NCBI RefSeq assembly: GCF_003946045.1
Contig: NZ_RHNW01000002.1
Span: 124,001-188,000 of the forward strand
Direction: 5' to 3'
DNA length: 64,000 nucleotides
DNA from: Levilactobacillus mulengensis
GTDB lineage: Bacteria > Bacillota > Bacilli > Lactobacillales > Lactobacillaceae
The notes under the pieces were generated by a model. The model saw only the letters and a program-made list of their open reading frames with translations. It searched no databases and was not told the DNA's origin. The position numbers were made by a program, and so were the translations under genes. Of the stretch, positions 1-64,000 are shown piece after piece. Position 1 is the stretch's first letter; each line of letters opens with the position of its first letter.

Positions 1-699
1 AGGCCGCGGTGCCTTGGTCTTCACCGGAAAATCCGCCACCCGGCCTTCCCGGTAGGAGGCGTCAAATTCACGGACCGGCGAATGGGCCGGATCAGAATTT
101 TTCGCCGTCATGTAGCTGGAGCCCAGGTCCATGATGGCTTGGTTAAAGGCGCCAGGCCGTTCCGGGTCGACGATGGGCTGAATCACCTGCTCAAAAATTT
201 TCCGTGTCTGCGGCTTGGCGATATCATCGTCAATCAGTAACAGCCGTGAGAAGACGCGAAAGGCATTGCCATCGACCGCTGGAACCACTTCGCCAAACGC
301 AATGCTGGCGATGGCTCCGGCCGTGTAGGGACCGATGCCGACTAAGTCAGCCAGGCCAGCCGCGGCCCGGGGCCATTCCCCGTGATAGTCAGTAACCAAC
401 TGTTGTGCCGCACGTTGTAGATTCCGGGCGCGCGAGTAGTACCCGAGCCCCTGCCAGGCCTTCAAGAGGTCCGCTTGTTCGGCATTGGCCAACGCCGTGA
501 CCGTGGGAAAGGTCGCCATAAAATTCTCGTAATACGGAATCACCGTATTGACCTGCGTCTGTTGCAGCATAATCTCGCTGACCCAAACGTGATAGGGCTC
601 GTGATCCCGCCGCCACGGCAAGTCCCGCCCCTCTTGATCATACCAAGCCAACAACGTCCGGCGAAAATCCCGGATGGTGGCTGCCGACCATTTTTCCAT
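1..699 (-). CDS. mutY: A/G-specific adenine glycosylase MutY (partial, clusterless)
   Basis: Removes adenine mispaired with 8-oxoguanine in base excision repair. The gene runs off the left edge; 233 residues are visible from the ATG at 699, with an AAGGGG ribosome site upstream. The helix-hairpin-helix glycosylase core is clear: catalytic Glu42 lies in the SEIMLQQTQV motif, an LVGIGPYTAGAIASIAF hairpin follows, and Asp143 lies in VDGNAFRVFSR. Canonical MutY then has four cysteines holding a [4Fe-4S] cluster after MDLG. Here the stretch after IMDLGSS has none, and I see no cysteine in the visible protein. Clusterless MutY proteins are known from some lactobacilli and anaerobes, so this is probably functional. 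The C-terminal 8-oxoG recognition domain is outside the window. Confidence 0.93.
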   Translation of the reverse strand, partial: MEKWSAATIRDFRRTLLAWYDQEGRDLPWRRDHEPYHVWVSEIMLQQTQVNTVIPYYENFMATFPTVTALANAEQADLLKAWQGLGYYSRARNLQRAAQQLVTDYHGEWPRAAAGLADLVGIGPYTAGAIASIAFGEVVPAVDGNAFRVFSRLLLIDDDIAKPQTRKIFEQVIQPIVDPERPGAFNQAIMDLGSSYMTAKNSDPAHSPVREFDASYREGRVADFPVKTKAPRP

Positions 700-1011
700 C
701 AGCTGACCCCTTCTTTCGTTCTAATTTGCGAAACCTTTTTCCTATTCTAGCGAATTCGCCCACCCGGAACAAGTAAAGCTTGACGTCCCCCCACGACTCC
801 CCTATCATCAGTGAAGAATGACAACATAGGTAGAAACCCCGACAAGGTTGACTGCCGAGTGAGGCAATGATTGTTGATTCTCGATAGGTCATCGTCTAAG
901 ACTTGATTACTTAGTTAAGTCGCAAATTGAAACAATTGATTGCTATACTAATTCAGTTAACTATACCTAAGCCAATTAATAAGGTTCTAAACATTACGAC
1001 AACAAATACAC

Positions 1012-1136
1012 AAAACTGAACGGGCTAACCCCATCTAAGCCGCAGGGCTGGTGAAAATGGGCCAGTCGCGGTCAGTGTTAGTGACCAGCGGCGCGCCAAG
1101 GTGCCCGACTGTGACAAGTGCACCGGCTCTGACTTA
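1012..1136. repeat. Palindromic intergenic repeat R1 (family 2, truncated)
   Basis: Left part of a family-2 element: GGCTGGTGAAAATGGGCC outer arm, then the GTGACCAG-CGGC-GCCAAGGTGCCCG core, ending near 1136 without the distal arm. Its first 50 bases are nearly repeated at the start of R2 (about 1190-1250), forming a direct repeat. Confidence 0.7.
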
Positions 1137-1201
1137 GCAGTAACTATCTAAAGGACAAATTGAACCAGCAACCCCCACAGAAAACAAACACACAAAGCTG
1201 A

Positions 1202-1420
1202 ACGGGCTAAACTCGTGTCAGCCGCAGGGCTGGTGAAAATGGGCTCAGCCGTGGGAGTTGCCTTAGCGGGTTCCCCGCTTAGGCAACTGCTATCTTTGAG
1301 ACGTGATCTTCGGCTCAAAGTAAGTCTGGAGACCGCCTTTCGGCTCCAGACGTGCGCCCACAGCGCCACGGCCCATTTTCACCAGCCCGGAGGCGCTGTA
1401 AGACGCGCAGTTTAACCCGT
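1202..1420. repeat. Palindromic intergenic repeat R2 (family 1, complete)
   Basis: Complete family-1 element. The ends are inverted (ACGGGCTAAAC and GTTTAACCCGT), and an outer stem GGCTGGTGAAAATGGG pairs with CCCATTTTCACCAGCC. Three hairpins lie between: GTTGCCTTAGCGGG with its complement, CTTTGAGAC with GGCTCAAAG, and TCTGGAGACC with GGCTCCAGA. The whole resembles a large cloverleaf. It ends about 30 bp before the OppA start at 1453, so it probably lies in that gene's promoter or leader. Confidence 0.8.
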
Positions 1421-1452
1421 AAAAGAGACTATGACATAACGGAGTGGTAAAC

Positions 1453-3105
1453 GTGAAACGTTGGCGATTCTTTCTAATATTAATCTTGTGTACCAGCTTG
1501 GCCGGCTGCCAGATGGCCAAGGAAACGCACACGACCAGTGACAGCAAGGGCGTCATGACCCGCAAACAGGTCGTCACCCTGGCCACCTCGCGGCCCCTGA
1601 CAACGCTGGATACCGACAAGCTCACCCAATTCGGGCGGCTGAACAACACCATTGAAGGGCTCTACTCAACGACTGGCGAGGGGCAAGCCGAACTGGCGCT
1701 GGCCAAAAAGGTCAAGGTGACCAATCATAAGCAGACCTACACCTTTACCCTCTGGCGCGATTCCCACTGGAGCAACGGCGACCTCATCACGGCCCGGGAC
1801 TTCGTTTATTCCTGGCAACGGGCCCTGTCCCCAACGACCAAGGCGCCGAACGCCGACCTCTTTGTCGGAATGCAAAACGCACGCCAAATTCTCGATGGCA
1901 AGCTACCCGCAACTAAGCTGGGTGTGAGCGCGCCGAGTCGTTTCAAATTAGTCGTTCACCTGGATCACCCAATGGCAGAACTGCCACAACGACTGACGTT
2001 CCCACTGTTTGGTCCGCAAAATGAGCGCGTCGCCCTAAAGTATGGTAACAAGTACGCGACTAAGCCGCAGTACCAAGTCTACGCCGGGCCATTCATGGTC
2101 GCCAGCAAGGGCAACACCGCCCAACACTGGCACATGATTCCTAACCCACACTACTGGGACCGCGAGCACGTCTACCTGCAGCGCATCAACGTGGACGTTT
2201 ACCATAGCAATGCCAAGATGTGGACGGATTACCGCAAGGGCACGCTCGATGAGGTCCGTTTGCTGGGCAAGGCCAACATTAAATCGTTTGAAAAACAGGC
2301 CGCCTACACCGCGCGACCGTACTCAAAGATGGTGTTGTTAAACTATCGTCAGGCCGGACCTGAATCGACGGTTAATCAATTGCTGCGACAACGGATTGCT
2401 CGCTTAGCTATTTCCCACGCCATCGATCGGCAGAAACTGGGCACCGCGTCTTACGGGAGCACCTCGCTTCCCGCTCAGGGGATTGTCCCCGCCGGTCTGA
2501 GTCGCGGTCAACGGGGCACGGCAGATTTTGCCGCCGCCCAACCGCAACAGCAGACGCTGAAATTGAATTTGCCGTTGGCTAAAAAACTCTGGCAGACGGC
2601 CAAGAAGCGGGCTGGCGTCAAACACGTCACGCTGACCCTGAGCTATTTGGACGCCACCTACAGCCACAAGATTGCCCACACGTTGCAGCAACAGCTGACT
2701 GCGGCCTTGCCGGGCCTGACGATTCGTTTGGTCCCCCGCGAATGGTCCGTCGACGAACTACCGGCACCGACCAGCACTGATTTAACGCTGACGACCCAGC
2801 ACGCGCAGTACGCCGACCCCCTGTCAATGTTGGCGCTCTTTACCAGCACCAGCATGGCCAACACGGGAAAATGGTCGAACGCCACGTACGACCAGCTGAT
2901 TGCCCAGGCCAGCACGGCGCCCGCCTTTAACAGTACGCGCTGGAAAACCCTGCTCAAGGCAGACGGTGTGTTGATGAAGTCCCAGGGCGTCACGCCCCTC
3001 TTTCAACCGGCCAGCACCTACCTTGTCAACCCCAAGCTCAACGGGGTGCAGTACAATACGGTTGGCACGCAATCCAACTTTAAGGGTGCCTACTTCGTGA
3101 AATAG
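1453..3105 (+). CDS. Oligopeptide-binding lipoprotein, OppA family
   Basis: Solute-binding protein (SBP_bac_5 family) for peptide ABC uptake, 550 residues. The N-terminus is a lipoprotein signal peptide: a KR-positive start, a hydrophobic stretch FFLILILCTSLAGC with the LAGC lipobox, so it should be lipid-anchored outside the membrane. Family landmarks are WRDSHWSNGDLITARDFVYSWQRAL and FNSTRW near the end. GTG at 1453 is preferred over the in-frame GTG at 1444 because a GGAG site lies 8 bases before it. No permease or ATPase genes are next to it, so it is an orphan receptor that probably shares a transporter encoded elsewhere. It is related to the second OppA at 16792-18432. Peptide specificity cannot be read from the sequence. 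Confidence 0.9.
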   Translation: MKRWRFFLILILCTSLAGCQMAKETHTTSDSKGVMTRKQVVTLATSRPLTTLDTDKLTQFGRLNNTIEGLYSTTGEGQAELALAKKVKVTNHKQTYTFTLWRDSHWSNGDLITARDFVYSWQRALSPTTKAPNADLFVGMQNARQILDGKLPATKLGVSAPSRFKLVVHLDHPMAELPQRLTFPLFGPQNERVALKYGNKYATKPQYQVYAGPFMVASKGNTAQHWHMIPNPHYWDREHVYLQRINVDVYHSNAKMWTDYRKGTLDEVRLLGKANIKSFEKQAAYTARPYSKMVLLNYRQAGPESTVNQLLRQRIARLAISHAIDRQKLGTASYGSTSLPAQGIVPAGLSRGQRGTADFAAAQPQQQTLKLNLPLAKKLWQTAKKRAGVKHVTLTLSYLDATYSHKIAHTLQQQLTAALPGLTIRLVPREWSVDELPAPTSTDLTLTTQHAQYADPLSMLALFTSTSMANTGKWSNATYDQLIAQASTAPAFNSTRWKTLLKADGVLMKSQGVTPLFQPASTYLVNPKLNGVQYNTVGTQSNFKGAYFVK

Positions 3106-3126
3106 TACCCATTCTAATAGTTGTCA

Positions 3127-3184
3127 AAAAAGATATGATCCACCTGAGACTTGTGTCGTTCTCCCAGGTGGATCATATTTTTTT
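3127..3184. terminator. Bidirectional rho-independent terminator
   Basis: A 14-bp stem, ATATGATCCACCTG pairing with CAGGTGGATCATAT, has A and T runs on both sides. It lies between the convergent OppA and Fic genes and can serve both. Confidence 0.85.
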
Positions 3185-3217
3185 GCCGCTAATACTGGCC
3201 TGCCGTTTGTTGGTCTA

Positions 3218-4060
3218 CTAGTGATGACCTTTGTCCCGCAAAAATTTCTCGAACCGCGGATCAACATCATTCTTGGCGTCTTCTTGATTTTTCTCATTGA
3301 GCTCAAGAATACTGATTCGTTGTGCCAACGTTTTGTGTACATAATCACTGATTAAGAATTCAAATGGTTCTAGATTACCGCTTTCACGAGAAACGGCCAA
3401 ATCTTCCATGTAGATGGTCCGTGCTTTTTTATCCGGCTGAACATTGATAACCGGGTAACCAGCTTGAGTCAGCGCCATATTCATCAACAAACGTGCCGTT
3501 CGCCCGTTACCATCAGCAAAGGGATGGATTGAAACAAATCTTTGATGCAAATCAGCAGCAAATTGGACAGGATGTCGGGCTATCTGCGCAGTGTGCGCCC
3601 AGTCAATTAGCTGGTCCATTTGCGGTGCAATATCAAACGGCGCGACATAGGGCTTGTCTTCACTGCCAAACGGCCACGCGGCTAAAATTCGGTAGACGCC
3701 GGCATTTGCTTTGTCATTGGTCGTTTGCAGCGTCACGATGCGATTTAGTGTGCGAATCAAAGTGGAGCTTAACGGCGTCTGTTGACTAGCTAGTTCCATC
3801 ATGTACTCGTAAGCTTCGTTCAAATCCAATGTTTCGAGAACATCTTTAACAGGAACACCATGGATTGTCATCCCTGTATTTAAAATTGAGGCGGTTTCAT
3901 AACGGGTTAACGTGTTCCCTTCAATGGCGTTAGATGACCAAACATGTTCGATGCGGACACGCTGTTTTAGTTCTTTGACCTGTTCAACTGATAAGGGTCG
4001 AAAAGTAATCATTTTCGCTTTAAGTTCGCTAGTTTCAGCTAGTTTGTCTTCGATTGACAT
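3218..4060 (-). CDS. Fic family protein (class II AMP-transferase type)
   Basis: Fic enzymes transfer AMP (or related groups) from nucleotides to hydroxyl side chains of target proteins. This 280-residue cytoplasmic protein carries the core motif HPFADGNGRTARLL from residue 179, matching HxFx(D/E)GNGRxxR with the catalytic His. An N-terminal SNAIEG at about residues 43-48 fits the (S/T)xxxE(G/N) inhibitory helix, so it looks like a self-inhibited class II Fic. ATG 4060 is chosen because AAAAGGAG lies upstream of it; the in-frame TTG at 4084 overlaps that site. It stands alone with no antitoxin gene beside it, as expected when the inhibitor is built in. The target is unknown. Confidence 0.9.
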   Translation of the reverse strand: MSIEDKLAETSELKAKMITFRPLSVEQVKELKQRVRIEHVWSSNAIEGNTLTRYETASILNTGMTIHGVPVKDVLETLDLNEAYEYMMELASQQTPLSSTLIRTLNRIVTLQTTNDKANAGVYRILAAWPFGSEDKPYVAPFDIAPQMDQLIDWAHTAQIARHPVQFAADLHQRFVSIHPFADGNGRTARLLMNMALTQAGYPVINVQPDKKARTIYMEDLAVSRESGNLEPFEFLISDYVHKTLAQRISILELNEKNQEDAKNDVDPRFEKFLRDKGHH

Positions 4061-4211
4061 TAGAATTTCAACTCCTTTTGGCAAGTTATAGTGCCACTAT
4101 TGTAGCAAAAAAGACGACCGAGACGTTATCGGTCGCCTTAAAATCTAGTCGCAAATAACTTAGTAAGCGCGTAGGTAAGCCGTAAGTTGTCACCAACTTA
4201 ATTCGCTACGA

Positions 4212-4526
4212 TTAACTCGGCAGTTTAGCCATGGCAACTTGTATCAGGTTTTCACTGACAAATTCACTGGTCAACCGCTGCATTGGCGTGTACTCGTGCC
4301 GTTCCTTATAGGCGACTGGATAGGCAGCGACCACCGCCACCTTCAAATGATTTTCGGTCAGAAAAATTTGACCAGTCCCCTTGTACTTGCCCTTGCTGTG
4401 GCGGCCGGTGCGCCAGGAATGGAGTTTGAAATCGCCATCCGGCTCGCGTTTGATTTCGTACTCGCCGGAGGCATTCGCCTGCACGGGCACCCCGACGTAC
4501 TGGTTCACGTCGTACTTGGCCTTCAT
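4212..4526 (-). CDS. Hypothetical protein, translationally coupled to lplA
   Basis: A 104-residue protein I do not recognise. It has no signal peptide or membrane segment and is rich in basic and aromatic residues. Its ATG overlaps the TGA of lplA (ATGA), so translation is probably coupled and the two are made together. That suggests, but does not show, a role near lipoate attachment. Confidence 0.75.
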   Translation of the reverse strand: MKAKYDVNQYVGVPVQANASGEYEIKREPDGDFKLHSWRTGRHSKGKYKGTGQIFLTENHLKVAVVAAYPVAYKERHEYTPMQRLTSEFVSENLIQVAMAKLPS

Positions 4527-5563
4527 TGCGCCGCCTCCTCAGTGAATACCTGAACGAGTGGCGCAACGGCATCCGCACCCAACACGGCCGTCACATCCGG
4601 CTGCGTCAACACGGTCTCTACCGCGGTGGGCGTGGCGTCGATACCGGTCAGCTGTTCCGAAATGGTGTGCAACTGCGCCGGGGTGCCAATCGCGCCAAAT
4701 AACATGGCCGTCCGCAATTTGCCAGCGTGACGGGTGAAATTGACGTGCAGCTCACCGTTGGCAACCGTCAGCTTGCGATACTCCCGGAAGCCGGGATTGG
4801 CCCCGTAGTTCCAGGCATCCGTATCATACTTTTCGGCTAGCCGTTGATCGATCACGGCCCAGTCCTTGTCGCTCAAGTGATACGTTTCAATTTGATCTAA
4901 GCTACCGACTTCAAAAATGTGGCAGAGTAAGGCTTCCTTGAACGCTTGAATGTCCAAGTCCCGGTATTCTGGGGCCAGGTACTGCCGTAGGTTGGTAATC
5001 GCCACCCGGTTGGAATCGACGCCGCGATGGGGCCGGTCGCTGGCTGGCAAAAGGGAGGCGTGGGCCGCGTCCACGTTCAGGTCGTACATGATGGTCCCGC
5101 CGGCCGCGTAGCCTTCCCCATTTTTAAACATGGTCATGCCGGAAAACTTCTTGCCGTCGACCGTCAAGGCACTCTTGTTGCTGATGCCCAGGTCGGCCAC
5201 GCCCATCGCTTTGAGCGCCCGCAAAACGGGTTCGGCAAAGACCGTGTAGTCCCCAAATTTCGACCCGTCTTGCGGATCACCATTGATGATGTGTTCAAAA
5301 ATCAGGTTGCGTTCATCGTGGTAAACGGCGCCGCCACCGGACGTCCGCCGCACGAGTTGGACGTGGTTCTGTTCTAAGTAGTGAAAATCGACTTCGGCAC
5401 CCACCGTTTGGTTAATGCCGACGATGACGGCCGGTTGGTTGACGTACATCATCAAACCGTGGCCGGGTAATTTTAAATCATTGACTAAGTAGTTGTCGAT
5501 GGATTGATTGACGATGGCATCGGTCACGACTTGGCCGTTGCGGTTGGTATCAATTAAAAACAT
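4523..5563 (-). CDS. lplA: Lipoate-protein ligase A
   Basis: Activates free lipoate with ATP and attaches it to lysines of lipoyl domains. At 346 residues it has the full two-domain LplA architecture. The catalytic core includes MYVNQPAVIVGINQ, then RRTSGGGAVYHDERNLIFEHI with the RRxSGGGAVxHD lipoyl-AMP motif, and SNKSALTVDGKKFSGMTMFKNGEGYAAGGTIMYD with the binding lysine region. A C-terminal accessory domain of about 100 residues includes WNYGANPGF. A GAAGGGAG site precedes the ATG at 5563. The gene is divergent from the gcvH-like lipoyl carrier at 6398, with two repeats between, which fits a scavenging ligase beside one of its substrates. Confidence 0.94.
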   Translation of the reverse strand: MFLIDTNRNGQVVTDAIVNQSIDNYLVNDLKLPGHGLMMYVNQPAVIVGINQTVGAEVDFHYLEQNHVQLVRRTSGGGAVYHDERNLIFEHIINGDPQDGSKFGDYTVFAEPVLRALKAMGVADLGISNKSALTVDGKKFSGMTMFKNGEGYAAGGTIMYDLNVDAAHASLLPASDRPHRGVDSNRVAITNLRQYLAPEYRDLDIQAFKEALLCHIFEVGSLDQIETYHLSDKDWAVIDQRLAEKYDTDAWNYGANPGFREYRKLTVANGELHVNFTRHAGKLRTAMLFGAIGTPAQLHTISEQLTGIDATPTAVETVLTQPDVTAVLGADAVAPLVQVFTEEAAQ

Positions 5564-5598
5564 TTCAGGTAACGCTCCCTTCAGGTAGGTGTTTTCGT

Positions 5599-5866
5599 GT
5601 TGGTGTCTGCGGCTGACAGGATTCCGCCTTGGGTTTCTGACTCCGCCTGCGGTAGTTAGGTAGCTTCACCCTATGGGACCCGTCTGAAGTCTGAGAAGCG
5701 GTCTTCAGACTCGGTTGGGGGCCTTGCAAAATCACAAGTCCCCCAACACGGTCCGTGCTGTAAAGCTGGGAAAAACGCCCAGTTTAACACCACTATCACA
5801 GGGTTCGCCACCTAACTACCTCCGGCTCCACCAGAAATCCAAGGCTCCGTCGGCCTAAACACCAAC
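5599..5866. repeat. Palindromic intergenic repeat R3 (family 2, reverse, divergent)
   Basis: Ends GTTGGTGT and ACACCAAC are inverted. Inside is a family-2-like arrangement in reverse orientation: GTCTGAAG...CTTCAGAC hairpin, a GGGGG...CCCCC arm, and an AGCTGGGAAAAACGCCCAGTTT hairpin. It is the most divergent long copy. It lies upstream of lplA. Confidence 0.7.
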
Positions 5867-5990
5867 GGCAACAACACACCGTTCTGTTTATTTTCATTTA
5901 CAATTTCTAGCGACATTAATTGTCACTGAGACACGTCAATTCGCTAAACATTGCCTCACTAACGATCATACAAGAGATCGCTCACTTCCA

Positions 5991-6273
5991 GGCTAAACCA
6001 GTATTAGCCGCAGGGCTGGGAAAAATGGGCCGGTCGTGGAAGTGACCAGAGGCGAGCCAAGGTGCCCGGCTGTGTCGATGGCCTTGGCTGGGGTATTTTC
6101 CCAGCCTAGCCCATGGGACAACCTTTGAGACCGATCTTTGGCTCAAAGTTGAGGTGGAAGCCCGCCCCTTGGCTGGAACCGACCCCACAGCAGGGCACTT
6201 TGAGTTCGCCGCCGGGAACGGACGCGACCAGGCCCAGTTTTCACCAGCCTGGAGGCGAAATACTGTTCAGCCC
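5991..6273. repeat. Palindromic intergenic repeat R4 (family 2, complete)
   Basis: Complete family-2 element. GGCTGGGAAAAATGGGCC pairs with GGCCCAGTTTTCACCAGCC; inside are a GGCTGGG/CCCAGCC hairpin, CTTTGAGACC/GGCTCAAAG, a GGAAGCCCGC/GGCTGGAACC arm and an AGGTGCCCGGCTGTG/CACAGCAGGGCACT long-range stem. Confidence 0.8.
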
Positions 6274-6333
6274 AAGCGAGCACTGATTGAAATTATTTTT
6301 AGTGTAGCATGCACCCTCAGCGTGAGCAAGTTA

Positions 6334-6363
6334 TTGTCAGCGGTTACAAGCAAAGGGTATACT
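6334..6363 (+). promoter_or_regulatory. Promoter of the gcvH-like gene with cre-like site
   Basis: TTGTCA and TATACT are spaced by 18 bp. On the minus strand TGTAACCGCTGACA (6335-6348) fits the CcpA cre consensus TGNAANCGNNNNCA and overlaps the -35 box, suggesting catabolite repression. Confidence 0.55.
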
Positions 6364-6397
6364 AGAAATTAACAACGACATTAGGGAGGAATTTACG

Positions 6398-6781
6398 ATG
6401 ACTGAACACCCACAATCTTTTTGGCAACGACTAATGAACTGGTTCCGCGGAAACAAAACCCCGGCCGCACCAGAAATTACCGTCAAGGATGGCGTGTGGC
6501 TGGAACAACGTGACCAAGGCCACTACCGAATGGGGCTTTCTAGTGACGCCCTCGAACAAATCGGTGACATTAGTTTCGCCGACCTACCTATTCTGGCCGA
6601 TGACGTATTGGCCGCTGGCGACGACATTTTGGAAGTCGAAAGCGATAAGGCCGTCGAAAACTTCAAGACCCCGTTCGCCGGGACGGTCGTTAAGGTCAAC
6701 GAAGACTTAGTTGGCGACCCCGCCACTATGAACAAGAACAAGCAAGCTGACAACTGGGTATTGGATTTACAGGTTGCCTAA
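6398..6781 (+). CDS. gcvH: GcvH-like lipoyl carrier protein
   Basis: A 127-residue protein of the glycine cleavage H family. Its lipoyl domain shows ILEVESDKAVENFKTPF with the lipoylation lysine at residue 84, followed by FAGTVVKVNEDLVGDP. No P, T or L proteins of the glycine cleavage system are nearby. In Firmicutes, such solitary GcvH-like proteins serve as lipoate relay or stress-linked lipoyl carriers, so glycine cleavage is not implied. The N-terminal 20 residues (FWQRLMNWFRGNK) are an amphipathic, basic extension not typical of GcvH. An AGGGAGG site precedes the ATG. The neighbouring lplA probably supplies its lipoate. Confidence 0.88.
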   Translation: MTEHPQSFWQRLMNWFRGNKTPAAPEITVKDGVWLEQRDQGHYRMGLSSDALEQIGDISFADLPILADDVLAAGDDILEVESDKAVENFKTPFAGTVVKVNEDLVGDPATMNKNKQADNWVLDLQVA

Positions 6782-6788
6782 ATTTTAT

Positions 6789-6830
6789 CAAAACTAGTCA
6801 GTGCTTTCACAACCTGGCTAGTTTTTTCTA
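6789..6830 (+). terminator. Rho-independent terminator
   Basis: AAAACTAGTCAG pairs with CTGGCTAGTTTT, followed by T residues, just after the gcvH-like gene. Confidence 0.8.
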
Positions 6831-6932
6831 TAGGCCACAAACAGCGCCACTATCCGTTTGCAACCAAATAGTGCGTGCTACTAATCCCAATATTTGCTAT
6901 GATAATTCTTGTTTCCACAGGAGGAGAATCAT

Positions 6933-7451
6933 ATGCAAATTGGTCAACAAATTAAAACCCAACGTGAGCTAAAACATTGGTCGCAACAAGACCTTGCTAA
7001 TCGCTTAAGCATTTCACACCAGTCCATTTCAAAATGGGAGCAAGGTACTGCTCTCCCCAGCTTTTCAAATGTTGTTCTTTTAAGTGATCTATTCGGATTA
7101 TCCATTGATGAGTTTGTCCGACAAGATACCCACATGATGAATAAGTTAGCCCATCCGACCGATCGCCCATTTTCATTAGTTTTATTGTTAAGCTTTGGCT
7201 GTGCTATTGTCGTTTCACTTATTTCACTCAGTCTCGGAATTGGTGAAACAACTTTTGTAAATGATACCCAGTCTTTCATTTTGATTGGCGTTATCGTCCT
7301 CTTGTTTTTAGTCTATTCCCAGCAACGACAAAATAAGTCACATCATACTTGGCTAATGGTTGGCATTGCTACAATCACTCTTGCCTTGCTACTAGTTCCT
7401 CAAGTTGACTCATTCTTTTTAGGCTTTTATTCAGGACTACTACACCAGTAA
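6933..7451 (+). CDS. XRE-family regulator with membrane-spanning C-terminus
   Basis: A 172-residue protein. Residues 1-65 form a helix-turn-helix of the XRE/Cro type (IKTQRELKHWSQQDLANRLSISHQSISKWEQGTALP). After it come three hydrophobic segments (FSLVLLLSFGCAIVVSLISL, SFILIGVIVLLFLVYS, WLMVGIATITLALLLV), so the DNA-binding domain is tethered to the membrane. ATG 6933 follows AGGAGGAG at good spacing; an upstream in-frame start lacks this. The gene is clearly more AT-rich than its neighbours, which suggests a different origin. Its targets are unknown. Confidence 0.87.
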   Translation: MQIGQQIKTQRELKHWSQQDLANRLSISHQSISKWEQGTALPSFSNVVLLSDLFGLSIDEFVRQDTHMMNKLAHPTDRPFSLVLLLSFGCAIVVSLISLSLGIGETTFVNDTQSFILIGVIVLLFLVYSQQRQNKSHHTWLMVGIATITLALLLVPQVDSFFLGFYSGLLHQ

Positions 7452-7469
7452 TATACAATTTAAACTGAA

Positions 7470-7506
7470 GAAAAACTCCCGTGAAATTTTCCACAGGAGT
7501 TTTTAT
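7470..7506. terminator. Bidirectional terminator
   Basis: AAAAACTCC pairs with GGAGTTTTT between two convergent genes; A and T runs allow use in both directions. Confidence 0.85.
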
Positions 7507-8490
7507 TTACCACTTGTATTGAACCGGGTTCTTAATATATTTATTGTAAACGTCACGCACAATGGCCATTTGGTCAGTGGTAAAGGCTGGCAAATCAGCG
7601 GCGGCAACGTTGCGGGTAATTTGTTCTGGCTTGGAAGCACCCGGAATCACCGTGCTAACGGCATCGGCCATCAAAATGTAACGTAGGGCCAATGGTGCCA
7701 ACGCTTGGTCTAAGCCTAACCGTTCGTGCAATTCGTTTGCGGCCTTGACCCCCGTGGCATAGTCCACTCCGGAGAAGGTTTCGCCTTGATCGAAGGCTTC
7801 ACCGTGCCGGTTAAAGTTTCGGTGGTCCGCCTTACCAAAGGTCGTGTCCAGCGTGTATTTCCCGCTCAACAGGCCACTAGCCAGCGGCACCCGGGCGATG
7901 ATGCCGACGTTCTTGGCTTGGGCCATCTTGAAGAAATTATCGGCTGGCCGTAAGCGGAACATGTTGTAGATGATTTCTACGGCGGAAATGTCGTAGTCCA
8001 AGGCCTTCATGGCTTCTTCGACCCGTTCGACAGAAACCCCATAGTTCTTGATCTTACCGGCCTTTTTCAGCTGGTCGAGCGTGAAGAAGACTTCGGGTTC
8101 GTAGTAGACGGGTGTTGGTGGGCAGTGCAACAGCACGTTGTCCAGTGCATCGACGTCTAAATTGGTCAGGCTCTCTTCCACAAATTTAGTAATATTGGCT
8201 GCGGTGTACCCACTGGCCACGTGTGGATCGAGCTTCCGGCCGACCTTGGTCGAGACGAACACCTTATCCTGCTTGCCCTTGATAAACTTGGCGAGCGCGC
8301 GTTCACTCTGCCCATCCTGATAAATATCAGCGGTGTCAAAGAAGTTCACACCCGCATCATAGGCCGCGGCCAGCGTGTTTTGCGCATCAGCCTCGTCGAA
8401 GGGGTCGCCCCACTTTGACCCCAACTGCCAAGTGCCCAAGGAAACTTCGCTAACGTTAAAGTTAGTTTTACCAAATTGACGATACTTCAC
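7507..8490 (-). CDS. Aldo/keto reductase
   Basis: NAD(P)H-dependent reductase of carbonyl compounds, 327 residues, TIM-barrel. It shows YRQFGKTNFNVSEVSLGTWQLG at the start, the catalytic Asp and Tyr in FFDTADIYQDGQSERALAKF, the catalytic Lys in VFVSTKVGRK, and His in NVLLHCPP. The ADAVSTVIPGASKPEQITRN cofactor region lies near the C-terminus. It resembles the YhdN/IolS-type (AKR11) group. GTG 8490 is chosen because AGCAGGG lies 6 bases before it; the longer frame upstream lacks a ribosome site. It is monocistronic. The substrate is unknown. Confidence 0.9.
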   Translation of the reverse strand: MKYRQFGKTNFNVSEVSLGTWQLGSKWGDPFDEADAQNTLAAAYDAGVNFFDTADIYQDGQSERALAKFIKGKQDKVFVSTKVGRKLDPHVASGYTAANITKFVEESLTNLDVDALDNVLLHCPPTPVYYEPEVFFTLDQLKKAGKIKNYGVSVERVEEAMKALDYDISAVEIIYNMFRLRPADNFFKMAQAKNVGIIARVPLASGLLSGKYTLDTTFGKADHRNFNRHGEAFDQGETFSGVDYATGVKAANELHERLGLDQALAPLALRYILMADAVSTVIPGASKPEQITRNVAAADLPAFTTDQMAIVRDVYNKYIKNPVQYKW

Positions 8491-8697
8491 CGTAATCCCT
8501 GCTTTCTGCGCCAGTCTCGCCGACGCCATCCCCTATATTCTGCCGTTTTATTTGGGGAGCGTCAATAACTAACCCCCGCCACATGAACAAAATATTTACC
8601 ATTTTCACCAAAAAGGACTACCATGAAAATTGAAGCCGGTGGTACCCATGCCAGTAACAGATCCGCTGACCCCAAATTTATTTTGGAGGTAATGGTT

Positions 8698-8913
8698 ATG
8701 GCTGTTGTAGAAAAGACTGCATTATTGGATAAAGAAATGAGTGAAGTGTTCGACTGGTCCGACAAGAAGTTACCTGTTCGTGACGCTCTCTGGGATCACT
8801 TCATGGAATCCAATGGTCACAACACCGATGAAACTGAAGCTTCGATGAAGGAAATCGACGCTAAGTCCGACGATGAAGTTCGTTCTTACGTGGAAGATAA
8901 CCTTAAGAAGTAA
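8698..8913 (+). CDS. Small acidic conserved hypothetical protein
   Basis: A 71-residue, strongly charged cytoplasmic protein (MAVVEKTALLDKEMSEVFDW...) with no signal peptide, membrane segment or recognised domain. ATG 8698 lies 7 bases after GGAGGT; upstream ATGs at 8692 and 8623 have worse spacing. A strong terminator follows. The solid ribosome site and terminator argue it is a real, probably well expressed gene. Function unknown. Confidence 0.8.
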   Translation: MAVVEKTALLDKEMSEVFDWSDKKLPVRDALWDHFMESNGHNTDETEASMKEIDAKSDDEVRSYVEDNLKK

Positions 8914-8928
8914 CCGGCTGTCTCAACC

Positions 8929-8966
8929 TAAAAATAACCTCGCCCTTGTGGTGGGGTTATTTTTCT
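8929..8966 (+). terminator. Rho-independent terminator
   Basis: AAAATAACCTCGCC pairs with GGTGGGGTTATTTTT. Confidence 0.85.
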
Positions 8967-8985
8967 TTGGCCAAAATTAAGCTGA

Positions 8986-9048
8986 ATAAATACAAAGAGG
9001 CCCCTCAGATACCGTAACGTATCTAAGGAGCCCTTGTTTGTATTTTAA
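8986..9048 (-). terminator. Rho-independent terminator of the phosphatase operon
   Basis: AAATACAAA...TTTGTATTT encloses GGGCTCC and GATACGTTACGGTATC complementary arms, read on the minus strand after the histidine phosphatase gene. Confidence 0.75.
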
Positions 9049-9051
9049 AAG

Positions 9052-9675
9052 TTAGTTAAACTGCGCCGTTACCCCATAAGTTCGGAGATAACGCCGACCA
9101 GTCGCCGGATCAATTTCCATTCGGGTCACACTGGTGTTGGCCGGTTCTGGCAAGGCCGTCGTTGCGGTCGCATTCAGCATCAACAGCGCCGTCGCCTTGA
9201 TAGTTAGCCCGTGACTCACCACCAAAATGTGGTCATTCGGATGGTCAACCACCTCTTCGGCCAGCCACTGACCCACGCGACGTTGAATGTCACGGTAGGT
9301 CTCGCCACCGGCTGCGACCAGCACATCCGGCAAGGCTTCGCCCGTCAGTGGGTCGAAGTCGGCCGGTTGCCGCTCCTGTAAGACCCGGAAGTTTTCCCCC
9401 GTCCACCGACCGTAATCGGCCTCCATCAACCGATCATCGAACTGTGGTAAAACGTCTAGCTTCGCCGTTAAGGCCGCTGTCGTTTGCCGGGTCCGATGCA
9501 AGGGACTGCTGACTAACTGGTCGTAGTGACTCCCCTGAAGCCACTGAGCGAGGCGTTCGGCCTGCTGTAAGCCATTCACGGTTAAATGCGTGACCGCCGT
9601 ATCCAATTGTCCTTGCATAATCTGGTCAACGTTGGCTTGCGTTTGACCATGACGCACCCAATCAAAGGTCGTCAT
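9052..9675 (-). CDS. Histidine phosphatase family protein (phosphoglycerate mutase-like)
   Basis: A 207-residue cytoplasmic protein of the RHG branch. The phosphorylated His lies in FDWVRHGQTQANVDQIMQGQLD (RHG), Arg in LVSSPLHRTRQTTAAL, Glu in DRLMEADYGRWTGENF, and the second His in ILVVSHGLTIKATALLML. These features suit a broad phosphatase of the PhoE/GpmB type rather than a glycolytic mutase. It lies 11 bases downstream of the EamA exporter in the same direction, so the two probably form an operon. The substrate is unknown. Confidence 0.9.
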   Translation of the reverse strand: MTTFDWVRHGQTQANVDQIMQGQLDTAVTHLTVNGLQQAERLAQWLQGSHYDQLVSSPLHRTRQTTAALTAKLDVLPQFDDRLMEADYGRWTGENFRVLQERQPADFDPLTGEALPDVLVAAGGETYRDIQRRVGQWLAEEVVDHPNDHILVVSHGLTIKATALLMLNATATTALPEPANTSVTRMEIDPATGRRYLRTYGVTAQFN

Positions 9676-9686
9676 TTTCTCACTTC

Positions 9687-10631
9687 CTAATTTTCTCTCT
9701 CAAATTGCGTCTCAATCTTTCGTCGTCCCTGTTGCAGCAGGTAAATCGCCACAATCACCAGGACGGAACCAATAACTTCCGCAATCGTAATTTTTAAGCT
9801 CAGAAAAATAATGGATAAAATAAATGTCACCACCGGCTGCGTCGCGTCAACGATACTGATCACATCGGACGGCGCAAAGTGGGTACTGTACAGAATCAAT
9901 GAGAATGGCAAAATCGTTCCCACGATAATCACCGTGGCCATTGACCCAATCAGGGTCCCGGTAATTGGCGGCATATTCAGAAATACCGGATGGTACAGAT
10001 TGAAGAAAATTCCGGCAATAAACGTTCCCCAGCCTAACACAGTAATCGGTGCATGACCATAGTCGCGTACTAGTGGCCGCGGTAAAACCACGTAACAAGC
10101 CGCCGTGATCCCGGAACCAATCCCCCATAACAGGGAATTAACGGGGATGGCCAATTGGGTGATATCGCCCCGGGTAATCGCCAGAAAGACCCCGACTAGC
10201 GCGACCGCAAAGGCAATCAGATCACTACGCAGTGGTCGTTCGTGCTTGAATAGTAGGCTACCTAACACAATAAACAAGGGACTCAGATACTGCAGGATGG
10301 TGGCTGCGGCCGCATTTCCCGACTGCACCGCAATATAAAAGGTCAGGAGGTTGGCGCCCAACCCAATCAGGGCGTAGGCCAAGAGCCAGGACACTTCACG
10401 CCAGCTCTTAAAAATCGTGAACGTTTCTTTGCCATACAAAACCAGACTGATCAGCAACAAAATAACGCCGGCGCCCATCGTCCGGGCGGACAAGAACCAA
10501 CTGGTCGGAATCGATTGGCCTTGCGAAATAAACTGGAGGACCGTTCCGGAGACCCCAAACATGGCCGAAGCCACCGTGGCCCAGAAAATCCCCTTCATAA
10601 CGTTTTCCGTTGGTGCACCTACATTCTTCAA
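9687..10631 (-). CDS. EamA/DMT family transporter
   Basis: An integral membrane carrier of the drug/metabolite transporter superfamily with two EamA repeats and about ten membrane helices (for example FWATVASAMFGVSGTVLQF, ATILQYLSPLFIVLGSLLF, DATQPVVTFILSIIFLSLKITIAEVIGSVLVIVAIYLL). Members export amino acids or other metabolites. The start is uncertain: TTG 10631 has AAAGGA upstream, ATG 10598 (MKGIFWAT) has a weak site, and ATG 10664 has poor spacing. It is the first gene of an operon with the phosphatase. Confidence 0.86.
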   Translation of the reverse strand: MKNVGAPTENVMKGIFWATVASAMFGVSGTVLQFISQGQSIPTSWFLSARTMGAGVILLLISLVLYGKETFTIFKSWREVSWLLAYALIGLGANLLTFYIAVQSGNAAAATILQYLSPLFIVLGSLLFKHERPLRSDLIAFAVALVGVFLAITRGDITQLAIPVNSLLWGIGSGITAACYVVLPRPLVRDYGHAPITVLGWGTFIAGIFFNLYHPVFLNMPPITGTLIGSMATVIIVGTILPFSLILYSTHFAPSDVISIVDATQPVVTFILSIIFLSLKITIAEVIGSVLVIVAIYLLQQGRRKIETQFEREN

Positions 10632-10687
10632 AACACGATAAATCCTTTCTCTCTCATACCTCAAGTATGCATCATCATTTCGTTACT

Positions 10688-10924
10688 GGGATGGTGAAAA
10701 TAGTACGGATCTTTCGTTCCCGGCGGTGGGTTCAAGATGTCCTGCTGTGAGGAACGGTTTCAGCCTGAGAAGCGGGCTTTCACCTCGACTTTGAGCCTGA
10801 AAAACGGTCTCAAAGGTCGTCCCGTGCTCTAAACTGAGAAAATCACTCAGTTAAGACCACCGACACAGCTGGTCATCTTGACCCACCTCTGGTCACTGAC
10901 ACAGTTCAACTATTTTCACCATGC
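10688..10924. repeat. Palindromic intergenic repeat R5 (family 2, reverse, complete)
   Basis: GGATGGTGAAAATAGT pairs with ACTATTTTCACCAT. Inside are the reversed family-2 core, GGCGGTGGGTTCAAGATG...CATCTTGACCCACC, an ACTGAGAAAATCACTCAGT hairpin, and GCCTGAGAAGCGGGC/TTTGAGCCTGA arms. It lies upstream of the EamA gene. Confidence 0.78.
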
Positions 10925-11332
10925 CTACACTATCAATACCGAGCTTACTGTCACACAGCCATTTAGCTGGTTACACACTGACCCACTAATTCTCCCAGTC
11001 ACTTATCTTTTTCGATTAGTTTTTACCCGACACGATTAACATGAGTCGGGTCATAATTTTTATATTTTAACGGAAAACCATTAGAATTTGGCGGCAAAAA
11101 CGGGCAAATATCACCGTCTTCAAAAATTTATTTTGTTATATTACGAAGCGGGTCAACCGCCCGCACACCAGTCAACCAGCCTAACTTCCTGGTTGCTCAA
11201 TCATTTGCCATTCATGCAGGCATCTTCCAACATCCCCGTGAACAGCAAACGAACTAAATTAGCTTACCACTTCCAACCCAATTGGTCACTAACCAGGTCC
11301 GACCAATTACATGAGCCACCCCAAATTCCAGC
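10925..11332. other. Intergenic stretch without a supported gene
   Basis: About 400 bp. An inverted repeat ACCCGAC/GTCGGGT at 11025-11051 could be a weak terminator. A 91-codon open frame at 11088-11363 has no ribosome site or recognisable features and I do not call it. Confidence 0.5.
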
Positions 11333-11384
11333 AAAAAAGGCAAAATCACTGCGCCCAAACTGACGAAGCAATTTTGCCTTTCAA
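11333..11384 (-). terminator. Terminator of the metNI transcript
   Basis: On the minus strand AAAGGCAAAAT pairs with ATTTTGCCTTT, followed by T residues. It lies downstream of metI beyond repeat R6. Confidence 0.75.
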
Positions 11385-11435
11385 TTTAAAATTTAACAAC
11401 CAGTTATAATCCAAGACCTGCCAGTAAAGTTGACC

Positions 11436-11640
11436 ACGCAGCTAACAACTAGTATCAGCCGTGAGGTCGGCGAAAATTGGCTCAGCCGTGGGATTCTGCG
11501 AGGATTTTTCTCGCAGAATGGCGACTTTGAAACTCGTTCTTTGAGGTTCAAAGCGAGCTCGAAGACCGCTTCTCAGGCTTCGGGCGTCCTCCCCACCGCG
11601 TTCCGGCCAATTTTCGCCGACCGGTAAGGCGCGGTCGTCC
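11436..11640. repeat. Palindromic intergenic repeat R6 (family 1)
   Basis: GTCGGCGAAAATTGGC pairs with GCCAATTTTCGCCGAC. Inside are a CTGCGAG/CTCGCAG hairpin, CTTTGAAAC/GGTTCAAAG and CTCGAAGACC/GGCTTCGGG arms. Compared with R2, both sides of the outer stem have changed together, so pairing is kept. Confidence 0.78.
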
Positions 11641-11647
11641 ACCATTT

Positions 11648-12331
11648 CTAAGCAGTGTGGTCGACTTTACGGGCCCAGAGGTCACCGAGAAGCTGGATAG
11701 CAAACACAATCACCAGAATAATCAGCATTGCCAGAATCGTAACATCACTTTCGAAGCGGCTGTACCCGACGTTGATGGCCAAGTTCCCTAAGCCCCCACC
11801 ACCGATGGCACCGGCCATGGCGGTCAGGTCGATCAGACTGATCAACGTAAGCACGGACGAGCGGATGATGTCCGGCAGCCCTTCTCTGAGGTAGACGCGG
11901 AAAATAATGGCGATGGGACCGGAGCCAACTGATTCAGCGGCCTCAATCACCCCACGGTCAACTTCGGACAGGGCGTTTTGAATCTGCCGCGCGTAGAATG
12001 GCGCAGACCCAATCACCAACGGCACGATGGCGGCGGTGGTCCCGATAGCAGTCCCGACAATCAGCCGGGTCAGTGGTGCGATAACGGCCAGTAAGATCAC
12101 GAACGGAATCGACCGGCACAGGTTAACGATCTTATCAAGAATGTTATAAACAATCCGATTTTCCAGGATACCGCCGGGTTGGGTCACAATCAAGCCAACC
12201 CCGATCGCCATCCCCAGAATCCCCGCCACAATCGCGGTAAAGAACGTCATGTACAGCGTTTCGCCGGTGGCCTGAAGAAAATCACTCTTCATGGTCACAG
12301 CATTCGGAAAATATTTTGCAAACCAAGTCAT
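11648..12331 (-). CDS. metI: Methionine ABC transporter permease MetI
   Basis: Membrane subunit of the MetNIQ methionine importer, 227 residues. It has the MetI-type permease signature (LSEVDRGVIEAAESVGSGPIAIIFRVYLREGLPDIIRS, the EAA loop that contacts the ATPase), RSIPFVILLAVIAPLTRLIVGTAIG, and about five membrane helices. Its start codon follows directly after the metN stop, so the two genes are coupled. It is the last gene of metQ-metN-metI. Confidence 0.95.
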   Translation of the reverse strand: MTWFAKYFPNAVTMKSDFLQATGETLYMTFFTAIVAGILGMAIGVGLIVTQPGGILENRIVYNILDKIVNLCRSIPFVILLAVIAPLTRLIVGTAIGTTAAIVPLVIGSAPFYARQIQNALSEVDRGVIEAAESVGSGPIAIIFRVYLREGLPDIIRSSVLTLISLIDLTAMAGAIGGGGLGNLAINVGYSRFESDVTILAMLIILVIVFAIQLLGDLWARKVDHTA

Positions 12332-13405
12332 TTAGGCCACCTCCGGATCTGTTGGTTTTAAGTGCGTAATGGTGATACCGGCATCCTGACAGTACTGCCA
12401 AGCGGCCTGTAACTTGTCGGGATCCCCAGTCATGACAACAATCAGGTTCCCCAGCGGCGTGTCTTGAAGAATTTCCACATTCCCGTAAAGGATGTTAGAC
12501 ACCACGCCGTACCGTTTGTACAGGTCGGTAATCAGCGGTGCATCGGTGCTGGCACCCACGTACTGGAGTTGAACCAACTGTTGATGGTCGTCCAGGCCCA
12601 AGGTACGCGCCTGCTTGTAAATCTTTTCAAGCGCTTGATTGATCTGCGTTGCGGTATTAATGAAGTCCTGCGTCAATGGCTTTTCGGGACGGCTAAAGAT
12701 GCTGACCAGGTCACCGCGTTCGATGATTTCACCATCATCCATGACGGCCACTTTGTTACAGATTTCCTTCACGGCTTCCATTTCGTGGGTGATGAGGACC
12801 ACGGTCAGGCCTAATTGCCGGTTCAACCGCTTCAACAATTCCAAAATGGATGAGGTAGTCTTGGGGTCCAAGGCACTCGTCGCTTCGTCACTGATCAGAA
12901 TCTCGGGGTCATTGGCCAGGGCCCGCGCAATGGCGACCCGCTGCTTTTGCCCACCGGACAGTTGGGCTGGGTAATCCTCAGCCTTTTCCGTCAAGCCAAC
13001 TAGGTCCAAGAGATGGGCCACCTTTTGTTGGCGTTCCTCATGCGACAACTCGCCGCCCTTTAAGGGGTAGCCCACGTTGTCGGCAATCGTCCGGGAGGCC
13101 ATCAAATTAAAGTGTTGGAAGATCATCCCAATTTTCGTCCGGGCAACCCGGAGTTCCTTGGGCTTGAGTGCCAAAATATCTTGACCATTAACCTCGACAG
13201 AACCGGCTGTTGGCCGTTGAAGGCGGTTAATGACCCGCACCAACGTACTCTTCCCGGCGCCGGAATACCCGACGACCCCATAGATGTCCCCGCGGTTGAC
13301 CGTCAATGAAACATTTTTGACGGCGGTCACGGTTTGACCCTTATTATGGAAGGTCACGTCGATATCTTTTAACTGAATAATCGCTTCGTTAGTCACAGAC
13401 TTCAT
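12332..13405 (-). CDS. metN: Methionine ABC transporter ATP-binding protein MetN
   Basis: ATPase of the MetNIQ importer, 357 residues. Walker A is GYSGAGKST, the Q-loop region contains [10 protein letters not shown], the ABC signature is [16 protein letters not shown], and Walker B is [13 protein letters not shown]. The C-terminal 100 residues form a NIL domain, the methionine-binding regulatory domain that lets internal methionine inhibit transport. The ribosome site AAGGAG is very close to ATG 13405, so an in-frame GTG nine bases later is an alternative start. About 620 bp with two palindromic repeats separate it from metQ, which is unusual for this operon. Confidence 0.95.
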
Positions 13406-13444
13406 TCTCCTTACTCGCCAATGCCGGCAGTTTCTTCATTAATA

Positions 13445-13659
13445 TGTTTAAACAGATACTTGTTTCGCCTTCCGGACGGTTTAAAATGGACCGGAACGCT
13501 GTAGGCGGACACCTGAAGCCAAAGTACGGTCTTCAGGTTTACTTTGAACCTCAAAGACCGAGTTTCAAAGATACCAATTTTCTAAGCGGTAAATCGCTAA
13601 GAAAATTCCTACGGCTGAGCCCATTTTAAACCGTCCTCCAGGCTGATACTGATTTAACC
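13445..13659. repeat. Palindromic intergenic repeat R7 (family 1, reverse, complete)
   Basis: Outer arms GGACGGTTTAAAATGG and CCATTTTAAACCGTCC are complementary. Inside, in reverse order, lie CTGAAG/CTTCAG, TTTGAACCTCAAAGACCGAGTTTCAAAG, and TTTTCTTAGCG/CGCTAAGAAAA hairpins. The arm has changed from GGTGAAAATGG to GGTTTAAAATGG on both sides, so pairing is conserved rather than sequence. Confidence 0.8.
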
Positions 13660-13762
13660 AATTAGTAACGTTGGTATCTTCACTATCATTTAACTTTCTT
13701 CCAATAGCTTAACCGCCGCCTCCTAAACTAATGAGACGGCGGCTAAGTAGACCAATGTGATC

Positions 13763-14010
13763 AGCCAGATTAGTGAAAATGTGATCGACCGTATGAGTGA
13801 CCAGAGGCGGGCCAAGGTGGCCAGCTGTGTCGATGGCATTAGCTGAGTGATTTTCTCAGCTTAGGCCCATGGGTCGACCTTTGAGACCGCTTCTCAGGCT
13901 CAAAGTCGAGGCGGAAGACCGCTTCTCAGGCTGGAGCCGGACCCCATAGCAGGCCACCTTGAGCCCGCCGCCGGGAACGGACACGTTCGCTTTCATTTTC
14001 ACTACTCTAG
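13763..14010. repeat. Palindromic intergenic repeat R8 (family 2, complete)
   Basis: Outer arm AGTGAAAATG pairs with CATTTTCACT. It contains the full family-2 core, with a GCTGAGTGATTTTCTCAGC hairpin and two CCGCTTCTCAGGCT arms. It lies 18 bp downstream of the metQ stop, inside the met locus. Confidence 0.8.
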
Positions 14011-14028
14011 AAACATTGATCTCGTATA

Positions 14029-14838
14029 TTACCAAGCTGGGATGGTTAAGCCGTGGTAGTACTTCTTCAACAACTTCTTCGTTGCTTCAGTCTGGTAAGC
14101 CTTCACGATCTTCTTGTAGGTCTTGTTGTTCTTGTCAGACTTGTTAGTTGCGATGATGTTGATGTAAGGAATGGAAGCCTTGTTGATCTTTTCCTTGAAG
14201 ATGGTTTCGTTGTTTGGCAGCTTAGCTTCGGCAGCGAATTCGTTGTTGATAACGGCACCCGTGGCGTCGGTCAATGACCGTGGCGTTTGGGCAGCATCAA
14301 CGGCGGTGATCTTCAAGTTCAACTTGTTTTGCGTGATGTTCTTAGGCGTGGGTAATTCAACCTTGGAATCAACCTTGATCAAGCCAGCGGACTGCAGTAA
14401 GTGTAAGGCCCGGCCTTCGTTGGTGGAGTCGTTAGGAATGGTGATTTGGTCACCCTTCTTGATGGCTGAAACGCTCTTGACCTTCTTGGAGTACAGGCGT
14501 AGCGGTGCGCGGACAGTCTTACCGATGGAAACGATGTCCGTCTTGTGTGCCTTGTTCCATTGATCCATGAAGTACGTGTGTTGGAACGAGTTCAAATCAA
14601 TTTCGTGGTTAGTCAACGCAGCGTTGGGCTGGTTGTAATCGGTGAAAGTGACCAACTTGATGTTGATGCCTTGCTTCTTTAGCTTTGATTGGATAGGTTT
14701 CCAGATTTTTTCATCAGAACCCATGATCCCAACCTTAACCGTCTTGTTACTGCTGCTAGACTTACCACAGCCGGAAACAATTAACAGTGGAATCAACAAT
14801 AATAAGAGCCAACTAAAATGCTTAAATGATTTCTTCAT
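14029..14838 (-). CDS. metQ: Methionine-binding lipoprotein MetQ
   Basis: NlpA-family substrate-binding lipoprotein of the methionine importer, 269 residues. The signal peptide SWLLLLLIPLLIVSGCGKSS carries a VSGC lipobox. Family features include KVGIMGSDEKIWKPIQ, FQHTYFMDQWNKAH, and IPNDSTNEGRALHLLQSAGLIKV. It is the first gene of the met transcript, controlled by the T-box upstream, with AAGGGG before its ATG. Two repeats separate it from metN, which may make MetQ the most abundant product. Confidence 0.95.
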   Translation of the reverse strand: MKKSFKHFSWLLLLLIPLLIVSGCGKSSSSNKTVKVGIMGSDEKIWKPIQSKLKKQGINIKLVTFTDYNQPNAALTNHEIDLNSFQHTYFMDQWNKAHKTDIVSIGKTVRAPLRLYSKKVKSVSAIKKGDQITIPNDSTNEGRALHLLQSAGLIKVDSKVELPTPKNITQNKLNLKITAVDAAQTPRSLTDATGAVINNEFAAEAKLPNNETIFKEKINKASIPYINIIATNKSDKNNKTYKKIVKAYQTEATKKLLKKYYHGLTIPAW

Positions 14839-14910
14839 ACTCAGTAATCCCCTTTGTTTTTAAACTATTATCCTCATCTAGATAAACGCCACGATTGAAA
14901 AATGCGACCA

Positions 14911-15210
14911 AAAGAAAAAGTCCGCTCCTAAATTAATAGAAACGAACTTTGTCGTGGTACCATTCTAATTCAAGTCAGGTTAAAGACACCCGGCTCCTCA
15001 TTAACACTCGCCAGCTTGCGCCTTGAAGTGCGTGCACGATAATGAGTGCCGGACATTACCACCTCATCGCAAGGACTCAGTGATACCAATTCATTTCAGG
15101 CCATCTTCACCCCGCCGTGGGTTACCCGCTTTCAGCAAATCGCGAGCTCTCTTGAAACCATTAACGGTGGTTACTCTCCTGATCACATTGTTTTTTCAAT
15201 CGCTTAATTT
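14911..15210 (-). promoter_or_regulatory. Methionine T-box leader
   Basis: The minus-strand leader has a long Stem I region beginning AGAGTAACC near 15178, a likely specifier AUG at 15094-15092 in the context GAAAUGAA, and the T-box sequence TGGTACCACG at 14962-14953 that pairs with the uncharged tRNA end. A terminator (GTTCGTTT with its complement and a T-run) covers 14951-14911. Uncharged tRNA-Met should switch it to the antiterminated state and allow metQ expression. Confidence 0.88.
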
Positions 15211-15217
15211 ATCTGTA

Positions 15218-15246
15218 AGTCTAATGCAACTTTAATTGGGTGTCAA
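15218..15246 (-). promoter_or_regulatory. Promoter of the met T-box transcript
   Basis: TTGACA (15246-15241) and TAGACT (15223-15218) are 17 bp apart, just upstream of the T-box leader. Confidence 0.8.
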
Positions 15247-15358
15247 GACAAAGTTGATATAAATTTATTCATAACGAACCGCATGATACCGGGATTCCCT
15301 AATCAATGTCTGGCAGAAACCGGTTGCGGTCTAAATAAATTTCTCACCTAAATTTCAC

Positions 15359-15907
15359 TTAGTCGTCGATAATTTGCTCGCGCAAGAGCCCCGCCGCTAG
15401 CAAAAACATGTGGGTCACGACCGGACCAACAAAACTAAAGCCGCGGCGTTTTAAATCCTTGGCGACTGTGCTACCGATGCCCGACTGATTGGTCAGCATA
15501 TCCCGGGTCACCGCCGGCAATAACAATGGCGTGCCGTTCACAAATTCCCAGAGGTAGGCACTAAAACTCCCAAACTCCTGTTGGACTTGTACGATGGCGC
15601 GAGCGTTGTGGATGGTCGCCCGAATCTTTCGCCCGTTGCTGATCATCTCTGGGTCGCTGGCAATCCGTTCGCCGTCAAGTTCATCCTCGAAGCCAGCCAC
15701 TCGCTGCGGGTCCATCCCCGCAAACAGCCGCCGGTAAACGGGTAACTTGCTGGCAGCCGCCTGCCAACTCAACCCAACTTGAAAAACGCCGACCGTCAGA
15801 AGTTCATACAACACGTGGTCATCATGCGTGGGCGTGCCAAAATACGCTTGGTACTCCTGAGTTCCAGCGCTATCCCAAACGTGCCCATCATCCGGTCCAA
15901 TTGCCAT
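15359..15907 (-). CDS. Divergent Tag-like DNA glycosylase lacking zinc ligands
   Basis: A 182-residue relative of 3-methyladenine DNA glycosylase I. The shared fold is clear: LYELLTVGVFQVGLSWQAAASKLPVYRRLF, NGRKIRATIHNARAI, FVNGTP, and LKRRGFSFVGPVVTHMFLLAAGLL. However, the zinc site is lost. The canonical N-terminal Cys and the His of YHDEEW are replaced by HVW and YFGTPT, and the C-terminal His and Cys by REQIIDD. The canonical paralogue at 27440-28000 keeps all four. ATG 15907 follows AGGGG. It is either a metal-free glycosylase or has changed function. Confidence 0.82.
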   Translation of the reverse strand: MAIGPDDGHVWDSAGTQEYQAYFGTPTHDDHVLYELLTVGVFQVGLSWQAAASKLPVYRRLFAGMDPQRVAGFEDELDGERIASDPEMISNGRKIRATIHNARAIVQVQQEFGSFSAYLWEFVNGTPLLLPAVTRDMLTNQSGIGSTVAKDLKRRGFSFVGPVVTHMFLLAAGLLREQIIDD

Positions 15908-15949
15908 GTCGCCATCCCCTCTCACTTTTATAATACCACGCGGAAGACA

Positions 15950-15983
15950 CAAAAAAGCTCTCGGATTTTACAACCCGAGAGCC
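15950..15983 (-). terminator. Terminator-like hairpin
   Basis: On the minus strand GCTCTCGG pairs with CCGAGAGC followed by TTTTTTG. It lies upstream of the Tag-like gene, where it would stop transcription coming from the OppA side. Confidence 0.75.
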
Positions 15984-15985
15984 AT

Positions 15986-16111
15986 TACCCAACAACGCGA
16001 ATTACCGGGATTTTCGAATGTACCCGACCATGGGTACACGTCTACGGCAACCATCATACCATGAACCGGAATAATTTGAAAGCTAATCATTGCCATTCGT
16101 CCGCTCACGCC
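15986..16111. other. Short region between two minus-strand terminators, no gene identified
   Basis: It contains a TGTACCC...GGGTACA inverted repeat at about 16020-16040. No open frame with a ribosome site and no tRNA-like sequence is seen. A small RNA ending at the 15950 hairpin is possible but unsupported. Confidence 0.35.
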
Positions 16112-16160
16112 ACAAAAAATCCGATTTCGCTAGCGTTTGGTCTAGCAAAACCGGATTAGT
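16112..16160 (-). terminator. Rho-independent terminator
   Basis: On the minus strand AATCCGGTTTTGCTAG pairs with CTAGCGAAATCGGATT, followed by a T-run. It probably ends the OppA transcript. Confidence 0.75.
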
Positions 16161-16424
16161 TGAAAATTGCTGTAACCAAGCCCCATGCCTACTCACCGAC
16201 GTTAGCCCACCTAAGTCAGTCTCGAGAAAAGCTAGCGACCTGGTTCTTTCCAGATGATTGGAAATAGCAGTTGTATCCCAAATTTAGTTACGCTACATCT
16301 GACGTCAGTAGTGTTAGTAGTATCCACTGACTCCTGCACAGAAAATGATTAACACTATCCACACTGAATAGATACAAACACATGACGTAGAAGAAACTAT
16401 CAACTAACGCGTTGAACCAATCTT

Positions 16425-16512
16425 AGCCGTGAGGGCGGGAGAAATGGTAACTTTGTGACTCATCCCTTAGAAGCTCAAAACAAGTCTGAGTCAAAACTTC
16501 TGCGGATAACCT
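16425..16512. repeat. Degenerate repeat remnant R9
   Basis: Short stretch with the repeat-like start TTAGCCGTGAGGGCGGGAGAAATGG and decayed CTCAAA and CTGAG arms. Probably an eroded family member next to the intact R10. Confidence 0.45.
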
Positions 16513-16558
16513 AATCACCAAATTCTACCAAAGCTATGATCAAAAACTCACTTGCGCC

Positions 16559-16778
16559 TGGCTAAATCAGTGTGAGCCGCAAGGCTGGTGAAAATGGACT
16601 CAGCCGTGGGAATTCCCTTAGCAACGGTCTGGGTTGCTTAGGGAATTGATATCTTTGAGACTCGTTTTTTCGAGGCTCAAAGTAAGCTCAGAGACCGCTC
16701 TTTGGCTCTGGGCGCTCGCCCACCGCGTTCCGGTCCATTTTCACCAGCCTGGAGGCGCGGTTACCACACCGTTTAGCT
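16559..16778. repeat. Palindromic intergenic repeat R10 (family 1, complete)
   Basis: GGCTGGTGAAAATGGAC pairs with GTCCATTTTCACCAGCC. Inside are an AATTCCCTTAGCAAC/GTTGCTTAGGGAATT hairpin, CTTTGAGAC/GGCTCAAAG and CTCAGAGACC/GGCTCTGGG. It ends about 14 bp after the OppA stop. Confidence 0.82.
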
Positions 16779-16791
16779 CAGTAGCCAGAGA

Positions 16792-18432
16792 TTATTTGAT
16801 ATAAGCGTATTTGTAGCTCCACTGGGTGCCCGCCGTGTTGTGGATAATTCCCTTAACATCGGACCGTGTCAGGTAAGCGTAGTTCGCCTGGTACAAAGGC
16901 GTGAAGCTCTGCGTCTTGTTCACCAGCTTGGCTGCCTGAACCATGTCTTGCCAACGTGCCTCATCGTTGCCGGCATCTTGGTTCTGTGCCTTGTCGATCA
17001 GCGCATCGTATTGCTTGTTGGACCACTTGCCGTAGTTCAGCGAGTTCGAGCTGACCGGAATCTGCAGGAAGGAAATGGGATCGTTGAAGTCGGCCCCCCA
17101 GTGAGACAGGTAGAGGTCAAAGTCGCCATTGGTTGACCGTGATTGGGCCACGGAAGCCGGCACGTTTTGAATTTTCAGGTCAAAGCCTTTCAGATTCTTT
17201 TCCAGTGCGCCCTTTAAGTATTGGGTCACGGTGCTGGCCGCCACGTCATCGTTACCGGCCATGATACTCAACTCAACCTTCTTAACGCCGAGTTCTTTCA
17301 GCCCAGCCGCCCACTTTTGCTTGGCCAAAGTGGGGTTGTACGTCGTCGTGTTCTTGACCTTCTGCTGGCTGGCAAAGTCCTTGCCACTCTTAGGGTCACG
17401 CGCTAGGCCACTGGCAACAAAGCCGGTTGGCGTCACGGATCCATCCCCCAGCACCTTCTTGGTCAGCTGACTGCGGTTGATGGATAACGCGATGGCCTGA
17501 CGAATATTTTGATTATTCATGATCCGTCGCTTAGCCTTGTCAGCATCTTGGAAGTTGTATTTCAAATGAATCACGATGGAATACGGATATTGCTGGAATT
17601 CTTTGTCATTCTTGTAGTTCTTAACTTGCTCATTGGATAACTGCGCGAAATCGAGTTTCTTGTTCTGGTACAAACTCAGACCCGTTTGGGGATTCGTCAC
17701 GACTTGATAATTAATCTTTTGCAGCTTAACGACCTTTTTATCCCAATACTGGTTGTTCTTCACAAAGGACCAGGTGTTGCCCGTCCCATTCCAGCCCTGA
17801 ATCTTGAAGGGACCGCTGTAGACCATGTACTCGGACTTCGTGGCATACTTTTTGCCATATTTATCGATAACCTGTTTATTTTGTGGGGCGAATAACGGGT
17901 AAGCCATTAAAATTTTAAAGTAAGCGATGGGCTTATCCAGCTTGATGACCACCGTTTGTTGGTTCTTGGCGTGAATCCCGATGGTGCTAGGCTTAGCCTT
18001 ACCGGCGATAATCTTGTCGCCATTTTTAATCCCAGAAAACATCGTCATGTAGGACGATTTGGTGGCTGGCGTTAACGTCCGCCGCCAAGAATAAACGAAG
18101 TCCTGGGCGGTAATCTTGTCGCCGTTGCTCCACTTGGCGTTGTCACGAATGTGGAACGTCCACGTTTTCTTATCCTTTGACATTTTTGCTGAATCCGCCA
18201 ACCCTGGTGCAACCTGACCGTCCTTGCCTAACCGATAAAAACTTTCAAAAACGTTCCCCGTCTGGCCATAACCGGTGGCCTTGGCGAGGTCGATGGTGTC
18301 GAGTGCTGCCGTCGCTGGCAACCGCAAAACTTGTTGTGGCTTGGACGTTGCAGCAGTTTGGCCACAGGCAGCTAACCCCATACCAATTGCCAATACCGCT
18401 GCGACAAACCCAATCCCAGTCCATTTTTTCAT
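16792..18432 (-). CDS. Oligopeptide-binding lipoprotein, OppA family
   Basis: Peptide-binding protein (SBP_bac_5 family) of 546 residues, lipid-anchored outside the membrane through GMGLAACGQ (lipobox LAAC). Landmarks include FHIRDNAKWSNGDKITAQDFVYSWRRTLTP, YMVYSGPFKIQGWNGTGNTW, and GADFNDPISFLQ. No permease or ATPase genes adjoin it. Upstream lie a promoter, a 34-codon leader peptide with four cysteines, and a strong hairpin with a T-run about 70 bp before this start. That layout suggests attenuation by cysteine supply, so the ligand may be a cysteine-containing peptide or glutathione. This assignment is an inference from the leader, not from the protein. Confidence 0.9.
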   Translation of the reverse strand: MKKWTGIGFVAAVLAIGMGLAACGQTAATSKPQQVLRLPATAALDTIDLAKATGYGQTGNVFESFYRLGKDGQVAPGLADSAKMSKDKKTWTFHIRDNAKWSNGDKITAQDFVYSWRRTLTPATKSSYMTMFSGIKNGDKIIAGKAKPSTIGIHAKNQQTVVIKLDKPIAYFKILMAYPLFAPQNKQVIDKYGKKYATKSEYMVYSGPFKIQGWNGTGNTWSFVKNNQYWDKKVVKLQKINYQVVTNPQTGLSLYQNKKLDFAQLSNEQVKNYKNDKEFQQYPYSIVIHLKYNFQDADKAKRRIMNNQNIRQAIALSINRSQLTKKVLGDGSVTPTGFVASGLARDPKSGKDFASQQKVKNTTTYNPTLAKQKWAAGLKELGVKKVELSIMAGNDDVAASTVTQYLKGALEKNLKGFDLKIQNVPASVAQSRSTNGDFDLYLSHWGADFNDPISFLQIPVSSNSLNYGKWSNKQYDALIDKAQNQDAGNDEARWQDMVQAAKLVNKTQSFTPLYQANYAYLTRSDVKGIIHNTAGTQWSYKYAYIK

Positions 18433-18498
18433 AAGAAGTTTGCTCCCTTTTCCTCAAATTTTGGTGGCGTACAATCCGCAAAATTATGATTTAAAAAC

Positions 18499-18550
18499 AG
18501 AAAAAACGGGCTACCGCCTTCACTTAACTCGTGAAAGCGGTAACCCGTTC
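18499..18550 (-). terminator. Leader attenuator terminator
   Basis: On the minus strand ACGGGTTACCGCTTTCAC pairs along its whole length with GTGAAGGCGGTAGCCCGT (two G-U pairs), followed by TTTTTT. It sits between the cysteine-rich leader peptide and the OppA gene. Confidence 0.88.
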
Positions 18551-18583
18551 GACACTGCCAACCTAGGTCGGCGCTATGTACTA

Positions 18584-18688
18584 CTACGGTTTAGCCGGAA
18601 AATCACGAATTGAGGTAGCGCAAAAAGACACGTTACATTCGCAACATGCGGCAAGCAGTGATTTAACTTGAGTGGCGTTCTTCAACAT
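18584..18688 (-). CDS. Cysteine-rich leader peptide
   Basis: A 34-residue open frame with a near-perfect ribosome site, AAGGAGG, 9 bases before ATG 18688. The peptide includes AACCECNVSFC, giving cysteines at positions 15, 16, 18 and 23, an extreme density for an otherwise cysteine-poor proteome. It has no signal peptide. It starts about 48 bases after a strong promoter and ends 34 bases before the attenuator hairpin. Ribosome stalling at the cysteine codons when Cys-tRNA is scarce could prevent terminator formation and switch on the OppA gene. I do not know of this leader being described for a lactobacillus OppA. A longer upstream extension of the frame is not supported. Confidence 0.8.
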   Translation of the reverse strand: MLKNATQVKSLLAACCECNVSFCATSIRDFPAKP

Positions 18689-18742
18689 CGTGATTTTCCT
18701 CCTTAACTTATTTTTTGTAATTAATTGGATTGTACAAGACCT

Positions 18743-18771
18743 AAGATACCCTCTTCCCCAGCGTTTGTCAA
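18743..18771 (-). promoter_or_regulatory. Promoter of the leader-OppA transcript
   Basis: TTGACA (18771-18766) and TATCTT (18748-18743) are spaced by 17 bp; transcription should begin near 18736. Confidence 0.82.
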
Positions 18772-18876
18772 AGATAAAAATCGACGGCCGGCAGATTTCA
18801 AAAGCGGCGGGTAACATTCCGTGGTGGAAAAAGGTATACTTAAAATAAGTTTGACTAGTAGAAAGGATTTGAACGT

Positions 18877-21126
18877 ATGGACATCGAACGTATGCTTGCT
18901 GAACTAACGTTACCGGAGAAGGCCGCTCTGGTTTCAGGAAAAAATAGTTGGTACACGGCCGCTATTGACCGGCTGGGCATCCCCGCCCTCATGATGACGG
19001 ATGGCCCTTCCGGCTTACGGAAACAGACCGCCGATTCGGGTACCACGAACATTAACGACTCGGTTCAAGCGATTACCTATCCGGCTGCCGCGTTGAGTGC
19101 GAGCTCCTGGAATCGTGATCTTATGCACCAACTAGGTGAACACCTGGGTGACGAGGCTCGCGCAGAACAAGTCAGTCTGTTACTGGGCCCCGGCGTCAAC
19201 CTGAAGCGTTCTCCCCTGGGTGGGCGTAACTTCGAATACCTGTCAGAAGACCCTTTGGTGGCTGGTGAATTAGGCAGCGCCTACGTTCAAGGGGTGCAAT
19301 CCAAGCACGTCGGTGTCGCCGTTAAACATTTTGCCGCCAATAACCGCGAAAATCAACGGTTCACGGCCTCCAGCGACATGGACCAACGGACGCTGCGCGA
19401 ACTTTATTTACGCACGTTTGAAATCATCGTCAAGGCCGCTTACCCTGCCACGATGATGACCTCTTATAACAAAATTAATGGCACGCTGAACTCCCAAAAT
19501 CGCCGGTTGCTCCGCAGCATCTTGCGTGACGAATGGGGCTTCCACGGCGCGGTCATGTCCGACTGGGGCGCCGTCGCTGACAACGTCCAGGCCTTACGTG
19601 CCGGGCTGGATTTGGAAATGCCAGGTCAGGGCCAAGCTTCCGTGGACAACATTATTCGCGCCGTCGAAACCGGCGAACTGGACGAAGGGACGCTGAACAA
19701 GGCGGTTCGGCACCTGCTGCACATCATTGATAATTGGTTACCTGCTGATCAAGCAGGCACCTATGACCACGCGGCCCATCACCAATTTGCCCGCAAATTA
19801 GCCGACGATGGCATCGTGCTCTTAAAGAACCGCCACGCTGAACTGCCACTGAATCCCAAGACGGCTGGTAAGGTGGTCGTCATTGGTGAGCTGGCCGATC
19901 AACCACGCTACCAGGGGTCCGGCAGTTCCCACGTCAATCCGACGAAGTTGACCACGCCATTAGCTGCGCTGCAAGCCAGCGACCTCGAGGCCAACTACTA
20001 CCCCGGTTACCGGCTGGATCAGAGCGAAACGGATGACAGCTTAGTCGAAGCCGCCATCACCGCCGCCCAGGACGCCGATCACGTCATTATTTTCGCCGGC
20101 TATCCTGAAAATACGGAATCGGAAGGCTTCGACAAGACCTCGCTGATGCTCCCCGAAAATCAAGGCGAATTGATTGGCCGTCTGTCAAAGATCAGCGACC
20201 ACGTCACGGTCGTGCTCCAAAATGGTTCCGCGGTCGAAATGCCTTGGATTCATGGCGTCGACGCCGTTGTCGAAACTTATTTGGCCGGTGAAGCAGTCGG
20301 TGAAGCGACCTGGGACATCATCACCGGTGCCGTCAACCCGTCCGGTCACTTGGCCGAGACCTTCCCGCAACGTTTGACCGATACCCCAATGGCCCCAACA
20401 TTTGGACAGGACCCGCATCACGAATACTACACGGAAGGCATGTTCATGGGCTACCGTTACTACGACACCCACGAAATGCACGTGCTCTTCCCATTCGGCC
20501 ATGGTCTCAGCTACACGACCTTTGAATACACCAATTTGGCCGTCGACGAAAACGAACACGGCGCGACCATCACCTTTGACCTGACCAACACGGGCGACCG
20601 CGCCGGTCAAGCCGTGCCACAACTCTACGTGGCCAACCACGCCTCGCACGTGCCAATGCCAACCAAGGAACTGCGCGCCTTCACCAAGGTCGCCGTAGCG
20701 CCTGGCGAAACCAAGGCCGTGACCTTAAAGCTCAACCGACGTGACTTTAGCTGGTGGTGCGAAGGCAAGTCCCGTTGGCAAGCCGATTCCGGCGACTATG
20801 AATTAATGGTCGGCGATTCCTCGCGCGATATCCGGTTACAAACCAAGTTGACCATGGACTTTAAGAATTCCCCTGCCCCCGTGACAGCTGAAACTTACCT
20901 GTCCACGATTGTCAGAGATCCGCGTCTGCAACAAATCTTCAAGGAGACGGTCCTGGCACCCAAAAATACCAACGGGAACAACTTCTTAGCAACGACCGAC
21001 GAGCATGGCAACGTGGTCCTACTCCAAGATCAAATGTTCCTGAACATGCCACTGCGGGCGGTCATTGCGCTCGGCGGTCCGGCTGATTTGATTCACGATT
21101 TCATTAACGCCGCTAACAAGCGATAA
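18877..21126 (+). CDS. Glycoside hydrolase family 3 beta-glucosidase
   Basis: A 749-residue GH3 enzyme without a signal peptide, so intracellular. The N-terminal TIM barrel has MMTDGPSGLRKQ, GPGVNLKRSPLGGRNFEYLSEDP, the KHFAANNRENQR motif, and GAVMSDWGAVADNVQALRAGLDLEMPG, whose Asp is the nucleophile. The alpha/beta sandwich begins near DDGIVLLKN. A C-terminal fibronectin III-like domain (LTNTGDRAGQAVPQLYV) follows from about residue 570. It likely releases glucose from beta-glucosides, for example of plant origin. AAAGGA precedes the ATG. A TATACT box at 18835 could be its -10. It is monocistronic. Confidence 0.93.
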   Translation: MDIERMLAELTLPEKAALVSGKNSWYTAAIDRLGIPALMMTDGPSGLRKQTADSGTTNINDSVQAITYPAAALSASSWNRDLMHQLGEHLGDEARAEQVSLLLGPGVNLKRSPLGGRNFEYLSEDPLVAGELGSAYVQGVQSKHVGVAVKHFAANNRENQRFTASSDMDQRTLRELYLRTFEIIVKAAYPATMMTSYNKINGTLNSQNRRLLRSILRDEWGFHGAVMSDWGAVADNVQALRAGLDLEMPGQGQASVDNIIRAVETGELDEGTLNKAVRHLLHIIDNWLPADQAGTYDHAAHHQFARKLADDGIVLLKNRHAELPLNPKTAGKVVVIGELADQPRYQGSGSSHVNPTKLTTPLAALQASDLEANYYPGYRLDQSETDDSLVEAAITAAQDADHVIIFAGYPENTESEGFDKTSLMLPENQGELIGRLSKISDHVTVVLQNGSAVEMPWIHGVDAVVETYLAGEAVGEATWDIITGAVNPSGHLAETFPQRLTDTPMAPTFGQDPHHEYYTEGMFMGYRYYDTHEMHVLFPFGHGLSYTTFEYTNLAVDENEHGATITFDLTNTGDRAGQAVPQLYVANHASHVPMPTKELRAFTKVAVAPGETKAVTLKLNRRDFSWWCEGKSRWQADSGDYELMVGDSSRDIRLQTKLTMDFKNSPAPVTAETYLSTIVRDPRLQQIFKETVLAPKNTNGNNFLATTDEHGNVVLLQDQMFLNMPLRAVIALGGPADLIHDFINAANKR

Positions 21127-21138
21127 CCACGACAAAAA

Positions 21139-21186
21139 TAGACGAGGTCCTAACGTTGTTTAAGCGTTAAGACCTCGCCTTTTTCG
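21139..21186. terminator. Bidirectional terminator
   Basis: GACGAGGTCCTAACG pairs with CGTTAAGACCTCGCC followed by T residues, between convergent genes. Confidence 0.85.
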
Positions 21187-21198
21187 TGTTCATTTCGC

Positions 21199-21645
21199 TT
21201 AACGATTCAGTGGCAAGACCATATCCAAGTGGGGAATCCCCGTTTCCAGGTAAACCTCGCTAGTGGGCGTAAACCCAAACGAAGCGTAAAACTTTTGCAG
21301 GTAGGCTTGGGCCTGAATCACAATCTGTTGGGCCTGCGGATAGGTCTCTTTAGCGGCAGCAATGGCTTCGGTCACCAACTCACGACCAGCGCCATGTTTC
21401 CGTTCCGAAGCGGCAACCAGGACCCGGCCAATGCGGACCTGATTGGGCTCCGGAATTAATCGCGCGTAGGCCAACACCTGACCCGCATCGTCCGTCCGGA
21501 ACAGGTGCTGCGCAATCAGATCATCATCGTCAACTTCCTGATAGACGCAGTCTTGTTCCACCACAAAGACCGCCACCCGTAACTGGTAGATACGGAAGAG
21601 TTCCGTGGTCGTTAGTTCAGCAAAACTTTTTTGACTAAAACCCAT
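21199..21645 (-). CDS. GNAT acetyltransferase, ElaA type
   Basis: A 148-residue N-acetyltransferase of the ElaA subgroup. It begins with the typical LTTTELFRIYQLRVAVFVVEQDCVYQEVDDDD and has YARLIPEPNQVRIGRVLVAASERKHGAGRELVTEAI, including the acetyl-CoA loop. It starts 12 bases after the stop of the choloylglycine hydrolase family gene and is probably cotranscribed. The acceptor is unknown. Confidence 0.88.
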   Translation of the reverse strand: MGFSQKSFAELTTTELFRIYQLRVAVFVVEQDCVYQEVDDDDLIAQHLFRTDDAGQVLAYARLIPEPNQVRIGRVLVAASERKHGAGRELVTEAIAAAKETYPQAQQIVIQAQAYLQKFYASFGFTPTSEVYLETGIPHLDMVLPLNR

Positions 21646-21657
21646 TTAATTCAGCTC

Positions 21658-22641
21658 CTAGTTCAACGCACTAATGTGTGGTTGGTGGTCCAATGGATAT
21701 TCCACGGGTGTATCCCAGTCGTTTAGCATTTCGTCAGTCATTTTAACGCCTTGCAGTTCCAAATTATCATAGGGTTCCATGAAGTAGGACCGCTCAGTCA
21801 GGTTGGCGTAGGCCCGGTATTGCGTGTAGTCGCTGTGACCATCGGCCTTTAGCTTGACCCCCTTAGGAATCGTGACGCTATCCATTAGGTGTTGTAAGAG
21901 GTTCAGGGTCGTCGGCGTATCGTCCGTCTTGATGCTGAAATGCTTGTTGTAAACCGTCCGAACAAAGCGGGATGGTGACGTGTAGTCGCCGGGAAGGCCC
22001 AACGCGCCAGTCCCAGGACCCTGAGTGGCCAACTCAAAGCCTTCGTAATCATGCAAAGGCACATCGGCAGCTTGTAGCGTGCCATAAGTGCTGAGGTTTT
22101 GTAAATGCCAACTCAATTGTGGTGAATTGGCCATGACCCCAACCGGATCATCAATCAAATGAATATCATGACTGGTGGCTTCGAGTACGGCGGTCGCCCC
22201 CGTCGGATCACTGAAGATAAAGTGCAGTGGCGCCGTGATGCCGAGCAAGGCAACCGGGATGTCCAAGAGTTGAATGTGCTTGACCAGTTCACGCAGGTCA
22301 GCCACGCTCTTGGCGTTGCCCAAAGCCCAGGCCGTCACGTCATGTGGCGCTAAGCCCAACTTATCAGCTGGTGCGCTTGCTTCATACTTCGCGTATTGTG
22401 AAAAGTACAGCGCGGCTGCCCCAAGACCATATTCATTCACGCCATCAACAAAAATGTAATGGCTCAGGTTCCGACCGGCCCCGACGAAGCCATACTTCGT
22501 AGTGAAGGTCCCCGCATCCCCTTGAATCTGTTGGTTCCGCGGCATAAAGATGGGTTGACCACCCAGTTCAAACGCAAAATCCATGGTCCGGGCTAAAAAT
22601 TGATCGCCCCGGCTGTTCTCATAGGTCAAACTCGTACACAT
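21658..22641 (-). CDS. Choloylglycine hydrolase family protein (bile salt hydrolase or penicillin V acylase-like)
   Basis: An Ntn-hydrolase of 327 residues that cleaves linear amides. The nucleophile Cys2 is exposed after Met removal (MCTSLTYEN), with Arg18 and Asp21 in LARTMDF at the classical positions, Asn in GVNEYGL, Asn in GVMANSPQLSWHLQNL, and Arg in SPSRFVRTVY. These cover the known catalytic set. There is no signal peptide, so it is intracellular. Whether bile salts, penicillin V or acyl-homoserine lactones are the substrate cannot be decided here. Confidence 0.9.
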   Translation of the reverse strand: MCTSLTYENSRGDQFLARTMDFAFELGGQPIFMPRNQQIQGDAGTFTTKYGFVGAGRNLSHYIFVDGVNEYGLGAAALYFSQYAKYEASAPADKLGLAPHDVTAWALGNAKSVADLRELVKHIQLLDIPVALLGITAPLHFIFSDPTGATAVLEATSHDIHLIDDPVGVMANSPQLSWHLQNLSTYGTLQAADVPLHDYEGFELATQGPGTGALGLPGDYTSPSRFVRTVYNKHFSIKTDDTPTTLNLLQHLMDSVTIPKGVKLKADGHSDYTQYRAYANLTERSYFMEPYDNLELQGVKMTDEMLNDWDTPVEYPLDHQPHISALN

Positions 22642-23088
22642 TGAAAATCATCCCGTTTCTAATATAGTTACCCATTATTCTAAACCATCAAAATCCGTAT
22701 TGCACGGATAATCGTTAAAACTATAACCAATTATGCCAATTTGTTTAAAAACTTCATTTGACGTCCACTAGCCATTTAGGCCACCAACTGTTTGGTTCAC
22801 GGATGATTCACCCGCAAAGTTAGGGCAACTTATGAAGCTGAACGGCTTAACGTCCCGATTTTTACCCACCAGCGTGCCATTAGCTTTCTATTGCATCCAG
22901 TTCCTGCTAGGGTTGCCCCAGAGAATAGAATTGTCATTTAACCCAAGCCTAGTGGAAATGCCATGCCATTTTCCTGGGGACTCGTATTGAGTGTGTCGTT
23001 CTTGTGAGGTACTGGCTAAGTTAAGCACGCTAGCAGCATCTCGGCGGCACGTTGCGGCACCTCTTCAACTATTCTCCTGTGACTCGGC
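22642..23088. other. Intergenic stretch without a supported gene
   Basis: About 450 bp. A short AATCCGT...ACGGAT inverted repeat occurs near 22690. A CTGAACGGCTTAAC stretch near 22840 recalls the ends of the palindromic repeats, but no arms follow. No convincing open frame or RNA gene is seen. Confidence 0.4.
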
Positions 23089-23130
23089 AAAAGGAGGTCT
23101 TGGATAACAAGCAGTCCAAGACCTCTTTTG
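23089..23130 (-). terminator. Terminator of the tag-sbcD-sbcC operon
   Basis: AGGAGGTCTTGGA pairs with TCCAAGACCTCTTTT, 15 bp after the sbcC stop. Confidence 0.85.
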
Positions 23131-23144
23131 TCTGGAAAAAAACG

Positions 23145-26100
23145 TTATTCCGCGGCGTGATACCGAATCGTACTCTCTCCATTACCATTGGCAATCACTT
23201 GTAATTGGTTTTCAACTTGGTCACGGAGTTCACTCACGTGGCTAATGATACCAATCATCCGGTGCTTCCCCTCAATCGTTTCCAATGATTCCAGCGCCGT
23301 CATTAAAGCATCTTCATCCAATGATCCAAAACCTTCATCAATGAACAGGGCATCGACGTCGACACTCCCCGTAGTCTGCTGGATAACTTCACCTAAGGCT
23401 AAAGCTAACGCTAACGAGGCAATAAAGCTTTCACCCCCGGATAGCGTATGCACGCTCCGTTGTTCACCCACGTGATCATCATAGACGTTGATTTCCAGGC
23501 CGGACCGCTTCTTAGAGTTCGCCTGGGATTCATCAATCACGAATTGATACCGCCCGTTGGTTAATTGCTTTAACCGATGATTACCGACCTGTAAGATTTG
23601 GCGTAAGTAGGTTTGGAGCACATACCGTTCCAACCCTAACTTACTGTTGGGTCCATCCCCGTTGACCACGCCACTGAGTTCGGTCAGCTCCTGCGTCGTT
23701 TGCATGGCCGCAGCCTGCTTATCCACTTGCGTCTGTAATTGCTGGGTGTGCGTGGTGTTAAATTCAAAGAGATTTTGTAATTGCCGTTGCTGTTCCTGGA
23801 GGTCCGTCATCTGGGCCTTGGCCTGAGCCAGGGCGGCCTGAGTCTTCTCCCGGTCCGGCGTTGGCTGATCCTTCGTACGGGCAACCAGGTCCGCAATAGT
23901 CGCGGCTAGGCTGTCCTGGCGTTTGTCAAAGGCGGCCAGTGTCTGCCGCTTAGTCGCTAACGTCCCAACTTCCGCTAGAGCTGTTTGGACCTGTTCGACC
24001 ACAGTCTCATCAGTTGCACCGAAATGTTCTGTCAAAAGCTTTGCGACGACAGTCCGGGCCTGGGTCAGTCTTTCTTGACTGGTCTGCACTTCTTCGTCGG
24101 CCTGCGTTAAGCGGGACTTTGCCACGGCTACTTGATTTTCTGCCTGTTGCACAGCCGTGTTCACCGCGTCCAAGGTCTGCTGGTCGGCCTTCACTCGTGC
24201 CCGTAAATCAGTGAGCTGTTGCATAAATTCTGCTAGCGTTGAGGCTTGATCCGGTAATCGCTTCACCTCTGTCGCCAGTTCAGCGCTCAGCTTAGCCTGC
24301 TGCGTTTGTTGATCATGCACAGCTTGCTCAGCCGTCTGCACCTGCGTTTGCAGGGTGGCGGCCGCTGTGGCCAACGTCTTCATTTGCTGTTGCGCCCGGT
24401 GTAAGGCTTGTCGCTCTTGTTCATTCTTAGCTTCTGCTTGTTGATAGTCTCGCTGGGCCGACTGTTGTTGCTGGGTGAGCTCGGCAAGCGTGGTCGTGGT
24501 TGGTTGTTCTAGAGCCGCTTGTAACTCGGCTAGTTGGACGGCCTGGGTCGCGGCTTGCTCCGTGACGCGTTGTTGCCAACTAGCTAATTGAGCGGCGACC
24601 TCACTGGCCTGCTTTTCTAACCGATCCGCTTGCGCTTGAATCTCCTTAACGGCATCTTCCGACACCGTAGTCGCTGTCGTTGTCGCTGCTGGATGGGGAT
24701 GATGTTCCGACCCACAGACCGGACAAGGCGTGCCTTCGGTCAGCTGGGCACTCAGTTCGGCAATTTGACTCCGTAAGAAGGCTTGGTAGCTGGCATCGGC
24801 GGCCGTCCGCTTTTCCTTAGCGGCTGTCTGGGCCGTCTGCACCTGCGCCTTTAAACTGGTTGCCTTTTGCTGACTGGTTGTGAGTTGGTGGTCAGCCTGT
24901 TGCACGGTTGCCAATTGCTTTTCGCTTGCCTGCAACTGAGCGTCACGCTGGGTCAGCTGATTTTGCTGGTCGAAAATAGCCGGCTGCTGATCCAAGACCT
25001 GTTGCTGAGCCAGCTGAGCCGCTTTATTTTCATCAAAGGCGGTTCGAATCTCTTTGAGACGCGCCTGGGTTTGATCAACCTGTTCTTGCGCGAGGTGCCT
25101 TTGTTGGGTTAATTCAGCCACGTGTTGGTAGACCGGAATCAGTTCCTGTTGTTGGGCTAATTGATCATTTTCTTGCTTGATTTTTTTAGCCAGCGGTTGC
25201 TGTTTCTGTTGCTCAGCGACGGCTACCTGGTGCTTCTGCTTAGCCGACTGTAAGGCCGTTGCCGCCCGCTCACTGGCCTGTTTCCGCTGTTGGAGCGTTT
25301 GCTGAGCCTGCGTTTGCTCTTGCCACTGGGGCTGAATCTGTTGCGCCCAATCCAGCTCAGCAATTCGCTGCTTCAGCGCCTGCATGGCCGGTTGTTGCTG
25401 GGTCAATGCTTGTTGTTCCTGCTGCCGATCCGCGAGTCGCTTACGATCGGCCAGTAAGACTGATTCTTGCTCATCTTGCCGGACCAATTGACTGTGCAAT
25501 TGATCTGCTTGCTTGAGTTGGGTGGTGACCGCAGTCCGTTGGGTCTTGGTCGTGGCTTGCTGCTCGGCCATTAACGCTAAAATATCGGTCGTTTGTTGAT
25601 TAGCCAGCAAACTAGCGGCTTTCTCTTTATTTTCAGTTGTCCATTGCAGCTCACCCCGTAACCGGTCAAGGGTCGCCGCCGTCTCCTTATTCGCCGCCTC
25701 ATTTTGCCGAAGCTGGCGCTTGAGGAGGTCCGTCCACCGCGCAAAGATGGTGGTATTAAATAGTTGTTCCAAAACCACGGCCTTGTCTTCACTAGGGGCA
25801 ATCAGGAACCGGCGAAACTGGCCTTGTGGAAGTAGGACGATTTGGGCAAACTGCTTGCCGTCCATCTGTAACAAGTCCTGCAGATAATCGCGAACCTGGC
25901 CTTCTTTCGTCAACTGTGTGATTTCCGTATCGTTCTCAAAAACGGTCAATGTCACGCTGGCCGCGGCCTCCGTCAATCCGGTTCCTCGCTTCTTGGCTAA
26001 AACCTGCGTGGGTTCCCGCACAATTTCATAGGACCGATTCCGGTGAGTAAAGGTAAACGTGACCCGTGTCTGGTCCGTGTGGGTCGCAAAGTCGGAGCGC

Positions 26101-26294
26101 ATGGATTTGGCTTCCCGGTCGACACCAGAGGTCTGGTTAAACAACGCGTAGCACATGCCATCAAAAATCGTGGTCTTCCCGCTCCCGGTTTTCCCACTGA
26201 TCAAGAACAACGGGGTAGCGGAAAATTTCGTAAAATCAACCGTTTCATCCCGGTAAGGACCAAAGTATTCTAAGTGTAAAGTGACGGGACTCAT
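23145..26294 (-). CDS. sbcC: Exonuclease subunit SbcC
   Basis: ATPase subunit of the SbcCD nuclease, which processes hairpins and protein-blocked DNA ends. It has 1049 residues. N-terminal Walker A is SGKTGSGKTT. Two very long Gln/Ala-rich coiled coils flank the zinc hook CPVCGSEHHPHP at about residue 523. The C-terminal half-ATPase has signature LSGGESFIASLALALALGEV and Walker B DALFIDEGFGSLDEDAL. ATG 26294 follows AAGGAGG and overlaps the sbcD stop by ATGA, so translation is coupled; an upstream in-frame start would lie inside sbcD without a ribosome site. Confidence 0.96.
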   Translation of the reverse strand: MSPVTLHLEYFGPYRDETVDFTKFSATPLFLISGKTGSGKTTIFDGMCYALFNQTSGVDREAKSMRSDFATHTDQTRVTFTFTHRNRSYEIVREPTQVLAKKRGTGLTEAAASVTLTVFENDTEITQLTKEGQVRDYLQDLLQMDGKQFAQIVLLPQGQFRRFLIAPSEDKAVVLEQLFNTTIFARWTDLLKRQLRQNEAANKETAATLDRLRGELQWTTENKEKAASLLANQQTTDILALMAEQQATTKTQRTAVTTQLKQADQLHSQLVRQDEQESVLLADRKRLADRQQEQQALTQQQPAMQALKQRIAELDWAQQIQPQWQEQTQAQQTLQQRKQASERAATALQSAKQKHQVAVAEQQKQQPLAKKIKQENDQLAQQQELIPVYQHVAELTQQRHLAQEQVDQTQARLKEIRTAFDENKAAQLAQQQVLDQQPAIFDQQNQLTQRDAQLQASEKQLATVQQADHQLTTSQQKATSLKAQVQTAQTAAKEKRTAADASYQAFLRSQIAELSAQLTEGTPCPVCGSEHHPHPAATTTATTVSEDAVKEIQAQADRLEKQASEVAAQLASWQQRVTEQAATQAVQLAELQAALEQPTTTTLAELTQQQQSAQRDYQQAEAKNEQERQALHRAQQQMKTLATAAATLQTQVQTAEQAVHDQQTQQAKLSAELATEVKRLPDQASTLAEFMQQLTDLRARVKADQQTLDAVNTAVQQAENQVAVAKSRLTQADEEVQTSQERLTQARTVVAKLLTEHFGATDETVVEQVQTALAEVGTLATKRQTLAAFDKRQDSLAATIADLVARTKDQPTPDREKTQAALAQAKAQMTDLQEQQRQLQNLFEFNTTHTQQLQTQVDKQAAAMQTTQELTELSGVVNGDGPNSKLGLERYVLQTYLRQILQVGNHRLKQLTNGRYQFVIDESQANSKKRSGLEINVYDDHVGEQRSVHTLSGGESFIASLALALALGEVIQQTTGSVDVDALFIDEGFGSLDEDALMTALESLETIEGKHRMIGIISHVSELRDQVENQLQVIANGNGESTIRYHAAE

Positions 26295-27424
26295 TCGTCT
26301 GCCTCCTTTTCTGCAGCCTGCAAGGATTGCCGGGCCCATACCTGTTGCTGCGCCGTTAGGGGATGTTGGGTAACCTGCTCAAAGAAATCCCCCAACAACG
26401 TTAACGGATCTTGCTGGACTTGTTTCACGTCTAATTCATCCGGCGTCACATCAAGTTGGTTCACGCGGTTGAGCTCAATCACCCGGGGGAAGCGCGTCTT
26501 TAACCGCTGCATGACGTTCGTAATCGGCGTGGTGTCCGTTAAATTAACCGCCACAAAATCTTCTGGCGTGACCGCGTACGGGTGGTCCCGGTCCATCAGG
26601 TTGGTAAAGCTATCCTCCAAGACCACCAAATCATGCCACGGCTTCAGCGGCTCAAAGGTCACTGAGACCGGCGTCTGATCCGTATCAATAATCCAAACGC
26701 CCTTCGTGTCGGCCGCCTCACTAGTCGAAAATTTCAGGGGTGACCCACTGTATTTAACAGTCGGCTCGTTTTGCAGGGCTTCTTTCCGGTGTAAATGTCC
26801 CAGCGCGACATAATCAAACGGCGCTAACATATCCACGGGCACGGCATTTAACCCGCCGACCTGGACCAAGGTCTCCGAATCCGAGTGATTGCTGCCCGCC
26901 GCAAAGAAATGCGCAATCAGCACGTGCTTCTTCGTGGCATCAAATTTTGCCTGCATGGCGGCAACTAGCCGTTCCATGGCCTGGTTAACCGTTCGAATCG
27001 ATTCGTCGTCAAAAAATTGGCGCGCCTGAACGGGTTCAAAGTAGGGCAACAAGAAAAATTGTGTATCCTGCAGTGTCACCGGATTTAACGCGTCCGCCAA
27101 CCGGGTTCGTAGGAAAAAGTCCGTGCTGGCAAACCACTCCTGACCGTAACCCAAGCGCACGCCAGAATCGTGATTCCCGCTAATCGCTAACAACGGCAGT
27201 TTTTCTTTGCGATTCAGGTCAACCAACATGTTGGTCAACGCCGTTACGGCCGGCTCGCTAGGGAGTGCTCGGTCGTATAGATCCCCGGCAATTACGACGG
27301 CATCGACCCTTTCTCGCTTAGCAATCGCCTTAATCTGCTGGTACGCATCCTCCTGCTCGGGAATCAAATCATATCCATGAAGTTTCTTGCCAATGTGCCA
27401 ATCTGCTGTATGTAAAAAACGCAT
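26291..27424 (-). CDS. sbcD: Exonuclease subunit SbcD
   Basis: Metallophosphoesterase nuclease subunit of SbcCD, 377 residues. The metal-binding motifs are FLHTADWHIGKKLHG (DxH), VIAGDLYDRALP (GDxxD), LLAISGNHDSGVRL (GNHD), VLIAHFF and DYVALGHLHRKE (GHxH). It follows the tag gene by 15 bases and overlaps sbcC, giving a three-gene DNA repair operon. Confidence 0.96.
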   Translation of the reverse strand: MRFLHTADWHIGKKLHGYDLIPEQEDAYQQIKAIAKRERVDAVVIAGDLYDRALPSEPAVTALTNMLVDLNRKEKLPLLAISGNHDSGVRLGYGQEWFASTDFFLRTRLADALNPVTLQDTQFFLLPYFEPVQARQFFDDESIRTVNQAMERLVAAMQAKFDATKKHVLIAHFFAAGSNHSDSETLVQVGGLNAVPVDMLAPFDYVALGHLHRKEALQNEPTVKYSGSPLKFSTSEAADTKGVWIIDTDQTPVSVTFEPLKPWHDLVVLEDSFTNLMDRDHPYAVTPEDFVAVNLTDTTPITNVMQRLKTRFPRVIELNRVNQLDVTPDELDVKQVQQDPLTLLGDFFEQVTQHPLTAQQQVWARQSLQAAEKEADE

Positions 27425-27439
27425 GATTCTGCCCTCTTT

Positions 27440-28000
27440 CTATTGGTTCTCTGGTGCCCAGTCACAGCTCAACAGGTGGTCATTCACCAAGCCCGCCGCC
27501 TGTAAAAATGAATACGTTGTGGTTGGCCCGACAAATTTAAAGCCGCGTTTCTTCATTTCACGGGAAATGTGTTGCGCCAAATCCGTGGTTGCTGGTAGCT
27601 GGGTATCACTCGCAATGGCGTGACGAATCGGTTTGCCATCAACAAAGTTCCACAGCCACGCGCTAAACGTGCTCCCCGCTGGCCAATTTAAAATGACCCG
27701 CGCATTGTTAATGGTTGCCATTAATTTCTGGCGATTCCGAATGATCTCGGCGTCTTGTAACAGCCGTTCGATATCGGCAGCGGTCATGGCAGCGACCCGC
27801 TTTAGGTCATAATTGTAAAAATCCCGTTGAAAAGCGGCGCGCTTATTTAACACGGTCTGCCAGCTGAGTCCCGCTTGATAGGTCTCCAAACAAAGCAGTT
27901 CAAAGAGCCGTTGTTCCTCGTGTTCTGGCCGGCACCATTCTTCGTCATGATATCGTTCCATCTCAGGTGAAGACGTGGCCCAATCACATCGTTTAACCAT
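27440..28000 (-). CDS. tag: DNA-3-methyladenine glycosylase I
   Basis: Base excision repair of 3-methyladenine, 186 residues. This canonical Tag has the zinc ligands Cys near the start (VKRCDWA), His in MERYHDEEW, and C-terminal His and Cys in NDHLLSCDW. The catalytic Glu region is LFELLCLETYQAGLSW, and KKRGFKFVGPTTTYSFLQAAGL closes the fold. ATG 28000 is preferred because GGAGGG lies just before it. It heads the operon with sbcD and sbcC. A divergent paralogue without zinc ligands is at 15359-15907. Confidence 0.94.
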   Translation of the reverse strand: MVKRCDWATSSPEMERYHDEEWCRPEHEEQRLFELLCLETYQAGLSWQTVLNKRAAFQRDFYNYDLKRVAAMTAADIERLLQDAEIIRNRQKLMATINNARVILNWPAGSTFSAWLWNFVDGKPIRHAIASDTQLPATTDLAQHISREMKKRGFKFVGPTTTYSFLQAAGLVNDHLLSCDWAPENQ

Positions 28001-28147
28001 TGCTTTCCCTCCAATTTTGCTTCTGAAACTACTATACCAGATTCCCGATTCAAGACCAAACAAATGTTCTACTAATGCTATTTTGAAACCGGGTCCAACC
28101 CCGGTATTAACGAGTTCTATTATCAATATTTACTGAACCTTTAATTC

Positions 28148-28176
28148 TTGACCCCACGCGACGTTTGGCCTATGCT
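28148..28176 (+). promoter_or_regulatory. Promoter of the matrixin-like protease gene
   Basis: TTGACC and TATGCT are separated by 17 bp, about 48 bp before the start codon. Confidence 0.7.
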
Positions 28177-28223
28177 ATTGTAAATACGAATTGTTTTGGG
28201 GATTATTAAGGGAGGTTAACATC

Positions 28224-29153
28224 ATGCGCAGATTTCACCACGTTCGCGCGCGTTCACTGACGATGGCTGTTGCGGCAGCCCTCATCGTGGCGCCCGCTGT
28301 TACCACTAGTACCGTCACCGCCCAAGCCGCTAGCGTCAACCCATCGGCTGCTACACTAAAGAAGTCCAAAGGCTATTACCAGAAACACGCCAAGGCCCTG
28401 GGGAAACGCTACAAGCTCGCCTACGACGCCCAGACGGCCCTCAAGAAAAATGGTAAAGCAGTGGTCTACGTGAAGACCAAGGATAAAACCTTAAAGAAGA
28501 GCGTCACCATTGCCATGGCTTACTGGAACAACAAGTTAGGCAAGAAGGAATTCACGCAAGGTTCCAAGAAGAATCATACACTGACCTTCTCCGTTTCTAA
28601 GTCCGCCGCCACCAAAAGTGATCAGAGTGACGCCTGGTGGACGCCAGCGAAGAAGCAACTGCAGATTCGCTCGTCCTTCTACACGGCGGCCAAACAAGAC
28701 ATTGGTACCGCAATGACCAACCAGTTGAACGACGCCTTCTACAACCAATATTCTAGTACCGTTAAGAGTAAAGCGAAAGCGAATTTAGAAGCTGAAGGCA
28801 TTGCCACTACGGATGAAAGTTACGATGAATTATTCAACGCAGAGGCCGCCCGTGTGGAAGAGGCCCTGCCGTCCTACGCCGTCTTGAAGAAAGATGTGGC
28901 CCTGGTCCGCGCGACGTTAGCCAACGAAGGTCGCAAGTACCAGTACGCCAGCACGATTGCCCACGAACTCGGTCACGTGCTGGGCCTGAACCACTCCCCG
29001 AAGAAAGCTGATTTAATGTACTTTGAGAGTGGCAGTTCCAACGTTTACAGCTACAAAAAGGTCAAGGCCGGTCTGTCCAAATACAATCCAATTACCAAGA
29101 CGGATAAGAACCGGGCCAAGTTAGCCATCAAAATTTATACGGCCGTACACTAA
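28224..29153 (+). CDS. Secreted matrixin-like zinc metalloprotease
   Basis: A 309-residue exported protein. The signal peptide is long and ends TVTAQAAS. The zinc site IAHELGHVLGLNHS fits HExGHxxGxxH, and a Met-turn-like DLMYF follows, so it belongs with the metzincin/matrixin group. The mature protein is rich in lysine, as is usual for secreted lactobacillus proteins. There is no cell-wall anchor. ATG 28224 follows GGGAGG; an upstream in-frame start is not supported. The substrate is unknown; possible roles are host or plant protein degradation, or processing of surface proteins. Confidence 0.9.
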   Translation: MRRFHHVRARSLTMAVAAALIVAPAVTTSTVTAQAASVNPSAATLKKSKGYYQKHAKALGKRYKLAYDAQTALKKNGKAVVYVKTKDKTLKKSVTIAMAYWNNKLGKKEFTQGSKKNHTLTFSVSKSAATKSDQSDAWWTPAKKQLQIRSSFYTAAKQDIGTAMTNQLNDAFYNQYSSTVKSKAKANLEAEGIATTDESYDELFNAEAARVEEALPSYAVLKKDVALVRATLANEGRKYQYASTIAHELGHVLGLNHSPKKADLMYFESGSSNVYSYKKVKAGLSKYNPITKTDKNRAKLAIKIYTAVH

Positions 29154-29163
29154 TTAACTGCGT

Positions 29164-29205
29164 CAAAAGTTGCTGATTATTTTTCTAATCGGCAACTTTT
29201 TTTCC
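29164..29205 (+). terminator. Rho-independent terminator
   Basis: AAAGTTGCTGATTA pairs with TAATCGGCAACTTT, followed by T residues. Confidence 0.87.
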
Positions 29206-29282
29206 GAAAATTATCTCGTCTCAAAATAAATAGCGGTTGGCATCCCCGATGTCGACTGACCTAAACGGAGGAACTTAGTAAA

Positions 29283-30830
29283 TTGACTAAATCAACGCGC
29301 AGCTGGATTGGACTAACCGCCCTTTCTCTCGGGGTCTTCATGGCCCTGCTAGATGTCACCATCGTCAACGTCGCCTTACCCACCATGGTCCGGGATTTCA
29401 ATGAATCCTTTAACAATGTGCAATGGGTCTTAAACGCCTACTCCCTGGTTCTGGGGGTCACCCTCCTCATCGTTTCCAAGATTGGGGACATGTACGGGCT
29501 GAAACGTATCTTTGTGATTTCCCTGGCCATCTTTGTCCTGGCCTCGGCCGTTAACGGCATGGCACCTAACCTTCTCATCCTCGACATCGGCCGTGGGGTT
29601 CAAGCCCTCGGTGGCGCCGGGATGAATGCGCTCGCCATGGCCCTGGTCGCCGTCAGCTTCAAGGGAAGCAAACGGGGCGTGGCACTCGGAATCTTAGGTT
29701 CCATCATTGGGCTATCTTCAGCGTCCGGCCCCCTAGTCGGCGGTTACCTGGTCGCCCAATTCGGGTGGCGCTCAATCTTCTACGTGAACATCCCCATTGG
29801 CATTATTGCGATTATTCTAACCCTGATTTACGTGGATGAGGTGTCTGACCTGAGTCAAAATCATCAGATTGACTTTGCCGGCATGGCCTTATCCGCCGCA
29901 AGTTTATTCGCTTTAATTTACGGCTTGATTCTAAAGGAAAACCATCAAGACTGGCACTGGACGAGTCCCCAAATGTTGGGCTGGTTTGGCGCGGCCATTC
30001 TGTTCTTCATCATCTTCATCCTGGTTGAAGCACGTTTGAAACAACCGATGGTCAACCTGGCCATGTTCAAGAACCCCCATTTTGTGGGAACGGTCATGGT
30101 TGCCCTAGCACTGGGGGCCGGAATTTATTCCTACAATACTTACCTGACCGCCCTGATGCAAAACTACATGGGCTACTCGGCGTTGCAAGCCGGGGTTCGG
30201 CAATTAACCATCAGCATTTGGTCCCTGATTCTCGGACCACTGACCGGGTACCTGGGTAACCGCTATTCTAAAAAATGGATGATCAGCGGCAGTCTCTTCC
30301 TGGGCGGTATCGGCTTCCTAATGCTAGCCAATGCCATGACCATTCACGTCTCCTTCGCCGAGTTGTGGCCGGGCATGGTGCTCATGGGGATCACGAACGG
30401 GATGGTCAACCCACTCCTGAACAGCACCGGGATGGAAGGCGTCCCCGTTCGTGAAATGGGGATGGCCTCTGGCTTGATCAACGTCTTTCGTCAAATTGGG
30501 GTGACCTTAGGAATCGTTAGCCTCGGACTCGTTCAAAATAACGTTTACCAAACCTATTTGGCCGCGCACTTCAACCAGATCAATATGCCCCACAAGGCCG
30601 CAATCGCGATTCACCACGCCTTAGTTACCGCCGGGCCCTTCTCTGGTCACGGCATTGCCTTTAGCGCCCGGTTAGCCAAAATGCCGTTCGCCCACGCGAT
30701 TCAGCAGACCGTGTGGCAAGCCTACGCTAACGGCACGCGCGCCGTCACATTGACTTCGGCCGGTATTGCCATCGTCGGCGCGCTCTGTGCCGCGATTCTG
30801 ATGCGCAACCGCCAAACGAATCATGATTAA
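29283..30830 (+). CDS. MFS multidrug exporter, DHA2 (14-helix) family
   Basis: Proton-driven efflux pump of 515 residues related to EmrB/QacA. Motif D1 is visible as ALLDVTIVNVALP, motif A as GDMYGLKRIFVIS, and the antiporter motif C region as GLSSASGPLVGGYL. About 14 membrane helices are predicted. The start is TTG 29283 with CGGAGGAAC upstream. No regulator gene is adjacent, and the substrate is unknown. Confidence 0.9.
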   Translation: MTKSTRSWIGLTALSLGVFMALLDVTIVNVALPTMVRDFNESFNNVQWVLNAYSLVLGVTLLIVSKIGDMYGLKRIFVISLAIFVLASAVNGMAPNLLILDIGRGVQALGGAGMNALAMALVAVSFKGSKRGVALGILGSIIGLSSASGPLVGGYLVAQFGWRSIFYVNIPIGIIAIILTLIYVDEVSDLSQNHQIDFAGMALSAASLFALIYGLILKENHQDWHWTSPQMLGWFGAAILFFIIFILVEARLKQPMVNLAMFKNPHFVGTVMVALALGAGIYSYNTYLTALMQNYMGYSALQAGVRQLTISIWSLILGPLTGYLGNRYSKKWMISGSLFLGGIGFLMLANAMTIHVSFAELWPGMVLMGITNGMVNPLLNSTGMEGVPVREMGMASGLINVFRQIGVTLGIVSLGLVQNNVYQTYLAAHFNQINMPHKAAIAIHHALVTAGPFSGHGIAFSARLAKMPFAHAIQQTVWQAYANGTRAVTLTSAGIAIVGALCAAILMRNRQTNHD

Positions 30831-30832
30831 GC

Positions 30833-30866
30833 GTGGAGCCTGGGGTAATCCCAGGCTTCTTTCATT
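30833..30866 (+). terminator. Weak terminator
   Basis: GGAGCCTGGG pairs with CCCAGGCTTC followed by TTTC. Confidence 0.6.
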
Positions 30867-30888
30867 TGCCAATTTACACAGTCGAAAC

Positions 30889-31000
30889 GTGGGGCCAAAG
30901 GCAGCCGGTTCCGCTTAAAACTGATAACCAAACAATCCAAGTCCAGGATTATTCGGTTATCAGCCTTAATGCTCGCCGGCTAACCGCCTTTGGTCCCACT
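30889..31000. repeat. About 110-bp inverted repeat
   Basis: GTGGGGCCAAAGGCAGCCGG is complementary (with gaps) to CCGGCTAACCGCCTTTGGTCCCAC split as two blocks, and CTGATAACC to GGTTATCAG, around a loop of about 20 bases. It differs in sequence from the R1-R16 family. It lies between the MFS and lysozyme genes. Confidence 0.72.
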
Positions 31001-31102
31001 CTTGGTTTGCAACGGAACTGTAATCAAATGTAAATTGCGCGTAACCTCCGGGCAACTCATACCGTGTACAATGAACCCAAAGACTTGAGGAGGACATCAT
31101 TC

Positions 31103-32047
31103 ATGAAGATCACGTTACATAAATTTGCCGCTGGGGTCGCCGCTTTCGCCGCCGTCCTAGCTGTCGGTGTTAGTTTGAACACGACGACCGCCAACGCAGC
31201 CGGCAAAAAAGTTGCCGATGTTTCGCAATACCAAGGGAACATCAACTGGACGAAGGCGTCAAAGGACTTAAAGTACGCCATCATTCGGGTGCAACATGGT
31301 AGCAAGGGCGACGCTGGCTACATGGTAGATAGCAAGCGCAACGTCAACGCTAACGGTGCTTACAAGGCTGGTGTGCCATTCGGTCAATACATGTTTGCCG
31401 AATTTACCAGCGTTAAGGACGCCAAACAAGAAGCCCAGGACTTCTACAAACGCAGCAACAAGCACACCAAGTTCTTTGTCCTGGACGAAGAAAAGCGGAT
31501 GCCTTCTGCGAAGAGTTCCGAACAAACCTACGTGAACGCCTGGTTGAAGACAATGCGGAGCCTGACCGATAAGCCTCTGATTATGTACGCCGGTGAATAC
31601 TACGCCAACTCACATAACCTGAACTTCTCCAAGTTCGATGGTTCTTGGATCGCCAAGTACAGCTCCACTAAGCCTAAGGTTTCTGGCACGTCCATCGACC
31701 TCTGGCAATACACCAGTTCTGGTCGCGTTTCCGGTATCAGTGGCAACGTTGACTTGAACAAGATTCAAAACAGTTCCGTCGTGAATAGCTGGTTCGCTGA
31801 CACCTCTTCCCATTCAACCGCTAGCTACTACAACAGTATCAGTGGTGTGAAGGGTATCAAGATCAAGAAGGCCGTTTACGAATACAACAATATTCTCTTC
31901 ACCAACGGTCAACGGAGCACCAAGTTAGCCGCTGGCAAGACCTTAGCTGTTAAGGGCATCACCAAGAACAGCAAGGACGCTTACCGGTTCCAATTGACCA
32001 ATGGCAAGTACGTCACGGCCAACAAGGCTTACGTTTCAACTTACTAA
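31103..32047 (+). CDS. Secreted GH25 lysozyme-like muramidase
   Basis: A 314-residue exported peptidoglycan hydrolase. The signal peptide ends TANAAG. The GH25 domain has KVADVSQYQGNINW, YAIIRVQHG, FFVLDEEKRMP with the DxE-type catalytic acids, PLIMYAGEYYA and IDLWQYTSSGRVSGISGNVDLN. The last 80 residues form a small C-terminal domain (GIKGIKIKKAVYEYNN-like through KYVTANKAYVSTY) resembling the wall-associated DUF5776 modules of lactobacilli. GAGGAGG precedes ATG 31103; the -10 box TACAAT is at 31067. It probably acts in cell-wall remodelling. Confidence 0.9.
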   Translation: MKITLHKFAAGVAAFAAVLAVGVSLNTTTANAAGKKVADVSQYQGNINWTKASKDLKYAIIRVQHGSKGDAGYMVDSKRNVNANGAYKAGVPFGQYMFAEFTSVKDAKQEAQDFYKRSNKHTKFFVLDEEKRMPSAKSSEQTYVNAWLKTMRSLTDKPLIMYAGEYYANSHNLNFSKFDGSWIAKYSSTKPKVSGTSIDLWQYTSSGRVSGISGNVDLNKIQNSSVVNSWFADTSSHSTASYYNSISGVKGIKIKKAVYEYNNILFTNGQRSTKLAAGKTLAVKGITKNSKDAYRFQLTNGKYVTANKAYVSTY

Positions 32048-32055
32048 ACTGATTT

Positions 32056-32092
32056 TCCCAAAAGCGGGTCCTGCGGGATGCGCTTTTTTTGC
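32056..32092 (+). terminator. Rho-independent terminator
   Basis: AAAAGCGGGTCC pairs with GGGATGCGCTTTT followed by T residues, after the lysozyme gene. Confidence 0.75.
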
Positions 32093-32115
32093 GGCCAAAA
32101 TTCACTTGTGCCACA

Positions 32116-32168
32116 ATCACAAAAGGTGTGCCGACGACAAGTTGAATTGTCGCTGACACACCTTTTTC
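32116..32168 (-). terminator. Terminator of the GH8 gene
   Basis: AAAGGTGTGCCGACGACAA pairs with TTGTCGCTGACACACCTTT; usable on both strands. Confidence 0.85.
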
Positions 32169-32178
32169 AATTTTCCGT

Positions 32179-33309
32179 TTAGCTTAAGGCAATGACGACC
32201 TGGAGCGTGGCGGAGAAGTAGTTCTTCTTTTCAATCGACTTCGGTAATTGCTTGGCCGACTTGTTCTTCAAGCTGGTCTTCTTCATGACCTTGGCCCCAA
32301 AATTAACGGGTGCCGTGAAAGCCGTGTTGGCGTAATTGTTGACCGCCTTGCCACCCAGCGTATACCCCGCTAAAATTTTCTTTTTCTGGTTATAGAATTT
32401 AAGTTGTTTATTCAGTGCTTTCTTGGTGATGTTATCTTTCTTCATTTTGTAAGTTTGCGCTAACCGCCAAGGCACCCGGCAAGCATTGTAGCCGACCTGG
32501 TTGTCGGTTCCCGACTCAATCGTGTAGGGCTTCACGGCCTTTAGCTTGATGCTCTTCCCGGTCGCAAAGATAAAGTCGGGGAACAGCCCGGTCTTGTGCC
32601 GTGCGCTCAGCTTCTTGACGGCTGTTTGACTGCGATTGGCGACCTTGGTCCAGGTGCTATCCTTGGTGTATTTGGCAAACGTCTTGAAGTACCCGGTCAT
32701 CAGATCGGCCGTCCGCAGCTTGCTGACGTCGTAGGAAGTCGTCGCCCAGTTCCCCATCTTAGGCAGGTAGGTCGTCTGGTTGATTTCCTTTTGCTTGATG
32801 GCTTTAATCAGTTTCTTGGCAGCGGCTTTGTAATTGACCTTCTTGCTACCCCACTTTTTGTCAGCCAAAATCAACGCGTAGGCAATGTCCAAATCCCCGT
32901 CGGTCGCAGAATTCTTCTGTTGACCCACACTGGTCATCTTGCCGTTACGCTTGGTTTGCTGCCATTGCATCAATGGCACCTTGCTGGAGACCCGGTGAGC
33001 CCGGTAATACTTGTACATCTGATTGAACGTGGTCCGCGTATTGACACCTTTCTTAGCGGCCAAAACTGCGGCCAACATCCCGTAACCTTGCCCTTCAGAC
33101 AACGCGGTCGTGGTCCCAGAACCACTGTTGGTCTTCACATACTTCTGCGTCTTACCACCCACGTAAACCTTTTGCCACTGCTTATACAACGTCGTGGCCG
33201 AAGCCGCGTGGGCCGTGGGTGTTGGCGTCGCGATGGTAGTCGCGGTCAAGGCCAACCCACTAACGGCAACGATCCCCGCCAGGCTGACCCATAATTTATG
33301 TAATCTCAT
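32179..33309 (-). CDS. Secreted glycoside hydrolase family 8 protein (endoglucanase-like)
   Basis: A 376-residue exported enzyme. The signal peptide ends PTAHAAS. GH8 hallmarks are visible: ALSEGQGYGMLAAVLAAKKG with the catalytic Glu, then SATDGDLDIAYALILADKKWGS with the catalytic Asp, and GTDNQVGYNACRVPWRLAQTY. The family acts on beta-1,4-glucans, chitosan or xylan. ATG 33309 follows GAAAGGGG; the longer frame upstream lacks a site. It has no anchor. No cellulose synthesis genes are nearby, so either plant glucan hydrolysis or processing of an own exopolysaccharide is possible. Confidence 0.92.
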   Translation of the reverse strand: MRLHKLWVSLAGIVAVSGLALTATTIATPTPTAHAASATTLYKQWQKVYVGGKTQKYVKTNSGSGTTTALSEGQGYGMLAAVLAAKKGVNTRTTFNQMYKYYRAHRVSSKVPLMQWQQTKRNGKMTSVGQQKNSATDGDLDIAYALILADKKWGSKKVNYKAAAKKLIKAIKQKEINQTTYLPKMGNWATTSYDVSKLRTADLMTGYFKTFAKYTKDSTWTKVANRSQTAVKKLSARHKTGLFPDFIFATGKSIKLKAVKPYTIESGTDNQVGYNACRVPWRLAQTYKMKKDNITKKALNKQLKFYNQKKKILAGYTLGGKAVNNYANTAFTAPVNFGAKVMKKTSLKNKSAKQLPKSIEKKNYFSATLQVVIALS

Positions 33310-33426
33310 GTGTGCGAAACCCCTTTCAAAATTGCTTACCTCCATTATAAGCTAAATTCAAAAAGCCACCGGACCCAAAATGGATTCAATGGCTAATTTT
33401 TTGACTTGTATTTTACTTTTGCGTCT

Positions 33427-33685
33427 CCGGGATGGAGAAACTGAGTCCCGCTTAGGCCAATGTTAATGACCAGAGGCGGGTCAAAATTCCCGGCTGTATC
33501 GATGGTCTTAGCTGAGCGGTTTTCTCAGTTTAGACCATGGGACAACCTTTGAGACCGCCCTTCAGGCTCAAAGGTGAGGTGGAAGCCCGCTCTTCAGGCT
33601 GGAACCGGCCCCACAGCAGGGTATTTTGAACCCGCTGCCGGGAACGGACGGCACCATCGTCGGCTCGATTTTCACCATTCTGGAA
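33427..33685. repeat. Palindromic intergenic repeat R11 (family 2, complete)
   Basis: Contains ATGACCAGAGGCGGGTCAAAATTCCCGGCTGT, a CTTAGCTGAGCGGTTTTCTCAGTTTAG-type hairpin split over 33506-33537, CTTTGAGACC/GGCTCAAAGG and GGAAGCCCGC/GGCTGGAACC. The outer arm is decayed on the left (GGGATGGAGAAACTGAG). Confidence 0.75.
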
Positions 33686-33703
33686 GTGCCTGCAACAACT
33701 AGG

Positions 33704-34024
33704 TTAATCCGTAAAGATTTCCTTAGCGATGTTAAAAGCAGACCAAGCCTTGGGCCAGCCAACGTAGAAGGACAGGTGCGTAATGACTTCTGCGATTTCG
33801 TCTTTGGTAATGCCGTTGCCCTTCCCAATCTTCAGGTGGGCGGGTAATTGTTCAAAGTTCCCGGCAGAAATCAGGGCGGAAATCGTGATCAGGCTCCGTT
33901 GGTGCGCGGATAATTTATCCTCACGCGACCAAACTTGTCCGAATAAAACGTCATCATTCAGTTCGGCAAACTTGGGCGCAAATTCACCTAAGTTATCCCG
34001 ACCAGCGGTTTGTTTCTTTGCCAT
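33704..34024 (-). CDS. Carboxymuconolactone decarboxylase family protein
   Basis: A 106-residue protein of the CMD/AhpD-like fold (REDKLSAHQRSLITISALISAGNFEQLPAHLKIGKGNGITKDEIAEVITHLSFYVGWPKAWSAF). It lacks the CxxC pair of AhpD peroxidases, so it fits the gamma-carboxymuconolactone decarboxylase-like branch. It is the last gene of the MerR-cupin-CMD operon, 12 bp after the cupin gene. CMD-cupin pairs are common in lactic acid bacteria and are usually linked to reactive carbonyl or oxidative stress; the reaction is unknown. Confidence 0.88.
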   Translation of the reverse strand: MAKKQTAGRDNLGEFAPKFAELNDDVLFGQVWSREDKLSAHQRSLITISALISAGNFEQLPAHLKIGKGNGITKDEIAEVITHLSFYVGWPKAWSAFNIAKEIFTD

Positions 34025-34036
34025 TCTTATGACCTC

Positions 34037-34450
34037 CTATTCTAATGCATCGTAATGCGCGTCATCCACGGGCTCCAACCATTCTGGAGTCCCCGCCGTA
34101 ATCGCTACGTGACTGAACCAACTGTCCTTGGTTGCGCCGTGCCAGTGCTTCACGCCATCCTTGGTTACGACCACGTCGCCCGCGTGTAACCGCCGAGCCG
34201 GCTTGCCCGCTTCTTGGTACCAGCCTTCGCCACCGGTTACCAACAGGATTTGGAAGCCATCATGGTGAATGTGCCAGTTATTCCGGCAACCGGGTTCAAA
34301 GGTGACATTGCCCACGCCCACACTGACGTCGGGATCACTGACTAACCCTTGTAAGTAACTTTGACCGGTGAAGAATTGTTGGTACGCCTCGTTCTTGTCG
34401 CCGACTGGAAAAATAACCCCGTTTTTGACATCTTCGTTTTTTGCCATCAT
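34037..34450 (-). CDS. Cupin domain protein
   Basis: A 137-residue small beta-barrel protein. Cupin motif 1 is visible as FEPGCRNNWHIHHDGFQILLVTGGEGWYQE with the metal-binding His pair, and motif 2 as AGDVVVTKDGVKHWHGAT. AAGGAG precedes the ATG. It lies between the MerR regulator and the CMD protein, 12 bp from each. Such proteins bind a divalent metal; the substrate is unknown. Confidence 0.9.
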   Translation of the reverse strand: MMAKNEDVKNGVIFPVGDKNEAYQQFFTGQSYLQGLVSDPDVSVGVGNVTFEPGCRNNWHIHHDGFQILLVTGGEGWYQEAGKPARRLHAGDVVVTKDGVKHWHGATKDSWFSHVAITAGTPEWLEPVDDAHYDALE

Positions 34451-34462
34451 TGATTACTCCTT

Positions 34463-34882
34463 TTATTTGTTAAATTTTTGTAGATAATCGTGAAAGCTTT
34501 CGGTGTCCGGAATGGTGTGGTCAGTCTTGCCGTCATACCAGTCAATCTTGCGACTCAAAACTTTCAAATGCATTTGAAGTTCAGCGATATCCGCTTCGGC
34601 ATCGTCCTTGACCTTCTGGAGCATCGCTCGGCGTTCACCAATCGTGCCGTCACCCTGGGCGCGGAGCTGGACGTAGCGTTTCAGCTCATTCAGCCGCATG
34701 CCAGTTCCCTTGAGATGCAAAATGAACCCGATCCAACGAATGTCCTCCGCCGTATAGTACCGAACGCCATTCTCATCTCGCTGAGACAAAATCAAGTCCT
34801 GGTCCTCGTAATACCGCAACGTGTAGGCCGACAGCCCCACGAGCTTAGAAAACTCGCCAATCCGATACTGCTTTTCGTGCAA
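34463..34882 (-). CDS. MerR-family transcriptional regulator
   Basis: A 139-residue regulator with the MerR winged helix (YRIGEFSKLVGLSAYTLRYYEDQDLILSQRDENGVRYYTAEDIRWIGFILHLKGTGMRL) and a dimerisation coiled coil. There is no C-terminal metal-binding cysteine set, so it resembles the organic-stress branch. The start is TTG 34882 with GGGAGG 9 bases before it. It heads the operon with the cupin and CMD genes and probably controls its own promoter at 34917-34947. Confidence 0.9.
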   Translation of the reverse strand: MHEKQYRIGEFSKLVGLSAYTLRYYEDQDLILSQRDENGVRYYTAEDIRWIGFILHLKGTGMRLNELKRYVQLRAQGDGTIGERRAMLQKVKDDAEADIAELQMHLKVLSRKIDWYDGKTDHTIPDTESFHDYLQKFNK

Positions 34883-34916
34883 CAGCTAACGCCTCCCTCT
34901 CTTACTTACGAACCCT

Positions 34917-34947
34917 AGTAAACACCTTTGAGTGCACTCGAAGGCAA
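34917..34947 (-). promoter_or_regulatory. MerR-type promoter with 19-bp spacer and operator
   Basis: TTGCCT and TTTACT are 19 bp apart, the overlong spacing that MerR activators correct by twisting DNA. The near-perfect dyad CCTTTGAGTGCACTCGAAGG (34925-34944) fills the spacer. Confidence 0.82.
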
Positions 34948-34971
34948 GGGGTATTTGCAAAAAAATTAAAA

Positions 34972-35013
34972 TAAAAACGCCATCCCCGCCGAAACAGCGT
35001 GATTGCGTCTTAA
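34972..35013 (-). terminator. Probable terminator of the TetR gene
   Basis: Minus-strand ACGCAATC pairs with GATGGCGT across a loop, followed by TTTTTATTTT. Confidence 0.55.
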
Positions 35014-35050
35014 TGTCAAAAATTATCAGCGACCGAGCTGTTCACATCCC

Positions 35051-35620
35051 CTACTGAATCGTTGTGAACTGGTCAATGGCGAGTTGCATGGTTTGGTCAA
35101 ACCGGTCGTCAACCTTGCGCGCTGGCAACCGTAAGAAGCCGCCAATCTCCTGCAAAATAAAGCCAAATAAGGCGGACCGGTATAGCGTGGATTCGACCAA
35201 CGCCGTGTTGTCGACCTCATCTAAATGTAGGCTAGCAAACATTTGCTTGTACAGGTCGACCAAGGCTTGGTGAGTCGCCGTCAAATGTTGCAGGTCGTTG
35301 GGGTTCAACAGGATGGGCGCTAAATGCCGCTGCTGTAGACATCCCGCCCGAAATTCCTGGGCGAAGACCCACAAGGCCTCCTTGCCCGCTACCCCAACTA
35401 AGCGCCGCATCAAGCGATCCGCAATCTCCTGGACGAAGGCGACCCCCACTTGATCCAACAGATCGTTCAAACTATCGACATAGTTATAAATGGACTGTGG
35501 CCGCACCTCTAAGCGGTTGGCCAACTCCCGAATCGTTAAATGGTCTAACCCATCCACGGCAATGATATCACTGGCTTGGTCTAAGACCTTTTCCCTGGTT
35601 AATGTCCGTCGCTTTACCAT
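35051..35620 (-). CDS. TetR-family regulator
   Basis: A 189-residue regulator. The N-terminal HTH is REKVLDQASDIIAVDGLDHLTIRELANRLEVRPQSIYNYVDSLNDLLDQV, and the rest is an all-helical ligand-binding domain. ATG 35620 follows AGAGGGG; the frame continues upstream but without a start signal. It is divergent from the MFS exporter at 35892 and probably represses it through the AATAAACT/AGTTTATT dyad. Confidence 0.9.
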   Translation of the reverse strand: MVKRRTLTREKVLDQASDIIAVDGLDHLTIRELANRLEVRPQSIYNYVDSLNDLLDQVGVAFVQEIADRLMRRLVGVAGKEALWVFAQEFRAGCLQQRHLAPILLNPNDLQHLTATHQALVDLYKQMFASLHLDEVDNTALVESTLYRSALFGFILQEIGGFLRLPARKVDDRFDQTMQLAIDQFTTIQ

Positions 35621-35792
35621 ATTGTTACCCCTCTTCTCCTGTCTGTTCCTCAAGTTAGCTAGGATGGCATGTTGAAAATTCAGCGCTTGATTCACAAACT
35701 GAGTTGTTTTCATGATTATTTTTGATTCAGCTAAAAGCCCTTTGGCGCCCGTGGCACCACGTACTGCTATTATACCTTGAAAAGAATTTTTA

Positions 35793-35839
35793 ATAAACTG
35801 TTCCAAGTAGTTTATTATTTTCTCATAACAGGTTATAAT
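35793..35839 (+). promoter_or_regulatory. Promoter and TetR operator candidate of the MFS-DUF4811 operon
   Basis: TATAAT at 35834 has GTTTAT at 35811 as -35 (17-bp spacing). The inverted repeat AATAAACT-9 nt-AGTTTATT (35793-35817) covers that -35 box, as expected for a repressor site. Confidence 0.65.
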
Positions 35840-35891
35840 GGTTTTAAAATTTACGGGAACCGGATGATTCCCACCAAAAGAGGCTTTTATC

Positions 35892-37346
35892 ATGACAGAT
35901 ACCAATGGCAAACCCTTTAGCCGCGTGTGGCTGATGGTGACGCTAATGTTCGGGACATTTTGTACGGCCCTGACCACCAACATGCTGGTCACCGCGTACC
36001 CGACGTTAATGACCCGCTTCGACATTTCTAGTGCGACCGTTCAATGGCTGACGACCGGCTTTCTGCTGATCATGGGGATCATGATTCCCATCAGCGCCTG
36101 GCTGATCAACAACTTTAGTTTACGCATCATTTATTTGACCGCCCTGAGCTTTTTCCTAGCCGGGCTGGTCATCAGCTATACCGCTAGTAGCTTTAACCTG
36201 ATTTTTCTGGGGCGGCTGATTCAAGCCATCGGTGTGGGAATTACCTTCCCAACCATTCAAACCGTCCTGCTGGTCACCTTTCCCGCCGATAAACGGGGAA
36301 CGATGATGGGGCTGGGCGGTGTCGTTATCGGCCTCGCACCAGCCTTAGGGCCGACCGTCTCCGGTTGGATTCTCGACAATGCTAGTTGGCGTGACCTGTT
36401 TGGCGTCATGATTCCACCAGTTATCCTGGTCTTGATTCTGTCGTTGATCTTCGTCCGTCCCGTCATCCCCGTGAAAAAATCACCCATCGATCTGCTGGCC
36501 ATCTTGCTATCAACAATTGGTTTTGGGAGCCTACTCTACGGCTTTTCCGAGGTGGGTGGAAATGGCTGGGGCTCAACCAGCGTGATTGCTGGTATCCTAA
36601 TTGGCCTCTTCTTCATTGGGCTCTTCGCCCGTCACGAGTGGCCACAAGCCCACCCCTTTCTCAATGTCCGCCTGCTCAAGATTCCATCGTTTACCGTGGC
36701 CTCCTTTATCACGGCGCTGTCCAACACCGCCATGATTGGGATTCAAGTGGTCTTACCCATGTACCTGCAACAGGTGCGCGGCCTGACACCCTTCCATTCC
36801 GGGTTGATGATTCTGCCTGGGGCTTTGGTCTATGGCCTGGTCAGCCTGTTGAGTGGTCACCTTTACGACCAAATGGGGGGCCGGCGATTGGCCTTGGTCG
36901 GCACCTTCCTGCTAACGCTGGGAACCCTGCCCTTCGCCTTTCTCACTCGCTCGACACCGTACAGCTACATCATCTGTGAATACACGATTTTGATGATTGG
37001 GGTCGCGATTGTCACGATGCCGCTGACCGCCGCCAGCTCAATCGACTTGCGTGGCCTGCAACTGAGTCATGGCACCGCCGTCAACAGTACCATGCGGCAG
37101 GTCATGACTTCGATGGGAACCGCCATTCTCGGCAGTGTTCTCACCAACGTCACGACCCAGCACGCGCCGGCTCACGCCTTACTGACCAGCGCGCCACTCG
37201 CCTACCAGAACCAAGCCTATGACGCGGCCATGACCGGGTTCCACGCCGCCTTCTTAGTGGCCACGGCCTTTGGCATCATCGATTTCATCTTCGCCTGCTT
37301 CGTTAAACGGCAGGCCCAGGATCAAGAACAGGAGGTCACCGCATGA
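35892..37346 (+). CDS. MFS multidrug exporter
   Basis: A 484-residue drug:H+ antiporter with about 14 helices. It shows MFGTFCTALTTNMLVTAYPTLM, MIPISAWLINNFSLRIIYL, and RGTMMGLGGVVIGLAPALGPTVSGWIL (motif C, antiporter). The ATG follows AGAGG. Its stop overlaps the next start (ATGA), so it is coupled to the DUF4811-like protein. The substrate is unknown; the divergent TetR probably senses it. Confidence 0.9.
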   Translation: MTDTNGKPFSRVWLMVTLMFGTFCTALTTNMLVTAYPTLMTRFDISSATVQWLTTGFLLIMGIMIPISAWLINNFSLRIIYLTALSFFLAGLVISYTASSFNLIFLGRLIQAIGVGITFPTIQTVLLVTFPADKRGTMMGLGGVVIGLAPALGPTVSGWILDNASWRDLFGVMIPPVILVLILSLIFVRPVIPVKKSPIDLLAILLSTIGFGSLLYGFSEVGGNGWGSTSVIAGILIGLFFIGLFARHEWPQAHPFLNVRLLKIPSFTVASFITALSNTAMIGIQVVLPMYLQQVRGLTPFHSGLMILPGALVYGLVSLLSGHLYDQMGGRRLALVGTFLLTLGTLPFAFLTRSTPYSYIICEYTILMIGVAIVTMPLTAASSIDLRGLQLSHGTAVNSTMRQVMTSMGTAILGSVLTNVTTQHAPAHALLTSAPLAYQNQAYDAAMTGFHAAFLVATAFGIIDFIFACFVKRQAQDQEQEVTA

Positions 37347-38092
37347 TTTTAATTTTACTTTTACTCGGGATTCTGCTGTTCATCGGCGGCTTCCTGCTGC
37401 TACCCACGAAACGCCAACGGTTCGTCGGTGGTGGCCTGGGGTTCATCGTCCTGGTTGGGGCTGCGACCTTAATGATCGGTAACGACAACTGGCACTGGGG
37501 GATGCACCAAGAAACCACGACGCAAACGACCAACATCGCGTCCATTTCACCCAGTAAGCAGGTTAATCTCTTAATTTATCAGCCAATCCGGCAGGCTAAC
37601 AAGGAACGGGTTTACGTTTACCGGCTGGCGAATCAGTCCAAACGGCGCCACACCGCGGCCAACGTGAAGACGCATAATCAGCTTAATTATCGCGACGTGT
37701 CTCAGGCCAAGTTGCAAACGAAGACCACGCGCTGGCACTATAACAATGCGTTGTGGCGGGACCTATTTTCCTGGACCGGCCACCATCAAACGCTAGTCAA
37801 GCGCCAAAACACCTTCATCCTGCCACATAGCTGGACGACGCTCAGTGTGCGGCAAGCCAAGTGGCTGTCACAAACGGTTGCTAAGCAGGAAGCAACGGTC
37901 AAGGCTAAGACCACCAAGGCCGTCACCGCCGCTGTAATCGCAGCCAAAGAGGCTCAGCCCAACCTGACGCAACAACAGCTCAAACAGATCCAACAGAAAG
38001 CCACGCGCACCGCACAACAACAGGCGAAGCAACAAGCTGCCAACGGCTTAGCCCGCCTGCTAAAGCAAGCCCAGCAACAACCAGCAAAATAG
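37343..38092 (+). CDS. DUF4811-like membrane protein
   Basis: A 249-residue protein with two N-terminal membrane segments (LILLLLGILLFIGGFLLL and GGGLGFIVLVGAATLMIG), an extracytoplasmic region, and a Gln/Lys/Ala-rich coiled-coil tail (QQQLKQIQQKATRTAQQQAKQQ). This matches my memory of DUF4811 proteins next to MFS exporters in lactobacilli. Overlap with the MFS gene indicates that the two are made together, possibly as an accessory subunit of the exporter. Confidence 0.82.
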   Translation: MILILLLLGILLFIGGFLLLPTKRQRFVGGGLGFIVLVGAATLMIGNDNWHWGMHQETTTQTTNIASISPSKQVNLLIYQPIRQANKERVYVYRLANQSKRRHTAANVKTHNQLNYRDVSQAKLQTKTTRWHYNNALWRDLFSWTGHHQTLVKRQNTFILPHSWTTLSVRQAKWLSQTVAKQEATVKAKTTKAVTAAVIAAKEAQPNLTQQQLKQIQQKATRTAQQQAKQQAANGLARLLKQAQQQPAK

Positions 38093-38103
38093 AAGAGAAC
38101 AGA

Positions 38104-38313
38104 AAACTAACGTAGCCAGCCACCTCCGGCTTCCAGGGATTCCGGCTGCTATGGGGCCCGGTTCCAGCCTGAGGAGCGGTCTTCCACCTCGCTTTGAAGG
38201 CGCGAAGACCACGCGTCTCCAAAGTCGGCCCATGCTGTAAGCTGGCAACCCACCAGCTAACACCATCGACACAGCTACCTCCATCCCTGGAGCCTCCGGT
38301 TACGTTGGTTTTT
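38104..38313. repeat. Palindromic intergenic repeat R12 (reverse, partial family 2)
   Basis: Outer arms AACGTAGCC...CACCTCCGGCTTCCAGGGAT and ATCCCTGGAGCCTCCGGTTACGTT are complementary. Inside is GCTGGCAACCCACCAGC plus GCCTGAGGAGCGGTC/CTTTGAAGG arms. The outer arm sequence is unlike the other copies. Confidence 0.72.
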
Positions 38314-38502
38314 TTCTGATTAAATTGTACTAGTCACCCTAGTTTGTTCGACTTGATACCTTAACTCTGCATAGTTTGACCCGTCTCTGGTCGCGCACAC
38401 GGCTCATCGCCATTTAACTGGCAGTTATCACCTACTAGTTGTAGCCAAGTTACTCTACCTGAGGTCTGGCAACAACGCCGTTGCCCAGGACCTCGGGGCT
38501 AA
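38314..38502. other. Spacer with a hairpin
   Basis: About 190 bp without a gene. CTGAGGTC-TGGCAAC and GTTGCCCA-GGACCTCG (38458-38498) form a strong hairpin but without a T-run. Confidence 0.5.
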
Positions 38503-38723
38503 ACCAACGTTAGCCACAGGGCCGGTGAAAATGAGCCATCCCTGAACCAGTAGACAAAGAAAACAGCAATGTCAGTGACCAGAGGCGAATCAAGGTGTCC
38601 TGCTGTGTCGATGGCGTTAGCTGAGGTTTCTCACTCAGCTTAGGCCATGGGACGACCTTTGAGACCGCACCTCAGGCTCAAAGTCGAGGTGGAAGCCCGT
38701 TTCCCGGCTGCAACCGGCCCGGA
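38503..38723. repeat. Palindromic intergenic repeat R13 (family 2, right end missing)
   Basis: GGGCCGGTGAAAATGAG, the GTGACCAGAGGCGAATCAAGGTG core, GCTGAGGTTTCTCACTCAGC hairpin and CTTTGAGACC/GGCTCAAAG arms are present; it breaks off after CAACCGGCCCGGA. Confidence 0.75.
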
Positions 38724-38742
38724 GTCGGAAATAATTTCATAA

Positions 38743-38779
38743 CAAAACGACCAGGACAATGGCGTCCTGGTCGTTTTGT
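38743..38779. terminator. Perfect-stem terminator of the LPXTG gene
   Basis: CAAAACGACCAGGAC pairs perfectly with GTCCTGGTCGTTTTG; read on the minus strand after the adhesin gene. Confidence 0.85.
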
Positions 38780-38800
38780 GCTACGGTCACTTGTCCCTAA

Positions 38801-40615
38801 TTAATGCCGCCGCTGCCGATCATAGAATCCCAGCAGCGTAACAACCAATAAGGCGATGCCCGCTAAGGTCAAAGCCTGATTGATTGGCCGTTCACCCGTT
38901 TGTGGTAACGTGTGGCCGGCGTACTGCGGTGTGCTGCTAGCGTGATGCATAGTCGTCGCGCTACCAGTTACCGCTGCAGAACCAGTTCCAGTCGTGGCTC
39001 CGGCTGGCGACGTCGTAGTGCCCGTCGTTGTGCCAGTACCATTTGCCCCACTACCACCGGTTACGGGATGCTGCGTCGTCGCTGAAGTTCCTGGCTTGTG
39101 CGTGCTGGTTCCCGGTTTCTGTGGTTTTTGAGGGGTGGTTGGCTTCTGAGGTTTCTGTGGCTTCTCAGGCTTTTGTGGCTTTTGTGGCTTTTGTGGCTTT
39201 TGCGGTTTCTGAGGTTCCTGTGGATTAGTTGGCTTCTCAGGCGTCTGCGGTTCCGTTGGCTTTGGTGGGACAGTCACATGACCACCGTCACCGCCAGTTC
39301 CAGGAGTTTCTGGTGGTGTGGTACTACCGCCACCACCTGGGTTCTCAGGCGTCGTCACTGTACCACCACCGCCTGGCTCTCCAGGAGTTTCAGGTCCTGT
39401 CGTTCCGCCATCACCACCGTCAATGTCACCACTGTTTTCCCGTTCATCAGTCGCAAAGACCTCAACTGGGGTGGTTTGGCCCGCCACAATCTTAAATGGT
39501 ACCGGTGTTGGGTCCAACGCGAAGCCAGCTGGTGGTGTAATTTCAACGAATTCGTAATAGCCAGCGGGTAAGTCGGCGTAGGCAATTTGCCCTTGGGCAT
39601 CGGTCGTTAAGTAGTCCACCACGACCGTCCCATCGGCCTTTTGTAACCGGTAGATAGCACCGGGCAAGACTTCATCAGTTTTGTTATCCCGTTTCGTCAG
39701 GACAACTTCACCCGTGGCGTTCTGCCCATTACCACTACCGTTGCCGCCCCAAGCAATCTGCGACCCAACGGTTTTACCGTCCCAAGTGGCCTGGTTGAAC
39801 CAGCTCCCACCGGTATTTAGGGTGGGTTTGGTCTGATAGGTCATGTTCACAGCCGAGGTCACGTTATCAAATTTAAACGTCATCTCTCTGTCGTTATTCG
39901 TGACTTCAGGGGTGATGGTCCCAGTCGAGGTGAAGCTCCCATCGGCGCTATAGGTCCCGGTTTCGGCGTGGACTGACCCCGGGATGTAATCCTGGTCGCC
40001 TCCCAAGGTGTCAGTCACCACGGTTGGGCCCACGTTTTGACCACCAGGGTTAAACGCGATGTTCCAAGTCAACTTAGTTGGCACGCCGTTTTCATCCTTC
40101 TCGGCGATCCACCCAACCTTATTGATGCCCCAATCGAGGCCAGAGCCATTATTGTCCGTAGTTCCTTTAACGAAAAATTGAAGCTTGCCACCCCGGTTGG
40201 TGCCGACGCCAGCTAACGCATCATTGAACGTGATAGTCCCACTGGTTTGGCCAGCCTTAATGGTAAATGTCCCCACTTCATACCCCGCCGAGTCCACCAG
40301 TGCAATCGTCGTATCGTGTTCAGCGACGGACCCGGCTGGCAATTCAACAATCGCGGTATCGCCCGCAGCAATTGGCGCACCATCCTTGATGCCCCACTCG
40401 TACGCAACGGAATAAGTCGTCCACTTGTCCAGGGGACTCCCATTTTGAATCGGGTTACCGTGAACATCGGTAATTGTGGCGTCACTCCCACTTAAACCGC
40501 CTGTGGCGACGGTCATCCCGTGGGCTACAACGCTATCAAAGACTGCTCCCCCGCCAAGGAAGACGGCCAGAACTATAACGAAGCCCAGCACGACCTGATA
40601 GATCTTCCTGCGCAT
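38801..40615 (-). CDS. LPXTG-anchored adhesin with Cna-B domain
   Basis: A 604-residue cell-wall protein. An N-terminal signal/membrane segment (YQVVLGFVIVLAVFLGGGAVF) is followed by an adhesin-type Ig-fold region (ATITDVHGNPIQNGSPLDKWTTYSVAYEW..., residues about 35-290), then one Cna-B/SpaA domain (GEVVLTKRDNKTDEVLPGAIYRLQKADG...PAGYYEFVEITPPAGFAL). A Gly/Pro/Thr-rich stalk with PQKP repeats spans about residues 400-500. Sortase motif LPQTG is at 570-574, then a hydrophobic helix and RQRRH tail. GGAGGAGG precedes ATG 40615. It probably binds matrix or plant polymers. No sortase gene is nearby. Confidence 0.92.
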   Translation of the reverse strand: MRRKIYQVVLGFVIVLAVFLGGGAVFDSVVAHGMTVATGGLSGSDATITDVHGNPIQNGSPLDKWTTYSVAYEWGIKDGAPIAAGDTAIVELPAGSVAEHDTTIALVDSAGYEVGTFTIKAGQTSGTITFNDALAGVGTNRGGKLQFFVKGTTDNNGSGLDWGINKVGWIAEKDENGVPTKLTWNIAFNPGGQNVGPTVVTDTLGGDQDYIPGSVHAETGTYSADGSFTSTGTITPEVTNNDREMTFKFDNVTSAVNMTYQTKPTLNTGGSWFNQATWDGKTVGSQIAWGGNGSGNGQNATGEVVLTKRDNKTDEVLPGAIYRLQKADGTVVVDYLTTDAQGQIAYADLPAGYYEFVEITPPAGFALDPTPVPFKIVAGQTTPVEVFATDERENSGDIDGGDGGTTGPETPGEPGGGGTVTTPENPGGGGSTTPPETPGTGGDGGHVTVPPKPTEPQTPEKPTNPQEPQKPQKPQKPQKPQKPEKPQKPQKPTTPQKPQKPGTSTHKPGTSATTQHPVTGGSGANGTGTTTGTTTSPAGATTGTGSAAVTGSATTMHHASSTPQYAGHTLPQTGERPINQALTLAGIALLVVTLLGFYDRQRRH

Positions 40616-40837
40616 TGCAATCCTCCTCCAATCTAACACATGCTTTCCTAACTTCTTCCTGACTATCCGCAACCTTGTCCTCACTATAGGCCCAACACCG
40701 GCTTAGGGGTTAAGTGGTAAATTTGAAAATGGGGGGTTAAAAAATTCTCGGCCGCCAACCCGCAATTTAAAACGCCTTCCCATTGACGCGACCAGTAATT
40801 CTCCACCCACTCCTGCTGGTGGCACGCATTTTGCCCA

Positions 40838-40872
40838 ACAAAAAACGCACAACCACAATGATTGTGCGTCCA
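40838..40872 (-). terminator. Rho-independent terminator
   Basis: Minus-strand ACGCACAA pairs with TTGTGCGT, followed by a T-run, after the MFS gene at 40906. Confidence 0.85.
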
Positions 40873-40905
40873 TTTATTTATCTGATTAAGCCAGTTCTCG
40901 GTTAA

Positions 40906-42099
40906 CTAGTCGGCCGGTTGTTCCAGCTTGGCCTGCCGGTGTTGTTTGATGACGTGATTTAGCGTGACTGCCAGGACCAAGGAAATCGCCGCATACCCGG
41001 CCGCACCCCAGCTGATACGGTTCAGTCCGACGACGCCCAGCATACCAGAAGCCGTGGCCGACCCCAGGGAAATTCCAAAGTTAAAGAAGATGGAATTCAA
41101 CGAAGACGCCAGTACCGCCGATTGCGGGTAGTCCTGCTCAGCAATATTTAGGAAGTGAATCTGAATGGGTGAATTCAAAATCGTGACGATTAGGCTCATC
41201 ACTAACAGGATGGCCAGGCCGACAAACTTGTTGCCCAGACCAAATGGCAGGAGGGCTAACAAAATCACGTCCGCCACGTAGAAGCGCGGCATGATGCGCA
41301 ACCCATTGCGTTCCGCCAACATCCCCGAGAAACGGTTGCTGAGAATGCTCATGATTCCAATCAGGAACAGGAGCCAATTTAAACTGGTGGTGCTGAAACC
41401 TAGTGCGGTCGTCAGCAGTGGCCGAATGTAGGTGTAGTACGCGTACATCGTGGCCGCTGTGAACAGCACGAGCGCGATGCCCACGTAAACCCGTCGGTCC
41501 TTCAGTAAGACCAACTGGTTCTTCACGCTGCCTTGTACCTGTTCCACCTCGCGCGGCAATAGCCAGCCCAACAGAACACAGGTGATGGCACTGATGACGG
41601 AGATCAGGTAGAAAGCGTCGTGCCAGCTATAACTGGTACTGATGGCCGTCCCAATCGGCACCCCAAAGACGGAGGCAATACTGAAGCCAGCAAAGATCCA
41701 GGAGACCAGGCTCGCCCGCTTTTCCCGCGGCGCAATCGCACTAGCAAACGTCATGATGAGGGAAATAATTGCCCCCGCCACCACGGCCGTCAGAACCCGG
41801 GACAGCAACAGGACCGGATAGCTCATCGCCAAGCCGCTCAACGTATTCCCGATTAAAAAGATCACCATCAGGGTCATCAGTGTTTTGTAGCGGCTAAAGC
41901 GGTTGGTTAAAATCGTGATGAACGGTGTGCTAACAGCATACACCGTCGCAAAGATAGTCACCAAATACCCCACGGTGGCGACGGGAATCTGGTATTCCTT
42001 AGCGATGTCGGACAGGACCCCGACCACGATAAATTCGTTGCACCCCAACATGAAGGCGACTAGGACAAACACAATGGCTTGCCAACGATACTTGTTCAT
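40906..42099 (-). CDS. MFS transporter, DHA1 (AraJ/YdhP-like)
   Basis: A 397-residue, 12-helix carrier (MLGCNEFIVVGVLSDIAKEY..., FITILTNRFSRYKTLM, REKRASLVSWIFAGFSIASVFGVPIGTAI). It is strongly similar across its whole length to the protein at 42609-43799, so they arose by tandem duplication. ATG 42099 follows GAGGAA; the track upstream is inside repeat R14. Such carriers export sugars or drugs; the substrate is unknown. Confidence 0.88.
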   Translation of the reverse strand: MNKYRWQAIVFVLVAFMLGCNEFIVVGVLSDIAKEYQIPVATVGYLVTIFATVYAVSTPFITILTNRFSRYKTLMTLMVIFLIGNTLSGLAMSYPVLLLSRVLTAVVAGAIISLIMTFASAIAPREKRASLVSWIFAGFSIASVFGVPIGTAISTSYSWHDAFYLISVISAITCVLLGWLLPREVEQVQGSVKNQLVLLKDRRVYVGIALVLFTAATMYAYYTYIRPLLTTALGFSTTSLNWLLFLIGIMSILSNRFSGMLAERNGLRIMPRFYVADVILLALLPFGLGNKFVGLAILLVMSLIVTILNSPIQIHFLNIAEQDYPQSAVLASSLNSIFFNFGISLGSATASGMLGVVGLNRISWGAAGYAAISLVLAVTLNHVIKQHRQAKLEQPAD

Positions 42100-42139
42100 T
42101 TTCAATTCCTCTGATTTCTTAAAACTTGCGAACAAATCA

Positions 42140-42422
42140 AAACTGGTGTCTGCACTGTGATGATGAAAACGAACTTGACCGTCGCTGTTCGTTCCCGGCA
42201 GCGAATTCAAGGTCGCCAGCTGTGGGGAACGGTTCCAGCCTGAGAAGCGGTCTTCCACCTCGCCTTGAAGCCTGGAAAACCACCAGTCTCCAAGGTCGTC
42301 CCGTGATCTAAGCTGAGAAAAACACTCAGCTAAGAACACCGACACAGCTGGCGACCTTGATTCGCCTCTGGTCACTAACCTTGATCACTCATTTTCATCA
42401 TTCCGTCGGCCAACATCAGTTT
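42140..42422. repeat. Palindromic intergenic repeat R14 (family 2, reverse, complete)
   Basis: AAACTGGTGT...ATCAGTTT ends, TGATGATGAAAACGA/TCATTTTCATCATT inner arm, GAATTCAAGGTCGCCAGCTGTG/CACAGCTGGCGACCTTGATTC long stem, and AGCTGAGAAAAACACTCAGCT hairpin. It lies between the two tandem MFS paralogues. Confidence 0.8.
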
Positions 42423-42608
42423 CGTCCGTTCGCACGCGAATGATTTTCTACTGTTCATCCCTACTTCTCGATTTTTTTGGAATAACAGTAACTTTACCTT
42501 TAAGATTACACTATCTCGCATCAAAATATTAGGGGGACGACTCAGGTAATCCCTTACATTTGCAAATTATTTTTTGAGCATTCTTTAGCCGCGCTAACCA
42601 CCGATTGC
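42423..42608. other. Spacer between the MFS paralogues
   Basis: AT-rich stretch of 186 bp; no gene or clear hairpin seen. Confidence 0.4.
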
Positions 42609-43799
42609 TTAGTCTTCCTTAACCGCAACCCGCCGCCGATGCGCCGCGTTGACTCGATTTAACATGACGGCAACAATCAATGACAGAACGGCAAATACCG
42701 TGGCGCCATAGCCCAGGCTTAGGAGTCCACCGCGAACCAGCACGACCGAGGCTGTGGCCGACCCTATTGAGATTCCCACGTTAAAGAAAATGGCGTTCAG
42801 CGAAGAAGCCAGGAGCGTTGCCTGCGGGTAATCCACCTCCGCCACGTCCAGGAAATGAATTTGAATCGGTGAATTTACCACGGAAATGATGAGGGTCAAC
42901 ACTAAAAACAAGCCAAAACCCGTCACCCGATTACCCATCGCGATTGGCAATAATAATAGCAAGATAATGTCTACCACGTAAAAGCGTGGCAGCGTGGTCA
43001 AACCATCCCGTTCCGCAACGGTTCCGGACAGCCGATTGCCCAGAATGCTCATGAGTCCCAGCGTAAACAATAACCAATTTAACGCCGTGGTCCCGAAGCC
43101 CAGTCCAGTTGTGAGTAGCGGTCGAATGTAAGTGTAATACGCGTACAGCGCCGCCGCAGAGAAGAGAATCAGAACGGCCCCCAGGTAAACGCGCTTGTCC
43201 GTTAATAAGACCAGCTGGTCCTTGATACCACCCGCGGCTTTGGGGAGATTCCGCGGCAAAATAACCGCCATGACGACACACGTTAGCAGGCTCAAAATAG
43301 AAATCAGATGAAAGGCCACGTGCCAGCTGGTCGCGGTACTGATGGCCACCCCAACGGGTACCCCAACGACGGAGGCAATGCTGAAACCGGCTGCTAGCCA
43401 AGAAATCAGCATCGCCCGTTTATTCCGGGGCGCAATGTCGTTGGCAAAGACAATAATCAACGACTCAATGGCCCCAGCAACCGCTGCCGTCAGCATCCGG
43501 GACACCAAGAACCACCCGTAGCTGGTCGTAAAGCCACTCCAAGTGTTGCCCACTAGGAAGATGAGCAGTAAGACCATCAGCGTTTTGTACCGGTCGAAAC
43601 GGTTGGCAAAAATCGTGATCAGCGGCGTGCTAACCGCATAGACAATGGCAAAGATGGTCACCAGGTAGCCGGCCGTTGCGACGGTCACCCGCAGTGAACG
43701 GGCAATGTCGGAGATGACCCCGACCACCATAAATTCGTTACAGCCCAGCATAAACGCCACGAGCACCAAGGCACTGGCCTGCCAGCGATACTTGTTCAT
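42609..43799 (-). CDS. MFS transporter, DHA1 (AraJ/YdhP-like), paralogue
   Basis: A 396-residue, 12-helix carrier (MLGCNEFMVVGVISDIARSLRVTVATAGYLVTIFAIVYAVSTPLITIFANRFDRYKTLMVL). It shares most of its sequence with the downstream paralogue, including NSPIQIHFLDVAEVDYPQATLLASSLNAIFFNVGISIGSATAS. GAGGAA precedes the ATG. Divergence of the N- and C-terminal tails suggests different substrates or regulation. Confidence 0.88.
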   Translation of the reverse strand: MNKYRWQASALVLVAFMLGCNEFMVVGVISDIARSLRVTVATAGYLVTIFAIVYAVSTPLITIFANRFDRYKTLMVLLLIFLVGNTWSGFTTSYGWFLVSRMLTAAVAGAIESLIIVFANDIAPRNKRAMLISWLAAGFSIASVVGVPVGVAISTATSWHVAFHLISILSLLTCVVMAVILPRNLPKAAGGIKDQLVLLTDKRVYLGAVLILFSAAALYAYYTYIRPLLTTGLGFGTTALNWLLFTLGLMSILGNRLSGTVAERDGLTTLPRFYVVDIILLLLLPIAMGNRVTGFGLFLVLTLIISVVNSPIQIHFLDVAEVDYPQATLLASSLNAIFFNVGISIGSATASVVLVRGGLLSLGYGATVFAVLSLIVAVMLNRVNAAHRRRVAVKED

Positions 43800-43978
43800 A
43801 TTCGTTCCTCAAATCAACAATAGTTCCTTTCCTCCTAGCGTACACTATTTCGCCCGCTGTCGTCAGTAAAAGAAAAGAGCTTCCGCCAAAAGATTTGTCG
43901 AAAACTCTGCCTGTTACTATAAGAATCGATAGATTAAGACTATCTTGATCTTTAAACTAGTAATATTTTGTCCTCCAG

Positions 43979-44019
43979 TTGAACTAGCACGACACTTCCG
44001 CTACACTTTAGGTAAGTGT
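43979..44019 (+). promoter_or_regulatory. Promoter of the AraC regulator gene with inverted repeat
   Basis: TTGAAC (43979) and TACACT (44002) are 17 bp apart. ACACTT (43992) and AAGTGT (44014) form an inverted repeat over the -10 region, a possible autoregulatory site. Confidence 0.55.
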
Positions 44020-44079
44020 TACCGGATACATCACTGATTTAGCAATGAGTTTACTAGTTCTTATTAGGGAGGTCTTTTT

Positions 44080-45174
44080 ATGTCTAATTCTCTGCCCAAA
44101 CAAAAAAATTATAGTAATCTCGCCCATGCATTGGCTAAATTTACTAGTTTGACACAAATTAATGCACTGTGTTACGACTTCAACGGAATCTTGCTAAAAG
44201 ATGATGCTGTCTTTCTCAATGACTCCGCCATCAAACAGAACTTGGCTGATGAGGATCTGAAACATTTTGCCATTTTTCCAGTCACTCTCGGCACTCAGCT
44301 CTGGGGATCAATCATGTGTGACGCCAAGAATGTTTCCAAAAAACGCTTGATTTTGGCTCAAAGCTATCTGACGGATATGCTTCGAGAATCCTTTATTGGC
44401 ACCACTGGTTCACTCACTATCTGGGACGCACTAACGACAAACCAAATCAAAAAAATCAATTACTTTCATAATTTCTTCCCGCTCTCTGATCAATCTGATT
44501 CTTTATCCGCAACCTCACCAACGTCGGGGTTAGCACCAATCAATGGTCACACGATTGGTAACTATGATGCGTACCATAGTATCCGACTCGCTATGGCCTA
44601 CATCCATAAAAATATCCAGCAATCCTTCTCCCTAAACGATGTGGCTGAAGCATCCTACCTTTCGCCATCTTATCTCAGCCGTCTCTTTAAAAAATATCTC
44701 CACGTCAACTTTGTCGAGTACGTCAATAATCAAAAAATTGCTCTGGCTCAGGAAAAACTGGCACTGACCCTCATCCCCATCAACCAAATTTCAGCCCAGC
44801 TTGGGTTCTCACAAACCAGTTACTTCACAAAAATATTTAAACGAAAAACGCATACTACGCCTTCCGAATTTAGACAACATAATCATGCCATTCAAAAGGT
44901 CTACACAATCCCACGTGATTTAGATTGGGATGACTCCTCTTCTATTTACGATGTCACCAAGAACTACTTCGAGCGCCATGATATTAATTACCAAACCGAC
45001 TCTGATGACGACGGCGCTGCTTACCTAACCCGAATTGGTAACTTAACCGACAAGGAGGACTCGCAAGGATGGGTCTACACCGTTGACGGCCAACAGCCTT
45101 CAGAATCCGCCAATGAAGTTGATGCCAAGAATAAATCCGTTATCCAATGGGTTTACATGAACTACGCTACCTAA
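44080..45174 (+). CDS. AraC-family regulator with C-terminal DUF4430-like domain
   Basis: A 364-residue regulator with three parts. Residues 10-105 look like a compact GAF/PocR-type sensor (FTSLTQINALCYDFNGILL ... HFAIFPVTLGTQLWGSIMCDAKNVSKKRLILAQSYL). Residues 166-268 are the paired AraC HTHs (SLNDVAEASYLSPSYLSRLFKKYLHVNFVEY and INQISAQLGFSQTSYFTKIFKRKTHTTPSEF). Residues 283-364 resemble DUF4430, with GWVYTVDGQQP and VIQWVYM aligning to GWKYRVNG and KVHWYFT in the convergent gene product at 45246. This fusion is unusual. The regulator faces the ECF operon and probably controls it. The gene is more AT-rich than its neighbours. GGGAGG precedes the ATG. Confidence 0.88.
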   Translation: MSNSLPKQKNYSNLAHALAKFTSLTQINALCYDFNGILLKDDAVFLNDSAIKQNLADEDLKHFAIFPVTLGTQLWGSIMCDAKNVSKKRLILAQSYLTDMLRESFIGTTGSLTIWDALTTNQIKKINYFHNFFPLSDQSDSLSATSPTSGLAPINGHTIGNYDAYHSIRLAMAYIHKNIQQSFSLNDVAEASYLSPSYLSRLFKKYLHVNFVEYVNNQKIALAQEKLALTLIPINQISAQLGFSQTSYFTKIFKRKTHTTPSEFRQHNHAIQKVYTIPRDLDWDDSSSIYDVTKNYFERHDINYQTDSDDDGAAYLTRIGNLTDKEDSQGWVYTVDGQQPSESANEVDAKNKSVIQWVYMNYAT

Positions 45175-45179
45175 ATACC

Positions 45180-45222
45180 ACAAAAGCCCCAGTCCCGAAA
45201 AAAGGAACTGAGGCTTTTTTCA
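45180..45222. terminator. Bidirectional terminator
   Basis: AAAAGCCCCAGTCCC pairs with GGAACTGAGGCTTTTTT between the regulator and the ECF operon. Confidence 0.85.
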
Positions 45223-45245
45223 TTTCACCGTTGGCTAAGTCGAGT

Positions 45246-45962
45246 TTAATATCCCTTAGTCGTAAAGTACCAGTGAACCTTATCGCCATTCTTAATCGCT
45301 CTTTTGTTGGCAGCCTTGTCGATGAACTTGCCATTGACCCGGTACTTCCAACCACTACCGACCTTGACGTCGTTTTGTGCTAAACCATTCACGCTGCTGA
45401 CAAAGACGACGGCACCATTTTGGTAATCCAGTTTCAGTTTGGAGGACTGAAGTACGGTAAATGCATTTGATTGACTGTTAATGGTGACGTTACCGTCAAA
45501 GAAGGTCTTCTTGTAGCCAGTGACCACTAAATGGGCCTTCTTGGCCGTCTGCGTCTTCTTGGCAGCTTTCTTAGCCGCTGCGTGATGGGTCGTGGTCGTA
45601 GCAGCCTTTGGCTTGGTTGCCCGCCGATGAGTAGTCGCCGAACTAGCCTTCGGTGTTGAACTTGCCTTGCTGGCAGCCGCCTGGCTAGTTTGATGGCTCG
45701 TTGCTGCGGCCGAGCTGGCGTTAGTGGCGTGATGTGCCGTTGCAGCTTTCTTCGTCGACGAACTGGCCCGCTTATGATGCGCCTTCTTAGCTACTGAACT
45801 GCTAGCCTTGCTGGTAGATTGGGCAGACGAGGAACTACTCGTCGCAACCGTATCTGGTGCCGAAGTCGCCTGACTCTGATGACTTTGTTGTAACGCGAGT
45901 GCGCCGCCAATCACCAAAATCGTGACGACGACCGCCGCGATGATCCATCTTGTCTTTTTCAT
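45246..45962 (-). CDS. Membrane-anchored DUF4430 (transcobalamin beta-domain-like) protein
   Basis: A 238-residue surface protein. An N-terminal membrane anchor (WIIAAVVVTILVIGGALAL, no lipobox) is followed by about 110 residues of low-complexity Ser/Ala/Lys/His/Thr that can span the wall. Residues 150-238 form a DUF4430 domain (FTVLQSSKLKLDYQNGAVVFVSSVNGL... GWKYRVNGKFIDKAANKRAIKNGDKVHWYFT), the fold of the C-terminal beta domain of transcobalamin and intrinsic factor. It is the last gene of the ECF operon, 24 bp after the alpha-barrel gene. I infer a ligand-capturing role, likely for a corrinoid. Confidence 0.85.
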   Translation of the reverse strand: MKKTRWIIAAVVVTILVIGGALALQQSHQSQATSAPDTVATSSSSSAQSTSKASSSVAKKAHHKRASSSTKKAATAHHATNASSAAATSHQTSQAAASKASSTPKASSATTHRRATKPKAATTTTHHAAAKKAAKKTQTAKKAHLVVTGYKKTFFDGNVTINSQSNAFTVLQSSKLKLDYQNGAVVFVSSVNGLAQNDVKVGSGWKYRVNGKFIDKAANKRAIKNGDKVHWYFTTKGY

Positions 45963-45986
45963 GTTGACTACTCCTTAATCCAACGC

Positions 45987-47036
45987 TTATTTGAACGTGT
46001 AAACTAACTTCTTGTTGTAGTTACCGTTGTTGGCAGCCGTTGCAGCTAAGCTAACTTGACCGTAAGCCAAGACCATGCTGTAAGCATCCTTCACGGAACC
46101 ATCGGCCTTAACGTAACTGAACATCGTCTTCAGTGGCGTTGCGGTTTGGCCCTTCTTTAAAGCCGTCTTGTTCACAAACTTAAAGGACGTCTTGGTAGAA
46201 GATAAGGCTAAGATTCCTTCGGCAGTTGAGTTGGCATTCGGATTTTGCTTGCCCTGGTACGTGTAACCAAAGGCCCCACTCTTGTAGATGTTCTTCTTCA
46301 GGTAACTGCGGCCGGCAATTTCGGCCTTAGTAACCTGCTTGTTGGTGCTCTTACCCATCATCAAAGCCGTCACCGCCGTCGCGGTCGTGTCACTATCAAC
46401 ACTAGCAACGGTGTTGTTGTAAGCCCACCCCTTGTTGGCTTGTTGGCTCTTAGCAATCTTCAGGCTTAAGGAAGCCTTGGAGAATTTCGCCTTGCTAGGC
46501 TTCTTAAAGGTCTTGTTGGAAGAAACGGCAACCAGCGCTTGGCTTTGGACGTTAACCGTTTGTTTGTTCATGGATTGCTTGTACAACGTGTTGACCAAGT
46601 TCAGGTTCTTCTTGGCGCCGGCTGGCTTGTACTTGGTTGGATTAACTCCAATTGCCTGCAGGCCGATGATGGCCGTGGCCAACGTTGCGGGATCACTCTT
46701 GCTGGAAACAATCAGGTTTTTCTTAACCAGTTTCTTGTTGGCCTTGGTAAATTTGTACCCCTGCTTCTTCAAGCCTAACAGGAAGTCGGCGTAACCGGAA
46801 GCGGCCCCCGTCGTCTTGAAAGCGGTCTTGCTAAAGATCTTGGCGGTGCCATTGACCCCGTCTTTATTTTGTTTCATCATCTTTTTGGCATATGTATACA
46901 TCGCCTTTTTCTTGCTCTTTTGCGAGCTTTTGGAAGCGACCTTGATGCTAGCGGCATTAACGTCCATAACGGGTACGACTGCCCCTAAAGCCATTACGGC
47001 GGTCAATGAAGCTGCGATTAACTTATTATTCAACAT
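45987..47036 (-). CDS. Secreted alpha-barrel protein (prenyltransferase/transcobalamin-like)
   Basis: A 349-residue exported protein; the signal peptide ends VMDVNAAS. It consists of helical repeats of the alpha6-alpha6 barrel type seen in terpenoid cyclases and in the N-terminal domain of transcobalamin. QW-like repeats are visible at 194-227 (SQQANKGWAYNNTVASVDSD...ATAVTAL) and 243-280 (YKSGAFGYTYQGKQNPNANSTAEGILAL). Catalytic DxDD or DDxxD motifs of cyclases are not seen, so it is probably a binding protein. It lies between the ECF S-component and the DUF4430 protein. In animals its fold and DUF4430 are one chain that binds cobalamin. Confidence 0.85.
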   Translation of the reverse strand: MLNNKLIAASLTAVMALGAVVPVMDVNAASIKVASKSSQKSKKKAMYTYAKKMMKQNKDGVNGTAKIFSKTAFKTTGAASGYADFLLGLKKQGYKFTKANKKLVKKNLIVSSKSDPATLATAIIGLQAIGVNPTKYKPAGAKKNLNLVNTLYKQSMNKQTVNVQSQALVAVSSNKTFKKPSKAKFSKASLSLKIAKSQQANKGWAYNNTVASVDSDTTATAVTALMMGKSTNKQVTKAEIAGRSYLKKNIYKSGAFGYTYQGKQNPNANSTAEGILALSSTKTSFKFVNKTALKKGQTATPLKTMFSYVKADGSVKDAYSMVLAYGQVSLAATAANNGNYNKKLVYTFK

Positions 47037-47051
47037 GAAGTATTTCCCCTT

Positions 47052-47756
47052 TTATAAAATATTGTATTTGGTAATTAGACGATCCATCAGCTTACGCCAA
47101 GGTTGATACAAAAGCAGTAAACTAATCCCGTTCGTTGCGGCATGCATAGCATCAAACATGAGGCTGGCTGCAAACGACAGGAAGAAACTGGCGGGCCGCA
47201 ATGGCCGAACGTAGGCCAGGGCGTACCAGAGGTCCATGATCCAGCCGAACCAGAGGCCCCACAGAGCCCCCCAGACGACCATCACCCAAAGGTTGTTCTT
47301 CAACTGGGTGCGACCGAGAAGTCCCGTGGTCAGGCCCATGAGCCCCCAAGCCAGCATTTGCCAAGGTGTCCACGGTCCTTGACCCAAAAATAGATTGGAG
47401 ACCAGGGCCATCATCGACCCGGAAACGAAGCCGAGCTCCGGTCCCAGGCTGACGGCACTGACGATGACCACAAAACTAGTCAACTGCACGTTGGGAATTG
47501 CAGCTAACGGCACGCGCCCCATAACGCCTAGGGCCACAATGACCGCTAAAAAGACTAACAATCGCGTCCCCATTTGCCGTTTCTCAAAGTGCCAGTAAGC
47601 CGGCAGGAGACTGACGGCCAGACAGGCAAAGCTAAAAATTACAAAATGATGACCCTTTAACAGGAGCATCCCCGCTAATAGAACCAGGATTAAGCCCACC
47701 GGCACAACCAGATTCCAATTGTTTTTCCACCATCCACGCTGTACGATTTTTCTCAC
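47052..47756 (-). CDS. ECF transporter S component (CbrT-like candidate)
   Basis: Substrate-binding membrane protein of an energy-coupling factor importer, 234 residues, about six helices. Marked features are GRVPLAAIPNVQLTSFVVIVSAVSLGPELGFVSGSMMALVSNLFLGQGPWTPWQMLAWGLMGLTTGLLGR and a C-terminal helix SLMFDAMHAATNG. The GQGPWTPWQM block is characteristic of the S-component family that includes the candidate cobalamin carrier CbrT as I recall it. It starts 4 bp after the ATPase stop. Substrate is inferred, not read. Confidence 0.82.
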   Translation of the reverse strand: MRKIVQRGWWKNNWNLVVPVGLILVLLAGMLLLKGHHFVIFSFACLAVSLLPAYWHFEKRQMGTRLLVFLAVIVALGVMGRVPLAAIPNVQLTSFVVIVSAVSLGPELGFVSGSMMALVSNLFLGQGPWTPWQMLAWGLMGLTTGLLGRTQLKNNLWVMVVWGALWGLWFGWIMDLWYALAYVRPLRPASFFLSFAASLMFDAMHAATNGISLLLLYQPWRKLMDRLITKYNIL

Positions 47757-47760
47757 CTCC

Positions 47761-49407
47761 TTAATCGGTTATTTGTGTCACGTCTTGACTAAATAATGCG
47801 GTTGGGACCTGTTGCCGAAGCAGCCGGTTGACGGCCGTCGTGGACAAGAAGTTCTCCGTGAAGAATTGCCGAGTTGGTTGTGGCGCCGTCAAACACCCGT
47901 TAAACATGAACGTGCACGTGTCCGCGAATTCTGCGCAGAAGTCCATGTCGTGACTGGCCATAATCAGCGTTAGCCCGGCTTGGTGTTTCGTCTGCAAGAT
48001 ACGCCCAACCAGCAATTTCGTCGCCGGATCCAAGCCCTTAGTCGGCTCGTCTAGCAGCAGGACTTGTGGCCGCGTAATCAACGCCAAGGCTAAGCCCAGA
48101 AGCTGTTGCTGGCCACCACTGAGGTCAAATGAATTCTGCTCGGCCACCGCTTGCAATTGAAACGTTGCCAACGCCTTTTGCACCCGGTCGGTCACGTCGC
48201 CGGATGCCAGCTTGGCTTGGGCCGTTAACTCCTCAGTGACCGTGTCCCCGTTGAACTGCTCCGTGGGATTCTGTGACAAATAACTCAATTGCCGCAGTCG
48301 GTCACGATTTTTCATTTTCCAAATAATCTGCTGATTCAAGCGGACCTTGCCGTGTTGTGGCTTGCGCAGACCCGCCAGCACCGTTAACAGCGTCGACTTG
48401 CCGGACCCATTTTTGCCAATGATGGCTAGCCAACTCGCTGGCGTGACGGTCAGGTCCAGCTGATGTAAAATGTCGCCGGTCGTTGGGTACCGTAGCGAGA
48501 CGTGTTGCGCCTCGAAGTGCCAGTCCGCTGGCCGCGCAATGGCCTCGGGTTCCGGTAACGTCGCTGCTTTAAACCGCCAATCTCGCTGGGTAATCAGCCG
48601 CCGACCCGCCGTCACTGTCAACGGCAACGGTGTCGCATCCAGGTGATGGGCCAGAAAAAAATGGGGCACGGCCGGCACAAACGGCTGGAGCTTGGGAGCA
48701 GCCTGCATGCGCCGTAATCCCGTCGAGACATCCCCGTCATACGTGAGGTGCCCGTCTTCCAGGAGAATCAGCCGGTTGGCTAGGGCCAACACCCGATTCA
48801 ACCGGTGCTCCGTCAATACGATGGTGATGGCAAGCTCATCGTGCACCTGTTGTAAAATGTTCAAAAAGTTCTGGGCTGTCGTCGGATCCAACTGGGCGGT
48901 GGGCTCATCCAGGAGAATCACCTGGGGCTTCAGCGCTAGGACCGAGGCCAAATTAACCAACTGGAGCTGCCCACCCGAAAGGTCCTGAATCGGCATGTGG
49001 AGAAACTGATTTAACCCTAGGAAATTAGAAACCTCAGCGATGCGACTGTTCATTTCGGCCGTCGAATAACCTAAGTTTTCTAAGGGAAACGCCAACTCCT
49101 CGATCACCGTGGCCATGATGGGTTGGACTTGCGGGTCCTGGGCGACGTAGCCCAACTGTTGCGCACTGACGGTGCTGGTGAGGTCGGCCACTGGCGTTCC
49201 CTGATACAACACGTCGCCACGCTGTTCACCAGCCGGCTTGAGTTCCGTCTTCAACTGCTTCAGTAAGGTGGTCTTGCCACTCCCGGTCGCCCCCACGACG
49301 GTGACGAACTCGCCGGCAGCGATTTTCAGGGAAATGTCCACCAGCGTTGGCTGTGTCTGCCCGGCATATGTAAATGATAAATTTGAACAGTTAATCAATT
49401 CTCGCAT
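47761..49407 (-). CDS. ECF transporter ATPase, fused A-A'
   Basis: A 548-residue protein with two ABC ATPase domains in one chain, the dedicated type of ECF ATPase (as in YkoD). The first half has Walker A GATGSGKTT, signature LSGGQLQLVNLAS and Walker B VILLDEPTAQLDP; the second has GKNGSGKST, LSGGQQQLLGLALAL and VLLLDEPTKGLDP. Both sites look intact. GGGGGG precedes the ATG and the start overlaps the T-component gene by 13 bp. It energises uptake by the neighbouring S and T proteins. Confidence 0.94.
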   Translation of the reverse strand: MRELINCSNLSFTYAGQTQPTLVDISLKIAAGEFVTVVGATGSGKTTLLKQLKTELKPAGEQRGDVLYQGTPVADLTSTVSAQQLGYVAQDPQVQPIMATVIEELAFPLENLGYSTAEMNSRIAEVSNFLGLNQFLHMPIQDLSGGQLQLVNLASVLALKPQVILLDEPTAQLDPTTAQNFLNILQQVHDELAITIVLTEHRLNRVLALANRLILLEDGHLTYDGDVSTGLRRMQAAPKLQPFVPAVPHFFLAHHLDATPLPLTVTAGRRLITQRDWRFKAATLPEPEAIARPADWHFEAQHVSLRYPTTGDILHQLDLTVTPASWLAIIGKNGSGKSTLLTVLAGLRKPQHGKVRLNQQIIWKMKNRDRLRQLSYLSQNPTEQFNGDTVTEELTAQAKLASGDVTDRVQKALATFQLQAVAEQNSFDLSGGQQQLLGLALALITRPQVLLLDEPTKGLDPATKLLVGRILQTKHQAGLTLIMASHDMDFCAEFADTCTFMFNGCLTAPQPTRQFFTENFLSTTAVNRLLRQQVPTALFSQDVTQITD

Positions 49408-50291
49408 AACTTATATCCCCCCTCACCGACTAATGGTAATCCCACAAACGCTAGCAATGGGAGGAGTAACCAACCATCATGACTGCCCAAAATGGTAAAT
49501 CTAGTGACATCACCAGTCCAGCCCCATCCTTGAAAACGGAGAATCATGGTCAGGCCGAAGATAACTAGGCTACCGACAATAAACCAGCCGTCCATAGCCT
49601 GCCAACGAAACGTCTGGTAGTGACTGCGCTTCTTGGCACCAAATCCACGGGCCTCCATCAAGACCGCCGTTTCCATGGCTGACGAAACGGAATCAATCAA
49701 TAGGATTCGCAGCAACTGCCCCGTCTTCTGCAACCGCTCACGCCAACTGCCCTCGTTCAACACCACGTTGCGGGTCTTCTGGAGCATCAATAGTCGGCGG
49801 AATTTCTGAGTAAAGAGGTTGACCATTCGTAGCGAAATCGTCAGGAGCATGGCCAAACGTGGCACAACTGGGAATAATAGATAACTCAGCTTGGGCGTGG
49901 TGATGACCCCATTGAAGAGCACGAACGCCAGAATCATGCCACCCAACGAGAGGGCCATGGTCACCCCGTACAGTGTCGCGGTCTGCGTGATGCGAAAGGT
50001 CCAACCGCCCAACTGCCAGGACCACAACGTCTTGGCCCCCGTCTGATTTAAAATCACGTTAAAGACAAAAATCATCAGCATCAGTGAACCGACACCCTTT
50101 AGCGTTCCCCAAACCTTCTGGCGACTGAAGTACCAACTACATAAGACGGCTAACCCAACAAATAAAACGCCCGTTACTAATAAATGGTTAAACACCAGTA
50201 GGAGAACAAATAGTTCAACAAAATAAATTGTCGCCGTCAAAGGATGCAAGCGACTAAAGAAATTCAATTCGTCAAAGATCCCGACTCTCAT
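49395..50291 (-). CDS. ECF transporter transmembrane component T
   Basis: Scaffold membrane subunit of the ECF importer (CbiQ/EcfT family), 298 residues. It has RLHPLTATIYFVELFVLLLVFN, SYLLFPVVPRLAMLLTISLRMVNLFTQKFRRL, and the coupling helix SAMETAVLMEARGFGAKKRSHY with the MEARGF motif. ATG 50291 follows GGTGGG; an upstream ATG at 50312 has a poor site. It is the first gene of T-AA'-S-alpha barrel-DUF4430. Confidence 0.92.
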   Translation of the reverse strand: MRVGIFDELNFFSRLHPLTATIYFVELFVLLLVFNHLLVTGVLFVGLAVLCSWYFSRQKVWGTLKGVGSLMLMIFVFNVILNQTGAKTLWSWQLGGWTFRITQTATLYGVTMALSLGGMILAFVLFNGVITTPKLSYLLFPVVPRLAMLLTISLRMVNLFTQKFRRLLMLQKTRNVVLNEGSWRERLQKTGQLLRILLIDSVSSAMETAVLMEARGFGAKKRSHYQTFRWQAMDGWFIVGSLVIFGLTMILRFQGWGWTGDVTRFTILGSHDGWLLLPLLAFVGLPLVGEGGYKLCEN

Positions 50292-50312
50292 GTTTGCTTC
50301 CCACCTATTCAT

Positions 50313-50567
50313 TATGAAACCGTTTTCTAGTATTCTATGATAGCATCTCAGTTATTTCACAATCCCCAATATCTTGTTAAGGTTATCCTTTTTAGTACTA
50401 CGAGTTGTGTTTTATTGCTATTTTTATATTTTCTTGTCACTACTGGTGGAAATTATACCAGGAATGTTGCTGCCGCGTTTAGCCAGGTCGACTGAACTGC
50501 TCCCTTGACGACCGCGTCGCCCCCATCACGGCGTCCTTTCCCCAAGTCACTTTTATTTTCACCGCAC
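50313..50567. other. Upstream region of the ECF operon
   Basis: AT-rich 5' half, no open frame. I looked for a cobalamin riboswitch and saw neither a B12-box-like GCCACTG context nor a terminator, so control is probably through the AraC protein. Confidence 0.45.
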
Positions 50568-50568
50568 G

Positions 50569-50613
50569 CAAAAAGCCAGTCCCTCTCCCGCTACTGTGCG
50601 TGAAGGACTGACT
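50569..50613 (-). terminator. Terminator of the ABC exporter-TetR operon
   Basis: Minus-strand AGTCAGTCCTTC pairs with GAGGGACTGGCT followed by TTTTT. Confidence 0.78.
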
Positions 50614-50624
50614 TCTGATTAAGG

Positions 50625-51263
50625 TTATTTTGAAATGGTGCGCACGATTTGCTCACTGATTATCTGGAGGTCTTGTTGTTCCCCACCCACAATGCTGGGG
50701 GCAAAGTTGGACTCGATGATATAGCCGACCAATTGGCCCGCAATGATGCGAATGATTCCCGGACCATCAACGTCGTCACGTAATTCTCCCGTCTCACGAA
50801 ACATCTTCAAAAGTTCTGCCAGGAAATTAAAGTCATCAACCGTCAACAATTTGCCAAACAAATCACGCATTTCCTGGCTAATCATCATTTCCATGGCCAG
50901 AATCTTAATCGCTTCTTTATTGCCCGTTATGAAGGCATATCGGTCGTGCACCATGAAGCTCACCATCTCTGGCAGACTTCCGCAGGCACGAATCCCATCA
51001 AAAAACGCATCCCGGTAATGGGGAAATAGATGTTCCATGATGGGTTCCACGATGGCCAACAGGAGATCCTGTTTCGTGTGAAAATACTTAAAGATGGTAG
51101 CTTGACTGATGCCCGCCTTTTCCGCTATTTGAACGGTCGAGGTGCCGTCGAATCCTTGCTCCGAGAAGAGCGTCAGCGCCGCCACCAACGCAGATTTCTT
51201 CCCCTTTGGCATTTTTTCGTGGTCTAGCCATTGGCGGTAACTACTAAATACATCCGGTTCCAC
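50625..51263 (-). CDS. TetR-family regulator
   Basis: A 212-residue regulator with HTH KSALVAALTLFSEQGFDGTSTVQIAEKAGISQATIFKYFHTKQDLLLAIVEPIM and a helical effector domain. GTG 51263 has AAAGGG 8 bases upstream; a GTG three codons earlier is too close to it. It is the last gene after the ABC exporter pair, separated by repeat R15, and probably represses the operon through the two palindromes at 53670-53714. Confidence 0.87.
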   Translation of the reverse strand: MEPDVFSSYRQWLDHEKMPKGKKSALVAALTLFSEQGFDGTSTVQIAEKAGISQATIFKYFHTKQDLLLAIVEPIMEHLFPHYRDAFFDGIRACGSLPEMVSFMVHDRYAFITGNKEAIKILAMEMMISQEMRDLFGKLLTVDDFNFLAELLKMFRETGELRDDVDGPGIIRIIAGQLVGYIIESNFAPSIVGGEQQDLQIISEQIVRTISK

Positions 51264-51303
51264 ACGCTTCACCCTTTCTAACGCTTTTGAACTTGATCTT
51301 TTA

Positions 51304-51475
51304 CTCGCCTCCGGGTGAGTGAAAATAGGCCGTGACGCTGTGGGCGGGCGCCCGGAGCCGTAGAGCGGTCTCCGGGCTTACTTTGAGCCGCTTTGTGTCT
51401 CAAAGATACCAATTCCCTAAGCGGCACAGCCGCTAAGGGAATTCCTACGGCTGAACCCATTTTCATCATCCTTGC
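51304..51475. repeat. Palindromic intergenic repeat R15 (family 1, reverse)
   Basis: GAGTGAAAATAGG and CCCATTTTCATCATC form the weakened outer arm. Inside lie CCCGGAGCC/GGTCTCCGGG, CTTTGAGCC/GTCTCAAAG and AATTCCCTAAGCGG/CCGCTAAGGGAATT hairpins. It lies between the ABC permease and TetR genes of one operon. Confidence 0.78.
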
Positions 51476-51700
51476 GACTTACTTCTGTTTGGGTCGTTAG
51501 AACGGACTCACTACTGGCTTAATCCCATTCCTCTTGGCGTTACGCCAGTACCTCAAGCTCCGTACTTACTTCTGTTTACACTGTAAGAACGTCCCCCACC
51601 ACTTTATTTTCTAGCGGCTTAGCACGCTCTGGCTTTTATCCATTATTTGTTGATATCCAATTTATTATACGCGATTCGCAGCCCAATCTCTCGTCCTTTC

Positions 51701-52915
51701 CTAAACTTTCCGGTACCGCTTCAGGCCGATGATGTTCAAGAACGTCAGCACAACCAGGAAGACTAACAAGACCAGAATGTTCCCACCTTCGTCAAAGATG
51801 GACGTCCCCCGCATGATGACATCACTAACGGCATCGCCGGAGTATTTCAATGGGATGATGTAGGAAATATCTTTGACCCAATCGGCCATCGAGTCCAGTG
51901 GAATGATCCCGGAGAAGAAAATCTGTGGAATGACGACCAGGGGAATGAATTGCATCATTTGGAATTCGGAGTTGGCAAACGTTGACAGCAAAATTCCAAA
52001 GGCCAGAGCGACCAGCGCGAGAATCAGGTTGATCACAACCACGCTGGCCATGTTGCCGACCACTTCCATGCCAAGCAACCAAACCGTAATCAAAACGATG
52101 AGCACCGTTTGAATCACGGCCAGGATCCCATAGCTCAACATGTAGCCAAAGACGATGGACGACCGCTTAACCGGGGTTGCCAGCAACCGATCCAGGGTGC
52201 CCGTCGTCCGTTCCTTTAACAGCGCCATCCCGGAGATCAGGAAGACGAAGAAGAACACGAAGAAGCCCATTAGGATTGGTAACATTTTAGCAAAGTAGCC
52301 GGTATTCTTATCCCCATAAACGTAGTGATTGGTGATTTTGGGCGCCTGTTGACTAGTACTCTTGGTAGCCGTCGTCGTTGACTTGGCCTTTGCTGCTGCG
52401 GCCTGCTTGGCAGCGGCGGCGTTCCCTGTCGCGGCCGGGGTGCTAGCCGCCTGTTGCTTTTGCATAACCATCAGCTGAGCTTGGAGCTTGGCCATCCCGG
52501 TCGTGCTCTTCTTCAGTGCCGACTTCAGTTGGTCAACACTGGTGGCCGTGACGGCATTTTTAAACGCCATTTTAACCGCGGTCGTCTTACTGGAGTCCGT
52601 ATTGGCGTAGGTCAAATCGTAGGTGTTGCCAGTCTTCTTGATAATGGCATCAATTTTTTCATCCTGCAACGCCCGCTTGGCAGCCGCCTTGGTGTCGTAG
52701 GTCTTCACGGCAACGTGCTTGATGTCGCCCATTTCTTGATTTAATTTCTGCGTGACGGCGACGGTTCCCACGTTCACGTCCGTGGTCGAGTTCGTGTTAA
52801 AGATCACACTCATTAGCAACATGATCAAGATGGGGGCGACAAACATTAACGCTAACGTTCGCTTATCGCGGATGAGTTCCTTCAGCACCCGGTTCATAAT
52901 CGCAATTGTTCTCAT
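51701..52915 (-). CDS. ABC-2 type exporter permease
   Basis: A 404-residue membrane protein. One N-terminal helix (TLALMFVAPILIMLLMSVIF) leads to a 200-residue extracytoplasmic domain with an Ala/Lys-rich linker, then five C-terminal helices with the ABC-2 motif GMALLKERTTGTLDRLLATPVKRSSIVFGYM. It overlaps the ATPase stop by ATGA. With the ATPase it forms a dimeric exporter; the substrate is unknown, probably a drug, peptide or lipid. Confidence 0.9.
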   Translation of the reverse strand: MRTIAIMNRVLKELIRDKRTLALMFVAPILIMLLMSVIFNTNSTTDVNVGTVAVTQKLNQEMGDIKHVAVKTYDTKAAAKRALQDEKIDAIIKKTGNTYDLTYANTDSSKTTAVKMAFKNAVTATSVDQLKSALKKSTTGMAKLQAQLMVMQKQQAASTPAATGNAAAAKQAAAAKAKSTTTATKSTSQQAPKITNHYVYGDKNTGYFAKMLPILMGFFVFFFVFLISGMALLKERTTGTLDRLLATPVKRSSIVFGYMLSYGILAVIQTVLIVLITVWLLGMEVVGNMASVVVINLILALVALAFGILLSTFANSEFQMMQFIPLVVIPQIFFSGIIPLDSMADWVKDISYIIPLKYSGDAVSDVIMRGTSIFDEGGNILVLLVFLVVLTFLNIIGLKRYRKV

Positions 52916-53637
52916 TGTTCAACACCCTCCGCCTTTAAGAAAACGTCCTCAATCGTGTTCACGCCGTACTGTTGCTTCAACACTGCGGGCTTATCAAACG
53001 CCATGACCTTGCCGCCCAGCAACAGGGCCACCCGGTCGGTCAGTTCTGCTTCATCCATCACGTGAGTCGTAATCAAAATGGCCCGCCCCTCATCACGAAT
53101 CTTCCCCAGTTCTGCCCAAATTTGCCGCCGCAGCGCCGGGTCAATGCCGACCGTGGGTTCATCTAAAATTAGCAGTTCCGGATTGCCCAGCAGCGCGATG
53201 GCCAACGACAACCGCCGCTTCATCCCACCGGAGTAACCGGCGACACGCTTCTTCAGGTCGGCCGTCAGATCAACGACGCCGGCGGCATGGGCAATCTCTG
53301 CGGCCATGTTGGCCTTGGCAATCCCCTTCATCAAGCCAAAGAATTTTAAATTCTCTTCCCCGGACAAGTCGTCGTACAACGCATCCGTTTGGGCCATGTA
53401 CCCTATCCGCCCCAGCAATTCACGGTCGGGCATGACGGTGTCAAAAACTTTGGCAGACCCGCCGTTGGCAACTTCCATCCCCAAGGCCACCTTGATGACC
53501 GTAGATTTCCCAGCGCCAGATGGTCCAATCAACCCAACGATTTCGCCAGCGTTAACGGTTAAATTAATATCCTTCAAAACGGTCTGATCACCGAACTTCT
53601 TGGCCAAATGCGCTAAATCAATCATTGCTTGTGCCAT
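52912..53637 (-). CDS. ABC exporter ATP-binding protein
   Basis: A 241-residue ATPase: Walker A GPSGAGKST, Q-loop GYMAQTDALYDDLSGEENL, signature YSGGMKRRLSLAIALL and Walker B LLILDEPTVGIDP, then the H-loop TTHVMDEAEL. This is the DRA/ABC-2 exporter type. ATG 53637 follows GGGAGG. It is the first gene of the operon ATPase-permease-TetR. Confidence 0.92.
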   Translation of the reverse strand: MAQAMIDLAHLAKKFGDQTVLKDINLTVNAGEIVGLIGPSGAGKSTVIKVALGMEVANGGSAKVFDTVMPDRELLGRIGYMAQTDALYDDLSGEENLKFFGLMKGIAKANMAAEIAHAAGVVDLTADLKKRVAGYSGGMKRRLSLAIALLGNPELLILDEPTVGIDPALRRQIWAELGKIRDEGRAILITTHVMDEAELTDRVALLLGGKVMAFDKPAVLKQQYGVNTIEDVFLKAEGVEQ

Positions 53638-53669
53638 AATAATGCCTCCCAAAACAGCTTTTGTGATAG

Positions 53670-53729
53670 GTGAGTGATTAATCACTTACTCAATAAGGTG
53701 AGTATATACTCACCTCTGATTTTTGTCAA
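53670..53729 (-). promoter_or_regulatory. TetR-controlled promoter with two palindromic operators
   Basis: TTGACA (53729-53724) and TATACT (53706-53701) are 17 bp apart. The -10 lies inside the perfect 18-bp palindrome GGTGAGTATATACTCACC (53697-53714). A second dyad with core AGTGATTAATCACT (53673-53686) follows. Both share TGAGT/ACTCA half-sites. Confidence 0.85.
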
Positions 53730-53817
53730 TAATGCTTAAAGTTTTTTCGGTCATTTACTGATTCAGCGCAGCATCCATCCCCCTGATTTCCTAGCGTTAT
53801 GGCCAATTGTGCGCAGC

Positions 53818-53850
53818 AAAAAGTGGTCAACTTTTGACCGTCAACCACTC
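53818..53850 (-). terminator. Terminator of the ars operon
   Basis: Minus-strand AGTGGTTGACGGT pairs with a GTTGACCACT arm, followed by TTTTTG. Confidence 0.72.
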
Positions 53851-53867
53851 GTCTAACCTCATCTACA

Positions 53868-54194
53868 TTAATGAACCTCGTCCCGCAACGTCAGGCCACT
53901 ATAGTCTTCCATCTCCGCCGTCGTCGGGTAACCGCCCAGCTTCATGACCTTATCGCCCACAATGGTCACGGGTAGGACTTCAATGCCATAGTCCGCAATT
54001 AGCTTAGCAACCTGCTTTTCCCGCACGAACGCCTGGGGATTCTGAGCCAGGTTCCGCCGCAGGACCCGAACGTTATCGCTGTGATTGATCAGCTTGGTCT
54101 GCGCGGTCAGGCGAATCAGATTTGGGTTCACGCTGGGGCCACAAACCCCGGTCGGACAGCAAAGCGCTTCTTCGTAAATATTGATTTTTTTCAT
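53868..54194 (-). CDS. arsD: Arsenite metallochaperone ArsD
   Basis: A 108-residue thioredoxin-fold protein that hands arsenite to ArsA. The family cysteines Cys12, Cys13 and Cys18 are in ALCCPTGVCGPSV. IEVLPVTIVGDKVMKLGGYPT follows. It is the last gene of arsR-arsA-arsD, 12 bp after arsA. Confidence 0.92.
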   Translation of the reverse strand: MKKINIYEEALCCPTGVCGPSVNPNLIRLTAQTKLINHSDNVRVLRRNLAQNPQAFVREKQVAKLIADYGIEVLPVTIVGDKVMKLGGYPTTAEMEDYSGLTLRDEVH

Positions 54195-54206
54195 TTCGCT
54201 TATCTC

Positions 54207-55943
54207 CTAACTTTTGGCTGGTTGAAGGCGTTGGGCTTCGAAATTGGCTTGGACACCGACCACCGCCAAGTGATTGTCCGCGGCCGTGGCGACCCGGTCA
54301 ATCCACGGTTGCTCATTTTGCGCTCGGACTTGGAGAAACGGACTCAATTTACCGGTGGTACCGAGCAAACTCTGGTTGACGACCCACCAGGTGTGGGCAA
54401 TCTTCGCGCGGTCTAAGTCCCGTTGTAACCGGAGCGTTTCATACACCGGCGTGGCCTCTGGCAAGGTGACCATGATGGTTTCCGTCTGCTTCGGGTCTTG
54501 TAGCCGCGGGAACAAACGCGTAACTGCGGCGGGAACGGCGCCAGTCGTGCGTTTGACCTCGGCCGCGTAGCTTTCCGTCGAGGACAACAGGAGTAGCGTA
54601 TGCCCGGTTGGCGCGGTATCGATGACCAGCACGTCGCTGTCGTCCTCATCCACGATCTTGGCAAAGGCCTCGAACGTCGCAATTTCCTGGGTGCACGGCG
54701 ACTTCAGGTCCTCCATCACGTAGTCGACGTCCTCACTGCCCATGTCCTGCTTGGCTTGGGCGATGACGGCTTCCTGGTAGTCCTTGAGCACCTGTTGCTC
54801 ATCGATGTGGCTGACCTGAATGGCCGGGTCTAACCGGAACCAGCTCAGGTGATCCGCGGGGTCGGTCGTGGTCAAATGCACGCGTTTGCCTTGGCGAGCC
54901 AGCTGTTGGGCCACCTGAACGGCGATGGTCGTTTTGCCCACGCCGCCCTTACCCATGGTGAAAATGATGCGCTGATTCTGTAGCGCTTGCACGACGCGGT
55001 CCAGCCCGGGATAATCGGCTACCGCTGGCGCTTGCTGGGTCAATTTTGGTTGTTCATCCGCTAGTAACTGACGCAGTTGGGGCACGCCACTCACGTTGTA
55101 GGCGCGCAGGGGCACCTGCCAAGCCACGGGTAAAATATTAAACGGAATCGCCGCCAGGTCGGCCTGTTGCTGCTGGTAAAGCTCTGGCGCTGCGGCCTGC
55201 TGGTCGGCGGGCAAGACGCCGTTGATCACCAGTTGATGATGCGTGATGCCCAGCTTAGCCAGTTCCGTGACGGTTCGACTGGCCTCCTGGAGCGTTGCCC
55301 GTTGTGGCCGTGCCACCAGCACCAACGTGGTTTGCTCCCCATCCGCCAACACCTGGGTGGCCTGATGGTAGCGTTCCTTTTCCTCGCCCAAGCCAGACAA
55401 TTGACCCAGGCAACTCGTGCCAAATTTATTCTCATCGAGGTACTGACTCCACGCGGCGGGCAGCTGGAGCATCCGCAACGTGTGGCCGGTTGGCGCGGTA
55501 TCAAAGAACACGTAATCATAGGTCTCGTTAACGGTTTGATTCGTCAACATATTCGCAAACTCATTGAAGGCGGCCACCTCGACCGTGCAGGACCCGGAGA
55601 GTTGTTCGGCCATATTGGTCAGTGCGGCTTCCGGCAAGACATTCCGGTACGGGCCAATCACGCTTTCCCGGTACGCCGCGGCGGCTTCGGTGGGATTGAA
55701 GTTGGCCACGTCCAGGTTGGGCACGGTCGCCACTGGCTGAAGGTGGTTGGTCAGTTCTCCGGGGAAAATGTCCTGGAGGTTGCTGGCCGGATCGGTACTG
55801 ATCAGGGCCACGCGTTTGCCCTGATCCGCCAACTGAACGGCGGAGCTGGCCGCAATCGTGGTCTTGCCGACGCCCCCCTTGCCCGTGAAAAAGAGGTACT
55901 TGGTCAAATCAAGCTGATCTTGAACGTTTACCATGGCACTCAT
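54207..55943 (-). CDS. arsA: Arsenite-transporting ATPase ArsA
   Basis: A 578-residue ATPase made of two homologous halves, each with FFTGKGGVGKTT or MGKGGVGKTT P-loops and DTAPTGHTL switch motifs. Metal-binding cysteines are visible in LSGSCTVEVAAF and LKSPCTQEIATF. ArsA normally drives an ArsB membrane channel. Its ATG overlaps the arsR stop (ATGA). No arsB, acr3 or arsC gene is found in this window, so the pump partner must be elsewhere or the system has another role. Confidence 0.94.
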   Translation of the reverse strand: MSAMVNVQDQLDLTKYLFFTGKGGVGKTTIAASSAVQLADQGKRVALISTDPASNLQDIFPGELTNHLQPVATVPNLDVANFNPTEAAAAYRESVIGPYRNVLPEAALTNMAEQLSGSCTVEVAAFNEFANMLTNQTVNETYDYVFFDTAPTGHTLRMLQLPAAWSQYLDENKFGTSCLGQLSGLGEEKERYHQATQVLADGEQTTLVLVARPQRATLQEASRTVTELAKLGITHHQLVINGVLPADQQAAAPELYQQQQADLAAIPFNILPVAWQVPLRAYNVSGVPQLRQLLADEQPKLTQQAPAVADYPGLDRVVQALQNQRIIFTMGKGGVGKTTIAVQVAQQLARQGKRVHLTTTDPADHLSWFRLDPAIQVSHIDEQQVLKDYQEAVIAQAKQDMGSEDVDYVMEDLKSPCTQEIATFEAFAKIVDEDDSDVLVIDTAPTGHTLLLLSSTESYAAEVKRTTGAVPAAVTRLFPRLQDPKQTETIMVTLPEATPVYETLRLQRDLDRAKIAHTWWVVNQSLLGTTGKLSPFLQVRAQNEQPWIDRVATAADNHLAVVGVQANFEAQRLQPAKS

Positions 55944-56260
55944 CCTTCCTTGGTCGTCGCCGGTTCCAGTTCACAAACGCAGCGCTGGTCGCTGGACAGA
56001 AGCGTGGTGGTCTGTTGGAAAAAGGCCGCCGCAAAATCCTCGCTGAGCGTGTAGTGCTTCCATTTGCCTTCTTTATAACTGGTCACAATGCCCGCATCCG
56101 CTAACACCCGCATGTGGTGTGACAGAGTCGGCTGGGTGAAGTTGAAGTGGTCCAAAATGTCACACGCACAGAGCGTGCCCTGCGAAAGTAACGAAATAAT
56201 TTTCAAGCGGTTCTCGTCGGCCATCGCCTTTAGCGCGGCCACGTAAGCTGCATCATCCAT
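55940..56260 (-). CDS. arsR: ArsR-family metal-responsive repressor
   Basis: A 106-residue winged-helix repressor. The CxC sensor motif is in GTLCACDILDHFNFTQPTLSHHMRVLADAGIV, directly in the recognition helix region as in arsenite-type ArsR. A second pair, RCVCELEP, is near the C-terminus. It is the first gene of the ars operon and overlaps arsA. Confidence 0.93.
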   Translation of the reverse strand: MDDAAYVAALKAMADENRLKIISLLSQGTLCACDILDHFNFTQPTLSHHMRVLADAGIVTSYKEGKWKHYTLSEDFAAAFFQQTTTLLSSDQRCVCELEPATTKEG

Positions 56261-56290
56261 TTGCTCGCCTCCCTATTCGTGCGTTTAGGT

Positions 56291-56402
56291 GTTGGGAATC
56301 ACTGGTCGTTGTCATCCCGCGCTCTAGGCTGAGAAAGGACCTCAGCCAATACCGCCGACACAGCTGACCAACTTGGCCCACCTCTGGTCACTGACATAGA
56401 CG
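56291..56402. repeat. Palindromic intergenic repeat R16 (family 2, reverse, truncated)
   Basis: Only the right half is present: GGCTGAGAAAGGACCTCAGCC hairpin and the ACACAGCTGACCAACTTGGCCCACCTCTGGTCACTG core. It lies in the leader of arsR. Confidence 0.72.
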
Positions 56403-56473
56403 ATTAATTTCTACATAAAGCCACTGAATTCCTAGTTTTCCTCTATGTACCTCAGAAGTCACATTGATATTTA

Positions 56474-56502
56474 TCTATATGAATATGATAACGCTTTCAC
56501 AA
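56474..56502 (-). promoter_or_regulatory. ars promoter with cre-like site
   Basis: TTGTGA (56502-56497) and TATAGA (56479-56474) are 17 bp apart. TGAAAGCGTTATCA (56499-56486) matches the CcpA cre consensus. The AT-rich stretch ATTCATATAGATAAATAT covers the -10 and resembles ArsR operators. Confidence 0.65.
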
Positions 56503-56550
56503 ACATTCGACAAGGCTCAGCCATCGTCATTTTACAAGCCGGCAGAAACC

Positions 56551-56592
56551 AAAAACACCCGCGCCGACAAAACGTTCGGTAGCGGGTGTTCA
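56551..56592 (-). terminator. Rho-independent terminator
   Basis: AACACCCGCGCCGA pairs with TTCGGTAGCGGGTGTT after the amidotransferase gene. Confidence 0.8.
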
Positions 56593-56606
56593 CTCAATTA
56601 TATTAT

Positions 56607-57305
56607 TTACGTCAGCTGACCATTACCATCAGCCGAGACGTGCTTACTGATAAAATCTAGCAAACGGAAGGTCAACGCCTCAGTCTCAACGGATTCATCG
56701 TGGTCGAGGATTTCTTGGGGCGTCTGCTGCAAGACGGACCCCGTCGCGTAATCGCCATCGTTGACCACCATCTCACGCACGTTGTTAGGCTGCGGTTCGA
56801 TGTGAAACTGTAGGCCAATCACGTTGTCGCCTAGCAAGAATCCCTGATTACGCAGATGCTGGCTAGAGAATAGCAGCTGGGCGCCCTGGGGAATCTCAAA
56901 CATCTCCTCGTGCCAGTGTAAGACTTCCAAACTGGCGGGAATTCCCGCAATCGCTGTACTTTGCCGCGTGACTGGGGCCCAGCCCACTTCCTTAGCCGGG
57001 GCCTTTTTGACCGGGTAACCCAGCAATTTCGTAATCTGTTGGGCACCGAAGCACACGCCGAAGATTGGCTTGTGGGCGGCTAACAGTTCTTGGATCAACG
57101 CACGTTCCGCCTTGATCCACGGCTGGTCGTCATTGGGACTCATCGGTCCGCCTAGAATCACCAGCAGGTCCGTTTCCGCCGCGGTCGGTAATTTGCCATA
57201 CGTGGCCGGATGATAAGTATAAAGCTCATGGCGGTTGGCGTTGGCCCAACTCGTAATGGCGCCGGGGCCCTCGTCGGCCGCATGCTGTAACACGTTGATA
57301 CGCAT
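56607..57305 (-). CDS. Class I glutamine amidotransferase-like protein
   Basis: A 232-residue stand-alone GATase1 protein. The nucleophile elbow is FGVCFGAQQI, with His and Glu in IGLQFHIEPQ completing the triad. Stand-alone members (GuaA-like N-domain, YfeJ type) may hydrolyse gamma-glutamyl compounds; no synthetase partner is adjacent. ATG 57305 follows GGAGGG; an upstream in-frame start lacks a site. Confidence 0.88.
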   Translation of the reverse strand: MRINVLQHAADEGPGAITSWANANRHELYTYHPATYGKLPTAAETDLLVILGGPMSPNDDQPWIKAERALIQELLAAHKPIFGVCFGAQQITKLLGYPVKKAPAKEVGWAPVTRQSTAIAGIPASLEVLHWHEEMFEIPQGAQLLFSSQHLRNQGFLLGDNVIGLQFHIEPQPNNVREMVVNDGDYATGSVLQQTPQEILDHDESVETEALTFRLLDFISKHVSADGNGQLT

Positions 57306-57384
57306 GAAAATCCCTCCTACAATTGTCCTAATACTAGACACAGGATTGATTGGCCAGGCCTTGACGCCCCGCTAGTTCTTGCAG

Positions 57385-57930
57385 TTAAACATTCATGGGA
57401 TAGTAAACTTCGTTGCTAAAGTACCGCGGTCCCCGTTGCTTGGCGAGTTGTTTCGTCCGGTAGTAGTGCGCGCTGGTCCAGATGCCGGCACCGCCAGCCT
57501 GGCTCAGGACGCTGATTTTCTTGCCATGATAGGTCTTGGTCATCACTTTGTAGTAATCGCCATCCCCCATGATTTGATTCCAGCCACGAACGTTGATCCA
57601 TTGCGCTTGGTGCGCGGTTTTGTTTGTGACCATACTCCAGGAATAGTGTTTCTTAAATTTCTTCGCGCTTAACTTGTGATGATGAATGTGCGCCACGTAC
57701 TTGGCCGCCTGCCCATCGTAATACGTCAGGCCAGAGATTCGCTTGGCACTAAACGTCAGCGTGTCCATCTTGCCATGTTCATAGTGGTACCACGTATGCC
57801 GGTAACGTTGCGGCACCGCTTTCAAAGTTGTCTTGGTTTTCGCCTGCGCCGTCACCGGTGTTCCCAGTGACACGCCCCCGACAGCCAACAGAGTGACAGC
57901 GGTCGCAACCGCCAGCATCATCTTTTTCAT
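57385..57930 (-). CDS. Secreted hypothetical protein
   Basis: A 181-residue exported protein. The signal peptide ends VTAQAKT. The mature part is basic and rich in Tyr and His (RYRHTWYHYEHGKMDTLTFSAKRISGL...YKVMTKTYHGKKISVLSQ), like small secreted proteins of lactobacilli with no known role. There is no anchor motif. GGGGAGG precedes the ATG. Confidence 0.85.
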   Translation of the reverse strand: MKKMMLAVATAVTLLAVGGVSLGTPVTAQAKTKTTLKAVPQRYRHTWYHYEHGKMDTLTFSAKRISGLTYYDGQAAKYVAHIHHHKLSAKKFKKHYSWSMVTNKTAHQAQWINVRGWNQIMGDGDYYKVMTKTYHGKKISVLSQAGGAGIWTSAHYYRTKQLAKQRGPRYFSNEVYYPMNV

Positions 57931-58115
57931 GTGTAAATCCTCCCCGAAATAAGAGTGGGTCTGGCCCGTCTCTACGCCCTTAATTATACGCTTCTGGGCG
58001 GTTTTTCAGCCGATAAAATCTGGTGAAATTGAATTTGTAACAATTGAAACGTGGGCGGGCACTAAACGCAATCTCGTCCTTCAAATCATCATTTCTACCA
58101 GTAATTGACTACTGG

Positions 58116-58144
58116 TTGCAAACGTCGCTACTTTCGACTAATCT
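58116..58144 (+). promoter_or_regulatory. Promoter of the DUF1697 operon
   Basis: TTGCAA and TAATCT, 17-bp spacing, 36 bp before the first start codon. Confidence 0.6.
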
Positions 58145-58180
58145 AAATCGTAATTAATCCACTAATTAAGGAGTGACCCC

Positions 58181-58717
58181 ATGGACTACTTACTCATTTT
58201 ACGGGCGGTAAACGCTGGCACCCCACACATCGTCAAAATGGCCGACCTCCGTGACTGGCTCACGGCCACGGGCCTACAACACGTGGAGACCTACCGTAAC
58301 AGTGGCAACGCCTTCTTCACGAGTCCCCACTCGCTAACCGACTGTGCTCGGCTGGTGGCCGATGTGTTAGCGACACACCTAGACTTCCCTCAGCCTTTTG
58401 GCCTCTTCACCCGCGAAGAACTCATCAATGCCTGTGCCCAGGCCCCCAGTTGGTGGGACGGGCACGGCAATCGCCAGCACATGTTGCTGTTCAAGTTGAC
58501 CACCTATGCCCCCGGCCAGGATACCTGGCTGATGAACCAGCTAACACCTATCGACCACGTCGTCTGCACACCGCGCTTGATTTTCTGGACCGTCGATAGT
58601 CAACGCGGATTTCAGCGGTCCTTTTACCGTCAACTGATTGGGACGTCATTCTACCAGCAGACCAGTACCCGTAGCTATTCGACCGTCCAGTATTTTACCC
58701 AACACTTTGCCAAGTGA
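58181..58717 (+). CDS. DUF1697 family protein
   Basis: A 178-residue cytoplasmic protein of the DUF1697 family (MDYLLILRAVNAGTPHIVKMADLRDWLTATGLQHVETYRNSGNAFFTS). The normal LLRGINVGG start is altered to LLRAVNAGT. It is related throughout to the next gene, a tandem duplication. AAGGAG precedes the ATG. Function unknown. Confidence 0.88.
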   Translation: MDYLLILRAVNAGTPHIVKMADLRDWLTATGLQHVETYRNSGNAFFTSPHSLTDCARLVADVLATHLDFPQPFGLFTREELINACAQAPSWWDGHGNRQHMLLFKLTTYAPGQDTWLMNQLTPIDHVVCTPRLIFWTVDSQRGFQRSFYRQLIGTSFYQQTSTRSYSTVQYFTQHFAK

Positions 58718-58773
58718 CTGTCACAGTCATGCTATAATATAACCGACTTTAACGTTTAGAAGGGACTGACTCC

Positions 58774-59322
58774 ATGGACTACCTACTCCTCCTGCGCGGC
58801 ATCAACGTTGGTGGCAAACACCGCGTGCCAATGGCGGACCTGCGCAATTACCTGACGGCCGCTGGCTTTACCCACGTGCGCTCATATATCAATAGCGGCA
58901 ACCTATTGGTCACTAGCAACCGGTCGCAAGTCGACTGCGAAACCACCATCCAGCACGTGCTCACCAGTCATTTTGACTTTCCACTACCCTTTCGCCTGTT
59001 AGCCCAGCCAGAATTTCTCACCGACCTCGCGCAGGCCCCCGCGTGGTGGGGTGCCGATAAGCAGCTTCGACACAATGCCCTCTTCAAGCTAAATGATTAC
59101 ACTAGTGCTAACGATACCTGGCTAATCGACCACGTCACCGCGGACTACGACCAGGTGCTGGTCACGCCCAACGTAATCTTCTGGACGTCGACGCTCAAGC
59201 ACCACTTTAGCCGCTCCTTCTATTCAAAAATTATGGGCACGCCGCTTTACCAGCAGACCAGTACCCGCAACTACAACACGACCATGAAACTCAAACAACT
59301 TTTGGAGGCGTCCCATGATTAG
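58774..59322 (+). CDS. DUF1697 family protein
   Basis: A 182-residue DUF1697 protein with the canonical start LLLLRGINVGGKHRVPMADLRNYLTAAGFTHVRSYINSGNLLVTS. The C-terminus has FSRSFYSKIMGTPLYQQTSTRNYNTTMKL. It overlaps the deformylase-like gene by 8 bp, so the two are coupled. Function unknown. Confidence 0.9.
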   Translation: MDYLLLLRGINVGGKHRVPMADLRNYLTAAGFTHVRSYINSGNLLVTSNRSQVDCETTIQHVLTSHFDFPLPFRLLAQPEFLTDLAQAPAWWGADKQLRHNALFKLNDYTSANDTWLIDHVTADYDQVLVTPNVIFWTSTLKHHFSRSFYSKIMGTPLYQQTSTRNYNTTMKLKQLLEASHD

Positions 59323-59725
59323 ACCCGTTGTTCACGACCAAACTCGTTTAGCACAAAAGAGCCGACCCGCTACTAAGGCCGACGCCGCAACCGTTACCGA
59401 CTTACTCGACACCCTTAAGGCCAACAGCGAAAACTGCGTGGGAATGGCCGCCAACATGATTGGCGTTAACCTGCGGATCATCGTGGTCGACATGGGCATT
59501 CTGCCCGTCGCTATGATCAATCCGGTCATCACCAAGCAGGCCGGTCCCTTTCAAACCAGTGAGGGCTGCCTCTCACTGACCGGTGAGCGACCAACCAAAC
59601 GGTTTAAGACGATTGAAGTTGACTTCCTCAATCAGGCCTACCAGAAACAACACCAGACATTCACCGGTTTCGTGGCGCAAATTATTCAACACGAAGTCGA
59701 TCACTGCAACGGCATTATTATTTAA
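59315..59725 (+). CDS. Peptide deformylase-like protein
   Basis: A 136-residue short deformylase. Metal-site motifs are present: SEGCLSLTG (EGCLS, Cys ligand) and IIQHEVDHCNG (QHExDH, two His and catalytic Glu). Motif 1, normally GxGxAAxQ, is VGMAANMIG, so the Gln that supports catalysis is missing. The main deformylase of the cell is expected elsewhere; this is a secondary copy and may have changed specificity. GGAGG lies before the ATG. Confidence 0.85.
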   Translation: MIRPVVHDQTRLAQKSRPATKADAATVTDLLDTLKANSENCVGMAANMIGVNLRIIVVDMGILPVAMINPVITKQAGPFQTSEGCLSLTGERPTKRFKTIEVDFLNQAYQKQHQTFTGFVAQIIQHEVDHCNGIII

Positions 59726-59743
59726 AAACCTAATTGACTGTAA

Positions 59744-59790
59744 AAAAATAACCCAGAGAAATCAGTGACGATTTCTCTGGGTTATTTCTT
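59744..59790. terminator. Bidirectional terminator
   Basis: AAATAACCCAGAGAAATC pairs perfectly with GATTTCTCTGGGTTATTT between convergent genes. Confidence 0.9.
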
Positions 59791-60153
59791 TTTAGCCGTT
59801 AACTTGAGCCAGCCCCAACCAATCAAGGCCAGGTTAAAAATCATAATCAAGGCCCATAGCCACAAGTAATCGCTGATGAGTTCAGGAATCTGGGCGTGCC
59901 ATAGCGCCAAAGCCATCCCAACAATCAGGACGGCATTGATGGCCAGACCAATGCGCTTGGCCTGCCGCTGCTTCGCAAAGGCGGTCGCCGCAATAATCAG
60001 GAGCATCATCGACGTCATGACCACATTGGCCTCACCCCAATCAAAGTCGACGCCAAAACTACTCATTGTGGATGGCTGAAGCGAAATAATCAGGAGAAAC
60101 ATCAAGCTCCCCACCGCGTTCAACAGGGGGACACAGCCATAGAGTTTTTGCAT
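59782..60153 (-). CDS. Small membrane protein of unknown function
   Basis: A 123-residue protein with four hydrophobic segments (LLNAVGSLMFLLIISL, WGEANVVMTSMMLLIIAATAF, IGLAINAVLIVGMALALW, LWLWALIMIFNLALIGWGWL) and a lysine-rich tail. ATG 60153 follows GGAAGGG. I do not recognise the family. Confidence 0.8.
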   Translation of the reverse strand: MQKLYGCVPLLNAVGSLMFLLIISLQPSTMSSFGVDFDWGEANVVMTSMMLLIIAATAFAKQRQAKRIGLAINAVLIVGMALALWHAQIPELISDYLWLWALIMIFNLALIGWGWLKLTAKKK

Positions 60154-60277
60154 GATTGTCACCCTTCCGTTATTATCGCCTCGACTGTAGCGGAGTTTAA
60201 ACGGAAAGTAAACCAATCCGCTGGGGGTAGGTTGTTTGGGATTACAAACAGAGTGCGGAGCTAGCCGTTTAGGTCCT

Positions 60278-60960
60278 GAGCATTAGGGAGTCCTGGGGCT
60301 TCTGTTCGACAACGTCGGACAGGAGTCGCAGGACTTTCTAAGCGCAGGGACCTGGCTAGCGTAGCACGTTTCGGAAGCCGCCAGACTTGGGATTGAAAAT
60401 GTGGGCGTTTAGCTGGCGAGCATTAACGTCACTAAGTGAATGACCCCGGGCTTGGGTCGTTTGCTTAGTGGGGTTAAGCGCAACCAGCTGCCCGCGGACG
60501 CACGTTTCAGAGGCTGCCAGACTTGGGATTGCGAATTCGAGAGACCAACTTTACTTGAGCATTAGGGAGTCCTGGGGCTTCTGTTCGACAACGTCGGACA
60601 GGAGTCGCAGGACTTTCTAAGCGCAGGGACCTGGCTAGCGTAGCACGTTTCGGAAGCCGCCAGACTTGGGATTGAAAATGTGGGCGCTTAGCTGGCGAGC
60701 ATTAACGTCACTAAGTGAATGACCCCGGGCTTGGGTCGTTTGCTTAGTGGGGTTAAGCGCAACTAGCTGCCCGCGGACGCACATTTCAGAGGCTGCCAGA
60801 CTTGGGATTGGAAATTCGAGAGACCAACTTTACTTGAGCATTAGGGAGTCCTGAGGCTTCTGTTCGACAGCGTCGGACAGAAGTCGCAGGACTTTCTAAG
60901 CGCAGGGACCTGGCTAGCGTAGCACGTTTCAGAAGCCGCCAGACTTGGGATTGAACATGC
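60278..60960. repeat. Tandem array, 279-bp period, two alternating 140-bp subunits
   Basis: Five units alternate as a-b-a-b-a: 60278-60417, 60418-60556, 60557-60696, 60697-60835 and 60836-60960. All begin GAGCATTA and end near CCAGACTTGGGATTG. Type a has a hairpin GTCCTG-CTTCTGTTCGAC/GTCGGACAGGAG-CAGGAC. Type b has CACTAAG-TGACCC/GGGTCG-CTTAGTG. A partial unit precedes at about 60236-60277. The third a unit changes G-U to A-U in the stem. No open frame is supported. Confidence 0.88.
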
Positions 60961-61000
60961 AGGAGCTCACTTCAACAATCGTATCCCCACATATTTCAAC

Positions 61001-61036
61001 AAAAAAAGGAACCCAGAAGTCTCCTTCCAGGTTCCC
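61001..61036 (-). terminator. Terminator of the trx-reductase operon
   Basis: GGAACCTGGAAG pairs with CTTCTGGGTTCC on the minus strand, followed by a T-run. Confidence 0.8.
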
Positions 61037-61042
61037 CTCAAG

Positions 61043-62383
61043 CTAAGCTAAGAATTCCTTCAGTTTCGTGCCCAAGGTTGGGAAAATCAGAATCTGCTTC
61101 TGCTGGAAATCCTTGGCAGTCAAGCCCAACCCGATAACGCTGACCAACTGGTTCATGTCGTCCGTGGCGGTTTGACTGACCTCGGCTGCGCCCACCAGTC
61201 GTTGGTCGTGGTCAAAGACCCCAATTAATTCGGCGTCTTGATCATTGGTCCCCGCATAGGCAAAGTCTGGGGACAAGCCCATTTTCTTCAAATGGTATCG
61301 GCTATCTGCGGTTGCTTCGGCCACCGGAACCCCGACTTGTGCCACTTGTGGAAAGGTAAAGGACCCCGTGCCCGTGACTGGGTAGTGGATGGGTTCGTCG
61401 TCAGTCGCCGTTAAATAGGCGCCCTCAAACTGGGCAACCGGCGTGAGTTTCGGCGCAACTGCGGGTGACTTCGCCACCACATCGCCGGCCGCGTAAATGC
61501 CGGCCACGTTGGTTGCTAAATGGTCATCCACGATGATACCCTGCCGATTGGTCTCGACGCCCGCCGCTGCCAGATTTAATTGATCAATGTTCGGACGACG
61601 CCCGGTCGCGTCAATCACGTAGTCGGCCGTGTAACTGTCGCCTTCCGCGGTCGTCACGCTAAAGTCAGTCCCGGTCTGCGTCACTGCATTCACGGACTGG
61701 CCGAAGTGGAATTTGATTCCCCGTGCCTGCATCTGCTTGACCACCACGTTCACGTGTGGTTGGTAGAACGCGCCTAACGCATGGGGGGCGTGCTCAACGA
61801 TTTCAACGCTGGCGCCCGCTGCGCTCAGTACCGTGGCCAATTCCATGCTGACGTAACCCCCACCAATGAAGAGCACGCGTTGTGGCAACTCGGCCAGGTC
61901 CAACACATCATTGCTGTTGTGGGTGAGTTCTTTACCTGAAATCGGTAGCTGATTAGCCGTTACACCAGTCGCAATCACGATTTTATCCGCCGTAAATTGT
62001 TCATCGTTGACCGCCACGGTGTGGGCATCGATGAAGCTGGCCGTACCTTGACGCGTGGAGACCGTTTCCGAATCAAACGCCGCCTGTGCATTCGCTGGGT
62101 ATGGCGCAAAGGTGGCCTTCTTCGTTGCCATCAGCGCAGGCCAATCGATTTTAGCAGCCGTCTGAATGCCCCGTTGCTGAAGCTGTTGGGAAATCAAGAC
62201 GGACCGCACAGCACCTTCTAGGAAAATCTTGGGTTCGCAACCATAATTGGGGCAGGTTCCCCCGAACAAATCGTTGTCCACAATCAGAACGGTCTGCGAA
62301 CTGTGGGCTTCCTTCAACGCCGTCACGAGGCCGTACGCAGCTGGGCCACTACCTAAAACAATATAATCAAATTTTTGAGTCAT
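61043..62383 (-). CDS. NAD(P)/FAD-dependent disulfide oxidoreductase
   Basis: A 446-residue class I flavoprotein reductase. The FAD motif is VLGSGPAAYGL, the redox-active disulfide is Cys44-Cys49 in GGTCPNYGCEPKIF, the NAD(P) motif is LFIGGGYVSMELATVLSAAG, and IYAAGDVV is the second FAD motif. The dimer-interface end normally carries a HPTxxE His-Glu pair; here it reads IFPTLGTKLKEF, so the His and Glu are replaced. It follows thioredoxin directly with no gap. It may reduce thioredoxin, CoA-disulfide or a persulfide; this is undecided. Confidence 0.9.
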   Translation of the reverse strand: MTQKFDYIVLGSGPAAYGLVTALKEAHSSQTVLIVDNDLFGGTCPNYGCEPKIFLEGAVRSVLISQQLQQRGIQTAAKIDWPALMATKKATFAPYPANAQAAFDSETVSTRQGTASFIDAHTVAVNDEQFTADKIVIATGVTANQLPISGKELTHNSNDVLDLAELPQRVLFIGGGYVSMELATVLSAAGASVEIVEHAPHALGAFYQPHVNVVVKQMQARGIKFHFGQSVNAVTQTGTDFSVTTAEGDSYTADYVIDATGRRPNIDQLNLAAAGVETNRQGIIVDDHLATNVAGIYAAGDVVAKSPAVAPKLTPVAQFEGAYLTATDDEPIHYPVTGTGSFTFPQVAQVGVPVAEATADSRYHLKKMGLSPDFAYAGTNDQDAELIGVFDHDQRLVGAAEVSQTATDDMNQLVSVIGLGLTAKDFQQKQILIFPTLGTKLKEFLA

Positions 62384-62707
62384 CTAAGCACCTAACGCTT
62401 TCTTTAATTCTGCAGCAAACAACGGCTTGGGCCGAGCACCCACCAGGCGATTGATCACCTGGCCATCCTTCTTGATCAGGAAGGTCGGAATCCCCTGAAC
62501 GTTGAATCGACTGGCCACTTCTTGGTCATGATCCACATTGATCGACGTGAAGGTCACCCGCTCACCAAATTCTTCACTGGTCGACAGGCTTTTTAAAATG
62601 GGGTCCATCATCTTACAAGGCGGACACCAGTCGGCCCGGAAGTCGACAACGGTGACGCCGGTATTGGTTTCATTTTCAAAATTATCATCGTGGATTTCTT
62701 TAATCAT
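62384..62707 (-). CDS. trxA: Thioredoxin
   Basis: A 107-residue thioredoxin with active site WCPPC (Cys28, Cys31), a Pro in place of the common Gly, then VDHDQEVASRFNVQGIPTFLIKKDGQ with the cis-Pro. ATG 62707 follows CAGGAGG. It heads a two-gene operon with the disulfide reductase and is preceded by a CsoR/CstR-type operator, suggesting induction by reactive sulfur or copper rather than a housekeeping role. Confidence 0.92.
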   Translation of the reverse strand: MIKEIHDDNFENETNTGVTVVDFRADWCPPCKMMDPILKSLSTSEEFGERVTFTSINVDHDQEVASRFNVQGIPTFLIKKDGQVINRLVGARPKPLFAAELKKALGA

Positions 62708-62826
62708 GAGAAGATCCTCCTGTTTACATACCCCAATAGGCATTCATCCATTAATTAGTCAACGTTTCAATTATTTCATTTCATCATCAAGGCTTATAAA
62801 ACGTTAGCTAATTAACAACGAGACTC

Positions 62827-62855
62827 AATATACCCCCTTAGGTATATTTTAGCAA
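62827..62855 (-). promoter_or_regulatory. Promoter with CsoR/CstR-like operator
   Basis: TTGCTA (62855-62850) and TATATT (62832-62827) are 17 bp apart. The inverted repeat AATATACC-6-GGTATATT (62827-62848) with a C-rich centre matches operators of the CsoR/CstR family. Confidence 0.7.
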
Positions 62856-62930
62856 GCTTTTTTGCTTACTTTTTATAAGACGTGACGTAAAAACAGCGCT
62901 AGCACGCGAATGCTGGTGCTGAATTATTTT

Positions 62931-63293
62931 TTACTGACATAACTGATCCATCCAATCAAACAACTCGGGTAAGTCATAATCTCCACTGTGGGGTGTGGTC
63001 CACGGCATGGCGCAATCGACGTCATACCCTTGGTTACGGAGCTTCGTCGCCAAGATTATCGGAATGGCAAACGAGGTATCCCGGTCAGCGGCGCCGTGGC
63101 GAATCCGCCAATGCGGGGCGACCTGGGACTGTTTCTTTAATAGATAAGTCAACGGATTAACCGCGGCTACCAGGTCGGCATCGGCCAACTGTGCCGGCAC
63201 AGTCGTATGCCTTTGGGCAAACGCAGTGAAGTGTCGGGCCGCCGTCAAGCGACTGCCGAAGAAGTCATTAGTGGAAATGCTGGTCGGACGCAA
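62931..63293 (-). pseudogene. C-terminal fragment of an alpha/beta-hydrolase (tannase-like esterase)
   Basis: A 120-residue frame that matches only the end of an esterase: PHWRIRHGAADRDTSFAIPIILATKL with the catalytic Asp and PWTTPHSGDYDLPELFDWMDQL with the catalytic His. The Ser nucleophile (GxSxG) and the first two thirds are missing. The only start is TTG 63293 without a ribosome site, and a stop lies just upstream. Probably a decayed gene. Confidence 0.75.
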
Positions 63294-63314
63294 TTCATTT
63301 GCCGAAACGCATGG

Positions 63315-63764
63315 CTAATTACGCGGTAGATCCTGATTTTGCGTTTGAATCAAGGTGATGAGTTGCCACCGCTCCGTGGGCAACGGCGGCCGTGCAGGAC
63401 TGTCAACTGGTCGACAAACCTTGGTCGGCCAGCTGAGTTGATAGTCCAGGGAAAGCTCGCTGAACAGATTCAGCTGATGGCCCCGATAACCTTTGACATA
63501 GCTGTTGACCCGGCCATTAAAATGGATCACGTCGCCCCGCTCGAGCTGACCCAACCGCTGAAAACCCTTGGTCAGGTTGAACCAGAGGTGGTCCGTCAAC
63601 AGCTGTTCGGTCGTTGCCAAGCGCACCTGCCGCAGTAAAATCGTCGGCTCCTCCCCCTTATAACCAGATTTAATACCGTACCGCTCAAAAATCCCCTTGA
63701 ATGGGTGTCGCTCCGTGCTCCCTAAGTTTGCCAACTGTTGTCGCTGACTCGACCGCGTTTTCAT
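63315..63764 (-). CDS. Hypothetical protein, possible OB-fold
   Basis: A 149-residue basic cytoplasmic protein. The central part (PTILLRQVRLATTEQLLTDHLWFNLTKGFQRLGQLERGDVIHFNGRVNSYVKG) has the alternating pattern of an OB-fold nucleic-acid-binding barrel. I do not recognise a specific family. AAGGGGG precedes the ATG. Confidence 0.75.
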   Translation of the reverse strand: MKTRSSQRQQLANLGSTERHPFKGIFERYGIKSGYKGEEPTILLRQVRLATTEQLLTDHLWFNLTKGFQRLGQLERGDVIHFNGRVNSYVKGYRGHQLNLFSELSLDYQLSWPTKVCRPVDSPARPPLPTERWQLITLIQTQNQDLPRN

Positions 63765-63931
63765 GGCTGTTGCCCCCTTTTAGGTTAACTCCGTAATTAA
63801 TCGCCAAATGTTTTTTTGAATTCAAAATAGTTTGCCTGTAACCTTTACCAACGTAACCACGTTCACTAACCGTCGGAACTGACGTCTACACCTATCCACA
63901 ACCCATTTGTGAAATCAGCGAGCCATATCCG

Positions 63932-63960
63932 TTGTTGTAAGCGCTATCATCAGGTAGAAT
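63932..63960 (+). promoter_or_regulatory. CcpA-type promoter reading out of the window
   Basis: TTGTTG and TAGAAT, 17-bp spacing. TGTAAGCGCTATCA (63936-63949) matches the cre consensus and lies between them, so the gene to the right is probably under catabolite repression. Confidence 0.65.
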
Positions 63961-64000
63961 GACTAAAGGAATTTCACAAGTACATACGACCCGAAACCAT

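Follow-up and report, generated by a model that had tools for sequence, protein, structure and literature searches.

The locus examined here raises the question of what is imported by a five-gene operon in which the genes of an ECF transporter are joined to those of two exported proteins, and of whether these two proteins work together as a receptor. A preliminary description of the DNA had proposed that they are the halves of a split, transcobalamin-like receptor for a corrinoid. From our analysis of the window (the whole 64,000-nucleotide stretch of DNA), we consider it likely that the operon is an uptake system for corrinoids (vitamin B12 and probably cobinamide), with the toroid/DUF4430 pair capturing the ligand and the S component importing it. 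The computed basis of this reading is the homology of the DUF4430 domains, the closeness of the S component to CbrT, the placement of the secreted protein in a toroid family, the conserved gene order, and the linkage to B12-dependent enzymes. To our knowledge, corrinoid capture at the nanomolar level before ECF import in Gram-positives is largely untested, and the locus offers a compact, clearly delimited test case from food bacteria (relatives of L. brevis), with two soluble domains, an importer, a regulator, and a readout via the B12-dependent glycerol/diol dehydratase.

The operon and its CbrT-like S component

The five genes, encoding EcfT, a fused A-A' ATPase, an S component, the secreted protein, and the membrane-tethered DUF4430 protein, occupy window positions 45246-50312 on the minus strand, and neighbors overlap or lie 4-24 bases apart. 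EcfT, a CbiQ-type transmembrane protein (Pfam CbiQ, 1.5e-9), is the first gene (49395-50291); its ORF extends to 50312, which is a possible longer start, the ATG at 50291 being an inner one. With the exception of this start, the ORFs lie where the preliminary description had placed them, including the separate, adjacent genes for the two exported halves, both of whose products begin with a hydrophobic segment. The ATPase gene (47761-49407) encodes two ABC_tran domains (Pfam) and scores 327.5 bits against NCBIfam ECF_ATPase_1 (cut-off 315), and the S component gene (47052-47756) matches Pfam ECF S component models at 7e-12. Beyond the 3' end of the last gene, in the gap that separates it from the convergent regulator gene, lies a terminator-like stem of 15 pairs (45182-45218); the scan that found it gave 5 terminator-like sites against a shuffle mean of 7.3, i.e., no excess over shuffles. 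All five genes are present in the same order and on the same strand in all 18 named relatives (one Lentilactobacillus, the other 17 belonging to Levilactobacillus or close to it), among which the barrel protein is 53-96% identical. The T, A, and S genes thus share one operon in the window and in the 18 relatives alike, an arrangement that we take to be that of an ECF transporter with a dedicated module ("group I").

The best match of the S component among solved chains is CbrT, PDB chain 6fnp_A (phmmer E 5.4e-11 over 164 residues, 64-227 against 9-172), and the next solved chain, 4hzu_S, follows at 0.38, placing it closer to CbrT than to other solved S components. It is also 33% identical to the CbrT-like S component of another locus (L069), which itself matches 6fnp_A at 4.3e-58. 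PMC5997447 describes 6FNP as the ECF transporter for B12 from Lactobacillus delbrueckii; CbrT was predicted in 2009, and its B12 transport has been proven biochemically. CbrT is therefore a characterized Gram-positive B12 ECF system, and the earlier statement that no characterized Gram-positive system of this design is known has to be corrected. The window system differs from ECF-CbrT in several respects: its S component carries an additional N-terminal stretch of about 55 residues, its operon adds the toroid protein, and its EcfT and fused A-A' ATPase are encoded in its own operon, whereas CbrT is described as using an ECF module common to other S components (PMC5997447). The gene context given for CbrT in the same source is nrdJ-cbrS-cbrT-pduO, and in three loci (L068, L069, and L070) the slot of cbrS, flanked by nrdJ and cbrT, is taken by a DUF4430 gene, presumably the same gene.

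The tethered DUF4430 protein and its secreted partner

The DUF4430 protein (45246-45962) consists of a single N-terminal hydrophobic segment (residues 6-24), a stalk of about 115 residues rich in Ser, Thr, Ala, Lys, and His, and a C-terminal DUF4430 domain (Pfam 1.1e-17, residues 166-234; 64.7 bits against a curated cut-off of 23.8). The barrel protein (45987-47036) likewise has one N-terminal hydrophobic segment at residues 6-24, which, read from the sequence, ends in an AxA-type signal-peptide site. There is no cysteine in either protein, so neither is a lipoprotein, and since the DUF4430 protein has no AxA-type end in its sequence, it is taken to be membrane-anchored. A profile of the DUF4430 domains (A3) retrieved haptocorrin (4kki, 6.3e-4), RUMGNA_00854 (0.0079), intrinsic factor (0.086), and transcobalamin-2 (0.13). 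As far as sequence profiles go, homology between the DUF4430 domains and the beta domain of the B12 carriers is thereby shown by computation, as had been claimed.

The barrel protein is less easily placed. Searched alone, it has no PDB or NCBIfam match and only a chance-level Pfam match (SLAM, 0.87). The Pfam model PF01122, for eukaryotic cobalamin-binding proteins, does not match it at E 1, finds nothing in its genome at E 0.1, and matches at E 0.1 in 12 of 398 genomes of the phylum, none of them over the cut-off; a scan of viral contigs yielded no relative. Profiles reach further. The toroid profile A4 retrieved squalene-hopene cyclase at 6.5e-12, and the barrel profile A2 aligned in hhalign (98.6%, E 5.5e-16) to A6, a profile of five toroid segments from four genomes selected by the Pfam Cobalamin_bind model, one chain of which combines PF01122 (0.00044, below cut-off), DUF4430, and SLH. 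Toroid profiles did not find the transcobalamin alpha domain (up to E 10 in one search and E 1 in another). A structural model built from an alignment of 19 relatives is of low confidence (mean pLDDT 55.3), and its best Foldseek match is rat transcobalamin, at E 0.022 and with TM-scores near 0.3; no match reaches 0.001. The toroid nature proposed for the partner of the DUF4430 protein is accordingly backed by the profile matches, both to toroid cyclases and to toroids of barrel-plus-DUF4430 proteins, with weak support from Foldseek. These profile comparisons place the secreted protein with the alpha/alpha toroids that other Firmicutes carry fused to DUF4430, and it would be the counterpart of the alpha domain in transcobalamin. 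The matches to cyclases are due to the shared repeat fold and are not evidence of terpene cyclase activity, which we rejected for this protein because it is secreted and its gene lies in an importer operon.

Support for the two proteins acting together comes from how regularly their genes are paired, another point in which the preliminary description was borne out. Among all 132 DUF4430 matches, divided into size classes by open-frame length rather than by domain call, 39 of the 41 mid-size genes have a barrel gene within 6 kb. Conversely, 45 of 48 barrel genes have a DUF4430 gene within 6 kb; the 48 omit second matches and fragments, and including these seven rows, five of which lie within that distance, gives 50 of 55. 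The three unpaired barrels are one located 6.2 kb from the nearest DUF4430 gene (G204), one on a contig with no DUF4430 match (G088, contig C9), and a fragment at a contig start (G261). In two loci, L056 and L058, toroid and DUF4430 form one chain (toroid tblastn 2.7e-20 and 4.2e-19), as they do in other Firmicutes.

By analogy with the alpha and beta domains of transcobalamin, the secreted toroid and the tethered DUF4430 domain would close on a corrinoid from opposite sides. We infer this two-chain assembly and its ligand binding, along with the steps that follow: the long stalk would hold the loaded pair close to the membrane, and the corrinoid would be handed to the CbrT-like S component, driven by the system's own EcfT and fused ATPase. 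An adenosyltransferase in the cell would then charge it for the two B12-dependent enzymes, diol dehydratase and class II ribonucleotide reductase. It is also conceivable, though in our view unlikely, that the operon imports corrinoids with no single receptor, the DUF4430 protein working with the S component alone and the toroid having another task, such as binding to the wall or to a different corrinoid form. Loci L068, L069, and L070 encode small DUF4430 proteins (128-147 aa) beside RTPR, a CbrT-like S component, and PduO, with no toroid, so DUF4430 can probably act without one, and the divergence of the window barrel, with its lack of direct matches, fits a separate task as well. Against this stand the pairing within 6 kb, the single-chain proteins, and the argument of a 2007 paper (PMC1796856) that both domains bind B12 jointly.

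Linkage to B12-dependent enzymes

Co-occurrence with B12-dependent enzymes was surveyed in 301 Lactobacillaceae genomes, 83 of which contain DUF4430. RTPR or diol dehydratase is present in 71 of these 83 and in 2 of the 218 genomes without DUF4430 (Fisher 1.6e-53, in counts that ignore kinship, the genomes not being phylogenetically independent). Three genomes with RTPR below the cut-off stand outside this table, and counting them in gives 73/83. Within the genus of the window, a B12-dependent enzyme is found in 7/7 genomes with DUF4430 and 0/8 without. Both tested enzymes are absent from 12 of the 83 DUF4430 genomes, and in all nine of these that were inspected, a CbrT-like S component adjoins DUF4430; diol dehydratase occurs without DUF4430 in two genomes. 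At closer range, 25 of 54 small DUF4430 genes have RTPR within 5 kb, whether 28 of the 68 RTPR rows or all 68 are used. In locus L109, the whole operon lies between nrdJ-pduO and glpF-AraC-pdu. Together with CbrT being the nearest solved relative of the S component, this linkage makes a corrinoid role of the operon well supported by sequence comparison, in agreement with the specificity first proposed.

Which corrinoid is carried is a narrower question. One could suppose that what the receptor and transporter recognize is cobinamide or some other incomplete corrinoid, and not cobalamin, since the related operon of L063 continues with genes for an additional ECF S component, an AIRS-like protein (a match just under the cut-off), CobS, and CobC, and the same four accompany a second copy, L053. 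The labels CblT and CblS may apply among these genes, the searches supporting only the terms ECF S component, AIRS-like, CobS, and CobC. (By tblastn, T genes were located in L053, L058, and L109, and genes for DUF4430 and CbrT in L093.) CbrT itself also accepts cobinamide (PMC5997447). In contrast, pduA, diol dehydratase, RTPR, or PduO is encoded in the examined flank of 12 of the 18 named relatives, none of the 18 flanks gave a match to CobS or to the AIRS-like protein, and we regard exclusive use of an incomplete corrinoid as doubtful. A non-corrinoid ligand (a vitamin resembling folate or riboflavin, a peptide, or a glycan) is highly improbable: generic Pfam and NCBIfam models do assign the S component to the riboflavin type or, with a score below cut-off, to the folate type, and the SLBB superfamily binds a wide range of ligands, but CbrT is the nearest solved S component and the co-occurrence of DUF4430 with B12 enzymes is strong in both directions.

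The adjoining regulator and earlier predictions

Convergent with the operon, not divergent from it, is a plus-strand gene (44080-45174) that lies within the coordinates covered by the preliminary description and is absent from its text. It encodes an AraC-type protein (Pfam HTH_18, 3.8e-19) with a C-terminal DUF4430 domain (PF14478, 1.7e-10). In its predicted structure (pLDDT 77.6), the C-terminal domain fits the beta domain of human transcobalamin (5no0) at 2.2 A over 72 columns (E 0.026). The protein has no hydrophobic segment and is therefore read as cytoplasmic. Its score against NCBIfam PocR, 96.6 bits, is far under the cut-off of 500, so we call it PocR-like rather than a PocR equivalog. 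There is no pdu gene in the window; in relatives, pduA is found in the flank of 10 of the 13 named loci having the regulator, which thus shows an AraC HTH and pdu linkage as PocR-type regulators do. More broadly, 17 of 28 DUF4430 frames of AraC size have a diol dehydratase no more than 20 kb away, two of the 28 (G027 and G064) being lipoprotein-like and not AraC.

A PocR-like regulator of pdu and B12 genes, also of AraC type, has been described in L. reuteri (Lreu_1750), and it shares with its L. brevis homologue a C-terminal extension of about 60 residues, to which that 2011 account (PMC3162504) assigns no domain and which, by its description, we liken to DUF4430. In L. brevis CD0817, the AraC gene adjoining pdu (L039) does have a C-terminal DUF4430, and the domain may explain this extension on a Lactobacillus regulator controlling glycerol use and B12 production. 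The regulator of the window carries a cytoplasmic beta domain of this type and probably senses the corrinoid level. Taken furthest, one beta-grasp family could serve the whole corrinoid economy, with a split transcobalamin that forms only around a corrinoid bridging its two halves and then docks on a dedicated CbrT-type importer, and the regulator's copy measuring corrinoid and setting pdu and importer expression, a picture we offer tentatively, the chances being somewhat against it.

The general principle is not new, and the design was not unforeseen. In 2007, surface proteins of low-GC Gram-positives combining a toroid with SLBB (DUF4430-type) domains and encoded in CbiO/CbiQ operons were predicted to be B12 scavengers, and Lactobacillus AraC-SLBB fusions to be B12-responsive regulators (PMC1796856). 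The scavengers described there are toroid-SLBB fusions presented with no S component, whereas the window encodes the toroid as a separate gene. For Lacticaseibacillus rhamnosus, a table in PMC9963975 contains the annotation "Additional lipoprotein component of putative cobalamin ECF transporter", and the same source names a DUF4430 protein encoded near an rtpR gene; the lipoprotein is tied to a cobalamin ECF system there by annotation and is listed with no toroid. New here are the proposed split receptor, joined to a CbrT-type importer of its own, and the genome-wide test. Transcobalamin, haptocorrin, and intrinsic factor appear, from their sequences, to have in common with the window a DUF4430/beta-grasp beta domain and a toroid-family partner. 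The animal carriers are one secreted chain with an endocytic receptor, whereas the window encodes two chains, one of them membrane-tethered, beside an ABC-type importer. Work on the locus would put to the test what was predicted in 2007 about how the animal B12 carriers arose, and if the furthest reading given above is true, the split form would show the work of their two domains before or apart from fusion.

No corrinoid riboswitch was found: no Rfam family reached its gathering score in the window, and a single chance match (E 1.3) was seen in 43700-51300. A common operator of the EcfT and pdu promoters is not claimed, the four local alignments being equalled or beaten by 19, 20, 7, and 99 of 300 shuffles. 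As a separate observation, a short pattern resembling a catabolite-repression (cre) site, TGAAA-N-CGTTT, is present in 4 of 14 upstream regions; over all patterns, the highest count was 5, and the shuffled maxima were 3-4.

The importer operon and its neighbourhood

The host genome is 3.1 Mb in size, and its close named relatives are Levilactobacillus. On the minus strand, from 50291 (or 50312) to 45246 and with overlaps or short gaps between them, lie genes for EcfT, a fused EcfA-A' ATPase, an S component, a secreted protein of 349 residues (45987-47036), and a protein of 238 residues with a C-terminal DUF4430 domain (45246-45962). A terminator-like stem stands 3' of the last gene (45182-45218), and an AraC-type regulator gene on the plus strand (44080-45174), convergent with the operon, itself ends in a DUF4430 domain (PF14478, 1.7e-10, above the curated cut-off). 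The preliminary description had taken the five genes to form a single operon, and the open reading frames, the Pfam assignments, and the relatives all agree with this, as each of the 18 named relatives has all five in the same order. Inside the fetched flank, 13 of the 18 also have a relative of the regulator.

Within the stretch fetched for these relatives, the operon flanks contain pduA in 10 of 18, a diol dehydratase in four, the adenosyltransferase PduO in three, and a B12-dependent ribonucleotide reductase (RTPR) in one; at least one of these is found in 12 relatives and none in the other six. Four loci (L037, L039, L047, and L049) share the order importer operon, glpF, regulator, pdu operon, and in one genome (L109) nrdJ, pduO, the full importer operon, glpF, the regulator, and pdu are all clustered. 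The operon occurs a second time in the studied genome, on a different contig (L053, G000 C9 1-12000), with EcfT, the fused ATPase, S component, barrel, and DUF4430 genes; beyond a transposase-like gene come an ECF S component, an AIRS-like protein, and CobS- and CobC-type salvage genes, and this copy is perhaps a corrinoid-salvage version.

The best solved match of the S component (47052-47756) is CbrT (6fnp_A, 5.4e-11), the next chain being at 0.38. The protein is longer than CbrT, with its first ~63 residues, which include one or two extra hydrophobic segments, outside the match; the surface pair could dock on this N-terminal part. According to the CbrT study (PMC5997447), ECF-CbrT takes up cobalamin and cobinamide at the expense of ATP, and the gene cluster is nrdJ-cbrS-cbrT-pduO. 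Loci L068, L069, and L070 have the order nrdJ (assigned by RTPR), small DUF4430 gene, CbrT-like S component, PduO, and in L069 the S component matches 6fnp at 4.3e-58, the small protein matches DUF4430 at 1.8e-19, and PduO is confirmed. Because this order matches the published one, we infer that cbrS encodes a DUF4430 protein.

A block 5' of EcfT (window 50312-50360; L039 2395-2725) is common to the nearest relatives; close to the start codon it contains a catabolite-repression-like sequence, and one like it precedes pduA. Elsewhere in the window are two MFS-type transporters in tandem, alike in sequence (40906-43799, with similar genes near the L. brevis ATCC 14869 locus L041), and an LPXTG-type surface protein with collagen-binding-like and SpaA domains (38801-40684).

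The secreted protein and its DUF4430 partner

The DUF4430 protein begins with a hydrophobic segment without Cys and has a stalk of ~115 residues, 86% of them Ser, Thr, Ala, Lys, or His. The secreted protein starts with a hydrophobic segment too, shows a signal-peptide end as read by eye, and lacks an anchor. Anchoring differs among relatives: L065 and L066 have LPXTG-like ends (Gram_pos_anchor score weak in the former and just below the cut-off in the latter), L060 and L061 have C-terminal hydrophobic ends and a lipobox-like Cys, read from the sequence by eye, and L085 and L087 have SLH domains.

When 24 bacterial DUF4430 domains were combined in a profile (A3) and the PDB was searched with it, the top matches were haptocorrin (6.3e-4), RUMGNA_00854 (0.0079), intrinsic factor (0.086), and transcobalamin-2 (0.13). 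The structure predicted for the regulator (mean pLDDT 77.6; ~82-91 per ten-residue block in the DUF4430 part) retrieves AraC-type proteins first, with haptocorrin, transcobalamin, and 5no0, the isolated human transcobalamin beta domain, at ranks 47-50; the fit to 5no0 spans 72 columns at 2.2 A (E 0.026, probability 1.00). The kinship claimed earlier between DUF4430 and the transcobalamin beta domain is borne out by both comparisons, and by profile and model DUF4430 is the family of the B12-carrier beta domain.

The secreted protein by itself gave no family match in Pfam, NCBIfam, or PDB sequence searches. When it is pooled with other barrel segments in a profile of 15 (A4), the matches are squalene-hopene cyclase at 6.5e-12 and further toroid proteins; a narrower profile of 16 sequences (A2) matches one terpene cyclase at 0.0039 and nothing else. 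Alignment of A2 by hhalign to A6, a profile of five toroid segments from four genomes of other families within the Firmicutes phylum, gave 98.6% and E 5.5e-16. Those four genomes were chosen with Pfam's model for the cobalamin-binding alpha domain of eukaryotes, a model that finds 12 of 398 genomes at E 0.1 (best 3.9e-5 and 6.2e-5) and none above the cut-off. The chain so matched continues into a DUF4430-like stretch in L085, L086, and L088; in L087, the match is in a 393-residue gene adjoining a 940-residue toroid plus DUF4430 chain (DUF4430 Pfam-confirmed in L085 and L087, judged by eye in L086 and L088). Single chains of 774-781 residues with an N-terminal toroid and a C-terminal DUF4430 domain also occur in two loci closer to the window, L056 (7750-10074) and L058 (2418-4763), their toroid parts matching another lactobacillar toroid in tblastn at 2.7e-20 and 4.2e-19.

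The structure check of the secreted protein alone, proposed in the preliminary description, was answered in part: Foldseek placed rat transcobalamin with cobalamin first (E 0.022, probability 1.00, TM-score ~0.3), followed chiefly by other alpha/alpha-toroid proteins, but the model is poor (pLDDT 55.3) and no match reached E 0.001. From profiles and model, the secreted protein is likely a member of the toroid family, and the model suggests a specific likeness to transcobalamin.

Among the relatives, both fused chains adjoin a separate toroid gene, such that fused and split forms occur together, and that of L058 has DUF5776 between toroid and DUF4430. L065 (4290-6755) encodes an 821-residue LPXTG-like surface protein with two tandem toroid domains, its neighbours being a DUF4430 gene and an ECF module, and L097 (6026-7592) has toroid and short DUF4430 genes 5' of a pdu operon with no ECF module adjacent.

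The regulator and the proposed corrinoid route

PMC3162504 shows that glycerol use and B12 synthesis in L. reuteri are under the control of Lreu_1750, and notes that this protein and its homologue in L. brevis extend ~60 residues beyond Salmonella PocR at the C-terminus. C-terminal DUF4430 domains are found on regulators of L. brevis CD0817 (L039, beside pdu, 7e-10) and L103 (beside cob/cbi genes, 8.1e-11), and we infer that the Lreu_1750 extension is DUF4430. In 14 sequences, the DUF4430 part of these regulators is conserved with the HTH, with G330, W331, D336, G337, and W357 invariant. The studied genome has a second AraC-DUF4430 gene beside a pdu operon, whose DUF4430 is borderline (25.1 bits in one search and 21.9 in another; cut-off 23.8). 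In L. brevis ATCC 14869 (L041 7864-8802), the regulator copy ends ahead of DUF4430, the domain being absent, and the pdu region is possibly decaying there; a shell-protein-like gene is still nearby. The regulator gene is convergent with the operon, and comparison did not demonstrate an operator common to the EcfT and pdu promoters.

Judging from homology, gene order, and co-occurrence, the most likely scheme is that a corrinoid would be captured between the toroid and the tethered DUF4430 protein, handed to the S component, imported by the ECF module, and adenosylated for diol dehydratase or ribonucleotide reductase, with the regulator reading the corrinoid. The principle was predicted in print: Burroughs and others 2007 (PMC1796856) place a transcobalamin-like SLBB clade in low-GC Gram-positives, with toroid fusions, operons with CbiO-/CbiQ-like genes, and a suggested B12-scavenging role, and take the AraC-SLBB fusions of Lactobacillus to be regulators that probably respond to B12. 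In the open-licence literature, we found no pairing of a stand-alone toroid gene with a DUF4430 gene, no dedicated CbrT-type module beside such a pair, and no link of the PocR extension to DUF4430.

Distribution among Lactobacillaceae

In 301 Lactobacillaceae genomes, DUF4430 was found in 83, the barrel in 33 (32 with DUF4430), diol dehydratase in 29 (27 with DUF4430), and RTPR, counted only above the cut-off, in 63 (63 of 63 with DUF4430). Diol dehydratase or RTPR is present in 71 of 83 genomes with DUF4430 versus two of 218 without it (Fisher 1.6e-53, kinship not corrected for). In the window's genus (15 genomes), exactly the same seven have DUF4430, the barrel, and one of the two enzymes. 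The co-occurrence survey proposed in the preliminary description associates the two surface proteins: 45 of 48 barrels (50 of 55 with all rows counted) have a DUF4430 gene no more than 6 kb away, and 39 of 41 mid-size DUF4430 genes have a barrel within the same distance. Small DUF4430 genes are within 5 kb of RTPR in 25 of 54 cases, about half not, and 17 of 28 AraC-size DUF4430 frames are within 20 kb of a diol dehydratase; for 12 of the 29 diol dehydratase genes, no such frame lies that close.

Twelve genomes (the nine named below plus G062, G119, and G191) have DUF4430 without either enzyme, which argues against a strict DUF4430-enzyme rule. Loci were viewed from those nine: in G058, G068, G089, G097, and G236, a small DUF4430 gene adjoins a CbrT-like S component, with PduO too in one, and G025, G027, G064, and G093 have a toroid-DUF4430-ECF operon.
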